The position numbers and the translations under genes were made by a program. Positions 1-47,574 of a stretch of DNA of 47,574 nt are shown in pieces (position 1 is the first letter of the stretch; every line of letters begins with the position of its first letter). The notes under the pieces were generated by a model, which had not been told where the DNA came from, did no database searches, and saw nothing but the letters and a program-made list of their open reading frames with translations. The stretch is from a virus: the IMG/VR virus record IMGVR_UViG_3300034198_011086, positions 1 through 47,574 of that record; one strand, 5' to 3'.

Positions 1-114
1 GCGCCCGTTTCACATTCCGCCCGTGCTACCTACCTGCAATCGCTTTCGCCCGCCAGCGGCCTTCCCTGCCCGTTTAATCGCATGCGGTATTTACGCACCA
101 CATTGCAGCCTGCC

Positions 115-345
115 CGTTCACGATATGTTCCCTACAACCGGAGATTGCATCGGCGCGATAGTGTGTCCAGAATCACGGGGTGGATACCTACCTAAGGTTG
201 TATTCTTTCGGATAGGTTGCAGGATTGTATCCCGCAGGGCGACCGTTCATGCTTTGTCCGCGTTTGTCGCACATTCGTTCACGGTTTGTTCCCCCGCCCG
301 GAGAAGCGTTCATGGTTTGTCCGCAGCTGTTGCCTGTTTGTCCCC
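115..345. repeat. Iteron-like short direct repeats
   Basis: Four related words occur at 115-132, 244-260, 276-293 and 307-323, with a rough consensus CGTTCAYGNTTTGTYCS. The last three start 32 and 31 bp apart, about three helical turns, so all would face one side of the helix. Extra TTTGTC words sit at about 263 and 336. Regular spacing in non-coding DNA suits a protein-binding array such as iterons or operators. No dedicated binding protein can be assigned from the sequence. Confidence 0.4.
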
Positions 346-465
346 CACCCGTTCTGCGGCATGGGACAAAGTGAGAACAGATGGGGTACGGAGAGGCCCC
401 CCCAGACCCCCCTGCCCGTAGGGTCCCCTATCCAGACAGGGACCCCCCTCCCCACCAAACGCAGA

Positions 466-605
466 GCATCTTGTAGCTAAATTGCACTTGCGCAAAGAAG
501 AGGTGTACCCACACCCCCTCCCCGTAAAATCAGCAAAAACTCATAGCTAAGTTGCATTTAGGCAGAGCAGCAATATACCCCCACCCCCTTTTGGGTCCCC
601 CCGCC
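466..605 (+). repeat. Two degenerate 70-bp direct repeats with promoter-like cores
   Basis: The words TAGCTAAATTGCACTT (474) and TAGCTAAGTTGCATTT (544) are 70 bp apart, and both are followed by a GYRYACCC word and CACCCCC. Each copy has a possible sigma70 pair: TTGCAC (482-487) with TGTACC (504-509), and TTGCAT (552-557) with TATACC (574-579), both with 16-bp spacing. The -10 boxes match only 3-4 of 6 bases. A TTGCAC box with a 16-bp spacer also precedes the terminase small subunit gene (3702). Confidence 0.3.
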
Positions 606-715
606 CAACAAAAAACCACCCCACTTGGCGGTCAAGCTTTCAATAGGCAAGCCACTAGCCTTCACGCCCTTCGGCGTGGTACAATTTTTGTGCATACAAG
701 TGTAACCTTTGTTTG

Positions 716-753
716 GCCCCGTCCGCTTCCCACGCGTTGGCGGGGCTTTTTTT
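716..753 (+). terminator. Rho-independent terminator, rightward
   Basis: GCCCCG (716-721) pairs with CGGGGC (741-746). The stem extends inward by a G-T and a C-G pair and is followed directly by seven T residues (747-753). It would end transcripts coming from the left-end repeats. A smaller hairpin, CACGCC-CTTC-GGCGTG (663-678), followed shortly by five T, lies just upstream and may also terminate. Confidence 0.65.
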
Positions 754-781
754 AAGTATTCGCGGCGGGCGTTGGTTTGCG

Positions 782-1033
782 TTACGTGGCGCTGGCCACG
801 TTATCGGTCAGGCGACGCGGCAAACGCGCGTCCGCATCGCTTGTGGAACTGGCGCGCCTCGCGGCAAGCCAAGTGTCGAGGTCCGAACGCGCATACAGGA
901 TTTTGCGGCCAAGGCGCATAAAGCGCGGACCATCGTTGGAACGGCAGCGTATTTTCGCCATCGTAGTAGGCGCGAGGCCGATGTATTTTGCAGCGTCGCG
1001 CGGCGTCAGGTGGTCAGAAGCATTGGCTTGCAT
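782..1033 (-). CDS. AlpA/excisionase-like helix-turn-helix protein
   Basis: A predicted small DNA-binding protein of 83 aa. The segment LTPRDAAKYIGLAPTTMAKI, followed by an RLGRKILYARSDLDTWLA motif, is the usual layout of the MerR-like HTH_17 family (AlpA, phage excisionases, Cox-like regulators): recognition helix, then a wing ending in Y/R-x-x-D-L-D-x-W. The ATG at 1033 is chosen because a GGAGG box lies 4 nt upstream; longer versions have no such site. It points left, away from the late genes. No integrase is visible, so a regulatory role is more likely than excision. Target unknown. Confidence 0.75.
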   Translation of the reverse strand: MQANASDHLTPRDAAKYIGLAPTTMAKIRCRSNDGPRFMRLGRKILYARSDLDTWLAARRASSTSDADARLPRRLTDNVASAT

Positions 1034-1132
1034 GTAGCCTCCGGATATATCGGGAAGCACTATTGCAGCCCCGATGGTCCGGAGATTGACAGCTGTGAGT
1101 GAGCAAGTCAGCCAACAAAGGCGATCAGTTCG

Positions 1133-1526
1133 CTATTGTTCGGTTTTGTTCGAATTGAAAGCACGTCGAAATGTTATCTGGTGTGGGCGGGTGGCTGGGA
1201 TGCGCTCGTACCTGCGTGTGGCGAAGATGCGATAGTCGCTGGTGGAGATGGTGTTTGGCGGAACGATTTCGTCTGGCAGCAGGCGTCTGGAACGCGGGAT
1301 AGGATCGATTTGGACGGGGAAGCTGTAGACCCAATCCGTCACTTCGCGAAACTGATCTATGGCGGGCGTGCCGCCAAAGTGCGCCACACTCATTGGCTCC
1401 CAGATCACATGCTCAATGTATTCGCCATCCAATCCAATCCCGTAAACCGTGGCGTATCAGCCGATCCGCCGCTATGATAGCAGGGGCGGCCACTAACCCT
1501 TTGATAATAAAGCGGCGGTTAATCAT
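1133..1526 (-). pseudogene. Frameshifted gene with a Tat-like N-terminus
   Basis: Two reading frames must be joined to give one sensible protein. The first frame starts at ATG 1526, behind a GGAGAG box, and reads MINRRFIIKGLVAAPAIIAA, a twin-arginine-like, hydrophobic signal segment; it stops at 1413. The second frame (1456 to 1133, +1 relative to the first) has no standard start before TTG 1432, yet reads ATVYGIGLDGEYIEHVIWEP onward for about 100 aa. The frames overlap over 1413-1456. The sequence has a GGATTGGATTGGAT repeat there, where slippage could add or remove a base. It could be a sequencing error, a decayed gene or a recoded one. Function unknown. Confidence 0.5.
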
Positions 1527-1570
1527 CTAAGCTCTCCATCTATGAACATTGTATAAAATAAAGCAAATCC

Positions 1571-1599
1571 TTGACATGAACAAGTGAACACCATACAAA
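1571..1599 (+). promoter_or_regulatory. Strong sigma70-type promoter for the rightward block
   Basis: A perfect -35 TTGACA (1571-1576), a 17-bp spacer and a -10 TACAAA (1594-1599, 4 of 6 matches) predict a start near 1606, just ahead of the gene at 1631. Three copies of TGAACA (1542, 1577, 1585) overlap the promoter and could be operator half-sites. It is the clearest promoter on the left and probably starts the 1.6-3.3 kb genes. Confidence 0.6.
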
Positions 1600-1630
1600 C
1601 TATCAAAGAACAGCAGCTCAGTGGGGGCAT

Positions 1631-1858
1631 ATGATCATAGAAAGCAACAAACCTATTCCTGCGGCGAAGAGCGGGCGGTTGAAGTACCCTCTTCAGTTTA
1701 TGGAGGTTGGCGATAGCATTACGTTTCCGGGGGCGGCTAATGACCCTGCGGAGGTTATGCGGCTTCGTGGCGCGGCGAATGTCACGGGGAAGCGCAAAGG
1801 GATGAAGTTCGTTGTCAGGATGATTGGCGACGGAGTTTGTATGTGGAGAGTGAAATGA
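1631..1858 (+). CDS. Small phage protein, KYP-MEVGDS family
   Basis: A 75-aa protein of a small-phage-protein type recognised by its two blocks: KYPLQFMEVGDSITF near residue 19 and GMKFVVRMIGDGVCMWRV at the C-terminus. The middle (residues 38-56) is polar. Proteins with this layout are common next to phage replication or packaging genes; no function is known to me. It starts at ATG 1631 behind a GGGG-rich site and follows the promoter at 1571. Its TGA overlaps the next ATG by 4 bp, so the two are probably co-translated. Confidence 0.8.
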   Translation: MIIESNKPIPAAKSGRLKYPLQFMEVGDSITFPGAANDPAEVMRLRGAANVTGKRKGMKFVVRMIGDGVCMWRVK

Positions 1859-2103
1859 TGGAAAAGAAGATGGAAGATCGGGAACTGAAGGCGTTAGGAG
1901 CTTTGACTTACAGGATTCTGCGGATGAGATGGCTTTACGCAGAAAAGCTGGAAAGGCAGGTCATGCACTTACAGCGGGAGCAGATTCTTGGGCATGTCCC
2001 GGAGCCAGTAACGCCAGTACAAAAGCAGGTAAAAAACAACCCAAATCTGCCCCAGTCAAAAAGGGGCGTGGGCGGCCCAAAAAGCCGAGAGATATGTCCG
2101 TAA
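1855..2103 (+). CDS. Coiled-coil protein, zero-frame product of a likely frameshift gene
   Basis: Starts at ATG 1855 behind GGAGAG. The first 55 residues are a charged helix (MMEKKMEDRELKALG onward, through LYAEKLERQVMHLQREQ), probably a coiled coil. After residue 60 the frame becomes poor (NNPNLPQS...). At 2031-2037, exactly in frame, lies the -1 slippery heptamer A AAA AAC, with a GCCCC/GGGGC hairpin 11 nt further on. Slipping there would replace the last 22 residues with the AT-hook tail encoded at 2037-2291. I read 1855-2103 as the short form and the shifted 1855-2291 protein (about 145 aa) as the long form. A one-base error in the A6 run is the main alternative. Confidence 0.6.
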   Translation: MMEKKMEDRELKALGALTYRILRMRWLYAEKLERQVMHLQREQILGHVPEPVTPVQKQVKNNPNLPQSKRGVGGPKSREICP

Positions 2104-2291
2104 GGGCGGCAGGGATACCGGGACGTTTGATTGACGCTATCCTCAACATGCCCGGCGTTAAGATGGAAGATATCCAATACTTGAGCCAGATTTCTCGCTA
2201 CAGCGCTAAAGAAGCCGCCAAGCGCGTCACCAAGAAAACTATCGCCGTAGTCCCTGTCGAACTGTCCTACAAAGTAGGAGACGGCCTATGA
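1929..2291 (+). CDS. AT-hook protein frame, probably reached by -1 frameshift
   Basis: This frame is open from ATG 1929, but its first 35 residues look like a shadow of the overlapping frame, and that ATG has no good ribosome site. From about 2037 it is clearly protein-like: KKGRGRPKKPRD is a textbook AT-hook (GRGRP core, binds the minor groove of AT-rich DNA). About 70 residues follow, rich in Ile/Leu/Lys (PGRLIDAILNMPGVKMEDIQ). The stop overlaps the next gene's ATG by 4 bp. The likely product joins the helical N-terminus at 1855 to this tail. A DNA-binding or nucleoid role is inferred only from the hook. Confidence 0.55.
   Translation: MALRRKAGKAGHALTAGADSWACPGASNASTKAGKKQPKSAPVKKGRGRPKKPRDMSVRAAGIPGRLIDAILNMPGVKMEDIQYLSQISRYSAKEAAKRVTKKTIAVVPVELSYKVGDGL
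2031..2067 (+). promoter_or_regulatory. Candidate programmed -1 frameshift signal
   Basis: The heptamer A AAA AAC (2031-2037) fits X XXY YYZ in the frame of the gene that starts at 1855. It is followed after an 11-nt spacer by GCCCC (2049-2053), a 9-nt loop and GGGGC (2063-2067), with a further U-G pair. Position, frame and spacing all suit -1 recoding. The stem is short, so efficiency cannot be judged. Confidence 0.45.
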
Positions 2292-3073
2292 TCCCCGATA
2301 CAATCCACTTCATATACCCCGTTACCCCCAGCACACGCCCGTGGTCCCTCGTAAATCACGCGGCGCTCCTGCTCGCCCGTAAATATCAGCCAAAATCCCA
2401 AATCATTGTCTGGGCCAATGAAGAAACTCCCGCATTACGCGAGTCCGCAAGTCAATCTCGCGCAGAGGTTGTACATATTGATCTGCCAACAGAAATTGGC
2501 GGCGTCCAAATCCAATACCCGCAATACATCTCTGATGTTCTCCGCCTCCAAATCCTTTATGCCCAAGGCGGCATATACATGGATACAGACATCCTCCTGC
2601 GCATGGATGTTGATGATTTGCGTTCAATCGCCCAACAGCATAACCGCCTTGTCCTCAGCTACGAAAACGAGGCTAGAACCTCAATCTGCAACGCTCTTAT
2701 GGTCTCGCCACCGAAAAACGCTTTTATCGGAGCTTGGCTTGAGGCAATCCCGGAAGCCCTCAAATCCCCCACTTGGGCACAGGGCGGCGTAGTCCTGCCT
2801 GTAGAATTGAATAAAAGGCCGGAATTAGCCGATTCGAAAGTGATCCTGAACTACAAGCTGGCCTGCCCACTCGACCTCTCCCGCCCGTGGCTCTTCGATC
2901 CGAACCTTAAAGAAGAAGCCAGCCGCCGAGCCGGAAATGCAAATGCCATCCACGTTTTTGAAACGTACTGGCGGGATATCATCAAATATGTCGATGAGGA
3001 TTGGATAAAAAATACACCCTGCTTGTTCTCTGATATATTCAAACAAGCCATAGGGGACAATCATGGCAGATAA
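2288..3073 (+). CDS. DXD-type glycosyltransferase (GT32-like)
   Basis: A predicted sugar-nucleotide-dependent glycosyltransferase of 261 aa. Near the N-terminus MIPDTIHFIY and IIVWANEE match the nucleotide-binding fold of the Gly_transf_sug (OCH1/GT32-like) family. The key block is DVLRLQILYAQGGIYMDTDI at about residues 83-102, with the DTD (DXD) metal and donor site. The C-terminal half is less conserved. ATG 2288 has an AGGAGA box and overlaps the upstream stop. It lies before the packaging genes, far from the tail genes. Possible targets are host surface glycans, phage DNA or virion protein; the sequence does not decide. Confidence 0.8.
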   Translation: MIPDTIHFIYPVTPSTRPWSLVNHAALLLARKYQPKSQIIVWANEETPALRESASQSRAEVVHIDLPTEIGGVQIQYPQYISDVLRLQILYAQGGIYMDTDILLRMDVDDLRSIAQQHNRLVLSYENEARTSICNALMVSPPKNAFIGAWLEAIPEALKSPTWAQGGVVLPVELNKRPELADSKVILNYKLACPLDLSRPWLFDPNLKEEASRRAGNANAIHVFETYWRDIIKYVDEDWIKNTPCLFSDIFKQAIGDNHGR

Positions 3074-3341
3074 ACTTATGGCAACGCTGCTCCATTCTCA
3101 ACTTAGCTGGCTGCGTCGCCCTGAACTGGATGAATCATTCGAAGGCTATTATGTCTATGAAGAACCAGACGGCGATCTGGTTCTCTCAAAAGACCCCCGC
3201 CACAAATACCGGGCGCTCCTGAACGTCTGGCAAGACGCAAAAACCAAGGAACTTTATACGACGTTCTCCAGCACGCCGTATTTTACCGGCAGACACCAAG
3301 TCAAAAGCTATCCCCCACCAAAGCAGAAATCTCAGCCGTAA
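3063..3341 (+). CDS. Hypothetical protein
   Basis: A 92-aa protein I do not recognise. It overlaps the end of the glycosyltransferase gene by 11 bp and ends inside the convergent gene at 3301-3516. It is soluble, with an acidic, aromatic middle (EGYYVYEEPDGDLVLSKDP) and a basic, proline-rich C-terminus. No membrane segment or cysteine pair is seen. Its frame is well formed and it is the last rightward gene before a short leftward pair. Confidence 0.6.
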   Translation: MADKLMATLLHSQLSWLRRPELDESFEGYYVYEEPDGDLVLSKDPRHKYRALLNVWQDAKTKELYTTFSSTPYFTGRHQVKSYPPPKQKSQP

Positions 3342-3516
3342 ACCTGTTTATGGCTTCCGATGAAGCTTCCTCCGGGGTCTTCGTCCGCATGGTGTAAACG
3401 CGGGAATAGTCATTTGGCGGCGTACCCCACACCTCAACGCGGTACACCGTCAAATTCCCCTCACGCTCAGTTTCTACCGAGATTTTCGCGCCAAAAATAT
3501 TCACCACACCAGTCAT
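3301..3516 (-). CDS. Small hypothetical phage protein
   Basis: About 71 aa from ATG 3516 (a TTG at 3525 is also possible). The sequence alternates short beta-like stretches (VVNIFGAKISVETE, LTVYRVEVWGTP) and ends with a helix (EEASSEAINRFTAEISALV). It overlaps the 3' end of the upstream leftward gene by 50 bp and runs 41 bp into the convergent rightward gene. I cannot assign a family. Confidence 0.6.
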   Translation of the reverse strand: MTGVVNIFGAKISVETEREGNLTVYRVEVWGTPPNDYSRVYTMRTKTPEEASSEAINRFTAEISALVGDSF

Positions 3517-3664
3517 TTCTTTCAACCACCGGCCACCATGTAGCCGTGTCCTCTATTTGCATCCGAACCACAGGCGCGTGACGCCGACACTCCCCATACG
3601 TCTCATTTGGCTCTTCCAAGAAAAACCGACACTTATCACAACAAGTATGACGCTCTTCCATCAT
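3467..3664 (-). CDS. Small cysteine-rich, zinc-binding-like protein
   Basis: A 65-aa protein with CCDKCRFF near the N-terminus, GECRRHAP in the middle and WCGEYF near the end. This C-x2-C...C...C spacing followed by a WWPVV...DWCGE tail is seen in small phage proteins thought to bind one metal ion. ATG 3664 is chosen for its GAGGAG box. It is transcribed left, divergent from the terminase small subunit gene, and overlaps the gene at 3301. Function unknown; a small regulator is possible. Confidence 0.7.
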   Translation of the reverse strand: MMEERHTCCDKCRFFLEEPNETYGECRRHAPVVRMQIEDTATWWPVVERNDWCGEYFWRENLGRN

Positions 3665-3701
3665 GTTTTCTCCTCTATCAGAGAGGGCAAAACATAACAC
3701 A

Positions 3702-3729
3702 TTGCACTTTTAACCAAAAGGGCATAAAT
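3702..3729 (+). promoter_or_regulatory. Possible promoter ahead of the packaging genes
   Basis: TTGCAC (3702-3707), a 16-bp spacer and ATAAAT (3724-3729) lie in the divergent gap before terS. The predicted start would be within a few bases of the ATG at 3738, and no ribosome site is visible, so the mRNA might be leaderless. The TTGCAC box resembles those in the 70-bp repeats at 482 and 552. Confidence 0.35.
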
Positions 3730-3737
3730 CTTGTCGC

Positions 3738-4316
3738 ATGAGCGAACAAAACGAGAATGAACCCATTCAAACTCTGCCGCCGCCCGCCAAGCGCAAACTT
3801 GGACATAAAACGCGGAAAGGGCAGGTCATTGGCCGTCCCAAAAGGCCCTACACAAAGGCGGAAATCATGCCAGTCGCGCCGCCAGAAGTTCTTCGTTCAA
3901 CCCGCAAACACAAAATCGACGATTCAGATCAGGTGCGCCGCGCTATCACCGGCTTCGCCAAGATGGGACATACAATCGAAAGTATCGCCAATATATTAGG
4001 AATCAGCAAAAGCTGGCTCGAAAAGAAGTATAAGTTTGAGTTGCGCATGGGCCGCGACATGGCAAACGCTCTGGTTGTGGAAAACCTTTACCAGCAAGCC
4101 ATGAAAGATAGCCCGTCATCAATTCAGGCGGGAATTTACATCACAAAAGCCCGTATGGGATGGAAAGACAAGCCAGAGGAAGAAAAGTCCTCACAACCAT
4201 CGGTTGTGTTTGACTTTAGCGGTCTGGACTATGACGAACGCATCCGCCTGATGGAGACGATAAAGTTGCGCAAGCAAAACGTTATCGAGGGAACAGCGGA
4301 AGAGATTGATGAATAA
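3738..4316 (+). CDS. terS: Terminase small subunit
   Basis: Predicted DNA-recognition subunit of the packaging motor, 192 aa. The first 55 residues are basic and proline-rich (KRKLGHKTRKGQVIGRPKRP, AT-hook-like). Residues 68-95 form a helix-turn-helix (HTIESIANILGISKSWLEKK). They are followed by the helical ring-forming part (MANALVVENLYQQAMKDS, YITKARMGWKD) typical of small terminases, and an acidic tail that would contact the large subunit. The next gene overlaps its end, which is the usual terS-terL pairing. No ribosome site is seen before ATG 3738. Confidence 0.85.
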   Translation: MSEQNENEPIQTLPPPAKRKLGHKTRKGQVIGRPKRPYTKAEIMPVAPPEVLRSTRKHKIDDSDQVRRAITGFAKMGHTIESIANILGISKSWLEKKYKFELRMGRDMANALVVENLYQQAMKDSPSSIQAGIYITKARMGWKDKPEEEKSSQPSVVFDFSGLDYDERIRLMETIKLRKQNVIEGTAEEIDE

Positions 4317-5910
4317 CCCCAAACTCTATACCGCCCGTAGTATAGAGGAAGCCATCTCCCAATACCCTGACGCCGCGTATGAGGCCTTGGAGCGCCAAAA
4401 TTACGAAGAAAACCTGTCAGAGTTCGTCGAGGGAGCTTGGAAATACATAGACCCCAATCCATACGTTTGGGGCTGGCATTTGGATGCCATTGCGGAACAT
4501 CTGGCAGCCGTTGTTCGCGGAGATATTCGGCGGCTTATCATTAACGTGCCGCCCCGCACGTCCAAATCCAGCATGGTATCCGTCAGTTTCCCCGCTTGGG
4601 TATGGGCACAAAGTAAAAAGGGGCCGCTTTCCGGCCCGCAGGTCCAGTTTTTGTTTGCGTCATACGCCCAATCGCTTTCCATCCGCGATAGCATCAAAAC
4701 CCGGCGCTTGATCGAAAGCCCCTTCTATCAAAAACATTGGGGACAAAGATTCCAAATCACATCGGACCAAAACACCAAAGTAAGATTCGACAATGATAAA
4801 GGCGGCTATCGCCTAGCAACCTCAGTTGGCGGCGCGCTGACCGGTGAAGGCGGCACCATCATTCTTGTTGACGACGCTCACAACGCCAATGAAGTCGAAT
4901 CCGATCTGGTCCGGGAATCCACTTTGGAATGGTGGGACCAATCTCTCTCGACACGACTTAACGATCCCAAGACTGGCGCATACATCGTCATTATGCAGCG
5001 CCTGCATACGCACGATTTGACCGGCCATATCCTGTCAAAAGATGTGGGGAACTGGACGCACCTCTGCCTCCCCATGCGGTTTGAGGCTGATCGCCGTTGC
5101 GTTACCCCATTTTTTGTCGATGAGCGCGAAGAAGGCGAGCTGCTTGTCGAAGACCGTTTTGGCGAAGAAGAAGTCAAGGAGCTTGAAGGCAAACTTGGCC
5201 CATACGCCGCAGCAGGACAGCTTCAACAGCGCCCCATGCCACGGGGCGGCGGTATCATCAAGCGCGATTGGTGGATTCTTTGGGATGAACAAATCTCAGG
5301 AGCCGAAGGCCGCAGCAAACTGATCTATCCTGATTTTGAATATATTGTCGCGTCACTCGATACCGCCTACACGACCAAACAGGAAAACGACTATTCCGCC
5401 CTAACCATCTGGGGCGTCTGGACTGACAGGCAGGATAATCGCCGGATCATGATGATCTACGCATGGCAGGACCGCCTAGAGTTGGCCCCGCTGGTAAATA
5501 AAGTCGGGACGCTTTGTAAAAAGTTCAAAATCGACAAGCTTCTCATTGAATCCAAGGCGGCAGGTCATTCCGTCGCACAAGAACTGCGCCGCCTGTTCAG
5601 TAATGAAGATTTTGGCATCCAGCTTGTGGACCCGGGTCGCGGCGACAAAGTAGCTCGCGCTTATGCCGTTCAGCATCTGTTCTCAGACGGCATGGTATAT
5701 GCGCCCGAATTTGAATGGGCGGATAAGGTAATAACTCAGGCAGAAGTCTTTCCACGCGGCGATCACGACGACCTTGTGGATAGCACCGTTCAAGCCCTTA
5801 CCCACCTCCGGGTCATAGGCTTTGCCCAAAAGCCCGCCGAAATAGTAGCGGAACGCACACAATCTATGATATATAAACCTCAAAGATCACAACCTCTGTA
5901 CCCGGTGTAG
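4309..5910 (+). CDS. terL: Terminase large subunit
   Basis: The ATPase and nuclease that pumps DNA into the prohead, 533 aa from ATG 4309 (a TTG lies one codon earlier). Seen features are a Walker-A-like NVPPRTSKS at 79-87, a Walker B IILVDD at 184-189, and an RNase H-like nuclease with Asp 351 in SLDTAY, the block KLLIESKAAGHSVAQEL, and the final metal residues in GDHDDLVDS. Length and order fit the family. The start lies inside the end of terS, so the two are coupled. The headful or cos mode cannot be told from sequence alone. Confidence 0.95.
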   Translation: MNNPKLYTARSIEEAISQYPDAAYEALERQNYEENLSEFVEGAWKYIDPNPYVWGWHLDAIAEHLAAVVRGDIRRLIINVPPRTSKSSMVSVSFPAWVWAQSKKGPLSGPQVQFLFASYAQSLSIRDSIKTRRLIESPFYQKHWGQRFQITSDQNTKVRFDNDKGGYRLATSVGGALTGEGGTIILVDDAHNANEVESDLVRESTLEWWDQSLSTRLNDPKTGAYIVIMQRLHTHDLTGHILSKDVGNWTHLCLPMRFEADRRCVTPFFVDEREEGELLVEDRFGEEEVKELEGKLGPYAAAGQLQQRPMPRGGGIIKRDWWILWDEQISGAEGRSKLIYPDFEYIVASLDTAYTTKQENDYSALTIWGVWTDRQDNRRIMMIYAWQDRLELAPLVNKVGTLCKKFKIDKLLIESKAAGHSVAQELRRLFSNEDFGIQLVDPGRGDKVARAYAVQHLFSDGMVYAPEFEWADKVITQAEVFPRGDHDDLVDSTVQALTHLRVIGFAQKPAEIVAERTQSMIYKPQRSQPLYPV

Positions 5911-5916
5911 TGCATC

Positions 5917-8088
5917 ATGCCCCTTGCCCCGCTCAATATGCGGCAAAATCCGGTCGCCGGGACAGATTACTCCAATCTGCCTCCCGTACAGGTTCAAGTT
6001 GCCCTCGATGGCAAATCCGACAAAGAACAAAACAAGAACAACATACTTCGCGTTGAACTTCCTGACGGGTCCGTTTCCATTAACTTCAATGCCCCGGCCA
6101 GTTCGGTCGAAAGCGATGATTTTAATGAAAACCTTGCGCTCAAAATCTCCGGGGATGTTCTTGCCGGTCTTGGTTCTGAGCTTGTTCGCCTCATCAAGCA
6201 AGACGACGAATCACGTCAAGAATGGCTTCAGCAATATGTGGCTGGCCTTGAGCTTCTTGGCACCAAGATTGAAACGCCCCGCTCAAACGCCTCAGATGGC
6301 TCTACGGCGGTCGAAGGTCAATCAACCGTCCGCCACCCCCTGCTGATCGAATCGGTCGTCAGGTTCCAGTCTAATGCCCGTGGCGAGATGCTCCCTGCGA
6401 CAGGTCCAGTCCGCGTTCGCAATGATGGCCTTGAAAGCCTCATAAGCAGCGTTTCCGCATTGGCTCTTGAGCGTGACTTTAATCACTATCTGACGGTCAC
6501 CGCGCCAGAATATTACCCGGACACGGAGCGTTTGTTTTTCTCTCTGGGCTTTGGCGGAACTGCCTTCAAAAAGGTTTATTACTGCCCGCTGCGCCGCAGG
6601 CCTGTATCTGAGTTTGTGGATGTGAAGGACGTAATTGTCTCAAACGCGGAAACAAACATTCAATCATGTTCTCGCGTAACACATGCAATTCATATGTCTG
6701 CTTCAATCTTGAAGCGGATGCAATTGGTGGGAATTTATCGCGATGTCTCGTTGTCGGACATGGCTCCGACAGAGAAGAACATTGTAGATCAAAAGATAGA
6801 TCAGCTTCAGGGCATCACCCAAAACGCCAATAACCGCACGGAAAGCAAGGATCGCGACATTTACGAATGCTATTGCGAGCTTGATATCCCCGGCTTTGAA
6901 CACGAGGAAGACGGGGAACCCACCGGGCTCAAGCTTCCGTATCGTGTAACGCTTGATAAAGCGAGCGAACAAGTTCTTGAGATTCGTCGTTGGTGGAAAG
7001 ATGGCGACCCAAGTTATCTGCGCCGCCAAGTGTTTGTGGAATACATCTTTGTTCCCGGCCTTGGCTTCTATGGCCTTGGGTTCTTGCATCTTCTTGGCAA
7101 TACCACGATGGCCCTGACGGCGGCTCTTCGTCTCTGCATTGACAATGGTATGTTCGCCAACTTCCCGGGGTTCCTTTACGCCAAAAGCGCTGGGCGGCAA
7201 TTGACCAATGAATTCCGCGTCGCGCCGGGCAGTGGCGTTGCTATCGACACGGGCGGTCAGCCAATTCAGAACATGGTTGCTAACCTGCCTTATCGTGGTG
7301 TCGATGCGGCATTCTTGAACTTGATCCAGATGGTCGAGCAAGGCGGTCAGCGTCTTGGCGGTATTGCCGATATGGCCGTTGGTGACGCTAACACGGAAGC
7401 TCCAGTTGGCACCACGATTGCGTTGATCGAGCAAGCTACAAAGATCATGAGCGCGGCGCATAAGCGTATGCACGCTGCTCAGGCTCGCGAGTTCCAGCTT
7501 CTCAAGGAACTGTTTAAGGAATGCCCAGAAGCGTTTTGGGAGAACAATCGTTTCCCCGCTGGGACATGGACCCCCGAAACTCTAATTTCGGCATTGGACA
7601 ACGCTAATCTTGTTCCCGTAGCTGATCCAAATACGCCGTCGCAAACTGCGCGTATCCAAAAAGCTATGGCGATCAAGCAAATGCAAACGGCCAACCCCGG
7701 CCTTTACGATCCCAAAACTGTTGATATGCGCATTTTGACAATGCTCGGCATTGAAGACGCGCAATCACTATTTGCGCCGCCATCGCCACCGCCTCAGGAC
7801 CCTGTGCCAATGATGACGGCCCAAGCAAAGCTTATGGATTCTCAATCCAAGCTGGCTGAAGTTAAAGTTCGCGCACTTGATGCGGCTGCTGATGCCCAGA
7901 ATAGGGCGGCTGATCGTGAAAGCCGCGAAAAAATTGCGATGTATCAGCTTGCCCGCGAGATAGCGGTGCATCCTGAAAGCGCAAAAACGGCTGAAAGTTT
8001 TATTCAGCCGCAGACTGAAGAAATCGAGCAGGAAAGTCGCGCTGACGGGAATGCTCAAGCAACTGACTTGGGCAACCTGTCCCCCTAA
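5917..8088 (+). CDS. Portal protein
   Basis: Predicted dodecameric head-tail channel through which DNA enters and leaves, 723 aa, close to the 725 aa of the P22 portal. It directly follows terL, the standard place. The central part (about residues 150-510) is a mixed fold with long helices and aromatic beta stretches (FVEYIFVPGLGFYGLGF). The C-terminal 130 residues are long, charged helices (KLMDSQSKLAEVKVRALDAA), consistent with an extended barrel. The ribosome site before ATG 5917 is weak; a second ATG at 5938 is possible. Confidence 0.88.
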   Translation: MPLAPLNMRQNPVAGTDYSNLPPVQVQVALDGKSDKEQNKNNILRVELPDGSVSINFNAPASSVESDDFNENLALKISGDVLAGLGSELVRLIKQDDESRQEWLQQYVAGLELLGTKIETPRSNASDGSTAVEGQSTVRHPLLIESVVRFQSNARGEMLPATGPVRVRNDGLESLISSVSALALERDFNHYLTVTAPEYYPDTERLFFSLGFGGTAFKKVYYCPLRRRPVSEFVDVKDVIVSNAETNIQSCSRVTHAIHMSASILKRMQLVGIYRDVSLSDMAPTEKNIVDQKIDQLQGITQNANNRTESKDRDIYECYCELDIPGFEHEEDGEPTGLKLPYRVTLDKASEQVLEIRRWWKDGDPSYLRRQVFVEYIFVPGLGFYGLGFLHLLGNTTMALTAALRLCIDNGMFANFPGFLYAKSAGRQLTNEFRVAPGSGVAIDTGGQPIQNMVANLPYRGVDAAFLNLIQMVEQGGQRLGGIADMAVGDANTEAPVGTTIALIEQATKIMSAAHKRMHAAQAREFQLLKELFKECPEAFWENNRFPAGTWTPETLISALDNANLVPVADPNTPSQTARIQKAMAIKQMQTANPGLYDPKTVDMRILTMLGIEDAQSLFAPPSPPPQDPVPMMTAQAKLMDSQSKLAEVKVRALDAAADAQNRAADRESREKIAMYQLAREIAVHPESAKTAESFIQPQTEEIEQESRADGNAQATDLGNLSP

Positions 8089-8103
8089 TGAAAGGGTATG
8101 AAA

Positions 8104-9171
8104 ATGTCTCACTATAAGCATGAGGCGCGTGAAGCCAACAAAGCAAAGATGAAGCGTATGGGGCTTGAAAAAGAGCCTCAGCATCGCGGTTTTAGTGACA
8201 CGGAACCATATGATGGCGTTCCGTTCGTAGACAGTGGCAACGCTGGGAAGATGCCTGTTGGCCGCCAGATGCGCAAGCATGGTGGAAAGGTAGTCGATGC
8301 CGAAGGCATGATGTGCGGCGGCAATCTTGGAAAAAAGCCGCGCAAGGCTGCGGGTGGCATAATCTCGTCCAACCCGGTTCAGCGCAAAAAGATTGTTGGT
8401 GCATTGGCGATGCGCAAGAAACGCGAAGGTCTACCGTCCGCCCCGCCGAAGCCGTTTATGACAAAACAGTCTGGCGTTGCCGGTATTGGCTCTTTGCCCG
8501 CCAAAAAGGGCGGCAAGGTCACTTGGGAAGGTTCCAAGGAAGACGAGGCGCAAGACAAGAAGCTGGCTAAAAAGCACCATATGAGCATGGCTGCTTGGGA
8601 GAAGTCAGACCTCGACAAAAAGCATGATCGCCAAAAGTCCATGAAGGGGCTTAAAGATGGCGGTTCCATCTTCCAAAAAGATTCTAATGAAGAGATGACT
8701 GCTGAGCAGCAGGAAGCGGCCAAGCGTGAAATGGAACGCCTGCGCCGGAGGGCTCAAGAAGAAGGCGCGGGTGTCCGTAAGCATGGTGGCCGGATTCATC
8801 GCGCGACTGGTGGCCGTACCAAGGCTAAGGGCAAGACCAATGTGACGATTAACATTGCTCCCCCGCAGCAGAATCAGCCCGCAATGCCGCCGATGCCTCC
8901 GGGTATCATGGGCGGTCTTCCCCCGATGCCGCCTCCGGGCGCTATGCCAATGCCTCCGATGGGTCCGATGCCTGCTCCTGCGGGCGCTGGCCCGGGCCTT
9001 GGAGCTATGGCTGGTGGTCCCGGCGGCATGGCTCCTCCAATTCCCCCGATGCGTAAAGCAGGTGGCCGCGTAAGGGGAATGCCCAAGTATCAGGAAGACC
9101 AATATGGTTCGGGCAGTGGCCTTGGGCGGCTTGAGAAGGCTAAGTGGCCGCCCGCAGATGGGGCCGAATAG
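8104..9171 (+). CDS. Basic, Gly/Pro-rich virion-associated protein
   Basis: About 355 aa of low-complexity sequence between the portal and the head genes. The N-terminal two thirds are very basic and carry repeated K-x-GG-[KRS]-[VI] words ([38 protein letters not shown]). Residues about 255-320 are Pro/Met/Gly-rich (repeats of PPMPPG type). ATG 8104 is preferred because GGG at 8094 is well spaced for it. Similar GG words recur in other virion proteins of this genome. Likely a DNA-associated or internal head protein; this is inference from charge and position. Confidence 0.7.
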
Positions 9172-9383
9172 TGAACTCACTTGATTTGTTCCTGTACAGA
9201 AAATTACGGGAACGTCTGGAAGAAGAACTGGCAACCCGGATTGAAGCGCTTTCATCCGGGTCTGCCCAAACCTTAGAGGAGTACAAAAGACAAACCGGAT
9301 ACATCGCAGGAATCAAAGATACTCTGATCTGGGCAAAAGAAGTCAACGATCAGTTGGCTGGCAAACCTGAAAAAGCGAGATAG
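9171..9383 (+). CDS. Small helical phage protein
   Basis: A 70-aa protein starting at GTG 9171, which overlaps the TAG of the previous gene. It is a helical hairpin: LYRKLRERLEEELATRIEA, then EEYKRQTGYIAGIKDTLIWA. The YKRQTGYIAG block is found in many small phage proteins encoded between portal and scaffold genes. Function is not known to me. The longer frame from ATG 9144 would overlap the upstream gene further and is less likely. Confidence 0.7.
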   Translation: MNSLDLFLYRKLRERLEEELATRIEALSSGSAQTLEEYKRQTGYIAGIKDTLIWAKEVNDQLAGKPEKAR

Positions 9384-9392
9384 AGGCACAAC

Positions 9393-9782
9393 ATGGCTAT
9401 GGTAATGCAACACGCGGTAGACCCGCGTGAAGACCTTTGGAATAAAATTGGCAAGCTAGACGACATCAAAATCTTCAATAACTGGGTTCTTTTGGCGGTT
9501 TATAAACGCCCTGAGAAGACCAACATGGGGCTTTACCTCCCCGATACAGTTCGCAAAGAAGACGATTATCAAGGCAAAGTAGGCCTTGTGGTCAAAAAAG
9601 GCCCCCTCGCCTTTGTGGACGATGAAAAAACATCCTTTAACGGACAGAATATTGATCTGGGCGACTGGATTGTTCTTCGCGTTTCTGACGGTTGGAGCGT
9701 TGAAATCAACGGCGTTTTGTGCCGCATGGTTCAAGATACGCACATCCGTATGGCAATCCCGCATCCTGATGCAGCTTTTTGA
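9393..9782 (+). CDS. GroES-like co-chaperonin
   Basis: A 129-aa protein with the GroES layout: an N-terminal strand (NNWVLLAVYKRPEKTNMGLYLP), a KEDDYQGKVGLVVKKGPLAF segment at the position of the GroES roof and loop, then GDWIVLRVSDGWSVEINGVLCRMV, matching the barrel strand and active-site turn. Phage co-chaperonins such as T4 gp31 replace host GroES on GroEL to fold the coat protein. Here the gene lies just before the scaffold and coat genes, which fits. A GAGG box precedes ATG 9393. About a third longer than bacterial GroES (about 97 aa), with extra N- and C-terminal residues. Confidence 0.8.
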   Translation: MAMVMQHAVDPREDLWNKIGKLDDIKIFNNWVLLAVYKRPEKTNMGLYLPDTVRKEDDYQGKVGLVVKKGPLAFVDDEKTSFNGQNIDLGDWIVLRVSDGWSVEINGVLCRMVQDTHIRMAIPHPDAAF

Positions 9783-9793
9783 GGATTGAACAA

Positions 9794-10732
9794 ATGTCTG
9801 AACTCGACCCAATTGAAATTGAAGTCCCGCTCAAAGGCAAGGTGTCAGAACCCGACATTGATATTGGCGCAGAGCCAACAAAAGTCGAACCTTCCGTACC
9901 TGAGCCGCAGAACAAAGCCGAAGATGGAATTGAACTGCTCAAGCGTCAGTTAGAAGACAAGCGCCGTGAAGCAGAAGAAGCACGCCGCCAGAAGATTGAG
10001 GCGGAAAAGATTGCTCGCCAGCGTGAGGAAGAAGCGTATTCCTACAAAACCCAAATCAATGACTCGCAGCATGTCGCGCTAACCAACGCAATCGCCACCT
10101 ACGAACGCGATGCAGAAATGTTGGAGCGGGATTACGCCACGCTTTTGGAGCAGGGAGATTACCAAAAGGCGGCTAAAGTTCAGCGCCAGATGGCCCAAAT
10201 TGAAGCGAGGTTGTCCACGCTTCAGCAAGGTCGCGAGGAATTGGAATATCGGGCGCAACAACCCGTACAAAGAGTGCAACCAGAGCCTTCTCCGGTACAA
10301 CAAATGCCTCGTGATGCGTTTGAAGAACGCATTGCAGGCCTTTCTTCTGCATCCCAACAGTGGGTTCGTGCCAATCGGCACATTGTTGATGATCCAAAAT
10401 CAATGAATCGTCTATCCGCAGCACATTTTAATGCTGTTGCGGAAGATATTCAGGTCGATACACCTGAATATTTTAACTTTTTGGAGCAACAGCTTGGCAT
10501 GAAGGGCCAGAATCAAGCGGTAAATGCTTCAAAGCAGCACCAATCCCGCATGGCGATGGCCGCAGCACCGGTATCTCGGTCCTCTAGCGTGTCTATTTCG
10601 GGCAATGGTCGCGTTGCAAACGTGACTTTAACGCCTGCGGAACGCGAAATGGCGCGTGATATGGACATCGATGAGGATGAATACGCTGCAAACAAGCTTT
10701 ATTACATCCAAACTGGCAGATTGATGGGGTAA
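9794..10732 (+). CDS. Scaffolding protein
   Basis: Predicted internal scaffold that guides coat assembly and then leaves the head, 312 aa from ATG 9794 (GAGG at 9781). The N-terminus is acidic. Residues about 45-165 are a long charged coiled coil (LLKRQLEDKRREAEEARRQK, AQIEARLSTLQQGREELEY). A Gln/Pro linker and a smaller C-terminal domain follow. Position between portal and coat, size (P22 scaffold is 303 aa) and composition all agree. No protease domain is seen. Confidence 0.82.
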   Translation: MSELDPIEIEVPLKGKVSEPDIDIGAEPTKVEPSVPEPQNKAEDGIELLKRQLEDKRREAEEARRQKIEAEKIARQREEEAYSYKTQINDSQHVALTNAIATYERDAEMLERDYATLLEQGDYQKAAKVQRQMAQIEARLSTLQQGREELEYRAQQPVQRVQPEPSPVQQMPRDAFEERIAGLSSASQQWVRANRHIVDDPKSMNRLSAAHFNAVAEDIQVDTPEYFNFLEQQLGMKGQNQAVNASKQHQSRMAMAAAPVSRSSSVSISGNGRVANVTLTPAEREMARDMDIDEDEYAANKLYYIQTGRLMG

Positions 10733-10734
10733 CC

Positions 10735-11307
10735 ATGAACGAAATCAAGCGTGGGCCGGGCCGCCCCCCCAAATATCTAAGCGAAACCGACAATTTTGGA
10801 GAACAAATCATGAACGTAGAAGCAAAAGAGACGACTGAAGCGCCAAAGATGCGTGGAGTTCGCGAGGCCGCTGTCCGCACCGAAGAGTTGCGCGCTCGTT
10901 TGCGGATTAATGATCCCGATAAGGCTTTGCATGATGATTTTTACATCGACCCAGCGGAAATCCCTGAGGGTTGGGATTACAATTGGAAGCGCAAGTCCAC
11001 TGCCGGGCAGATTGACGAAGAATATCAGGTCGAACTGGCCCAAGATGGGTGGGAACCCGTTGATACGGCCCGCCATCCGTACATGATGCCCAAGGGATAT
11101 CGCGGCGCAATCGAGCGCAAGGGCATGATTCTGATGGAACGCCCGGCGGAAATCAGCGAAATGGTCCGCCAGCGCGACATTGCCGCGGCACGGCAAGTGG
11201 TTATCGACCAAAATCAAGCTTTGGGTCAGTCTACGCCGGGAACTTTTGACACGAATAACAAGACTGTCCGCAAAAACTACGGCCCTGTTAACATTCCTCG
11301 TGAATAA
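10735..11307 (+). CDS. AT-hook-bearing hypothetical head-region protein
   Basis: A 190-aa protein starting 3 bp after the scaffold gene. The N-terminus KRGPGRPPKY is an AT-hook-like word. Residues about 75-130 are Trp- and Tyr-rich (EIPEGWDYNWKRKSTAG, HPYMMPKGYRGA), followed by a helix and a loose, polar tail. The layout is typical of a conserved phage protein found near the coat gene. Role unknown. A terminator follows its stop, closing this transcription unit. Confidence 0.65.
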   Translation: MNEIKRGPGRPPKYLSETDNFGEQIMNVEAKETTEAPKMRGVREAAVRTEELRARLRINDPDKALHDDFYIDPAEIPEGWDYNWKRKSTAGQIDEEYQVELAQDGWEPVDTARHPYMMPKGYRGAIERKGMILMERPAEISEMVRQRDIAAARQVVIDQNQALGQSTPGTFDTNNKTVRKNYGPVNIPRE

Positions 11308-11310
11308 CTT

Positions 11311-11335
11311 GAGGGGGCAGCGCCCCCTCTTGTTC
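11311..11335 (+). terminator. Rho-independent-like terminator
   Basis: GAGGGGGC (11311-11318) pairs perfectly with GCCCCCTC (11322-11329) around a 3-nt AGC loop, followed by TTGTT. It separates the scaffold unit from the head and coat genes, which may let the coat be expressed at a different level. The T tract is interrupted. Confidence 0.6.
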
Positions 11336-11454
11336 AACTCTAGGTTTAGTGATAGAGCTATGGTTGTAACCCGCTGCGCGCCGTAGCGGATTTCCTTCAT
11401 GGGTTGAAACAAAACGCGCTGTTTTGGTGAGGCCCGTCCGACAGGAGTCTACCT

Positions 11455-12048
11455 ATGGCGAACACAAACGCGCCTTTTGGTTTTCAGCTTGCCGGGTTCC
11501 TTGATGGCCGTTCTGGTTCTCTTGGTCAGCAGACTCGTCTGATTGCCAATGGCGACACCAACGCGGTTTATTCGGGTGATCCCGTTACGTCCCTCAGCAC
11601 TGGTTATGTCACTCGCTCGACGGCTGGCACTACCCAGATTTCGGGCATTTTCATTGGCTGCACCTACCTTAACACGGCCCTTGGCCGCACGGTTTGGTCG
11701 CCTTCGTGGCCGGGTTCCGGCGCGACGGGTGATGTGACGGCTTATGTCGTTACCGATCCTCAGGCTGTTTTCAAGGTTCAGGCGGGCGGTTCGACTTCCG
11801 CGATTGCCCTCGCGAACACCAACGAAAACGTGAACTTTGCCCTTGGCACGCCGAACACTCTGTCCGGTCAGTCGGGTGCTTATGCAGATCAAACGACGCT
11901 CAGCCCGTCCACGACGACGCTGCCTTTCCGCGTTGTTGGTTTGATCCAAGCGCCTCCGGGAGCGAACGGCACCGACATTACGTCTGGTTATAACCAGATT
12001 CTTGTCGCGTTCAACTTCCAAGACTTCCGCGTCACAACCGGCACCTGA
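11455..12048 (+). CDS. Head structural protein upstream of coat
   Basis: A 197-aa protein rich in Thr, Ser, Gly and Ala with few charged residues, typical of a beta-rich capsid-surface protein. It begins MANTNAPFGFQLAGFLDG, a start common to phage proteins encoded just before the coat gene. A GGAG box 8 nt before ATG 11455 and the 147-nt leader suggest strong expression. It may stabilise or decorate the head; that is inferred from position and composition. Confidence 0.7.
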   Translation: MANTNAPFGFQLAGFLDGRSGSLGQQTRLIANGDTNAVYSGDPVTSLSTGYVTRSTAGTTQISGIFIGCTYLNTALGRTVWSPSWPGSGATGDVTAYVVTDPQAVFKVQAGGSTSAIALANTNENVNFALGTPNTLSGQSGAYADQTTLSPSTTTLPFRVVGLIQAPPGANGTDITSGYNQILVAFNFQDFRVTTGT

Positions 12049-12063
12049 TAGGAGACACGAACA

Positions 12064-12975
12064 ATGGCTATTAATCTTAGTCAAATCCGTGACCTTTTGC
12101 TCCCCGGTCTCCGTGGCGTTGAAGGCAAGTATGCGATGATCCCCAGCCAGTACGACAAGGTGTTTGAAATCACCAAGTCGAACATGGCGTTGGAACGCAC
12201 CGCTGAAATGCGTTATCTGGGTCTTGCCCAGCTTAAAAGCGAAGGTGGCAACACCCAGTTCGATAACGCGGCTGGCGAACGTTATGTTTACAATCAGGAA
12301 CATAACGAAATTGGCCTTGGTTATTCGATCACCCGCAAGGCGATTGATGACAACCTTTACAAGAGCCAGTTCAAGCCGACGAACCTTGGCCTCATTGAAT
12401 CCTTCCATCAGACGAAGGAAATCTATGCGGCTAACGTGTTGAACACGGGTAACGTGTACAATGCGTCTGTTGGCGGCGACGGCGTTTCGATGATCAACTA
12501 CAGCCATCCGATTGATGGCGGTACGATCCCGAACACACCTCTTGTTCAGGCTGATCTGAACGAATCGACCCTGCTGAACGGCATGGTTGGCATTCGTCAG
12601 AACTTCAAGGACATCGCTGGAAACAAGATTTTTGCTCGCGCACGCAAGCTGATCGTTCCCCCGGCTCTCGAACCCGTTGCGATTCGCCTTACCAAGACGC
12701 AGTTGCGCCCGGGTACGGCAGACAACGACGTCAACGCGATCCTGTTTACGGGCGGCGGCCTGCCGGAATCGTACATGGTTATGGACTTCCTCACGTCCAC
12801 CCGTGCGTGGTTCCTGCTCACCAACATCAAGGGTCTGGTGTATATGGACCGCATTCCATTCGAAATGGATATGCAGGTCGATTTCACGACCGACAACCTG
12901 CTGGTAAAGGGCTACGAGCGCTATTCGCTCGGTTACTTCAACTGGCGTTCGATCTACGGATCGTTCCCGACCTGA
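12064..12975 (+). CDS. Major capsid protein
   Basis: Predicted shell-forming coat protein, 303 aa. It follows the scaffold unit and has a strong GGAG box. Features of HK97-fold coats include the N-terminal arm (residues 1-60), GERYVYNQEHNEIGLGYSIT leading into the long spine helix, a glycine- and proline-containing middle, and the late block AWFLLTNIKGLVYMDRIPFE and GYERYSLGYFNWRSIYGSFP, which resembles phage coat C-termini. Codon choice is strongly biased to C or G endings, as expected for the most abundant protein. No maturation protease is nearby. Confidence 0.85.
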   Translation: MAINLSQIRDLLLPGLRGVEGKYAMIPSQYDKVFEITKSNMALERTAEMRYLGLAQLKSEGGNTQFDNAAGERYVYNQEHNEIGLGYSITRKAIDDNLYKSQFKPTNLGLIESFHQTKEIYAANVLNTGNVYNASVGGDGVSMINYSHPIDGGTIPNTPLVQADLNESTLLNGMVGIRQNFKDIAGNKIFARARKLIVPPALEPVAIRLTKTQLRPGTADNDVNAILFTGGGLPESYMVMDFLTSTRAWFLLTNIKGLVYMDRIPFEMDMQVDFTTDNLLVKGYERYSLGYFNWRSIYGSFPT

Positions 12976-12982
12976 TTGGTTT

Positions 12983-12998
12983 GGGGGCTTCGGCCCCC
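12983..12998 (+). terminator. UUCG-tetraloop hairpin after the coat gene
   Basis: GGGGGC-TTCG-GCCCCC is a perfect 6-bp stem closed by the very stable C(UUCG)G loop. No T run follows, so it may protect the coat mRNA 3' end or cause partial termination and processing rather than full termination. Confidence 0.55.
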
Positions 12999-13019
12999 AT
13001 TCCAACATCTGGGATCATT

Positions 13020-13064
13020 GATCGTACAGACCGGCCCAGCGGACGCTGCACAGACGGTACGATC
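13020..13064 (+). promoter_or_regulatory. Inverted repeat in a 5' leader
   Basis: GATCGTAC (13020-13027) and GTACGATC (13057-13064) are perfect 8-bp arms around 29 nt, ending 10 nt before the GGAG box of the next gene. It could fold in the mRNA and shape translation of that gene, or be a protein site. No T run follows. Confidence 0.35.
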
Positions 13065-13084
13065 TTATCGTGCAGGAGAGTAAA

Positions 13085-13552
13085 TTGGGAACAACCACGT
13101 TTACCGGGCCAATCACGGCAGGTGACGTTCTCAACACGACTGGCACCAGTGCTGGAACGGTTGCTAACGTTGGCTACGTTGAAATGGTCCAGACTGTTAG
13201 CGTCACGCAGTCTGCGACTGCTGCTGCTACAGCAATCTGCATTCCGGCAAGCAGCCAGATCATAGGCATCACCGCTTATGTGACGACTGCTTTTACGGGT
13301 GCCTCCGCTGGCCTTAACGTAGGAACCAGTGCAACTTCAACCGAACTTGTTTCGGCTGCTAACTTCCTGATGACAACCTCTAATACGGTTGTCTCTGCAA
13401 CGACTCTGACTTCAGGTCAGATGACTGCATGGATTGATGTCGGTAATACCGATGTCATCGTTTACGTTAAGGCAGCGAATGCTGCTTCTGGTTCGACTGG
13501 CGCGGCGTATCTTACTGTTCGCTACGCTCAAGCCATAAATCTGACGCCTTAA
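13085..13552 (+). CDS. Beta-rich virion protein, possible head decoration
   Basis: About 155 aa starting at TTG 13085, chosen because CAGGAGA sits 6-7 nt before it; GTG 13070 is an alternative that would overlap that box. The protein is made of Thr/Ser/Ala/Val-rich strands (GYVEMVQTVSVTQSATAAAT, TAWIDVGNTDVIVYVKAANA) with almost no Lys, Arg or Cys. This fits an exposed, beta-structured capsid or fibre protein. It lies after the coat gene, where decoration proteins are often encoded. Confidence 0.6.
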   Translation: MGTTTFTGPITAGDVLNTTGTSAGTVANVGYVEMVQTVSVTQSATAAATAICIPASSQIIGITAYVTTAFTGASAGLNVGTSATSTELVSAANFLMTTSNTVVSATTLTSGQMTAWIDVGNTDVIVYVKAANAASGSTGAAYLTVRYAQAINLTP

Positions 13553-13564
13553 TAGGAGGCACTT

Positions 13565-13861
13565 ATGAAGGGTAAGCTTATGAATGGCCCTGCCAAGGGT
13601 GATGTCGCCAAGGACGAAGCTCCGCGCACGGTTTACGCGGGTGCTGGCTCTGAAGTTGTTAAGAGCGCCATGAAGAAGAAGCGTGGCGGCTCGGTCAAAA
13701 AGGCCAAGCATGTTGAAGCTCACGGCGCTCATGCCAAGCATCGTCTCGACCGCCCGGCCCGTAAAGCTGGTGGCCGTGTTGGCGCTGACATGAAGCCGTT
13801 CTCGTCGGCTGCTAACGTCAAGACCCCGGCTGGTCGCGACGTTGATTCGGAGTATGACTGA
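13565..13861 (+). CDS. Small basic Gly-rich protein
   Basis: A 98-aa, strongly basic, His-containing protein (KSAMKKKRGGSVKKAKH, HAKHRLDRPARKAGGRVGA). It shares the GG-[SR]-V word with several other proteins of this phage. It has an AGGAGG box and overlaps the next gene by a few bases. No known family. A DNA-bound internal head protein is a reasonable guess from charge alone. Confidence 0.65.
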   Translation: MKGKLMNGPAKGDVAKDEAPRTVYAGAGSEVVKSAMKKKRGGSVKKAKHVEAHGAHAKHRLDRPARKAGGRVGADMKPFSSAANVKTPAGRDVDSEYD

Positions 13862-14060
13862 CGTAGCTAAAGCGTCAGGCGGCTCCGTTAAGTGGATTCA
13901 GGGCGCGATCAAGCATCCGGGTGCTTTGCACAAGTCGCTTCACGTTCCTGAAGGTGAGAAAATCCCGGCCAAGAAATTGGCTAAGGCGGCTCACAGCGAA
14001 AACCCGACCCTTGCGAAACGTGCAAGGTTGGCCCAAACGCTCGGTAAGCTGCACAAGTAA
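13854..14060 (+). CDS. Small basic helical phage protein
   Basis: A 68-aa basic protein from ATG 13854, overlapping the previous stop. The sequence SVKWIQGAIKHPGALHKSLH, then PEGEKIPAKKLAKAA and LAKRARLAQTLGKL, is a recurrent pattern in small phage proteins: helix, HPGAL turn, helix, helix. I know no function for it. A terminator follows directly. Confidence 0.75.
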   Translation: MTDVAKASGGSVKWIQGAIKHPGALHKSLHVPEGEKIPAKKLAKAAHSENPTLAKRARLAQTLGKLHK

Positions 14061-14063
14061 AAG

Positions 14064-14086
14064 AAGGGGGCTAGTCCCCCTTTTTT
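14064..14086 (+). terminator. Rho-independent terminator
   Basis: AAGGGGG and CCCCCTT form a 7-bp stem around CTAGT and are followed by a run of T residues ending at 14086. It closes the coat transcription unit. The next gene starts 16 nt further on, so read-through or a new promoter must supply it. Confidence 0.75.
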
Positions 14087-14101
14087 AACATGGAGGGCAG
14101 T

Positions 14102-14365
14102 ATGTCTGGTGCTTGGACGCGCAAGGAAGGCAAGAATCCCGAAGGCGGGTTAAATGAACGTGGTCGTGCCTCTCTAAAGTCTGAAGGGCACAATATTAAG
14201 CCGCCAGTTTCCCGTGAACATGCTATGGCGTCAGAAGAAGCCGCAGCCCGTCGCAGATCATTCTGTGCCCGGATGACCGGCATGAAGAAATCTTTGACAA
14301 GCGCAAAAACGGCACACGATCCTAATAGTCGGATCAATAAATCCCTTCGCAAATGGGATTGTTGA
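14102..14365 (+). CDS. DUF6321-like phage protein
   Basis: An 87-aa basic protein with the pattern AWTRKEGKNPEGGLNERGRA, then RRRSFCARMTGM near residue 60. This is the signature of a small T7-like phage family (DUF6321 as I know it). The shared Arg-Ser-Phe-Cys-Ala-Arg-Met block is invariant-looking, which suggests a structural or nucleic-acid role, but none is established to my knowledge. ATG 14102 is chosen over ATG 14090 because GGAGG (14092) would lie inside the longer version and is well spaced for this one. Confidence 0.75.
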   Translation: MSGAWTRKEGKNPEGGLNERGRASLKSEGHNIKPPVSREHAMASEEAAARRRSFCARMTGMKKSLTSAKTAHDPNSRINKSLRKWDC

Positions 14366-14366
14366 T

Positions 14367-14531
14367 ATGGCCGACAAACCTTTTTGGGAGAAAAAAGCTC
14401 CCGAAGATGCTATAAAGAAGCATCTAAGCCGCAAGCAGATTGAGACTGCGAAAGCGAAAGCTAGGGCGGCTGGCAGGCCTTATCCGAATGCCGTTGATAA
14501 TATCGCGGCTGCGAGAAAAAAGGGGAAGTAA
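14367..14531 (+). CDS. Small basic hypothetical protein, 54 aa
   Basis: A short gene of 54 codons beginning MADKPFWEKKAPEDA 1 bp after the previous stop. It ends with KARAAGRPYPNAVDNIAAAR and a Lys-rich tail. The AAGRPYPN-VDN block is a pattern I know from other small phage proteins in head operons. The next gene follows after 1 bp. It is basic and helical; no function known. Confidence 0.7.
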   Translation: MADKPFWEKKAPEDAIKKHLSRKQIETAKAKARAAGRPYPNAVDNIAAARKKGK

Positions 14532-14532
14532 A

Positions 14533-14880
14533 ATGCAACCCATCACCGTTTCCACGACGAACGCAACCGCCGGAACGACCTATAGTTCCAAGGTCCGCAT
14601 GGATAGTTGGGCCGCGGCACAGTCAATTATTCAGGTTGATGTGACGGGGACCGCCACCTACACGGTCGAAACAAGCATGGATGATCCCGATAGCCCGACG
14701 AATCCTGTCCCTGTTGCAAGTATGACTTGGATTAATTGCGCGGATGGTGCTGTTGTTGGCAAAACGGCGAGCGCTCAGGGCGTTTTGGCGGCCACACCGA
14801 CATTTGTTCGCATCAAACAGACAGCGGGTAATGGCTCCACCACCATGACCATCGCGCAATTCAGCAACGTACCGCTCTGA
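14533..14880 (+). CDS. Beta-rich structural protein
   Basis: A 115-aa protein from ATG 14533, just after the previous stop. It is rich in Thr, Val and Ala with regular alternation (QSIIQVDVTGTATYTVETSM, TFVRIKQTAGNGSTTMTIAQ), so probably a beta sandwich. The layout is that of small phage head or connector proteins. A longer frame exists upstream but would overlap the whole 14367 gene, so it is not used. Confidence 0.65.
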   Translation: MQPITVSTTNATAGTTYSSKVRMDSWAAAQSIIQVDVTGTATYTVETSMDDPDSPTNPVPVASMTWINCADGAVVGKTASAQGVLAATPTFVRIKQTAGNGSTTMTIAQFSNVPL

Positions 14881-14881
14881 T

Positions 14882-15598
14882 ATGGCGTCTTCCGGCACAT
14901 ACGACTTCAATCCTTCGCTTGGCGAAATCCTGCTAAACGCATTTAGCCGGTGCGGGATTCGTCGTACTGCCATCCTTCAAGAACATCTTCAGGATGCCCG
15001 TTTCGAAACAAACTTGATGTTTACGGAATGGGCAAACCGTGGCGTCAACCTTTGGAAGGTTGACAAGCAAAGCATCCCGCTTGCTCAAGGCGTGGCGACC
15101 TATTATGCGGACTCAACGCTTCAACCAAATGGGGCGTCTAAGACGATTATGGTTCTGGATGCATATATCACCACAGGCAACGGTCAAAGTCAGTTTGATC
15201 GCGTAATCATGCCGATTTCTCGCACGGAATACGCGCAAGTTCCGAACAAAAACCTTCAATCTCCGCCAACATCTTTTTGGTTTGATCGTCTTATTAACCC
15301 AACGATCACCTTGTGGCCTGTCCCTGATCAGTCAAACCAATATACGTTAACTTTTTATCGCGTTATCCAAATCCAAGACGCGGAAGTTAGCAATGCTCAG
15401 ACATTGGATGTTCCATATCGTTGGCTTGACGCCGTATGTTCTGGCTTGGCGGCTCGCTTGTCCGCTATTTATGCGCCAGAACGGCTTCAATTGCTGACGG
15501 CGAAGGCGGAACAGTCCTATCAAATTGCGTCTACGCAGGACACCGAAAATGTCCCGCTATACATTATGCCGGGGCTCTCGGGATATTACAGGACGTGA
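14882..15598 (+). CDS. Head-tail adaptor, P22 gp4-like
   Basis: Predicted connector ring protein that sits under the portal and closes the filled head, 238 aa. The N-terminal helices (GEILLNAFSRCGIRRTAI, DARFETNLMFTEWANRGVNL) followed by beta stretches (SKTIMVLDAYI, TITLWPVPDQSNQYTLTFY) and a final helical block (RWLDAVCSGLAARLSAIYAP) match the gp4-type adaptor family. It follows the capsid unit, as in P22-like podoviruses. Starts one base after the previous stop. Confidence 0.75.
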   Translation: MASSGTYDFNPSLGEILLNAFSRCGIRRTAILQEHLQDARFETNLMFTEWANRGVNLWKVDKQSIPLAQGVATYYADSTLQPNGASKTIMVLDAYITTGNGQSQFDRVIMPISRTEYAQVPNKNLQSPPTSFWFDRLINPTITLWPVPDQSNQYTLTFYRVIQIQDAEVSNAQTLDVPYRWLDAVCSGLAARLSAIYAPERLQLLTAKAEQSYQIASTQDTENVPLYIMPGLSGYYRT

Positions 15599-15601
15599 CG
15601 T

Positions 15602-16564
15602 ATGGCCTATCGTCCTCATGGTCGCGCCCAAGTTAATATCAATAATCCTCGTGCATTTGCGCGATGCGATAGGTGCGGGTTCATCTACAACCACAGTGAT
15701 TTGCGCTGGCAATATGACTATCGTGGTCCAAGATTGGCAAACTTGAGGATTTTGGTTTGCCAGCCTTGTTATGATAAGCCGCAGGCGCAACTTAAACCAA
15801 TTCTCATTACACAAGACCCAATCCCGATCCTCAATGCGCGTCCTGAGGACTATGTCTACGCGAATACCAACAAGCGCACGACATCAAATCAATCTTTAAC
15901 GCCGACTTCAGTGTCCGGGAACGGCACAAATGCCACGTTTACGTTCAATATTGACTCGTCTGTGGCTGCTGTTGCTGTCGGGAGTACGGTTGTTATCCAA
16001 GGCATGGTCCCAACAAGCTATAATGGGACGTATCTTGTCACGGCAGCCACAAATACCCCGGCGTGGACAATAACAATACCGAATACGACAACGGCGGCTT
16101 TGGCTTATGCGGGTCAAGTTGTAATCAATATTGATCCCAAGACTGGGTTGCCGGTTGTTTCTGTTGATACCCGCATTACGGATACGGGAAGCATTCGGTC
16201 TACGCAGCCGATTGGCATTCCAACAGGGTTCAATGCTGATGCTGTGCCGCCATTATACTTGACCACGCAGAACAACAGGGTCTTGGACCTTGTTTCGTTG
16301 GTCTCCGATGGCAATTACACGGTAACAGCGACAACGATCACGCCGCATGGCCTTGCGACCAATGATTCTGTGGCGGTCGAGGACGTAAACAATAACACGG
16401 CTTTTGGCTTCTATAGTGTGACTGTGGTTTCGGCCACTGTTTTCACCTATACGGTTAACACTCCGATAGTCGCCGGAAGCCTTTTGACTGCAAACACAAG
16501 AATAAGTGTGGTATTGGTTGGATTGCCCACGGATTACAACCAAATACCGCAGACGGGGACCTGA
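15602..16564 (+). CDS. Zinc-ribbon structural protein
   Basis: A 320-aa protein with an N-terminal Cys4 zinc-ribbon: ARCDRCGFIYNHSDLRWQYD at about 20-39 and LRILVCQPCYDKPQ at about 48-61. The remaining 230 residues are Thr/Val-rich repeats of beta type (NATFTFNIDSSVAAVAVGST, VTATTITPHGLATNDSVAVE), like Ig-ish virion domains. It lies between the adaptor and the large fibre, so it is likely part of the connector or fibre attachment. I know similar Cys4 proteins in other short-tailed phages only as structural proteins of unknown role. Confidence 0.7.
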   Translation: MAYRPHGRAQVNINNPRAFARCDRCGFIYNHSDLRWQYDYRGPRLANLRILVCQPCYDKPQAQLKPILITQDPIPILNARPEDYVYANTNKRTTSNQSLTPTSVSGNGTNATFTFNIDSSVAAVAVGSTVVIQGMVPTSYNGTYLVTAATNTPAWTITIPNTTTAALAYAGQVVINIDPKTGLPVVSVDTRITDTGSIRSTQPIGIPTGFNADAVPPLYLTTQNNRVLDLVSLVSDGNYTVTATTITPHGLATNDSVAVEDVNNNTAFGFYSVTVVSATVFTYTVNTPIVAGSLLTANTRISVVLVGLPTDYNQIPQTGT

Positions 16565-19162
<2,598 letters not shown>

Positions 19163-19173
19163 GGAGAGCAAAC

Positions 19174-19425
19174 ATGGTCGATGGAAGCAGAGCCCCCGGT
19201 GTAGTTCCTTGGGCAATCATCAACAGCACAACAAACATTTGCGAGAATTGTTCTGCGTGGGACGGCGTAACACCTTGGTCGCCAGCGCCCGGATATTACG
19301 CAGTTGCCATTGGCGACAGCGGCGCGTGGACATGGTGGTCCTACGACCCAGCCACGCAAACATGGTCGCCGCCACCTGAACCGATCCCTAACCCCGACGC
19401 CGGGACAGAACCAACGGTGTTATAA
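19174..19425 (+). CDS. Trp-rich small hypothetical protein
   Basis: An 83-aa protein with a good GGGAGAG box. The middle is Trp- and Pro-rich (AWDGVTPWSPAPGYYAVAIG, WTWWSYDPATQTWSPPPEP) with a CENC pair at about residues 23-26. The WSYDP-TQTW pattern resembles small beta modules attached to fibres or carbohydrate-binding proteins. It lies between the collagen fibre and the cupin, and its stop overlaps the cupin start. It may be a fibre accessory protein; unproven. Confidence 0.6.
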   Translation: MVDGSRAPGVVPWAIINSTTNICENCSAWDGVTPWSPAPGYYAVAIGDSGAWTWWSYDPATQTWSPPPEPIPNPDAGTEPTVL

Positions 19426-19739
19426 TGCTTCGCGCAAAAGCACTCGCACTTGGCGGCTTGCACGGTACGATCTACGACTTTGAGAACGTCGGGGATAGGC
19501 TCCCGATGCACATTCATACAGCAGACAACAACCATATAAGCATCGTGGCGCGGGGGTCCATTCGTACATCAGGGAACGGCTGGGAAAAGATATGCACAGC
19601 GGGCGACGTAATCGACTGGCGCCCCAACGATCCGCACGAATTTACAGCCCTTCAGCCAAATACGCGCGTCGTGAATATCGTAAAGGGCCGGGGCCAGCCG
19701 GGGCAAACTTTTGTTGGAGGGGAAGACAATGCCGTTTAG
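19425..19739 (+). CDS. Cupin-fold protein
   Basis: A 104-aa single cupin. Motif 1 is PMHIHTADNNHISIVARG (residues about 27-44; His pair for metal) and motif 2 is GDVIDWRPNDPHEFTALQP (about 65-83), ending in a strand with VVNIVKG. Cupins of this size include sugar isomerases, epimerases and metal-binding storage folds. Here it overlaps the methyltransferase-glycosyltransferase gene, so a role in sugar modification is plausible but not shown. Starts on the TAATG overlap. Confidence 0.75.
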   Translation: MLRAKALALGGLHGTIYDFENVGDRLPMHIHTADNNHISIVARGSIRTSGNGWEKICTAGDVIDWRPNDPHEFTALQPNTRVVNIVKGRGQPGQTFVGGEDNAV

Positions 19740-21312
19740 TTCAGAGAAGGGGAAAGAAAGTATCAAGCGCATAATTGAGCGTGTTCCTCACGCGACAATG
19801 CTTGATGTCGGTTGCGGCTGTGGGACATACGCACTCATGTTTGACGATGCCGAAATAACCGGCGTTGAGATATGGGAGCCATATATTGAGAAGTACAATC
19901 TCCGCACGCTTTATGATGACATCATTCTTGCGGATGCACGCGAATGGGAGCCTGACGCTCACTATGATGTCGCAATAGCCGGTGATGTTCTTGAACACAT
20001 GACCGCAAATGAGGCTGAAGAGCTTCTCAAAAAGCTGCGCAAGTGCGCTGATACGGTCGTTGTTAGCATCCCGATTGGCTATTACCCGCAGGGTGAATAT
20101 GACGGCAATCCGCACGAAACTCATATAACCGATGACTGGACGCACGAGAAGTTTGTTGAGGCGTTCGGTACGCCCGACTGGCATAAGATTGACGGCGAGA
20201 TTGGCGTTTATATTTGGTCAAGACATAAGGTCCGCCCGAAGATTGCCGTCTATGCAATCAGCAAGAATGAAGAAACCTTCGTGGACCGTTTCTGCGAAAC
20301 TGCGAAAGACGCCGACCTGATCTCAATCTCAGACACAGGAAGCACCGATGAGACGGTTGAAAAAGCTCGGACGTGTGGTGCTGTGGTCAATCATATATGC
20401 ATCACTCCTTGGCGGTTCGATCATGCTCGCAATGCTGCTCTCGCTCTTCTTCCTCGCGATATTGATATTTGTGTATCACTCGATCTAGACGAGGTTTTGC
20501 AGCCCGGATGGCGCGAGGAGATAGAGCGCGTCTGGGAGCCGGGGACGACGACGCGCCTGCGTTATATGTTCGACTGGGGCTGTGGCATCGCATTCAAATA
20601 CGAAAAGATACATGCCCGCCACGGCTATTATTGGCATCATCCCTGCCACGAATATCCTGTGCCGGATGGGCGGATAAAGGAAGTCTGGGCCGACACGGAC
20701 ATGCTTCTGGTTATCCATAAGCCTGACCCGACGAAGTCACGCGGTCAGTACCTTGATCTGCTGGAGCTATCGGTTAAGGAAGACCCGGACTGCCCCCGCA
20801 ATTCGTTCTATTACGCCCGCGAGCTTTCGTTCCACGGCAAATGGCGCGAGAGCATTGAGGCGTGCGAGCGTTATCTGAAGCTCCCCCGTGCTACTTGGCC
20901 GAATGAGAGGTGCTACGCCTATCGCGTTATGGGTCGCTGCTACAACGAGCTTGGCGAGCCTTGGAATGCGGAGCGCATGTTCCAGATGGCGGCGTATGAA
21001 GCTCCCAATACCCGCGAGCCTTGGTGTGAACTGGCGATGCTTATGTACCGCCAACACCGTTGGGAGGAGTGTTTCGCTTCTGCCATGCGTGCGTTGAGGA
21101 TTAAAGACCGCATGATGGTCTACACTGTTGACCCTGAAGTATGGGGGCATCAGCCGCATGATCTGGCAAGCATCTCCGCTTATCACCTTGGACTTCGGGA
21201 TATTTCTATAGAACAAGCCAAAATCGCTCTTGAACTGTCTCCTCAAGACAAGAGGCTACAAGCCAATCTTAACTTCCTGATTGAGGGGCCTCTAAAGGAA
21301 AAGGCAGCATGA
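19729..21312 (+). CDS. Methyltransferase-glycosyltransferase-TPR fusion
   Basis: A 527-aa three-part protein from ATG 19729 (GGAGG box). Part 1 (about 1-165) is a class I SAM methyltransferase: MLDVGCGCGTYALMF (motif I), GVEIWEPYIE, and YDVAIAGDVLEHM. Part 2 (about 168-340) is a GT2-type glycosyltransferase: KIAVYAISKNEE, SISDTGSTDETVE, WRFDHARNAALA and the metal site SLDLDEVLQPGW. Part 3 (about 350-527) is a TPR-like helical array (FYYARELSFHGKWRESIEAC, LAMLMYRQHRWEECFASAM). It could add and methylate a sugar on a surface glycan or on the neighbouring GPT fibre. Such a chain is large for a phage tail-module enzyme. Confidence 0.85.
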   Translation: MPFSSEKGKESIKRIIERVPHATMLDVGCGCGTYALMFDDAEITGVEIWEPYIEKYNLRTLYDDIILADAREWEPDAHYDVAIAGDVLEHMTANEAEELLKKLRKCADTVVVSIPIGYYPQGEYDGNPHETHITDDWTHEKFVEAFGTPDWHKIDGEIGVYIWSRHKVRPKIAVYAISKNEETFVDRFCETAKDADLISISDTGSTDETVEKARTCGAVVNHICITPWRFDHARNAALALLPRDIDICVSLDLDEVLQPGWREEIERVWEPGTTTRLRYMFDWGCGIAFKYEKIHARHGYYWHHPCHEYPVPDGRIKEVWADTDMLLVIHKPDPTKSRGQYLDLLELSVKEDPDCPRNSFYYARELSFHGKWRESIEACERYLKLPRATWPNERCYAYRVMGRCYNELGEPWNAERMFQMAAYEAPNTREPWCELAMLMYRQHRWEECFASAMRALRIKDRMMVYTVDPEVWGHQPHDLASISAYHLGLRDISIEQAKIALELSPQDKRLQANLNFLIEGPLKEKAA

Positions 21313-21551
21313 GGATGGAAGCGCAGTTCATCATCAATGTCCTTGGCGGTATTGTCATGACCGGCCTTGGTTGGATACTGCGCGAGTTGTGGAGCGCGGT
21401 TAAGAGCCTTCGCTCCGATCTTCAGCGGATCGAGGTTGCGTTGCCTACGAACTATGTGCAGCGCAATGATCTCGACGCCCGGATGAAGCACATCGAAGAT
21501 ATGTTCCAGCGCATATATGACAAGCTGGATACAAAGGCGGACAAGCCCTGA
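21309..21551 (+). CDS. Small membrane protein with coiled coil, holin-like candidate
   Basis: An 80-aa protein with one N-terminal membrane segment (FIINVLGGIVMTGLGWIL, about residues 6-23) and a charged helical tail (SLRSDLQRIEVALPTNYVQR, DARMKHIEDMFQRIYDKLDT). This shape is seen in phage proteins near lysis genes. It may be a holin or a spanin-like helper, but one membrane span alone does not decide. It overlaps the previous gene by 4 bp and the next by one base. Confidence 0.6.
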   Translation: MRMEAQFIINVLGGIVMTGLGWILRELWSAVKSLRSDLQRIEVALPTNYVQRNDLDARMKHIEDMFQRIYDKLDTKADKP

Positions 21552-22405
21552 TGGCAAACGACAAGGTCGCCATTTGGAATCAAACGATCAAGCTGGGGCG
21601 GTCTCCGGCCAATGGCGAGCTTTTGATTGGTAATGGTGCGGATTTCAATCTTGCGGCACTGACGGCTGGATCCAACGTCACAATCACAAACAGCGCGGGC
21701 GGCATTACGATTGCATCGACCAATCCCGTTGGCACGGTTACTGGTGTGACCGCCACCTCACCCCTTGCTTCGACCGGGGGAACTACACCAGATATATCTC
21801 TTTCTGGCACTGTCGGCGTGGCCAATGGCGGCACAGGCGCGACTACTCTGACAGCTAACAACGTCCTTCTTGGCAATGGCACAAGCGTTGTTCAGTTCGT
21901 TGCGCCGGGGACAAGCGGCAATGTCCTAACGAGTAATGGTACGACGTGGGCGAGTACCACCATCGCAAAGAATTTTACGTTAGCATGTAAAACGGCAGAC
22001 CAGTCAGTCACAAGTAGTACAACTCTTGTTGATGCTTCATCACTAGAGTTCACAATGGACGCAAATAAGAGTTATATATTTGAAACTACTTTGTATATGA
22101 CAGCAAATACGTCTGGCGGTTACAAAATTGGATTTACAGGTCCATCAACCCCAACAAAATTAAGGATTGGCGTGGGGTCCGCATTTGCAAGCGGCGGGCA
22201 AAGGCTTTTTGCTGAACTAACTGCTTATGGAACATTGGATACATACACAGCTACGCCGACAGCGTTAACCTATATTCTGCAAGGCAAAATCGAAAACGGG
22301 GGAAATGCTGGAGCGTTTAAGGTCCAATTCGCGCAAGGTGCATCGAACGCAAATGCGACGATAATGGAAAAGGCATCATTTATCCAATGGGCGGAGGTCA
22401 CCTGA
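21551..22405 (+). CDS. Tail fibre protein
   Basis: A 284-aa fibre-type protein. The first 120 residues are fibre repeats (GELLIGNGADFNLAALTAGS, GVANGGTGATTLTANNVLLG: the NGGTGATT-type word is widely found in phage fibres). The rest is a compact beta domain (SSLEFTMDANKSYIFETTLY, LTYILQGKIENGGNAGAFKV) like the C-terminal heads of fibres. It sits between the holin-like gene and the chimeric gene. Its TGA overlaps the next ATG. Confidence 0.75.
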   Translation: MANDKVAIWNQTIKLGRSPANGELLIGNGADFNLAALTAGSNVTITNSAGGITIASTNPVGTVTGVTATSPLASTGGTTPDISLSGTVGVANGGTGATTLTANNVLLGNGTSVVQFVAPGTSGNVLTSNGTTWASTTIAKNFTLACKTADQSVTSSTTLVDASSLEFTMDANKSYIFETTLYMTANTSGGYKIGFTGPSTPTKLRIGVGSAFASGGQRLFAELTAYGTLDTYTATPTALTYILQGKIENGGNAGAFKVQFAQGASNANATIMEKASFIQWAEVT

Positions 22406-22755
22406 TGCGAACATCGAAAGCCGGTATTGATCTCATCAAGCAGTGCGAAGGGCTGGAGCTTGCGGCCTATCCTGACCCGGCGACTGGTGCCGCTGCTCAA
22501 TTGAGTGCCCCGGCAAATGGTAACCCCGGTTCAACGTATGGCGGCGGTGGTGGTGGCGGAAATAGTAACGGAACAAACTTCGGCTCAACAGGATCGGGTG
22601 GCGGCTTTACTGAAAAAGTATACGTCTATGGTGACCTGACGATTGGCGCAACTATCGCGTATGCGGTCGGTGGCGGAGGAGCAGCAGGAACTGCTAATAC
22701 TGTGAGCGGCGGAGCGGGTGCAAACGGCGGCATTGTCATCGAATGGGACTACTGA
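22405..22755 (+). CDS. Chimera: lysozyme N-terminus fused to a Gly-rich fibre tip
   Basis: A 116-aa protein from ATG 22405 (GGAGG box). Residues 1-28 (MRTSKAGIDLIKQCEGLELA, then AYPDPATG) are the start of a T4-type lysozyme (GH24), including the catalytic-type Glu. The rest of the enzyme (TIGYGHT motif and core) is absent. From about residue 30 it becomes a Gly-rich fibre C-terminus ([37 protein letters not shown], ending NGGIVIEWDY). It cannot be an active lysozyme. It looks like a deletion or recombination joint between a lysozyme and a fibre gene that has stayed in frame. Confidence 0.75.
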   Translation: MRTSKAGIDLIKQCEGLELAAYPDPATGAAAQLSAPANGNPGSTYGGGGGGGNSNGTNFGSTGSGGGFTEKVYVYGDLTIGATIAYAVGGGGAAGTANTVSGGAGANGGIVIEWDY

Positions 22756-22777
22756 CATGCGAGCTTCATGAGGAACC

Positions 22778-23260
22778 ATGTTCGATCCAGACAAGATCAC
22801 TAAAATGATAGGCATCGGAACGGCAGCGATAGCATTCGTTGGTGGAGGATATTCCTTGTCGGATAAAATTGGGTTCTTCAAAAAGCCGATACTCGAATGG
22901 ACGCCGGAATATTTCTCCATCTCGAACGGACCCGCCAATAGCGAGTTTCATGTCGTTGTAGCGCGCAAAAAGTATCGCGATGATTGCTCGGTGGAAGACT
23001 TCTACCTTGAGGTCCGCGACAGCGGTTACAATGTCCATAAGGCAAAACCCTCGATAGCTAAATTTAGCGGTCCTGCTGGCCCGGATATCGACAAGTTTGC
23101 TTACAGCATCACGATTCAGCCCTCCGGCGATGTTGCGACGGGAACCGCAACACTTCTGGCGCATATCAGATACAAGTGCCCAGACGGCGAAACCGTGATA
23201 AACTATCCAAAACACAAGAACTTGACGTTCGAAATAACCAAAAGTGGAGCCGGGGAATGA
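22778..23260 (+). CDS. Membrane-anchored hypothetical protein in the lysis region
   Basis: A 160-aa protein with an N-terminal hydrophobic segment (KMIGIGTAAIAFVGGGYSL, about residues 9-27) followed by a soluble beta-type domain (FHVVVARKKYRDDCSVEDFY, YSITIQPSGDVATGTATLLA). The layout, small anchor then periplasm-sized domain, is common next to phage endolysins. Its TGA overlaps the endolysin ATG (ATGA), so they are coupled. Family unknown to me. Confidence 0.6.
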   Translation: MFDPDKITKMIGIGTAAIAFVGGGYSLSDKIGFFKKPILEWTPEYFSISNGPANSEFHVVVARKKYRDDCSVEDFYLEVRDSGYNVHKAKPSIAKFSGPAGPDIDKFAYSITIQPSGDVATGTATLLAHIRYKCPDGETVINYPKHKNLTFEITKSGAGE

Positions 23261-24069
23261 GCCAGCTTTCCGACGATCTTCGCGCCCTTGGGCCTCGCGC
23301 CAAGAAAGACCTGATTGATGGTCTTGCATCGTCTGCGCCAGCCCTCATGGAAAAGTATGAAATCAACACGCCGTTGCGACAGTGCCATTTTTGGGCACAA
23401 TGGGCGCATGAGAGCGGCGGCTTTCGCTACATGCAGGAAATCTGGGGGCCGACGCCTGCACAGGCTCGGTATGAAGGCCGCAAAGACCTTGGAAACACCC
23501 AGAAGGGCGATGGATTTCGCTTCCGTGGCCGTGGCCTCGCCCAGCTAACCGGGCGGGCTAATTACGCCGAAATGTCAAAAAAGATCGGCGTTGATCTGAT
23601 TGCCAATCCTGATGAAGCAGCCAAGCCGTCCATCGCGCTCCAGATCGCCTGCGAATACTGGAAATCTCGCAAAATCAATGCCTTGGCTGACAAGGACGAT
23701 GTGGTCGGAGTAACCAAGAAGATAAATGGAGGCACGAATGGCCTTCAGGATCGCAAGGCGCAGTTGGCTGTGGCTAAGAAGATGTGGGCGGATAATACGC
23801 CTGAAGACGCTCCGGTTCAGAGGGAAGAGAAGCCGGAAAAGACCATGCTTCAGAGCAAGCAGGGCAATGGCGCTATTGCAATTGGCGCAATTGGAAGCGT
23901 CGGAGCGGTCAAGGAAATAGCTGCTCAGGCTCAGGACGCTACAGATACATTTAGCCAGATTTCCGGGCTGCTAAAGAACCCGTCATTCCTGATGATGGTT
24001 GCGATTGTCGTGATCGGCGGGGCGATCTGGTACTGGCGTAAGAAGAACTTGGAGGAGCATGGCGTATGA
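23257..24069 (+). CDS. GH19-type endolysin with C-terminal membrane segment
   Basis: Predicted peptidoglycan hydrolase of the GH19 (chitinase-like lysozyme) fold, 270 aa from ATG 23257. Catalytic candidates are Glu 52 in QWAHESGGF and Glu 73 in RYEGRKDLGNT; the block GDGFRFRGRGLAQLTGRANY is the family signature. After about residue 185 there is a Glu/Lys/Gln linker and then, near the end, a membrane helix (FLMMVAIVVIGGAIWYW) with a positive tail. A C-terminal anchor on an endolysin is unusual and would keep it at the membrane. Followed by spanins. Confidence 0.88.
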   Translation: MSQLSDDLRALGPRAKKDLIDGLASSAPALMEKYEINTPLRQCHFWAQWAHESGGFRYMQEIWGPTPAQARYEGRKDLGNTQKGDGFRFRGRGLAQLTGRANYAEMSKKIGVDLIANPDEAAKPSIALQIACEYWKSRKINALADKDDVVGVTKKINGGTNGLQDRKAQLAVAKKMWADNTPEDAPVQREEKPEKTMLQSKQGNGAIAIGAIGSVGAVKEIAAQAQDATDTFSQISGLLKNPSFLMMVAIVVIGGAIWYWRKKNLEEHGV

Positions 24070-24296
24070 TTGCTTTCCTTCTGACCCCTCTTGGGCGCTA
24101 CATCATGGTCGGCAGTGTGGTTATCGCCGCTATTTTTGGGGCCTATTACAAGGTTCGTTCCGACGCCGTCAGGGAGGCTGCCCAGAAGGCTCAGGAAGAC
24201 GCTATGCGGAGGACAAAAGATGCGCTTGACCGTGGCAATGCTGTTGACACTAGCCCTGAGCGGCTGCGCGACAATGACGGGTTCCGTAGAGACTAA
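24066..24296 (+). CDS. Inner-membrane spanin (Rz-like)
   Basis: A 76-aa protein with an N-terminal membrane anchor (IMVGSVVIAAIFGAYYKV) and a charged periplasmic helix (REAAQKAQEDAMRRTKDALD). It overlaps the endolysin end by 4 bp and contains the start of the lipoprotein gene in another frame. This nested pair is the classic Rz/Rz1 arrangement. Spanins fuse inner and outer membranes in the last step of lysis. Short for Rz but within range. Confidence 0.75.
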   Translation: MIAFLLTPLGRYIMVGSVVIAAIFGAYYKVRSDAVREAAQKAQEDAMRRTKDALDRGNAVDTSPERLRDNDGFRRD

Positions 24297-24417
24297 TAAG
24301 TCTGTATGCGCGGTCTGGCGGGACATTTCGTGGTCAAAAAAGGACACGGACAAGACGATTGAGGATGTCAAAATCAATAATGCGCGGCGCGAGGGCTGGT
24401 GCCACGACGCTAAATAA
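24220..24417 (+). CDS. Outer-membrane lipoprotein spanin (Rz1-like)
   Basis: A 65-aa protein from ATG 24220 with a GGAGG box. The signal peptide ends in the lipobox LALSGC (Cys 16), which would be lipid-modified and sorted to the outer membrane. The mature part is short and polar (SVETNKSVCAVWRDISWSKK) with two further Cys. Its first 77 bp overlap the inner spanin in a different frame. Host must be Gram-negative for such a pair to work. Confidence 0.8.
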   Translation: MRLTVAMLLTLALSGCATMTGSVETNKSVCAVWRDISWSKKDTDKTIEDVKINNARREGWCHDAK

Positions 24418-24448
24418 GTGCTAAAATAGGCGCTTAGGAGCTTGCCCC

Positions 24449-25219
24449 ATGACGACAGGTCTCGACTACAATTCGTATGTAAAGCAAATATGCACAATGG
24501 CCGTCCTGAACTGGCAGGAAATTGGCGGTGTAGCATATCCTGTCGATTACCCGACTGATCCGACGAATGTGGCTCTGAATCCTAGCCAGACTGCTTTCCC
24601 GCAAATGATTACTTATGCGGAAAACAGAATGTACCGCGATTTGGATTTTCTGTTCACATCAATCGCCACCACGGATTATGGCCTTACCATCGGCAGCCGC
24701 CAGATTGTTGTGCCACAGGGCACTTTTGTGGTTCCTGAACAAATCAACGTCATCACCCCGGCGGGTGTCACGGACCCCAATCTTGGAACTCGTAACCCAT
24801 TGACTCCTGTAACGAAGGAGTTTCTCGACGCTGTGTACAATGTGGCAAGTTTGACGGGATTGCCAAAGTACTTTTGCCCCTTTGATGATTATCGGTTCCT
24901 TGTGGGGCCGTACCCAGACCAGAACTATTCTTGCGAACTGATTGGGACTTACCGCCCAGACAGCCTTTCTGCGACCAACACGACGACCTTCATCAGTCTT
25001 TATCTGCCTGATTTGTTTATTATGGCTTCGATGGTCTACCTGTCGGCATATCAAAGGAACTTTGGCCGCCAGTCTGATGACCCACAAATGGCTCAATCAT
25101 ATGAAGGCCAATATCAAACTCTGCTCAAGAGTGCGATGACTGAAGAGAATCGGAAGAAATTCGAAGCTGCGGCGTGGTCTTCTCAGTCCACGTCTGTCAC
25201 CGCAACGCCAAACAGGTGA
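24449..25219 (+). CDS. Adaptor- or nozzle-like tail protein
   Basis: A 256-aa protein: helical N-terminus with a leading aromatic segment, MITYAENRMYRDLDFLFTSI, then beta strands and LPDLFIMASMVYLSAYQRNF near residue 190. The AENR-YRDLDF block is typical of a phage adaptor family present in short-tailed phages. It is the second adaptor-like gene (the first is at 14882) and the first of the tail nozzle set. A TTAGGAG box precedes the ATG. Confidence 0.7.
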   Translation: MTTGLDYNSYVKQICTMAVLNWQEIGGVAYPVDYPTDPTNVALNPSQTAFPQMITYAENRMYRDLDFLFTSIATTDYGLTIGSRQIVVPQGTFVVPEQINVITPAGVTDPNLGTRNPLTPVTKEFLDAVYNVASLTGLPKYFCPFDDYRFLVGPYPDQNYSCELIGTYRPDSLSATNTTTFISLYLPDLFIMASMVYLSAYQRNFGRQSDDPQMAQSYEGQYQTLLKSAMTEENRKKFEAAAWSSQSTSVTATPNR

Positions 25220-25224
25220 CGTAG

Positions 25225-27348
25225 ATGCCGCACGCCACTCTCAAATTGGTTCCGGGTATCAATCGCAACGAAACGTTCACGTTGAACGAGACGGGGTTTG
25301 CCAAGTCTAATCTTGTTCGTTTTATACCGGACTCAAAATATCAGGCATTGATTCAGAAGCTGGGCGGTTGGACAAAGTTCTACGATAATACTTTCCCCGC
25401 CATTATCCGCGCTCTTTTGGCTTGGGAAGATACCAACTCAAAGAAGCATTTGGCGGTTGGAACTGGCCTTGACGCAGCGGTCCCGCCCGCTGGGTATCTA
25501 GGCGTTCTTACGGATGGCGTTCTTCAGAACATTACGCCGCAGAAATACATCAACAGCATTCCCGTAGCTGTAGCTGGCGATGTGCAAACAACTTCGGGCT
25601 CAAACATAGTCAAGATCACTGACACAAGCTTCACAGCATCCAGCCAGACATCTGTGTTTATTTCTACGCCCATATCTGCGGGCGGCTTAATCTTGTTTGG
25701 GCTTTATCAATGTACGTTTTTCGATTCGACGCACTACACTATAGCCGCCACAACCCCGACCGGCCTGCCGATTAACGCCACTTCTAGCGTTACGAGCGGC
25801 GTTGTTCCGTTGTTTGATACGACATCCGGCTCCGCGAGTGTGAAGGTCACGCTGCCTGCCAATGGATATCAAGTTGGAGATACGTTTCCTGTCCTTGTCC
25901 CCGTAACTGTTGGCGGGGTCACATTGAGTGGGAACTATATAATCCAATCTTTGGATTCCATAACTCCCGCCGACATATTCTATATTGTCGCGCAAAACAG
26001 TGCGACATCGACAGCGTCTGCATATGAAAACAACGGAAACGCCTATCTCGTTTATAATGTCGGCTTATCTCCTACGCCGCCTTATACGGGATATGGTGCT
26101 GGTGGATATGGCTCTGGCGGTTATGGCGTCGGTTCGGCGGTTGTAACATCTTTTGGCTATGCTATCCCAACGACAGATTGGTCTTTGGAAACTTGGGGTG
26201 AGATACTCATTTCTTGTGCTGTATCTTCTCAAGAGGACGGTCAAAAGTTTGCTTACGCCCCAATTTATCAATGGTCGCCTCAGGCAGGAACGCCCACGGC
26301 TCAGGTCATTGTTAATGCTCCTCCGATCAATGATGGCGCATTTGTTGCGATGCCTCAGCGTCAAGTTATCGCGTGGGGGTCATCGTTTAACGGTGTTCAA
26401 GACCCACTTCTTCTGCGTTGGTGCGATGTCGAAAACTATGATGTCTGGGTAGCTCAAGCTATTAATCAGGCGGGCTCTTATCGCATTCCCAAAGGGTCGC
26501 GAATTGTTTCGTGCATTCAAGGGCCGCAGCAAGGACTTGTTTGGACCGACATTGGTCTTTGGGCCATGCAGTACATTGGCGCTCCCTATGTCTACAGCTT
26601 TAACGAGATTGGCAACGGCTGTGGCCTTGTCGCTCGTAAGGCTGCCACTTCGCTGAACGGCATTGTGTATTGGATGGGGCCGACGCAGTTTTATCGCCTT
26701 GCTGGACAAGGTGTAGAAACGCTTCCGTGTTCGGTTTGGGACGTAATCTTCCAAGATTTGGACACGGCAAACGTGGACAAAATTAGGGTTGCCGCCAACA
26801 GCCGTTTCGGAGAAATCTCATGGTTTTATCCGACGAAGAGCAACGGCGGCGAGGTCAATGCCTACGTCAAGTATAACACGCTGTTGAATGTCTGGGATTA
26901 TGGAACTCTGAGCCGTACCGCATGGATCAATGAATCTGTGCTTGGTCCGCCGATTGGCGCTGCTGAGGACAGGTACATTTATCAGCATGAAACTTCCAAT
27001 AGCGCCAACGGAAACCTCATCAACGCAAGTTTTCAGACTGGCTATTTCTCAATAGAGAACGGCGACCTACAGAGTTTTGTTGATCAAATTTGGCCCGACA
27101 TGCGGTGGGGCTTGTACGACCAAACACAAAACGCCAGCGTCAACATTACATTCTACGTCTCCAACTATCCCGGGGACACGCCACGCCAATATGGTCCTTA
27201 CACTGTCACACAAGCTACCCAGTTTGTTTCAACAAGAATGAGGGGACGGCTTGTGTCCATAAACGTTAGTAGTGCGGACTCTGACGTGAACGGTTTCTGG
27301 AGAATTGGCGGTATTCGCTATCGCTACCAACCTGACGGCAAGTACTAA
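25225..27348 (+). CDS. Tail nozzle or packaged-DNA stabilisation protein, gp10-like
   Basis: A 707-aa protein resembling the P22 gp10 / T7 gp12-type tail hub: N-terminal KLVPGINRNETFTLNE and GFAKSNLVRFIPD, then LGGWTKFYD, many beta repeats and later TDWSLETWGEILISCAVSSQ, WTDIGLWAMQYIG and GNGCGLVARKAATSLNGIVY. These blocks form the beta-propeller-like nozzle of short tails. The stop overlaps the next ATG (TAATG). Confidence rests on these repeated gp10-type motifs. Confidence 0.78.
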   Translation: MPHATLKLVPGINRNETFTLNETGFAKSNLVRFIPDSKYQALIQKLGGWTKFYDNTFPAIIRALLAWEDTNSKKHLAVGTGLDAAVPPAGYLGVLTDGVLQNITPQKYINSIPVAVAGDVQTTSGSNIVKITDTSFTASSQTSVFISTPISAGGLILFGLYQCTFFDSTHYTIAATTPTGLPINATSSVTSGVVPLFDTTSGSASVKVTLPANGYQVGDTFPVLVPVTVGGVTLSGNYIIQSLDSITPADIFYIVAQNSATSTASAYENNGNAYLVYNVGLSPTPPYTGYGAGGYGSGGYGVGSAVVTSFGYAIPTTDWSLETWGEILISCAVSSQEDGQKFAYAPIYQWSPQAGTPTAQVIVNAPPINDGAFVAMPQRQVIAWGSSFNGVQDPLLLRWCDVENYDVWVAQAINQAGSYRIPKGSRIVSCIQGPQQGLVWTDIGLWAMQYIGAPYVYSFNEIGNGCGLVARKAATSLNGIVYWMGPTQFYRLAGQGVETLPCSVWDVIFQDLDTANVDKIRVAANSRFGEISWFYPTKSNGGEVNAYVKYNTLLNVWDYGTLSRTAWINESVLGPPIGAAEDRYIYQHETSNSANGNLINASFQTGYFSIENGDLQSFVDQIWPDMRWGLYDQTQNASVNITFYVSNYPGDTPRQYGPYTVTQATQFVSTRMRGRLVSINVSSADSDVNGFWRIGGIRYRYQPDGKY

Positions 27349-27689
27349 TGTCTTCGCTAACAGACATACTTACGGCTACAAAAAACATTGTCACGGCAAT
27401 TAACAGTGCCGCGCAAACCTATGCCAATGTTAATGGCATTCAGACTCGCCTTGATTTGACTTCTGCAACGCTAGTCAAGTCTGGTGAGGGCCGTGTTTCA
27501 TACATCAGCGTTACTGTGGCTGGTACAACTGTCGGTAAGGCTTACGACGCCACGTCAACAAGCGGAACATCTAACGCGATCTGTGCAATTCCGAATACGA
27601 TTGGAGTGTATCAGGTCAATATCCCATTCACGACGGGCTTGGTTGTCACTCCGGGGACAGGCCAGACTGTGACCGTCAGTTACTCGTAA
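27348..27689 (+). CDS. Small tail protein
   Basis: A 113-aa protein with an N-terminal helix (LTDILTATKNIVTAINSAAQ) and a C-terminal beta part (GRVSYISVTVAGTTVGKAYD, GLVVTPGTGQTVTVSYS). It begins on the stop of the nozzle gene, so it is translated with it. The helix-then-strands layout suits a fibre adaptor or a tail-tip subunit. No stronger assignment. Confidence 0.65.
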   Translation: MSSLTDILTATKNIVTAINSAAQTYANVNGIQTRLDLTSATLVKSGEGRVSYISVTVAGTTVGKAYDATSTSGTSNAICAIPNTIGVYQVNIPFTTGLVVTPGTGQTVTVSYS

Positions 27690-27701
27690 CGGAGGCCGTC
27701 A

Positions 27702-28604
27702 ATGGCTACGTCTTATACAGGCAATAAAAACCTTGGCAAACCTGCTTCGGGCTCCCTAAACTGGGATGTCCCTATTAATTCCGATATGGATAGCATTGAC
27801 TCCGCATTTGGCGGCGTCACTTCCAAGTCTGTTACCGGTGTAACGACCACACAGAACCTAACAATTTCTGAAGTTCAGAAACTGACGATCACGTTCAGCG
27901 GTACGTTGTCTCAGAACTTGATTTATACAATTCCGGCCCCGGCATCAGTAACCGGCCTGCCAATCGCTGGCGGCAACTGGATAGTAGACGTTTCTACGGT
28001 CGTATCTGGCGCGGGCGGACCATATACGATTACAATTTCCCCAGTGACCGGAGGCGGAACATCTATCGTTCTCACGCTAGGGTACATTTATAACGTCTAC
28101 TCAAACGGCACGAATATTCAGTACACAGATACTCGTCCTGTTACTCCAGCCGCCAATAGCGTTAATACGGCTGCTATCCAGAATGGGGCGGTTACCTATC
28201 CAAAGATTGATCCTGCTTCTATCGCGGCTGCTGCGGACTTCAGGGCAAATGTTGCTTCCCATGTGCTTGATACGACGGGAACGTGGGGCGCGGCGGCTTT
28301 TGTAACCCTTGTGGACGCCGCGACGATTGCGGTCGATATGTCTACTGGCCTTAACTTTCAGGTGACCCTGACGGGCAACAGGACGCTTGGTAACCCTACA
28401 AATACCAAGGTCGGACAGTCTGGCGCGATTGTGGTAAACCAAGATGCAACGGGTGGCCGTACTTTGGCGTTTGGCAGCGCTTATAAGTTCGCCAATGGTG
28501 TTGCGCCAACGATGTCAACGGCGGCCAATAGTGTAGATATATTGTTCTATTATGTCTACACGTCGTCCTTTATCCTCATCTCTACGTTCCGTGGAGTTGC
28601 ATGA
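27702..28604 (+). CDS. Tail fibre protein with conserved fibre-head domain
   Basis: A 300-aa protein starting MATSYTGNKNLGKPASGSLN, a phage fibre N-terminus that pins to the tail. A beta-rich middle follows, then NSVNTAAIQNGAVTYPKIDP (a fibre spacer word), and finally DMSTGLNFQVTLTGNRTLGN with AIVVNQDATGGRTLAF near the C-terminus, a domain seen at the end of many phage fibre proteins. Strong GGAGG box. Likely attached to the tail nozzle. Confidence 0.75.
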   Translation: MATSYTGNKNLGKPASGSLNWDVPINSDMDSIDSAFGGVTSKSVTGVTTTQNLTISEVQKLTITFSGTLSQNLIYTIPAPASVTGLPIAGGNWIVDVSTVVSGAGGPYTITISPVTGGGTSIVLTLGYIYNVYSNGTNIQYTDTRPVTPAANSVNTAAIQNGAVTYPKIDPASIAAAADFRANVASHVLDTTGTWGAAAFVTLVDAATIAVDMSTGLNFQVTLTGNRTLGNPTNTKVGQSGAIVVNQDATGGRTLAFGSAYKFANGVAPTMSTAANSVDILFYYVYTSSFILISTFRGVA

Positions 28605-29230
28605 TGATTCCCGGTATTGGGATATTTCTCGGTAATAGTGTTGTCCCGGGGTCGCAGACGTATTCGACGCCGGGGACATATACTTTTACGCCTCCCTCTT
28701 CGTATAATACGCTTACCATACAGGTATGGGGCGGGGGCGGCTCTGGAACTGTATTTTTTAAGTCTGGTGGTTCAAATTATCTTTATACAGGGCAAACCGG
28801 AAATAACTCGACCGTCACCACATCTTTGGGCACTTTGACTGCCAATGCTGGATCAGGGGCAGGCACTGGCGGTACAGCTTCTGGCCCATCTGGCTCAACA
28901 ACCGTAACAGGCGGCGCTGGTACAACAGTGTATTCAGCCGGTGGTATTGGGTATTCCACGGGCGGTAATGCTGGGGGACCCGGTGGCGGTATTGGTAGTA
29001 CAGGGGTAGTGCCCGGTGGTGTGCCCGGCGCTGGTAGCGGTGGTTACGTTACAAATACTGCGGGTGGCACATCGACATCCGTTACGGGCGGTGGCGCTGC
29101 CGGATACGTTTCTCTTTCGACATCCTTGTTTGTTGGCATTAGCCTTTCCGTGACCGTAGGGGCCGGTGCGGTAGCATCGTATGGAAATAATCCCGGCGGC
29201 GATGGCCGTGTTGTGATAAGCTGGACATAA
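28601..29230 (+). CDS. Gly-rich fibre-tip protein
   Basis: A 209-aa, Gly/Ser/Thr-rich protein (GGGSGTVFFKSGG, GSTTVTGGAGTTVYSAGGIG, GGNAGGPGGG). Its start YSTPGTYTFTPPSSYNTLTI and WGGGG words match the Gly-rich C-terminal domain of the 864-aa collagen fibre, and it ends in GGDGRVVISW, like the [10 protein letters not shown] end of that fibre. It overlaps the previous stop. It may serve as a separable adhesin for the fibre before it (compare T-even gp38 tips; inference). Confidence 0.7.
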   Translation: MMIPGIGIFLGNSVVPGSQTYSTPGTYTFTPPSSYNTLTIQVWGGGGSGTVFFKSGGSNYLYTGQTGNNSTVTTSLGTLTANAGSGAGTGGTASGPSGSTTVTGGAGTTVYSAGGIGYSTGGNAGGPGGGIGSTGVVPGGVPGAGSGGYVTNTAGGTSTSVTGGGAAGYVSLSTSLFVGISLSVTVGAGAVASYGNNPGGDGRVVISWT

Positions 29231-29242
29231 CAGGAGATTGAA

Positions 29243-30637
29243 ATGGCAGACTATTACGATCCAATGGGGGTTGCCTATGCCCCGCCCGAAAACACTCCCT
29301 CCGGCGGCGTAGACACCCTATCACGTCCGTTCCGCCAGCTAGGCGATGCTTACAATAGGTATCGTCAGTTTGCTACTTCGGCTCTGCCGACTGCCGACCA
29401 AATGCGGGATTATCTTGTCAAACAGGGGGTTAGCCCTGAGGTTGCGGAGCGTCAAGCTGGCCGCATCGAAGGCCGGATTCAGAGCCAAGCAAATCGCAGG
29501 ATGGGCCTTATCGAAGGCGCGGTGGGTGCGGGCGCTTTAACGGGCGCTGGGCGCGTTCTTGGCGGCCTTCGTGGGGCCGTAAATCCGCCCAGCCAATGGG
29601 GCGGCATCTTCCGTCCGCCTGCCAATCCTAATACGGTTTCCGCAGCCTCCCCCGGTCTGAACTGGGGCGAACGGTTGTGGCTTGCGGAGCGCCAGACCAC
29701 CCCTATGGTTGCTGGGCAGAGAATGATGCCGCTTCGGCCTGTGACGGCTGGCGCAACGATGGCTGCGGGCATCCCGATTATGGCAACCCAGACGGGTATG
29801 CAAAATCCATTTGCATCGCGCTCTGCGGCGGCTGGGGAGGTTCAGGGGCCGCCTGAAACACAAGGGCCGCCTATACCAGCCAATCTTCGTGCGCCTCGTG
29901 TAGCACCTCGTGTAGCGCCCCGTACTGCGGCAGCCCCGGTCCTTCCTCCAGTTCGCCCCGCAAGACTTGGTGCAAGCGAAGCATCACAATATCAAAGCAC
30001 CGGACAGCCCGTTTTTGAATCGGGGCGCATCAATTGGGGCGATCCCAACAACCCGGCTGATTTTGCCCGCGCAGATGCTGAATTGCAGCGCATTCGCCGT
30101 TCCGGGGTTGAATATGCCTCCGGGGGGGCCGTAGACCGGGCGATGCGCCTTGCGGATACCAGAGCGCCGGAAACCCATAGCGGCATCATAAATATGGCGG
30201 TTGGCGGTCGCACTGACCACATCCCGATGCACGTTCTGGCTAATTCCTATGTTCTCCCCGCAGACATTGTTTCGGGACTTGGTGAGGGCAATACGTTGGC
30301 TGGTACGGAAATCCTCAACCGCATGTTCAAAATGGGTCCGTATGGGACTGAGCCTTCCCAGCATCGCGCTTCGCCCAAGTTCCCACAGGGTGAACGGATG
30401 TCTTCCCAGTATGAGCCGCCGAAGTATTCCAAGCGGGGCGGTTCTATTACGGAGGATAAAAAGGCTGTTCCGATCATTGCGGCAGGCGGCGAATACGTCG
30501 TTCCGCCAGAAGTAGTGCAGATGCTTGGTGAAGGTGATACTGATGCTGGGCATGAGTATCTGGACAACTTCGTGAAGTATGTTCGCGATCACGTCGCGAA
30601 GACGCTGAAGAAGCTTCCGCCACCCCGTCAGGACTAG
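29243..30637 (+). CDS. Virion-associated protein with duplicated GGEYV-like module
   Basis: A 464-aa protein with a GGAG box. The N-terminal third is helical (RQAGRIEGRIQSQANRRMGL), the middle is Pro/Ala-rich, and the C-terminal third has two related modules: RTDHIPMHVLANSYVLPADI followed by GLGEGNTLAG (about 323-356), and KKAVPIIAAGGEYVVPPEVV followed by MLGEGDTDAG (about 405-438). Words such as ASGGAV and KRGGSI match the GG motif of other virion proteins. It precedes an acetyltransferase and the ejection proteins, so it probably belongs to the internal virion set. Confidence 0.65.
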   Translation: MADYYDPMGVAYAPPENTPSGGVDTLSRPFRQLGDAYNRYRQFATSALPTADQMRDYLVKQGVSPEVAERQAGRIEGRIQSQANRRMGLIEGAVGAGALTGAGRVLGGLRGAVNPPSQWGGIFRPPANPNTVSAASPGLNWGERLWLAERQTTPMVAGQRMMPLRPVTAGATMAAGIPIMATQTGMQNPFASRSAAAGEVQGPPETQGPPIPANLRAPRVAPRVAPRTAAAPVLPPVRPARLGASEASQYQSTGQPVFESGRINWGDPNNPADFARADAELQRIRRSGVEYASGGAVDRAMRLADTRAPETHSGIINMAVGGRTDHIPMHVLANSYVLPADIVSGLGEGNTLAGTEILNRMFKMGPYGTEPSQHRASPKFPQGERMSSQYEPPKYSKRGGSITEDKKAVPIIAAGGEYVVPPEVVQMLGEGDTDAGHEYLDNFVKYVRDHVAKTLKKLPPPRQD

Positions 30638-30644
30638 GTGATTG

Positions 30645-31118
30645 ATGGACGAGTATACAGTTAGCATCGCGACAAAAGATGATGAGGAGGATATCTACAA
30701 CCTCCTCACCATGATGCACGCTGAGAACGGTTTGTTCGGCATGGCTCCCGATCTTGTTTGGGATATGATTTATGCTGCAACCCGTCACAACAAGTGCATT
30801 ATTGGCGTCATTCGGAACGGCGATGAGATCGAGGCGGCTATTTGCCTGATGGTGACAAATCTTTGGTACACCCACGATCTTCACCTTGGCGATGTCTTCG
30901 ACTTTGTTCGTCCTGCTTATCGGCGTTCGACTCGGGCGAAATATCTTCTGCAATTTGCCAAACGCTGCTCAGATGAGATGGGTATCCCATTGATGACGGG
31001 CGTTGTGTCAAATGTCAGGACTGAATCAAAAATCAAACTTTTTGAGCGTCAAATGAAGAAGGCTGGAGCTTTCTTCTTGTACAACGACAAAACAACGGCA
31101 CAAGCGCGGGCATCGTAA
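30645..31118 (+). CDS. GNAT-family acetyltransferase
   Basis: A 157-aa predicted N-acetyltransferase from ATG 30645. Seen: the N-terminal helix (DEEDIYNLLTMMHAENGLFG), strands IIGVIRNGDEIEAAICLMV, the acetyl-CoA pocket region DVFDFVRPAYRRSTRAKYLL (R-R-S-T-R-A in place of the usual Q-x-x-G-x-G/A), and the last block MTGVVSNVRTESKIKLFERQ. The divergent pyrophosphate loop is odd but common in phage GNATs. Located between virion genes; the substrate could be a virion or host protein or a small amine. Confidence 0.75.
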   Translation: MDEYTVSIATKDDEEDIYNLLTMMHAENGLFGMAPDLVWDMIYAATRHNKCIIGVIRNGDEIEAAICLMVTNLWYTHDLHLGDVFDFVRPAYRRSTRAKYLLQFAKRCSDEMGIPLMTGVVSNVRTESKIKLFERQMKKAGAFFLYNDKTTAQARAS

Positions 31119-31130
31119 GGACGGACGGCT

Positions 31131-34100
31131 ATGGGTTCCTTTTGCTCTTCTAAACCGCAAGTTTCGACGTATACGCCGCCCGCTGCTGTTACGCAGGGCT
31201 ATAATACGCTTTTGAACTTTGCCACACCCCTCCTGAATCAGCCTTACCAGCCCTATCAAGGCAATCTGGTGCAGGGGCTAACGCCTATGCAACAGGCGGC
31301 TGGACAGGGCATTGCTGGTCTTGCCGGGTCAACGGACCCTTACTTTGGGGCGGCTGCCGGATTGGCATTGCAGGGTTCTCAGCCCCTTCAAATGCGGCAA
31401 TTTACGCCTCAGGCTGTCCAACAGTATGAATCTCCGTACCTCCAAAATGTAATGGGATCGACTGCCCAAAACATCATGGAGACCAACGCGCAGCAGCAAA
31501 ATCAGCTTCTGGGGAACGCTATCCAGCGCGGAGCATTCGGTGGCGACCGGGGACGGGTGGCTCAGGCAGAGCTTACCCGCCAGCAGAATCTTGCGAACAA
31601 CGCTACTCTCGCGAACATTGCGAATCAGGGTTATACGCAGGCTCTGGGGCAGTTCAATCAGCAACAGATGACTGATCTTCAGCGGCAGTTGCAGAGCGGC
31701 CAATTGGCTCAGTCTGGGGCTGGGCTTCTCGCTCAAATGGGACCGGCTCAGCAGCAGGCTAATCTGTCGCAGCTTGGCGCTCAGTTGCAGTATGGCGGGC
31801 TGCAGCAGCAGTTGGGACAGGCTGGCCTCAGCACGGCTTACCAGCAGTTCCTGAATCAACAGCAGCACCCATACAATATCGCCAATTGGTTTGGTGGTCT
31901 TATGGGCGGCGCTGCCAGCGGCATGGGTGGCACAACCACGACCACGGCGGCCCAGCCCAGCTTGTTTAACCAGATTCTGGGCTTTGGTGGCGCACTGGGC
32001 GCTATGGGTGGCTCTGGAGGCATCGGTGGCCTTGGAAGTTCGTTGATGAGTGGATTAGGCGCTATATTGCCGTTTTCAGATGAGCGTTTGAAAGAAAATA
32101 TCAAGCACGTTGGCAAAACCAACGATGGACAGAATATCTATTCATATAACTTCAAAGGTGAAGACCCGCTTCAAACTCATCTGGGCCTGATGGCTCAAGA
32201 AGTAGAGATGGTTAAGCCTGAGGCTGTCCACGACTTTGGTGGCTTCAAGACCGTAGACTATCAAGCCGCGACTAAGGAAGCGGCTATTCCTCATATGGCG
32301 GATGGCGGCGTGCCCAGTGGTATACTTGGCATGAGCCCAATAGCCGGTATGCAGGCGCAGTCTTATGTCCCCCAAGCGATGCAATCTCAAGGTGGGTTCA
32401 AGCCGCCCCAGCAGCCTCAGATGGTCGATCCTAATAAGGACCTTGAGGGGGCGGTTAAAAACATCCGCGCCATGATGGGAACAAAGCAGGAACCTGCAAA
32501 GAAAGAGCCTGCAAAGCAAGAGGCTCCTCGTCAGCTTGGCCCAACGGCTCCGGTTGGTGTTGAAGGTATTGGAACAAACACGACAGATACCATACCGGCT
32601 GGCACGGCTGATCTTGGGCAGCTTTATGCGGATGGCGGCTCCGTCAATCCGTTTAACTTTGGATACGGTTTGCAAACCAAAGATGACCTGTCCCAGATGG
32701 CTCAGTCTCATGCTGGGTCTGGCATGATGGGTCTGCGTCCTGAAGAGGAAGCCGAAGCAGCAACTGGTATTCTTGGCGCAGCTATGGGCGGTCGTATCCA
32801 TTATGCGGATGGTGGCCCTGCTGAAACTGGAGGCTTGCCAGACCGCCCGCTTCCAACCACGTCTGCGGGTTCTGCTCGTATGCAGGATGAGCCGCCTCCT
32901 GATGTCGAAACGACGCCAGTTAATCTTACGAGGAGAATCCCTCAGGCTCCGAAACAGCCGGATTTCTTGAGCTATATTCTTCCGCGCGAAAGCGGCGGCA
33001 ATCCTAACGCAAGGAATCCTAATAGCAGCGCAAGCGGCATTGCTCAGATCACTGACGCGACTTATCAGAGTGCCATCGCCCGGAATCCCGCGCTTGCAAA
33101 TCTCGGCAAAAACGACCCGCGTGTGATTGAGGATATCCGCAGTAACAATGCTCGCATTCTTCAGTCTCAAGACATCGAGCCCACGAACCAGAACCAATAT
33201 ATGTCTTGGTTCCTTGGCGCTGGTGGCGGCCCTCGCTTCATCAAGGGAATGCAGGAAAATCCCAATCGTCCCGCGACGGAATTGGCGCAGCCCGGTCAGG
33301 TTTCCGCCAATCGCACCGTGTTCTTTAACCGTGACGGAACGCCTCGCACGGCGTCTGAGGTGTTCAATTTCCTAAATCGTCCAATGGGCGGTCAGGGCGT
33401 GATTGCTGCGGCTCCTCAGGGCGCACAGGCCCCGCAGGGGGTTGTGGGGCAGACGACTCGTCCTCCCGCTTCTCCAGAAGAGGCGCGTATACCGATCCAA
33501 TCTCGCGCGACCAAGGAAGGCTTATTCGGGATGCTGGGCATCGAAATGACGCCTGAGCAGCGTCTGGCCTTTATCCAAGCATCTCTAAAGCTTGCGGGCA
33601 CCCCGGGTCGTCCGGGTGTTGGTCTTGCTGCGGCAGCGGATACCTATGCCAAAACGCTTCTTGAGGCTCAGAAGGGCCAGCGCGAATCTGCTACCGCACA
33701 GGCGGGCACTGAGCGTGAACGTGCTGCTGCAAGGCTTTCCGAGCAGGAAGCGGCATCTAAGGGTATCATGCCGACATATGGCGGACTTATTCGCACAACT
33801 CCGACGCCCGGGGGTGGGGTGCAGGTTGAGTCTATCCGCGTGCCAAAGCCGGGTGAAAGGACGGTTGTTGGTGAGCCGGGAACGTCTGCCCAACCTGAAA
33901 CTGGAGCGCCAAAAGCGCCTACCGCTCCTACGGGAACGGAAGCTGCACCACCGACTGTTGGTGGCGTCCAACAGGCATTTAATTTTATGCCGTTGGCTGC
34001 CAACGAGAAAGCCGCTGAAAAGCTATCTGCTCTTGATAGAAGCGCAGAAAGGATTTTGCAGCAAGCTAGTGGATTGGGCGGCCAAGAGATGAGAAAAGAA

Positions 34101-34766
34101 TTCAGCGAAATTAACGGCCAAGCCCAAAGTGCGGGTAAGGCTGCTGGTGACGCTGTCTCTGGCATTCAGTCTCTTATTAAGGCAGTAGCGAGCGTTCCGG
34201 CCAACGGCTTGCTTACAGGCGGTGCGTTGGATGACTTCCGCTATTCTATAGCCAAATACATTGATACGGCGGCCAGTGTCGCTGGCGTCAATCTTGGCAT
34301 TAGCGATCTTCGGTCCAACAAAGAGGTTTTGGAAAAACTTTCCAGAATCAATACTCAGGAACTTCAACGTGGCCTTGGCCGTGAAGCCGGTTTCTGGTTG
34401 TCTGAACTAGCAAAGAGCTATCCCAGCACGGCGTTGTCTCGTGAAGCGGCAGCAAGTTTGGCGGCTGAAATCATCAGCAAAAACCAATTGTCAATTGACC
34501 GCGCTCAGCTTTATCGGTTGTACGGCGACAAGACTTACGACACGGGTATAGATGCTGAACGTGTCTTCCGTGAAGTTGCTCCTGCCGCCCATTATGCTGA
34601 AGAAAAGAAGCTAATCGAAAATATCTTGCTTGATCGGCGCTGGGCAGGCAAAAACAACCCGCTTATTTTGCTCCAACAAAATCCGACTTCTCGTGAGTCG
34701 TTTGATCGCGAGATCGCAAAGCGGTATGGTCCAGCTAACTTGTCTCGCTACGTCTTCGGGAGCTGA
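31131..34766 (+). CDS. Large internal (ejection) protein with S74-type chaperone and transglycosylase domains
   Basis: A 1211-aa multi-domain virion protein. Residues 1-310 are Gln/Ala/Gly-rich helices. About 316-375 is an intramolecular-chaperone (peptidase S74) domain: SDERLKENIKHVGKT, with Ser 316 and Lys 321 at the spacing of the self-cleavage dyad of endosialidase tails, then THLGLMAQEVE. About 380-600 holds ADGG-type words. About 612-760 is a lytic-transglycosylase-like domain: SYILPRESGGNPNARN with Glu 620, then SASGIAQITDATYQ. The rest is helical (ERTVVGEPGT linker, then coils). It likely enters the cell with the DNA and opens the wall. Confidence 0.78.
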   Translation: MGSFCSSKPQVSTYTPPAAVTQGYNTLLNFATPLLNQPYQPYQGNLVQGLTPMQQAAGQGIAGLAGSTDPYFGAAAGLALQGSQPLQMRQFTPQAVQQYESPYLQNVMGSTAQNIMETNAQQQNQLLGNAIQRGAFGGDRGRVAQAELTRQQNLANNATLANIANQGYTQALGQFNQQQMTDLQRQLQSGQLAQSGAGLLAQMGPAQQQANLSQLGAQLQYGGLQQQLGQAGLSTAYQQFLNQQQHPYNIANWFGGLMGGAASGMGGTTTTTAAQPSLFNQILGFGGALGAMGGSGGIGGLGSSLMSGLGAILPFSDERLKENIKHVGKTNDGQNIYSYNFKGEDPLQTHLGLMAQEVEMVKPEAVHDFGGFKTVDYQAATKEAAIPHMADGGVPSGILGMSPIAGMQAQSYVPQAMQSQGGFKPPQQPQMVDPNKDLEGAVKNIRAMMGTKQEPAKKEPAKQEAPRQLGPTAPVGVEGIGTNTTDTIPAGTADLGQLYADGGSVNPFNFGYGLQTKDDLSQMAQSHAGSGMMGLRPEEEAEAATGILGAAMGGRIHYADGGPAETGGLPDRPLPTTSAGSARMQDEPPPDVETTPVNLTRRIPQAPKQPDFLSYILPRESGGNPNARNPNSSASGIAQITDATYQSAIARNPALANLGKNDPRVIEDIRSNNARILQSQDIEPTNQNQYMSWFLGAGGGPRFIKGMQENPNRPATELAQPGQVSANRTVFFNRDGTPRTASEVFNFLNRPMGGQGVIAAAPQGAQAPQGVVGQTTRPPASPEEARIPIQSRATKEGLFGMLGIEMTPEQRLAFIQASLKLAGTPGRPGVGLAAAADTYAKTLLEAQKGQRESATAQAGTERERAAARLSEQEAASKGIMPTYGGLIRTTPTPGGGVQVESIRVPKPGERTVVGEPGTSAQPETGAPKAPTAPTGTEAAPPTVGGVQQAFNFMPLAANEKAAEKLSALDRSAERILQQASGLGGQEMRKEFSEINGQAQSAGKAAGDAVSGIQSLIKAVASVPANGLLTGGALDDFRYSIAKYIDTAASVAGVNLGISDLRSNKEVLEKLSRINTQELQRGLGREAGFWLSELAKSYPSTALSREAAASLAAEIISKNQLSIDRAQLYRLYGDKTYDTGIDAERVFREVAPAAHYAEEKKLIENILLDRRWAGKNNPLILLQQNPTSRESFDREIAKRYGPANLSRYVFGS

Positions 34767-34768
34767 GC

Positions 34769-37700
34769 ATGGCTAGTCCAGTTGACTTTGAAAAGATTTT
34801 TGGTCAAGCCGAGCCTGCCAAACCTTCCGCATCGCCTACGGGAAAACCCGCAGAACGCGAAGCAATAGATTACGGCAAGATTTTCGGTCAAAAAGAAGCG
34901 CCAGAATCCAAATCTGAAGAAGCTTATAGGGCCAAGGTTGAAAGCCTTATGCCTCGCGCCCGGGAAGAAGTTAAGGGCGGATTGACGGGCGGCTATGCGA
35001 CGGCTTTTGCTCGTGGCGTTGGAGATATTCCTTTCATTGGTCCTGCTGGTGAAGCAGCCACTCGGGCTATTATGGCAGGGCTTGGGGCTGGCGAAGGCAA
35101 AAACTTCAGCGAACGTTATGAACAGCTTCGGGCGGAAGACGAGGCGCTGCGCAGGGCCTATAGCGAAGGCACCGGGCATAAGATTGCGGGGGCAATCGGT
35201 AATATAGGCGGGGCGCTGGCATTACTGCCTACGGGCCTTGGAGCAGCCTCAGGAACGGCAGCGGCGGCGCGTGGCGCTGGGACGGTAGGGCAGACAGCCG
35301 CCAAGATCGCTGGATACGGCGCAGAAGGCGCTGGCTATGGCGCGGCAACTGCGGCTGGTGAAAAGCTATTTGGCACCGCCCCCGAAAGCGAGAAGATGGG
35401 CATCGGGCAAGCCGCGCTGTTGGGTGGCGGTTTTGGTGCTGGTCTTGGCGCGGCAGGAATGGGCATTTCCAAAGCTTGGCGTGATTATTTCCCAGATTGG
35501 GCCAAGACGTTTGGACGCACTGACTCTAAACAATGGCGGGAATTGAGCGAGGCGTTCAAGGAGGATACTGCTTCTGGAAAATTGGGCATGACGCCGCAAG
35601 AGGTGGCTGAGGCTAGACTGCGTGGTCAGCCGGTCAATCTTATGGATATTGGCGGCCCTTATGTACGGGCGGCGGCTCAGAAGATCGAGAAAGCTAATCC
35701 TGAAGCTCTTGCTGAATATAAAGCTTATATGGAAACTCGTCTTGCTGGGGCGCGGCAGCGCTTCGATGAGTTTTTGGCCGAGCCTTCTATATTTGGTCCT
35801 CCTGTCAATCCCTCTGTTTTGAAAGAAGATGCTCGTAGGTTGGCAAAGCAGCTTTCTGATGAGCGTTATGCTAAAGCACTGCAACCGGGAAATGGTTACG
35901 GGTCTTGGGATAAATCTTGGGATATCTGGTTGAAGAATCCGGCTTTTCGAACGGCCATCGCACGGACTGAAGACGAAATTAAAAGCATCATGAGTGGACG
36001 GGATAAAATTGATCCTGTTAACTTTGTTTCTCCTTTTAAGGAAGTATATCGCATCAACCCAAAGACTGGTGTTCGTGAACCGCAATTCGTTGCAGGAACC
36101 CGTTTGCCGCAACTTCAGATTGCTTTTAAGAGCAAGGTGGATATCCCTTATCTGGACGTTCTCCAGCGCAATTTGAATGACATCGCAAAGCGTGGGTTTG
36201 AATCTACCTATGGGACTCGCGGAGGTACGGGAACTGCTGCTGCTGACATTCGCCGCGAAATATTGGATGCTCTTCAGAAACCAGAAGGGAAGTTCTATAA
36301 CCCTGCTTATGCGGAAACGCGGGCAAAGTATCGGCAGTTTATGGGGCCTGAGCGTGATGCCTATACGTTTGGCGAGCAACTGCTAAGCCGCGCAAACAAT
36401 ACGATGGAATCCGCGCGTCTGGCGAATGCTTCTCAGTATATGAGCCCAAAAGAGCGTGAGATTGCCGCCTCTATGTTAATGGAGGACTTCAGGAATCGTA
36501 CATCTAAGATGAGCTTCGACGCCATCCAGAAGAATTATTTCAGCAAGCCTTATATCAATCAGGCTATGGAAGCTGTTTTGACGCCAGAAAAGATGGCTAA
36601 TCTGAAGCGCTTTATCGCGACCGAAAACTTGATCAAGCAATCGGTGCAGGCTGTTCAAGGCATCCGCAACTCACCTGAGCGCGCCAATCAGGCTTCATCT
36701 CTGATGTGGGCCATTATGTCTGGCGGCCATTGGTCTTCTTTTGTTCCGTATCTTGGGAACTGGGCAACAACTAATCTATCCCGGGGTTATTCTCGGAAGT
36801 TCATTGAAAAGCTAAAAACCAACAATGTCGATGACATTATGGCGGCAATGAACATGATCGCCAAGAACAAGTCTTGGGCGCGTAACTTTGCGGAACATGT
36901 TATTAAAACTGCCCCAGCAATTGGTGGCGTGGCGGCAGGGAATTTGCAGAACTATCAACCGCCCCAGTTCGCTCGCGGCGGCGCTGTTAGCAAATCAAAC
37001 CAACGCAATCAGGACATCCACAACGCGACTCAGGGCCTTCTAGTTCATGCGATGCAAGGCATGGCGGATGGGGGCATGGTGGATAAAGCCGCCAAAAGCC
37101 TTCAGGAAATGGGAGGATCGCCAGAACAGCCTGAACCTACTGAGGGGCAACCTGAACAAAATAATCCCCTGACGAATGATGTTTATCATGGCACTCAGGG
37201 CGATTTCTCTGAGTTTAAGGACGATCCGCAGCAGCACTCTTTGTCTCGCGGCCTTGGCATCCATGTAGCAAAAGACCCGGCTGTTTCCAGCGCGGATTAC
37301 TTCACTGCGCGTGGAGGTGATCCTCGGCACGGCGGGCGTCCGGGCGGCAATGTCATGCCTATGAAGACATTCCCCGACGAAAAGTTCTATCCTATTTACC
37401 AGCCCTTTGAACCTGATCAGGGCGATTATTATCATGATGACTGGGCGATCAGAAACGAGATTATGGCCCATGCTTATCAGAATAACCCTGATCTGTTCGT
37501 CAAGAACATGATGCAACAGCGCAAAATCTCAAAAGAGGAAGCGCTCGATGCTCATGAGAAGTTGTCGAACGGGGAACGGTGGCACGATCCTTCTGGCGGC
37601 AGTGCCATAAACTTCCGCGGTTTGGTGAAGAACTATGCTTTACAGCCGTATTCGCCGGAAGACCGCGAAATGGCAATTCGCATGTTCCGCGATGCCCTTC

Positions 37701-39166
37701 GCGAGCAGGGCTATGAAGGCGTAAAGTACATCAATACTTCCACAGAAGAGACAAAGAACGCCAAAGACAAGACCGCCTATATCGTCTTCCCTGATGAAAA
37801 GAAGGAAGGTGAATGGTTCCCGCTAAGGTCCCGGTTTGCCAAATTTGACCCTGCGCAGTCCCATAAGGCGGACATCACAAAAGAAGATGGCGGTCCTGTA
37901 GGCCATTATGACGATGGCGGCGCTGTGCAGGAGGCAACGGCACAGGATTATAACCCATCTTTAAGGGATCGCATTGGCGGATTTTTGGCGGGAGAATCCC
38001 GCCCCGGATCAGCCCGTTATAATCTGGCTAAAGGATTGATGGGATCGGCTGGTGTTGATAGTGGGGGTACGGGGCTTGTGGATTTCATACCCGGTGTATC
38101 CGTTCCCTTTGCTGCTCAAGACGCCAAAAGGGAAATGATGGCTGGCAACTATGGTGCCGCCGCACTAAATGCGCTTGGTGTCATTCCTGCGGGGCGTCTG
38201 GTTGGAAATATTGGAGCAAAGGTGTCTGCACCTTCCGTTGGCGAAGGCATCCGGGCATACCATTCATCTCCATCAACCTTTACAAAGTTTTCCGACAAAA
38301 CTATCGGTTCTGGAACAGGGATGGGATACTATGGCCGTGGCCATTATCTCTCAGAAAGTCCTCAGATAAGTGGTCGCGGCGGCTATTATCACGATATATT
38401 CGCAAGCAGGATTGACCAAAATAGCCCGGAGTCCGTTGCTCTTAAGCTTCTACCAATAGTTAATTGGGATAAAACGGCTGCGGCGGCTGAACTTCGGCGG
38501 TATGCAGGAAAAATGTCTGATCCAGACAAGCTGAATCTTGCGAACCAAGCCGCGGATTTGCTTCAATCGGGAAAGCAGATTGGTCCCCGCACCTACGAGA
38601 CAACAATCAAGGCGCATCCAGATCAGTTCATAGACTTCTTCAAGCCACTAGAACAGCAGTCAAAATACATACAGGATGTTGTGGCAGCAGACCCACGGCT
38701 TGCAAAATACTTTGGCGGGAATGGCCCGGTCTTAGGCCGTACCGCGGAAGGTGACATTCAAAGACTTGGGCGCGATTTAGAGCAAGGATTCATCCAGAAA
38801 GCCAAAAGGGCGTTTGGATTGCCCGCTTCTAGTGGGGAGGAGCTTGCAAACAAGTATCTTATGAAGCGCGGAATTGAAGGAAAAGTTTACCCTTCTGATG
38901 AGCTTGCAAGGTCTTCAACACCAATACTACCCAAAAATTATGTTGTCTTTGACCCTAACAAGATCAACATAGAAAAAAGTTATAAAGCGGGTGGTGTTAC
39001 TCGCAAAAAACGGGCAACAGGCGGCAGAATCCCCGAAGTGGATAAAATGTTCAGGGCCGCCAAACGGGCCTTGGATGGTGAAACCAAGCAGGTTCTCCAT
39101 ACCCCGGACGATATTGTAGTTCAAGCTCTACGCATTGCCAAGTCAACGCCGACATTCAAAGGGTGA
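34769..39166 (+). CDS. Giant ejection protein with two ADP-ribosyltransferase-like domains
   Basis: A 1465-aa virion protein starting 2 bp after the previous gene. The N-terminus has a twice-repeated DF/DYEKIFGQ-like word (FEKIFGQAEP, YGKIFGQKEA), then a Gly/Ala-rich, membrane-friendly region (about 95-240) and a helical middle. The first ART-like domain runs from about 798: DVYHGTQGDFSEF, GLGIHVAKDP, ending YIVFPDE and RSRFAKFDPAQS. The second runs from about 1157: IRAYHSSPSTFTKFSD, YGRGHYLSES, ending NYVVFDPNKI. This matches the ART-PolyVal type seen in polyvalent phage proteins. Likely injected to modify host proteins early; activity not proven. Confidence 0.78.
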   Translation: MASPVDFEKIFGQAEPAKPSASPTGKPAEREAIDYGKIFGQKEAPESKSEEAYRAKVESLMPRAREEVKGGLTGGYATAFARGVGDIPFIGPAGEAATRAIMAGLGAGEGKNFSERYEQLRAEDEALRRAYSEGTGHKIAGAIGNIGGALALLPTGLGAASGTAAAARGAGTVGQTAAKIAGYGAEGAGYGAATAAGEKLFGTAPESEKMGIGQAALLGGGFGAGLGAAGMGISKAWRDYFPDWAKTFGRTDSKQWRELSEAFKEDTASGKLGMTPQEVAEARLRGQPVNLMDIGGPYVRAAAQKIEKANPEALAEYKAYMETRLAGARQRFDEFLAEPSIFGPPVNPSVLKEDARRLAKQLSDERYAKALQPGNGYGSWDKSWDIWLKNPAFRTAIARTEDEIKSIMSGRDKIDPVNFVSPFKEVYRINPKTGVREPQFVAGTRLPQLQIAFKSKVDIPYLDVLQRNLNDIAKRGFESTYGTRGGTGTAAADIRREILDALQKPEGKFYNPAYAETRAKYRQFMGPERDAYTFGEQLLSRANNTMESARLANASQYMSPKEREIAASMLMEDFRNRTSKMSFDAIQKNYFSKPYINQAMEAVLTPEKMANLKRFIATENLIKQSVQAVQGIRNSPERANQASSLMWAIMSGGHWSSFVPYLGNWATTNLSRGYSRKFIEKLKTNNVDDIMAAMNMIAKNKSWARNFAEHVIKTAPAIGGVAAGNLQNYQPPQFARGGAVSKSNQRNQDIHNATQGLLVHAMQGMADGGMVDKAAKSLQEMGGSPEQPEPTEGQPEQNNPLTNDVYHGTQGDFSEFKDDPQQHSLSRGLGIHVAKDPAVSSADYFTARGGDPRHGGRPGGNVMPMKTFPDEKFYPIYQPFEPDQGDYYHDDWAIRNEIMAHAYQNNPDLFVKNMMQQRKISKEEALDAHEKLSNGERWHDPSGGSAINFRGLVKNYALQPYSPEDREMAIRMFRDALREQGYEGVKYINTSTEETKNAKDKTAYIVFPDEKKEGEWFPLRSRFAKFDPAQSHKADITKEDGGPVGHYDDGGAVQEATAQDYNPSLRDRIGGFLAGESRPGSARYNLAKGLMGSAGVDSGGTGLVDFIPGVSVPFAAQDAKREMMAGNYGAAALNALGVIPAGRLVGNIGAKVSAPSVGEGIRAYHSSPSTFTKFSDKTIGSGTGMGYYGRGHYLSESPQISGRGGYYHDIFASRIDQNSPESVALKLLPIVNWDKTAAAAELRRYAGKMSDPDKLNLANQAADLLQSGKQIGPRTYETTIKAHPDQFIDFFKPLEQQSKYIQDVVAADPRLAKYFGGNGPVLGRTAEGDIQRLGRDLEQGFIQKAKRAFGLPASSGEELANKYLMKRGIEGKVYPSDELARSSTPILPKNYVVFDPNKINIEKSYKAGGVTRKKRATGGRIPEVDKMFRAAKRALDGETKQVLHTPDDIVVQALRIAKSTPTFKG

Positions 39167-39428
39167 TTGAATACTCACAGCCTTCGACAAACCGAAGGTT
39201 GTGAGTCCCCGGCCCATAGACGCGCTTGGTTGTGATCCATCCAAGCTTCTTGAGCCGCCCAATTGTGCGGACAATGATAGAGACAGGAAAGCCAGTTTTG
39301 GCGGCAACCCCTGTGAAGCTGTCTGTGAATCCGTCCTGCCCATAGGAATTGATCAACATCATCATCACGATCTTATCGCGAGGCGATGCTGTCTTGTGCA
39401 ACAGGACCTTGAGGTTGATCTGATCCAT
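39156..39428 (-). CDS. Winged-helix DNA-binding protein
   Basis: A 90-aa leftward protein whose segment DKIVMMMLINSYGQDGFTDS followed by VAAKTGFPVSIIVRTIGRLK and KLGWITTKRVYGPGTHNLRF reads as a winged helix: helix, recognition helix, wing. Such domains occur in phage replication initiators and repressors. Its 3' end overlaps the convergent 1465-aa gene by 11 bp. No ribosome site is visible at ATG 39428, which lies 3 bp after the previous stop. Confidence 0.7.
   Translation of the reverse strand: MDQINLKVLLHKTASPRDKIVMMMLINSYGQDGFTDSFTGVAAKTGFPVSIIVRTIGRLKKLGWITTKRVYGPGTHNLRFVEGCEYSITL
39173..39206. terminator. Long bidirectional hairpin between convergent genes
   Basis: ACTCACAGCCTTCG (39173-39186) pairs with CGAAGGTTGTGAGT (39193-39206) around a 6-nt loop: 14 bp with one G-T. 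It lies just after the 1465-aa gene and inside the end of the opposing gene. It has no T run, so it could slow or stop polymerases from either side. Confidence 0.5.
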
Positions 39429-39431
39429 TGG

Positions 39432-39758
39432 TCAGTTGATCGTTAGATTGACGGGATTGTTAGTCATTTGGCTGCCTTCAAATACGCCATCCATGACCAT
39501 TTTCAGGGTCTTTGGGATGACATCAGAGGCCTCCTTGTTATTGTTCATGAAGGCAATCATGACCATCAAGGACAGTGAAGTTATAAAAAGGTTGAAAAAT
39601 TCTGGTTCGAACATATCAACCAGTTTCGGGCGAGACTCTTTGAACTGCCCAAGCTTTTCCATAAGATTCTCAGCCAAGAAATCTGCAAGGATCACGGCGG
39701 TCTCCATGCAGGTATCCATGTCAAAGTTTCCTAGAGATTGTTTCGGCTGATCATTCAT
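39432..39758 (-). CDS. Hypothetical helical protein
   Basis: A 108-aa, all-helical, slightly acidic protein (DTCMETAVILADFLAENLME, FFNLFITSLSLMVMIAFMNN, one hydrophobic stretch near residue 55-70 that could be buried or in a membrane). ATG 39758 has a GGAGAG box. Its start overlaps the HNH gene end by 8 bp, so the two are co-transcribed. I do not recognise the family. Confidence 0.6.
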   Translation of the reverse strand: MNDQPKQSLGNFDMDTCMETAVILADFLAENLMEKLGQFKESRPKLVDMFEPEFFNLFITSLSLMVMIAFMNNNKEASDVIPKTLKMVMDGVFEGSQMTNNPVNLTIN

Positions 39759-40110
39759 CTGAATCTCTCCTAACTATGGTCCCATCCATCTTCCGTTTCC
39801 ATTTGCTGCTTTTCCCAAATGGCATCGGCGTTTTACTAACCTTCGCACCTATATGGCGGCTTTCCCGGCGTTTGGCTCTGGCGATGTTCCCAACATCATC
39901 TTTCGTCTTGCCCTTGTGGCACTTAACGTGAGCCAATTCCCAGTTGTGTTCTTCATCATCACCGCCAAGGGCTATAGGAATCCTGTGTTCAAGTTCCCAT
40001 TTTTCCCCGACCGTGATTCGACCCCCGCAGATATGGCAAATGCCGCCACGGGACAGAAACAGTTTAGTCCGTTCCTTGGTGCCTATGGTTTTTCGTGTGA
40101 TCGGAACACC
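39751..40110 (-). CDS. HNH endonuclease, 5' end cut by a TnpB remnant
   Basis: The leftward frame from about 40110 to 39751 reads GVPITRKTIGTKERTKLFLS, GGICHICGGRITVGEKWELE, HRIPIALGGDDEEHNWELAH and VKCHKGKTKDD: a Cys-x2-Cys pair with an E-H, N and H set of the HNH/McrA fold, and a basic tail (SSKWKRKMDG). No ATG, GTG or TTG exists in frame before TTG 39936, which is inside the HNH motif and cannot be the true start. The frame's upstream part runs straight into antisense TnpB sequence at about 40111. The N-terminal about 20 residues were probably lost; a rare ATC start at 40101 behind AGAGG is possible. Confidence 0.7.
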   Translation of the reverse strand, partial: GVPITRKTIGTKERTKLFLSRGGICHICGGRITVGEKWELEHRIPIALGGDDEEHNWELAHVKCHKGKTKDDVGNIARAKRRESRHIGAKVSKTPMPFGKSSKWKRKMDGTIVRRDSDE

Positions 40111-40112
40111 TC

Positions 40113-40244
40113 TGCCAGAATTGCGGGCATAGAGACAACGCCGACCGCAATGCTGCGGTCAATATTCTTAACCGGGGTAACACTCCGGGCGTGGAGCCGA
40201 TCCTTTGGGGCGGTGATGAAGCGCGAACTATTCAAGCTGCTTAG
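40113..40244 (+). pseudogene. Fossil C-terminus of a TnpB (IS200/IS605-type) protein
   Basis: Reading rightward, 43 codons and a TAG give CQNCGHRDNADRNAAVNIL followed by NRGNTPGVEPILWGG. This is the last half of the TnpB zinc-ribbon (second CxxC, then the conserved DxNAAxNIL with its catalytic-region Asp) and a typical TnpB tail. Upstream in this frame there are stops and no TnpB similarity, so about 350 residues are gone. A right-end-like hairpin follows. It is opposite in strand to, and adjoins, the HNH gene. Confidence 0.75.
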
Positions 40245-40257
40245 TCTCCTTGAAAAT

Positions 40258-40280
40258 CCTCGGCCTTCAGGCCGGGGTAG
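40258..40280 (+). mobile_element. IS200/IS605-type right-end hairpin (omega-RNA 3' end-like)
   Basis: Fourteen bases after the TnpB stop, CCTCGGCC-TTCA-GGCCGGGG forms an 8-bp stem with one U-G pair that only works on the plus-strand RNA, followed by TAG. Stem, distance from tnpB and the trailing GGGGTAGATGTTA word are typical of the right end of IS605-like elements, which forms the 3' part of the omega RNA. It abuts the stop of the methyltransferase gene. Confidence 0.6.
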
Positions 40281-40283
40281 ATG

Positions 40284-40841
40284 TTAAATCCAGCCGATCA
40301 TAGGCCGTCCCTGATACCCATGCTCCCAAACAAACCAAGCAAACGAGATCATGCCGCCCCCGGGGTAGGCATTTTCGTCTCCGTTTCTGCTCATTTTAAG
40401 ACGCTTTGAGAAGACCCAGACATTCTTGAGCGGGGTTGTTTTCAGGAACGCGCTGCGCTTACCGCCCTCCAGAAACGCCAGCTTCAAGAGCATAGCCACC
40501 TTGCCGCTGGTGCAAGATAACGCCTGCTCCACAAACTCCTGCGCGTGCCTGAACGGCGGATTGGTGATGACATTCTCCACGAAGATGCCATCAGACTTCA
40601 GGAAGTCCGCATTGGGCGTCCCGTAGCCTTTGTCGAGCAGGTCTGACGATATGACATCGTGGAAATGGCTGATCAGGACCTCAGAGATTGCCCCTGTCCC
40701 GCAAGCTGGTTCCCAAATCATACCTTCGAAATCTTCGACGCTTAGGAGCGCCTCCGTGGCCCGTACAGGGGTGACATAAAAATCATCCGCAGGGCGGCCC
40801 TTGGAGACGCCTACAAGGCTCTGGGCGCGCTGTAGTGATCT
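40284..40841 (-). CDS. N6-adenine DNA methyltransferase, start codon unclear
   Basis: A class I methyltransferase of the phage Dam-like type: DDFYVTPVRATEALL near the N-terminus, SAM motif I in WEPACGTGAISEVLI, SSDLLDKGYG, the catalytic TNPPF, and an EGGKRSAFLKTTP tail with FAWFVWEHGY. The frame stays open upstream to TTG 41126, but that stretch is a shadow of the SSB-like gene. Between that gene's stop (40840) and DFYVTP there is no ATG, GTG or TTG in frame. A GTG at 40846 in the neighbouring frame reads VVDHYSAPRA and would need a -1 shift to join. Target site not predictable. Confidence 0.75.
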   Translation of the reverse strand, partial: RSLQRAQSLVGVSKGRPADDFYVTPVRATEALLSVEDFEGMIWEPACGTGAISEVLISHFHDVISSDLLDKGYGTPNADFLKSDGIFVENVITNPPFRHAQEFVEQALSCTSGKVAMLLKLAFLEGGKRSAFLKTTPLKNVWVFSKRLKMSRNGDENAYPGGGMISFAWFVWEHGYQGRPMIGWI

Positions 40842-41133
40842 ACCACGGGATCGAGTCGTTGGGCTCGTCTGCGGGCTTTCCAGCAGGCTTGCTTGATCCA
40901 AAGGAACGCTGCTGTCCTCCTGATCCTCCACCGGACTGTCCTGCTCCGCGCTGCTCTCTTTTACGGAAGGAGAAGCTAAGATATTCGTTTCCGTTACGGT
41001 CTGTTTTCCGCCATACGTTGATCCAGTACTCAACTCCATCAACCATTCCTCTTCCGGTAAGGTCGGCATGGTTTGGCTGTCCTTTCTCTTGCTGAAATAC
41101 GGTTCCAGAATTGTCTTTTTGCTCAAACCCCAT
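40840..41133 (-). CDS. SSB-like (OB-fold) protein
   Basis: A 97-aa protein: MGFEQKDNSGTVFQQEKGQ, YWINVWRKTDRNGNEYLSFS and a Gly/Gln-rich linker ending in DSIPW. The strand pattern matches small phage single-strand-binding-like proteins. The acidic, aromatic-ended tip (DEPNDSIPW) closely copies the DDIPF tip of bacterial SSB, which recruits repair and replication partners. It sits in the recombination cassette just after the DUF1367-like gene, whose end it overlaps, and has a GGAGG box. Confidence 0.72.
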   Translation of the reverse strand: MGFEQKDNSGTVFQQEKGQPNHADLTGRGMVDGVEYWINVWRKTDRNGNEYLSFSFRKREQRGAGQSGGGSGGQQRSFGSSKPAGKPADEPNDSIPW

Positions 41134-41590
41134 GATCTGCCTCCTTGAGGATGGTGTTTAGTTTCATGCCTAACATGCTCTCAACCTCCGCGATTAGGGT
41201 GGCCTTGTGCATCCCGGGAAGAACTTCGGTCACGATCAGATCGACCGACTCATCAAAGAACTTCCTAAATTCGTCCTGCTTCATTGAGTTGAAACTGATG
41301 GAAGCCACTGTCCAGTGAGCTTGTCCATCGTGGAATTTGACCTCACTAACATAGCCAAGTCTAAGCTTTAGCCATAGCAAAAGTTGCTCAGGTTTGTTGT
41401 AGAAGTCACTGTTTTCGCACACTAAACGCAGAAGGCCCATGAAGAATCTGTGTTGTTTTGTGCTTCGGGGTCTTCTGATTTCAGCGGTCAGGTCTTTGCC
41501 TTCGGGAAAGGCAAGTAGAGCCTCCTCGTCCGCATTTGAGCAGGGGACCAATGTGGCCCCCCGCCGCCTGACAAACAGAGTCTCACTCAT
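41123..41590 (-). CDS. DUF1367-like phage protein
   Basis: A 155-aa protein with RRPRSTKQHRFFMGLLRLVC near residue 40 and FNSMKQDEFRKFFDESVDLI further on, matching the phage DUF1367 family (R-S-x-x-Q-H-R at the helix start, then a Ser-Phe-x-x-M-x-Q-D-E-F block). The family is found beside phage recombinases; its function is unproven. Overlaps the ERF gene at its start and the SSB-like gene at its end, so a single transcript is likely. Confidence 0.75.
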   Translation of the reverse strand: MSETLFVRRRGATLVPCSNADEEALLAFPEGKDLTAEIRRPRSTKQHRFFMGLLRLVCENSDFYNKPEQLLLWLKLRLGYVSEVKFHDGQAHWTVASISFNSMKQDEFRKFFDESVDLIVTEVLPGMHKATLIAEVESMLGMKLNTILKEADHGV

Positions 41591-42242
41591 GTATTACCTC
41601 TTCAGCGGCCTTTTCCTTCAAGTACTGCTGCACCGCCTTGAACTCCATGTCGATCATCTTTTGATGCTCGGCGGTCAAACGCTCTTTATTGGCCTTGTTT
41701 TCTGTCGCCCACGCAATCAACTGCTCGCGTGTCTCTACCATATTAAGAGCAGACTTCATGCCTTTAGCCAAAAATTCGCTATCGGCGTTGTCAAGCGTTG
41801 CGGGCTTGATCGCTTTGGTGTTTTTGGCGGTAGGTTTAGAAGGCGCAGACTTGGCGTCAGATGCCGTGTTGCCATCGTCATCATCTTCGCCAGCAACTCC
41901 CACAAGACCAAATATCGAATAGCGACGTGCATAAGTCATCGCGGAGCCCATTGCCTGATGTTTATCAGGACCGCATACGGGATACACGGATTCAAGCCAC
42001 TGTCCGCTTGAGTGCATCAAGCGCGTATGAAGGAAAATAAATTCTTCATCAATCCGCGTAGCCTGCACAAAAGCAATCCCGTGCTTGCCCAGAATTTTGC
42101 GGATAACATCAAGACCATCCGCCAGATCGACATAGCTACTCTGGAAGTGTGGATTGATTTTGTTCTTTGGCGGGTTCTGTAGTTCGACTTGCGCCTTGGC
42201 AAGTGCTTGAGCCAAGTCACCAATGTTTTCGGACGTAATCAT
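41583..42242 (-). CDS. erf: ERF-family single-strand annealing protein
   Basis: A 219-aa predicted single-strand annealing recombinase (P22 Erf type). The N-terminal domain has NIGDLAQALAKAQVELQNPP, NPHFQSSYVDLADGLDVIRK, HGIAFVQAT and AMGSAMTYARRYSIFGLVGV, the family core. The acidic run GEDDDDGN and a Lys/Ala/Pro linker lead to a C-terminal helical tail. Such proteins pair with an exonuclease to repair and circularise phage DNA; the YqaJ-type nuclease is directly upstream. Good GGGAGA box. Confidence 0.88.
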   Translation of the reverse strand: MITSENIGDLAQALAKAQVELQNPPKNKINPHFQSSYVDLADGLDVIRKILGKHGIAFVQATRIDEEFIFLHTRLMHSSGQWLESVYPVCGPDKHQAMGSAMTYARRYSIFGLVGVAGEDDDDGNTASDAKSAPSKPTAKNTKAIKPATLDNADSEFLAKGMKSALNMVETREQLIAWATENKANKERLTAEHQKMIDMEFKAVQQYLKEKAAEEVIHE

Positions 42243-42243
42243 C

Positions 42244-43026
42244 TTATTCTCCCTTCAGACGCAGTGCGCCACGCTTGTCGCGCTTGATTGAGACTCCATA
42301 TCCAAACGCTTCAACCACATCATCCTCCACAAGAGCCTTGATGCCCTTGGATGCAGATTCATATGCTTTGTACTGTTTGGCATTATCTTTCAATTGAGCA
42401 GCAAATGATGCCCATTCATTAGAGCCGCTCATGTCAACGCGGCGCACCGCAGCAACAGGAGCAGATACCTGAATTGTAACAGGCGGCTCTCCAGACTTGA
42501 TTGATTTCCAGAACCTTTCTACAGCACCAACAAGAATGGCGGCGTAGATTTCGTCCTTCTTGACCTCAAACTTCTCCCATTTATTGTTGCCAAAAAACAC
42601 CGATAAAACGGCCTTTTCTAGCCCACACACGATCATGTTGTGATGAAGCTGCGGCAAGTAGCGATCAAGGATTTCGTCTTCCTTGGAATAGGCAGACACA
42701 TGCTTCATCTCAAAGACGGTTTCCCCATCATCAGTCAAGCCGTCAAGAGTGCATCCCATGAAAGGATATTCTTTTGAGAGTAACTGCTGCTGCTGGTTGG
42801 TAACGATCCGCCCAGTGTTCTTGGTAAACCACCGCTCATTCAATGGTTCAGTGAACGTCCCCATTTGAACAGCAAGAACATCATCAAGGTCTTCGTCTTG
42901 CTCTTCACCGCGCTTGATGCGCCAAAGCTTGAGGACAGCCTCAGGCTCTCCGCTCATGATAACTTTCACATCCGATCCGCCAATACATTTGGATCGAAAC
43001 AGCTTCTGTTCTGGTGTAAGTCCCAT
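42244..43026 (-). CDS. YqaJ-like / lambda-exonuclease-type recombination nuclease
   Basis: A 260-aa predicted 5'-3' exonuclease of the PD-(D/E)XK fold. Seen: SKCIGGSDVKVIM (residues 12-24), the Glu in GTFTEPLNERWF, Asp 95 in MGCTLDGLTD, and the ExK pair Glu 106 and Lys 108 in VFEMKHVSAY, then YLPQLHHNMIVCG. This is the metal-binding set of the family. The partner annealase gene follows after one base. Likely roles are DNA end resection and phage recombination. A long helical C-terminus may bind the partner. Confidence 0.88.
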   Translation of the reverse strand: MGLTPEQKLFRSKCIGGSDVKVIMSGEPEAVLKLWRIKRGEEQDEDLDDVLAVQMGTFTEPLNERWFTKNTGRIVTNQQQQLLSKEYPFMGCTLDGLTDDGETVFEMKHVSAYSKEDEILDRYLPQLHHNMIVCGLEKAVLSVFFGNNKWEKFEVKKDEIYAAILVGAVERFWKSIKSGEPPVTIQVSAPVAAVRRVDMSGSNEWASFAAQLKDNAKQYKAYESASKGIKALVEDDVVEAFGYGVSIKRDKRGALRLKGE

Positions 43027-43058
43027 CTGCTTTCTCCTTCAGACATCTCTTCTTAGTG

Positions 43059-43286
43059 CTAATTTGTTTTTTCGTCAACAAGCGTGTTGATAGTTTTCAA
43101 CCATCGGCATACATCGGCGCGAAAGTTCTTTTCTGTTCGACCATCACTAGGTGTCGCGCTTGAAAAAAATACTTTCTGCTCTCCTTTGTATGTGACCTCA
43201 ATTCGAATGTGTCGTGTGCTTCTTTCAATTTGAGCTTTCAATCCAAGCTCCTCGCACAGTCTTCGGATTTCTCTTATCTTCTTCAT
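43059..43286 (-). CDS. HicA-like small dsRBD-fold protein
   Basis: A 75-aa basic protein: KKIREIRRLCEELGLKAQI, STRHIRIEVTYKGEQKVFFS, SATPSDGRTEKNFRADVCRW. The helix-strand-strand-helix order with the late T-P-S-D-R-like word fits the HicA/dsRBD-like fold common in phage genomes. The His in the HicA position lies in RHIRIE. It may be a stand-alone regulator, since no HicB partner is seen. GAGGAGG box before ATG 43286. Confidence 0.65.
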   Translation of the reverse strand: MKKIREIRRLCEELGLKAQIERSTRHIRIEVTYKGEQKVFFSSATPSDGRTEKNFRADVCRWLKTINTLVDEKTN

Positions 43287-43313
43287 CTGCGCCTCCTCTC
43301 AACTGGCTGGTGA

Positions 43314-43352
43314 CAACTCCCCCGCCTAAAGGCAGGGGCTTCCTGCTTCACG
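43314..43352 (-). mobile_element. Second IS200/IS605-type right-end hairpin, inverted
   Basis: On the minus strand, GTGAAGCAGGAAG is followed by CCCCTGCC-TTTA-GGCGGGGG and AGTTGTCACC, matching the right-end pattern of TnpB elements. One T-G pair makes the stem fold on the minus RNA only. The sequence begins at the stop of the gcrA-like gene, just as a right end follows tnpB. No tnpB sequence remains. With the copy at 40258 it brackets the recombination genes in opposite orientation. Confidence 0.5.
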
Positions 43353-43845
43353 GGTCTTTCGCGCGCGTTACATGATAAAATTTTCTATGATGATCCTCGC
43401 AATACGAAGAGTTTGGCTTTGTCGGCGCTGCGCAATACTTTGTCATTTTGCTGTTGACCGACCCAATGATGCATCTGCATTCATAATTCTTTAGCTCCAT
43501 GATTGTCTTAGGCTTGATGAAGACAAGCGGAGCTACAGACTGCAAGTCGTTAATTGCGTCAGCCACATTGGTTGGAATCTTTTGGGCAAACTTGCGGGCC
43601 GGTTTACGGTTCTTCTTGGATCGAGACGACTTTGGAGCCTTATTTTGCCGCCCGCGAGCTTCATTTGCGGCCCTAGAAAGCAGCGCAATCCCGGTTCGAT
43701 TGAGCTTCCCCATGATGGCGTTCCGGGTTTTGTTCGGAAAGTATGCCGCGATTTCAGAACTGGATAACCCGGCATTAGCCAATGCCCTGAGTCGAACAAC
43801 GTCCTCCTCTGTCCACTCTATGTTTGTCACACGTCTCTCCATCAT
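43348..43845 (-). CDS. gcrA: GcrA-like cell-cycle regulator
   Basis: A 165-aa homologue of alphaproteobacterial GcrA, a sigma70-binding activator at promoters with methylated GANTC sites. The N-terminal HTH is IEWTEEDVVRLRALANAGLS then SEIAAYFPNKTRNAIMGKLN (residues about 9-49), the GcrA signature. A basic linker follows. The C-terminal Cys/His part is ECRCIIGSVNSKMTKYCAAP and SSYCEDHHRKFY, the sigma-binding domain. The last residues (TRAKDP) run into an IS-end remnant, so the natural tail may be lost. It may steer host or phage promoters. Confidence 0.85.
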   Translation of the reverse strand: MMERRVTNIEWTEEDVVRLRALANAGLSSSEIAAYFPNKTRNAIMGKLNRTGIALLSRAANEARGRQNKAPKSSRSKKNRKPARKFAQKIPTNVADAINDLQSVAPLVFIKPKTIMELKNYECRCIIGSVNSKMTKYCAAPTKPNSSYCEDHHRKFYHVTRAKDP

Positions 43846-43871
43846 TGACAGAACGCCGACTCTATTTTACT
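43845..43871 (+). promoter_or_regulatory. Rightward promoter with a GANTC site between -35 and -10
   Basis: TTGACA (43845-43850) and TTTACT (43866-43871, 4 of 6) are 15 bp apart, in the gap between the gcrA-like gene and the rightward early genes. GACTC (43858-43862), a CcrM-type GANTC site, lies between the two boxes, the usual place for GcrA-dependent promoters. The spacer is shorter than the ideal 17 bp. Confidence 0.5.
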
Positions 43872-43884
43872 CCCTGTGGGATGT

Positions 43885-43897
43885 CAACCATTGGTTG
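43885..43897. promoter_or_regulatory. Palindromic operator candidate
   Basis: CAACCATTGGTTG is a perfect 6-1-6 palindrome, 14 bp after the -10 box of the divergent promoter and 17 bp before the start of the HTH gene at 43915. This fits autoregulation by that Cro/YdaS-like protein. Confidence 0.45.
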
Positions 43898-43914
43898 GGA
43901 ACGGCAGGGATAAA

Positions 43915-44157
43915 ATGCACGATATAGCCAAGCGCGTAATCAACAAATGCGGGGGTGTCCGCCGCGTTTCTGTGATGATTGGGGTGTCTACCCAGTCCAT
44001 CTACAAGTGGACGTATCCCTATGCCAGAGGCGGCACAAACGGCATTATCCCCGCCCAGAAGCAAATTGAGCTTATGGTAGCCGCCCGCCGCTATGGCATC
44101 GACCTGAGGCCGGATGACTTCTTCCCCAAGATGCCCCCGCTAGGCGATGGCGCGTAG
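43915..44157 (+). CDS. YdaS/Cro-like HTH regulator
   Basis: An 80-aa regulator from ATG 43915 (AGGG box). The segment AKRVINKCGGVRRVSVMIGV, then STQSIYKWTYPYARGG, is the CII/YdaS-type helix-turn-helix: short helix, GG turn, recognition helix ending in the S/Q-x-I-Y-K-W pattern. IPAQKQIELMVAARRYGIDL, then RPDDFFP, completes the family pattern. It is the first gene of the rightward early block and has a palindrome upstream, so it likely controls its own promoter and perhaps gcrA. Confidence 0.82.
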   Translation: MHDIAKRVINKCGGVRRVSVMIGVSTQSIYKWTYPYARGGTNGIIPAQKQIELMVAARRYGIDLRPDDFFPKMPPLGDGA

Positions 44158-44521
44158 GCGGTACATAGTCAGCGCCAAAGCTGACAGGACGATGGATGGG
44201 ATAGTCTTCGACTCAAAGACTGAGATGCTGAGGTACGCCGATCTGAAGATACTTCTGCGGGCCGGGATCATATCAAATTTAGAGTTGCAACCTGAGTTCC
44301 CCGTTATGATCAATGGCGGGGATTTTTGCACCTACACTGCGGACTTTGCCTATCTGGATGAAGATGGGGACAGGATCGTTGAGGATGTCAAAAGTGACGC
44401 AACTCACAAGGACGCGGCTTTCCGGTTGAGGAAGAAGGCGGCGGAACTAACCTACGGAATTGAAATATTTTCTGTGGATAAGGATGGGAACATGATGGGA
44501 CGAAGGAGGAAAAGGCCATGA
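44147..44521 (+). CDS. DUF1064-like nuclease
   Basis: A 124-aa protein of the phage DUF1064 type, thought to be a PD-(D/E)XK-fold nuclease. Seen: MDGIVFDSKTEMLRYADLKI, GIISNLELQPEFPVMINGGD, CTYTADFAYLDEDGDRIVED and VKSDATHKDAAFRLRKKA. The acidic and Lys residues at F-D-S-K-x-E, A-D-F and V-E-D-V-K form the expected metal site. It overlaps the previous gene by 11 bp and the next by 4 bp. Likely DNA processing in replication or recombination. Confidence 0.82.
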   Translation: MARRRYIVSAKADRTMDGIVFDSKTEMLRYADLKILLRAGIISNLELQPEFPVMINGGDFCTYTADFAYLDEDGDRIVEDVKSDATHKDAAFRLRKKAAELTYGIEIFSVDKDGNMMGRRRKRP

Positions 44522-44961
44522 GCCGCCCGTTGTATGAATCAGAATTGGACCGCGGCAATGAGTCACAGGTTGCTAAAGTCATCGAGGCTAAATGGAAGTG
44601 CCTTGCCAAAAAGTTAAAACCCGCCTGTGAGGTTGATTATGCTTTGGAGCGGAGTGGCCGCATCATTGCGATGATGGAGGTCAAGTGCCGAGCCTACACC
44701 TATGGCCGCTTGGATGAGCTTGGCGGCTTGATGTTGAGCGCCCATAAGTGGCAGGCGGCAAGGCGATGGTGGGAGAATCACGGGATAGGGTTTGTGCTGG
44801 CTGTGGGGCTCACTGACGGCGTTTATGCCCTATCCGTACACCCAGATGGGGGATGGCCTCAAAAGCTGCCCTTGGTCATGGGTGGGCGTCTAGACCGCGG
44901 TGACGCCCAAGACATCGAGCCCTGCGTCCTGATCCCGATGAACCTTTTCAAGTTACTGTAG
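44518..44961 (+). CDS. PD-(D/E)XK nuclease-like protein
   Basis: A 147-aa protein with VDYALERSGRIIAMMEVKCR at about residues 40-59, which gives the Asp and the ExK triad of a restriction-endonuclease fold, then TYGRLDELGGLMLSAHKWQA and GIGFVLAVGLTDGVYALSVH. Similar stand-alone nucleases occur in phage early regions. The ATGA overlap with the DUF1064 gene suggests joint function. The substrate cannot be told from the sequence. Confidence 0.72.
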   Translation: MSRPLYESELDRGNESQVAKVIEAKWKCLAKKLKPACEVDYALERSGRIIAMMEVKCRAYTYGRLDELGGLMLSAHKWQAARRWWENHGIGFVLAVGLTDGVYALSVHPDGGWPQKLPLVMGGRLDRGDAQDIEPCVLIPMNLFKLL

Positions 44962-45001
44962 AGTAGACTTTCCGCTTGAAAACTGTGTAGTAGAAAAAGA
45001 T

Positions 45002-45031
45002 GAAGCCCCAAGGCGCGAACCTCGGGGCTTC
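45002..45031 (+). terminator. Hairpin after the nuclease gene
   Basis: GAAGCCCC (45002-45009) pairs with GGGGCTTC (45024-45031). The inner AGG/CCT adds three pairs after an A-C mismatch. No T run follows, so it may be a weak terminator or a protective hairpin. The 255-nt gap from 44962 to 45216 holds this and a short candidate gene. Confidence 0.4.
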
Positions 45032-45122
45032 TGAACCAACCCGCGATGCTGGCGCGCGTTGAGATAACTGAGGGAATATTTATCCTCATTTTTCTCATCG
45101 TGCAAGACCCGAATTGAGGCGC

Positions 45123-45215
45123 ATGATGAGTATCCCTAATCTCCACAACTGGAAAAATAGCCGCCGCCCACAGGGTCATGGCGGTTTTCGGCGTTTTCGA
45201 ACCTACGGAGGCTGA
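45123..45215 (+). CDS. Candidate 30-aa small protein
   Basis: A short frame (MMSIPNLHNWKNSRRPQGHG, ending RFRTYGG) with GAGG 3 nt before its ATG. It stops one base before the ATG of the next gene, and its last codons contain that gene's GGAGG box. Very basic, with Trp and His. Spacing suggests translational coupling, but length makes this uncertain. Confidence 0.3.
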   Translation: MMSIPNLHNWKNSRRPQGHGGFRRFRTYGG

Positions 45216-45216
45216 G

Positions 45217-45480
45217 ATGAGCTTGGGTTATTATTGTGACGTACTGCACGACTGTTCCCACAAAGACCCTGCCGCCAAATTCTTGCTTTTGATGATGGCT
45301 GATGGGTGCGGCATGAATGAACTATTTACCCCTAATATCCAAAAGTTAGCTCTTTTGACGGGCATGAGCGAAATGGAAGTAAAGGAAAAGATAAAATATT
45401 TAGACAGGGGGAAATACATTGAAATCATAAGAGAAAAGCCGCTCACTTTTCATATGCTGAGGACTCGCCATGTCGTTTGA
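45217..45480 (+). CDS. Winged-helix replication-region protein
   Basis: An 87-aa protein from ATG 45217 (GGAGG at 45207). The segment HKDPAAKFLLLMMADGCGMN, then TPNIQKLALLTGMSEMEVKE and KIKYLDRGKYIEIIREKPLT, reads as a winged helix of the type in phage replication initiators (HTH_36-like). It overlaps the initiator-like gene by 11 bp and resembles that gene's N-terminal domain, so it may be a split or duplicated relative of it. A longer ATG at 45178 lacks a good box. Confidence 0.6.
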   Translation: MSLGYYCDVLHDCSHKDPAAKFLLLMMADGCGMNELFTPNIQKLALLTGMSEMEVKEKIKYLDRGKYIEIIREKPLTFHMLRTRHVV

Positions 45481-46477
45481 TCACACAAAAGCAGTGGCAG
45501 CCATCCGCATGGATGATAGCCTCGCGAAGCTCCTTCTGTTCCAACTTGCTGATTTTGCAGATGGTGATGGAAAATCATTTCCCTCCAAGCGTAAGCTTGA
45601 GGATTTGACTGGAATGTCGTTTGCGTCGATCAAGAGAAAATTGAAAGTTCTTTGTGATGCAGGTTTCCTTACCATTCAATATCGGGATCAATGGTCAAGC
45701 GTATATCGGCTTAGCTTAAAAGCATTGGAAGCTGCCGGTACAATAGTTCTTGATGATCCCGCTGAGAGGGTTCGGGATGAAGATTGCCCGGATCACAGGG
45801 AAGTGCCCCCGGCTCCCACAGAGCCACATAACCTACTACTTAACCAACCAATAGAAAAATATATATCTCGTTCATCTGTTCACGCTGAGCCGCCCCCTGA
45901 TCCAGAGCATCTAGAACTTGCACCCACAGGGCGGCAGGCTATTCAAGACGAGTTTGCGGAGTTCTGGAAGATTTATCCCAAGAAAGCCGCAAAGCTAGGT
46001 GCAATTAAAGCTTACGAGAAAGCTAGGCGGATTGCCTCAAAGGAAGAGATTTTAGCTGGAGCGGAAGCATATTCTAGGTCAAGAATGGGCGAAAATCCCC
46101 AATACACCGCTTTGGCTACGACGTGGCTGAATCGCGGCAGTTGGATGGACGAGGCTGATTCGGCATCTGCGGCGGCTGGTCCGCGTCATTTTTCGAAAGA
46201 CGAGGCGGCTTCGAGCTTTGAGGCTTTCTGGCAAATGTTTCCCCGGAAGGACAATCGGGAGAGCGCATTTGCGGTTTACTGTGAGGCGGTAAAATGGGCT
46301 CAACCAAATGAAATCCGGTTAGCCGCCGAACAACTTTCAGGGGAGGCGGATAGGGTCCCGGGGTTTGTCGTTCCTCACGCCAATTCGTGGCTGATGGAAA
46401 ACTTTATCAGCAGGCGTAGAATTTTAATTGACAACAAATCCTCAATGTGGAAGAACGGTATAGCCAGCGTCGCTTAA
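45470..46477 (+). CDS. Replication initiator-like protein with a duplicated C-terminal domain
   Basis: A 335-aa predicted DNA-binding initiator of the O/DnaT-like type. The N-terminus (about 1-75: DSLAKLLLFQLADFADGDGK, SKRKLEDLTGMSFASIKRKL) is a winged helix. A Pro/Glu linker (about 95-155) follows. Then two related modules appear: FAEFWKIYPKKAAKLGAIKA to LATTWLNRGSW (about 163-224), and FEAFWQMFPRKDNRESAFAV to VPHANSWLMENFI (about 244-308). Single copies of this FW-x3-P-K/R module are common at the ends of phage initiators; two in tandem are unusual. No helicase or primase gene is visible nearby. Confidence 0.7.
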   Translation: MSFDHTKAVAAIRMDDSLAKLLLFQLADFADGDGKSFPSKRKLEDLTGMSFASIKRKLKVLCDAGFLTIQYRDQWSSVYRLSLKALEAAGTIVLDDPAERVRDEDCPDHREVPPAPTEPHNLLLNQPIEKYISRSSVHAEPPPDPEHLELAPTGRQAIQDEFAEFWKIYPKKAAKLGAIKAYEKARRIASKEEILAGAEAYSRSRMGENPQYTALATTWLNRGSWMDEADSASAAAGPRHFSKDEAASSFEAFWQMFPRKDNRESAFAVYCEAVKWAQPNEIRLAAEQLSGEADRVPGFVVPHANSWLMENFISRRRILIDNKSSMWKNGIASVA

Positions 46478-46509
46478 ACAAAAGCTGGGAAAAGCAGAAG
46501 GAGAGAATC

Positions 46510-46869
46510 ATGGATCATCGACAAGTTTTGAAGGACGCCGCCAGCCTGATCACCGAACGCGGCAAAGAATATGGGCCTGAAGACGCCTGTTTTCAGCGCA
46601 GCGCCGATCTTGCGTCGATCATCCTGAATAAGTCGATCAGTAAGTACGACGTCGCCATGATCCTGCATGCCAACAAGCTGGCGCGCATGCAAGAGAGCCG
46701 CACGAAGAGAGACCACTACGTTGACGGCATAAACTATCTTGCGTTTGGCGCTCAGTTTGCTGGAGACAGCAGCTCAATCGCAGTGGCCATTGAGGACGAT
46801 ATCAAGGTCATGGCGACGCGCCTTGCTCCCGACTATCATGCGCGCAATCAAGAAACCGCTGGCGAATAA
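46510..46869 (+). CDS. DUF6378-like phage protein
   Basis: A 119-aa protein from ATG 46510 (GGAGA box). The pattern DAASLITERGKEYGPEDACF, SADLASIILNKSISKYDVAM, then ILHANKLARMQESRTKRDHY and VDGINYLAFGAQFA is that of a widespread small phage family (DUF6378 as I know it) with an I-T-x-R-G-x-x-Y-G start and a D-V-A-x-x-x-x-x-x-K-x-A-R middle. Its function is unknown. It sits at the end of the early block. Confidence 0.72.
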   Translation: MDHRQVLKDAASLITERGKEYGPEDACFQRSADLASIILNKSISKYDVAMILHANKLARMQESRTKRDHYVDGINYLAFGAQFAGDSSSIAVAIEDDIKVMATRLAPDYHARNQETAGE

Positions 46870-46877
46870 CGACCACA

Positions 46878-46901
46878 GCCACGGCAAACCACTGCCGTGG
46901 C
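46878..46901 (+). terminator. Hairpin between early genes
   Basis: GCCACGGC (46878-46885) pairs perfectly with GCCGTGGC (46894-46901) around AAACCACT. It is followed by AATTTG, with no full T run. It lies in the short gap before the last gene and may separate it from the previous transcript. Confidence 0.4.
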
Positions 46902-46938
46902 CAATTTGCTTGCGCCAACAGACATCAGGAAAAATAAA

Positions 46939-47574
46939 ATGAGCAAAATAACAAGAACAAAAACAAGTGCAAAAGGCGGTATAACAAAAGCCGAAAAAGA
47001 AAAGATGGAGGAACACGCGCGTTTATGGATAGAAAGAGCAATGCGAACGTCTCCGATTGAGCCGGAAAAGATTATCCCGGCGATTGAAAATATATATCGC
47101 GCCGCTCGCTTGAAAGTGCCTCGGATTGTGATTGTGCCTTCACCGCTCGTCATGGCTTTCGCTTATGGCGCGTCGGCGGCGATATTGTACGAAAGGGAAA
47201 TTATTGCTGCCACACGCAATGCCACAGACGCTGCCACAGCCACTGCCACAGCCACTGCCACATACTCTGCCACAGGCGCTGCCACATACTCTGCCACACG
47301 CGCTGCCACAGACACTGCCACGCACGCTGCCACATACTCTGCCACAGCCACTGCCACAGACACTGCCACATACTCTGCCACAGGCGCTGCCACACGCAAT
47401 GCCACAGTCGCTGCCACACTCGCTGCCACATACTCTGCCACACGCAATGCCACATACTCTGCCACACTCGCTGCCACACTCGCTGTCACAGACGCTGCCA
47501 CACGCGATGCCACACTCGCTGCCACACTCGCTGCCACGCACGCTGCCACAGACACTGCCACGCACGCTGCCACA
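46939..47574 (+). CDS. Tetrapeptide-repeat (A-T-x-x) protein, cut by the window edge
   Basis: An open frame of at least 212 codons from ATG 46939 (AGGA box 9 nt upstream), with no stop before the end. The first 90 residues are soluble and partly helical (GITKAEKEKMEEHARLWIER, KIIPAIENIYRAARLKVPRI, VIVPSPLVMAFAYGASAAIL). From 47209 the protein is built of Ala-Thr-x-[A/T/S/N/D] repeats, 30 full units and a half, with the third residue drawn from R, D, A, Y, G, H, V and L. Similar A-T repeats occur in other phage proteins of unknown role. The C-terminus lies beyond the window. Confidence 0.7.
   Translation, partial: MSKITRTKTSAKGGITKAEKEKMEEHARLWIERAMRTSPIEPEKIIPAIENIYRAARLKVPRIVIVPSPLVMAFAYGASAAILYEREIIAATRNATDAATATATATATYSATGAATYSATRAATDTATHAATYSATATATDTATYSATGAATRNATVAATLAATYSATRNATYSATLAATLAVTDAATRDATLAATLAATHAATDTATHAAT
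47209..47574 (+). repeat. 12-bp tandem repeat, GCC ACA N1N2N3 N4N5N6
   Basis: Thirty and a half units of 12 bp. GCC ACA is nearly fixed (three GCC ACG variants and one GTC ACA). The third codon is highly varied, and the fourth is GCT, ACT, TCT, AAT or GAT. Frame is kept throughout. The window ends inside the array, which suggests an assembly break. Confidence 0.95.

Follow-up and report, generated by a model that had tools for sequence, protein, structure and literature searches.

Bacteriophage T4 packages an ADP-ribosyltransferase, Alt, in its head and injects it. Alt is not known to be fused to an ejection-protein body. In phage polyvalent proteins, which unite several domains with biochemically unrelated functions in one chain, the ART-PolyVal domain (PF18760) is present in one or many copies, up to 12 per protein (Iyer et al. 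2017, PMC5512222), and these proteins are predicted to enter the host by injection and to act on its proteins. Tandem ART domains in injected phage proteins are thus already published, and a pair alone is ordinary. In temperate phages, the MuF polymorphic toxins (PMC5576092) are virion proteins in which a conserved N-terminal part is combined with a variable effector part. Among ejection proteins, the swapping of lysozyme domains is known, and T7 gp16 requires positively charged C-terminal residues (PMC8954989), whereas ART or effector cargo is not discussed in that review. As an analogy only, the WHIX double-blade T6SS effectors (PMC12135965) are likewise a delivery chassis able to carry two effector domains, although they belong to a bacterial secretion system and carry distinct toxin types.

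The window analysed here is the whole of virus record IMGVR_UViG_3300034198_011086 (47,574 bases), which derives from an uncultured tailed phage. It contains an ORF for a 1465-aa protein, directly preceded by an ORF for an ejection protein, with the following features.

31131-34766, plus strand: ejection protein of 1211 aa, 5' of the 1465-aa ORF, matching phrog_4287 (DNA ejection protein)
34769-39166, plus strand: whole gene of the 1465-aa protein, with an ATG start, 2 nt past the stop of the ejection-protein gene
34769-36988, plus strand: conserved body, residues 1 to ~740, 54-55% identical in the relative L207 and 28-36% in more distant relatives
Residues ~139-166 and ~211-233: hydrophobic Ala/Gly-rich stretches of the body
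36968-36988, plus strand: GG linker FARGGAV, residues 734-740, at the body/cargo boundary
37061-37081, plus strand: second GG linker, MADGGMV, residues 765-771
37172-37897, plus strand: ART domain A, residues 802-1043
37880-37927, plus strand: GG linkers KEDGGPVGHYDDGGAV, residues 1038-1053, leading from A into the spacer
37928-38242, plus strand: spacer between the ART domains, ~105 residues, for which no family was found
38243-38992, plus strand: ART domain B, residues 1159-1408
38993-39163, plus strand: C-terminal tail RATGGRIPEVDKMFRAAKRALDGETKQVLHTPDDIVVQALRIA, residues 1409-1465, kept at the C-terminus across relatives

The 1211-aa ORF also matches an S74-like chaperone domain and an SLT transglycosylase domain. 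Given this context, it is plausible that the 1465-aa protein is injected with the DNA. The 1465-aa ORF itself matched nothing above chance in PHROGs and nothing in NCBIfam; some of its relatives match phrog_5880, a family of unknown function. Neither a MuF domain nor a second kind of enzyme was found in the protein with Pfam, PHROGs, and NCBIfam, in addition to the two ARTs and the presumed virion body. With a probability of roughly 70%, we read the ORF as encoding the second of two large ejection proteins, with exchangeable ART cargo. In the mechanism that we propose, it would be an internal virion protein that travels in the phage head and leaves it along with the DNA, and its C-terminal part would enter the host cytoplasm, as has been suggested of T7 gp16 for its C-terminal half.

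The initial annotation had noted two ART-like domains in this ORF, and this was confirmed by the best Pfam match, by HMMs of our own, and by shuffling. The expected motifs were found in A (YHGT, 806-809; GLGIHVA, 828-834; AYIVFP, 1003-1008) and in B (YHSS, 1164-1167; YGRGHYL, 1188-1194; NYVVFD, 1390-1395), and the separation of the two domains, given earlier as about 110 residues, was measured as about 115. A six-frame Pfam search of the record returned PF18760 at just two places, 37181-37306 (E 7.5e-5) and 38240-38377 (E 0.0026), both inside the ORF. The best Pfam match of A, and also of B, was ART-PolyVal, although the scores of the single domains (18.7 and 14.9 bits) and that of both together (26.3 bits) lie under the PF18760 gathering cut-off of 31.2 bits.

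Whole-protein and domain tblastn searches against phages and plasmids gave no meaningful relative, nor did scans of viral contigs with A, B, or the body as single sequences; only scans with DNA patterns and alignments succeeded. For A, independent viral sequences were fetched by a DNA pattern for the motif RSRFAxFDPA, and 53 distinct fetched sequences combined a YHG-type start with this motif at the end. Domain A scored 66-71 bits against an HMM built from 62 viral domains. Because the motif had served to fetch the sequences, it was trimmed off, and A still scored 45.6 bits. Domain B scored 39-46 bits against an HMM from eight IGTGEGAQAYGHGLYF-type domains and 99 bits against a larger one (72 domains). 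When the protein was shuffled 500 times, the highest score was about 6-7 bits. Pfam recognised ART-PolyVal in 33 of the 43 members of A's alignment and in 52 of the 54 of B's. These results support the assignment of both regions as ART-PolyVal-type domains.

The cross-scores were low: A gave 71 bits with the HMM of its own subfamily against 10 with the other, and B 46 against 21. A and B therefore represent two different viral ART subfamilies, and a recent duplication of one ART, also considered, was ruled out since each scores far better with its own HMM. The earlier reading as a whole thus holds for the ART-PolyVal type of both domains, but it had missed that they belong to different subfamilies and that they sit in the exchangeable architecture described below. 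Such pairs recurred in our collection: at least two domain hits were present in 30 of 194 non-identical ART-bearing ORFs, and exactly one A-type plus one B-type domain in 18 of the 194. As this sample was gathered by ART motifs, 30/194 is not a prevalence, and a few of the 30 (L093, L032, L082, and part of L074) appear to be single domains that the search broke into two.

Regarding the folds, AlphaFold2 gave confident models of both domains (mean pLDDT 81 for A and 83 for B; pTM 0.78), but a PDB fold search with these models returned no significant match for either. Among the non-significant entries for A was a RES toxin with an ART fold (6gw6, E 2.9), the only ART-fold protein noticed in that list. 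Against viral models, the A model matched ten proteins at E<1e-3, from uncultured caudoviruses where named; among lower matches (E 0.02-0.12), three were annotated as PolyVal ADP-ribosyltransferase or ART-PolyVal. PDB sequence searches gave no credible relative, and the body had no match to a solved ejection protein.

The two domains differ at the active site. According to PMC5512222, the site of the Tox-ART-HYD2 clade, that of the ART-PolyVal domains, is made up of an H from strand 1, a Y from strand 2, and a D from strand 5; T4 Alt belongs to the R-S-E clade, whereas the domains of the window belong to the H-Y-D group. In alignment columns, B has the full H-Y-D triad with H1165 (54/54), Y1193 (54/54), and D1395 (41/54), and D1377 and R1381 are further conserved residues. 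A retains H807 (43/43) but departs from the published triad at the two other positions: H832 occupies the Y position, and the D column holds F1007, with D1009 two residues on and E1015 under an ungapped reading. The strand-5 region of A, which lies ahead of the RSRFAxFDPA motif, is altered (F1007-P1008-D1009) and has an 8-residue insertion. An R-S-E site as in T4 Alt/VIP2 was found in neither domain; the invariant strand-1 residue is H, not R, and there was no match to Alt or VIP2. Under the mechanism proposed here, B would draw on NAD+ and, early in the infection, transfer ADP-ribose to a molecule of the host, as T4 Alt does, and A, with H-H-(D/E), would modify a second target or may be a non-canonical NAD-binding or accessory domain.

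It is also possible, though we do not favour it, that the protein combines one active enzyme with a pseudo-enzyme, B being the transferase and A having lost catalysis to become a regulatory, binding, or structural partner. The H in the Y position and the F in the D position of A, beside the complete triad of B, fit this explanation. Moreover, the A subfamily is loose at the second (F/Y/H) and third (D/N/E/K) catalytic positions, so loss of catalysis may be common in it. On the other hand, the A domain of L263, present there as a single copy, is 55% identical to that of the window while the bodies are about 30% identical, and it retains both histidines, with E at the position of D1009. Between the two A domains, codon differences amount to 0.64 at third positions and 0.21 at second positions, about threefold. 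The identity of A across such diverged bodies and the constraint on second codon positions argue that A, as judged from these comparisons, is conserved and not decaying. Other members, too, have an H at the second position (5/43; 9 of about 100), for which reason our first reading of H832 as decay was downgraded. Of the proposal of two targets, or of one active and one degraded copy, what stands is that B has the full triad and A does not; the degradation of A does not.

Returning to the transferase reading, a less probable alternative is that the domains are NADases, whose hydrolysis of NAD+ (or attack on nucleotides or nucleic acids) would deplete or block host defence signalling. Some phage ARTs may indeed be NADases or NAD+ phosphorylases (PMC9503650), and the RES toxin 6gw6 is in A's PDB list, at its non-significant E of 2.9. 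However, no residue signature here tells an NADase from a transferase, and the general prediction for ART-PolyVal domains is that their substrates are proteins (PMC5512222).

We then consider the protein around the two domains. An alignment-based scan with the 1211-aa ejection protein as a marker for related phages yielded 64 related contigs. Among the homologs of the 1465-aa protein, similarity extends over residues 1 to ~740, gives way to an unrelated middle, and returns in the last ~50 residues; this order of body, unaligned middle, and re-aligned tail was seen in L207, L208, L214, L263, and others. The cargo slot thus delimited corresponds to residues ~745-1408 of the window protein. GGx[VIL] occurs in the relatives 8.8 times per 1000 aa past residue 700 versus 1.3 in the body. 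The slot is empty or nearly so in L209, L212, L215, L217, L221, and L262, and in a distant group (L219, L227, L234, and others); cargo-less relatives have 765 to ~950 aa. It holds A-type ARTs in L208, L214, and L263, other ARTs above the PF18760 cut-off in L207 (34.6 bits), L226 (54.4 bits), and L241 (66.4 bits), a region judged by eye to be lysozyme-like in L222/L228/L238, and regions of ~500 aa with no family assigned in L211, L213, L231, L236, and L248.

The tail is 38-87% identical to that of the window and exceeds the identity of the body in nearly every relative. In L231, L236, L237, L241, and L248, the tails are 63-69% identical to the window tail, whereas the bodies were recognisable only by profile-profile comparison (233 columns, probability 97.9). 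The tail HMM matched at C-termini only, except for one internal partial copy in L223/L224. L226 and L254/L255 encode the body and the ART in two genes, which show overlapping TAATG/TGATG as well as a Shine-Dalgarno-like sequence; here the tail belongs to the ART gene and is missing from the body gene. We tentatively propose that the ~50-aa tail might be a portable packaging or ejection signal, by which any domain placed before it, in the same or a separate gene, would be delivered into the host. Like the C-terminus of T7 gp16, many of the tails end in basic residues; the tail could instead be conserved simply because infectivity depends on the C-terminus of the ejection protein, as is known for T7 gp16. 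A weak tail match (23 bits) was also observed in the Manatee Spring phage MW202675, without an ART. Scans of bacterial genomes with A and with the tail found no relative, and hence gave neither evidence of prophages nor a hint of the host.

Exchange of the cargo could be followed in close relatives. L211 and L212 are colinear with 81-87% DNA identity and differ by one in-frame insert of ~605 codons in L211 (residues 816 to 1420), on either side of which the proteins are 88% identical. The body of L226 is 68% identical to that of L263, whereas its C-terminal ART and tail, in the second gene, are 65% identical to those of L237, for whose body BLASTP detects no similarity. In L223, a partial tail follows a stretch that resembles the DWDKPLSQQS region of B. 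This is read as a fossil of earlier cargo, with a weak score of the ART remnant against the HMM (7.9 bits). When nine cargo labels, some assigned by eye, are placed on a tree of 20 bodies, 11 changes are needed, compared with a minimum of 8 and a shuffled mean of 13.2, so the cargo follows the body tree only weakly. From these alignments, phages exchange, acquire, and lose the cargo of the slot but retain the body and the tail, probably in an arms race in which the targets or the defences of the host are the opponent.

The close relatives are all metagenomic contigs, and differences in cargo might then stem from chimeric assembly or from gene calling. This is very improbable, as the reading frame is open across every junction, the colinearity of L211 and L212 holds before as well as after the insert, the split genes have overlapping TAATG/TGATG and their Shine-Dalgarno-like sequence, and cargo of the same types was found repeatedly in independent samples. 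That the slot of the window holds inert linker or structural sequence with ART motifs by chance has next to no probability, since the single-domain scores under the Pfam cut-off, which would favour it, are outweighed by two subfamily HMMs, 500 shuffles, conserved expected columns, and confident models.

Read as an ejection protein with exchangeable ART cargo, the window protein has the same presumed position and role as T7 gp14/gp15/gp16 and the P22 ejection proteins (PMC8954989). It shares with the PF18760 polyvalent proteins the multiple ARTs, but A and B are each below the Pfam cut-off, A departs from H-Y-D, and its ARTs are carried by an ejection-protein body that has a C-terminal tail of its own, an architecture that the passages of PMC5512222 considered here do not mention. 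As in T4 Alt, its ARTs are predicted to be delivered together with the DNA, to depend on NAD+, and to modify the host early. Unlike in the MuF toxins, the N-terminal body is a different one, and the variable part is internal with a conserved tail after it.

These findings suggest swappable effector delivery into bacteria, in which relatives keep the remainder of the protein and carry other cargo or none. In the literature searched, we did not find a defined chassis in which an ejection protein holds its cargo in an internal slot, a near-perfect pair with and without cargo such as L211/L212, a body/cargo exchange such as that among L226, L263, and L237, or a conserved tail on the cargo gene where body and cargo are encoded separately. 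Should the tail be a delivery signal, it would help to explain how short-tailed phages can add injected effectors to their repertoire and leave the injection machine as it is, and it would offer a simple route to finding many more of them. The system would then be a phage counterpart of the effector chassis of secretion systems, with ARTs as a frequent cargo.

The two ADP-ribosyltransferase (ART)-like domains of ORF 34769-39166, which occupy the cargo slot between the conserved body and C-terminal tail, were flanked by repeated GGx[V/I/L] motifs (ARGGAV, ADGGMV, DDGGAV, and TGGRI). The features of the window considered here are as follows.

36968-36988, 37061-37081, 37880-37927, and 38984-39031: GGx[V/I/L] linker motifs, with more in ORF 31131-34766 (upstream ejection protein)
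8098-9171: 357-aa ORF, 3' of the portal gene
~39172-39205: hairpin CTCACAGCCTTCG-ACAAAC-CGAAGGTTGTGAG, directly 3' of the stop codon of ORF 34769-39166
40284-43026, minus strand: gene block encoding a DNA methyltransferase, a NinB/Orf-like protein, an Erf-like annealing protein, and a RecE-like exonuclease
19711-21312: ORF matching a phage beta-1,4-glycosyltransferase family (phrog_13126, E 4e-99)

Among the relatives, the motif density was 1.3 per 1000 aa in the body, whereas it reached 8.8 past residue 700, and similar motifs were also present in other ART-bearing viral ORFs. Seven GGx[VIL] motifs, two of them RKHGG, were found in ORF 8098-9171, which had no PHROG match. The hairpin lacked a T run and possibly marks the operon end. 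The annotation of phrog_13126, strongly matched by ORF 19711-21312, is host takeover.

In five related viral contigs (L211, L213, L231, L236, and L248), the cargo regions were large, about 500-600 aa apiece; Pfam searches with three of them (L211, L231, and L248) gave no match. These regions may represent an unrecognised effector family. A transglycosylase-like stretch, ESSYGQNTYNMSSGAFGPWGLTP, was identified by eye in the slot of L222, L228, and L238, and the L238 cargo had no Pfam match at E 0.5.

A further relative, L223, contained the following feature.

L223 ORF 14197-17733, residues ~888-943: possible ART-B (second ART domain) remnant and internal partial tail copy

The possible remnant was followed by the partial tail copy, a different cargo, and then the intact tail; the remnant and partial tail together look like the fossil of a displaced cargo.
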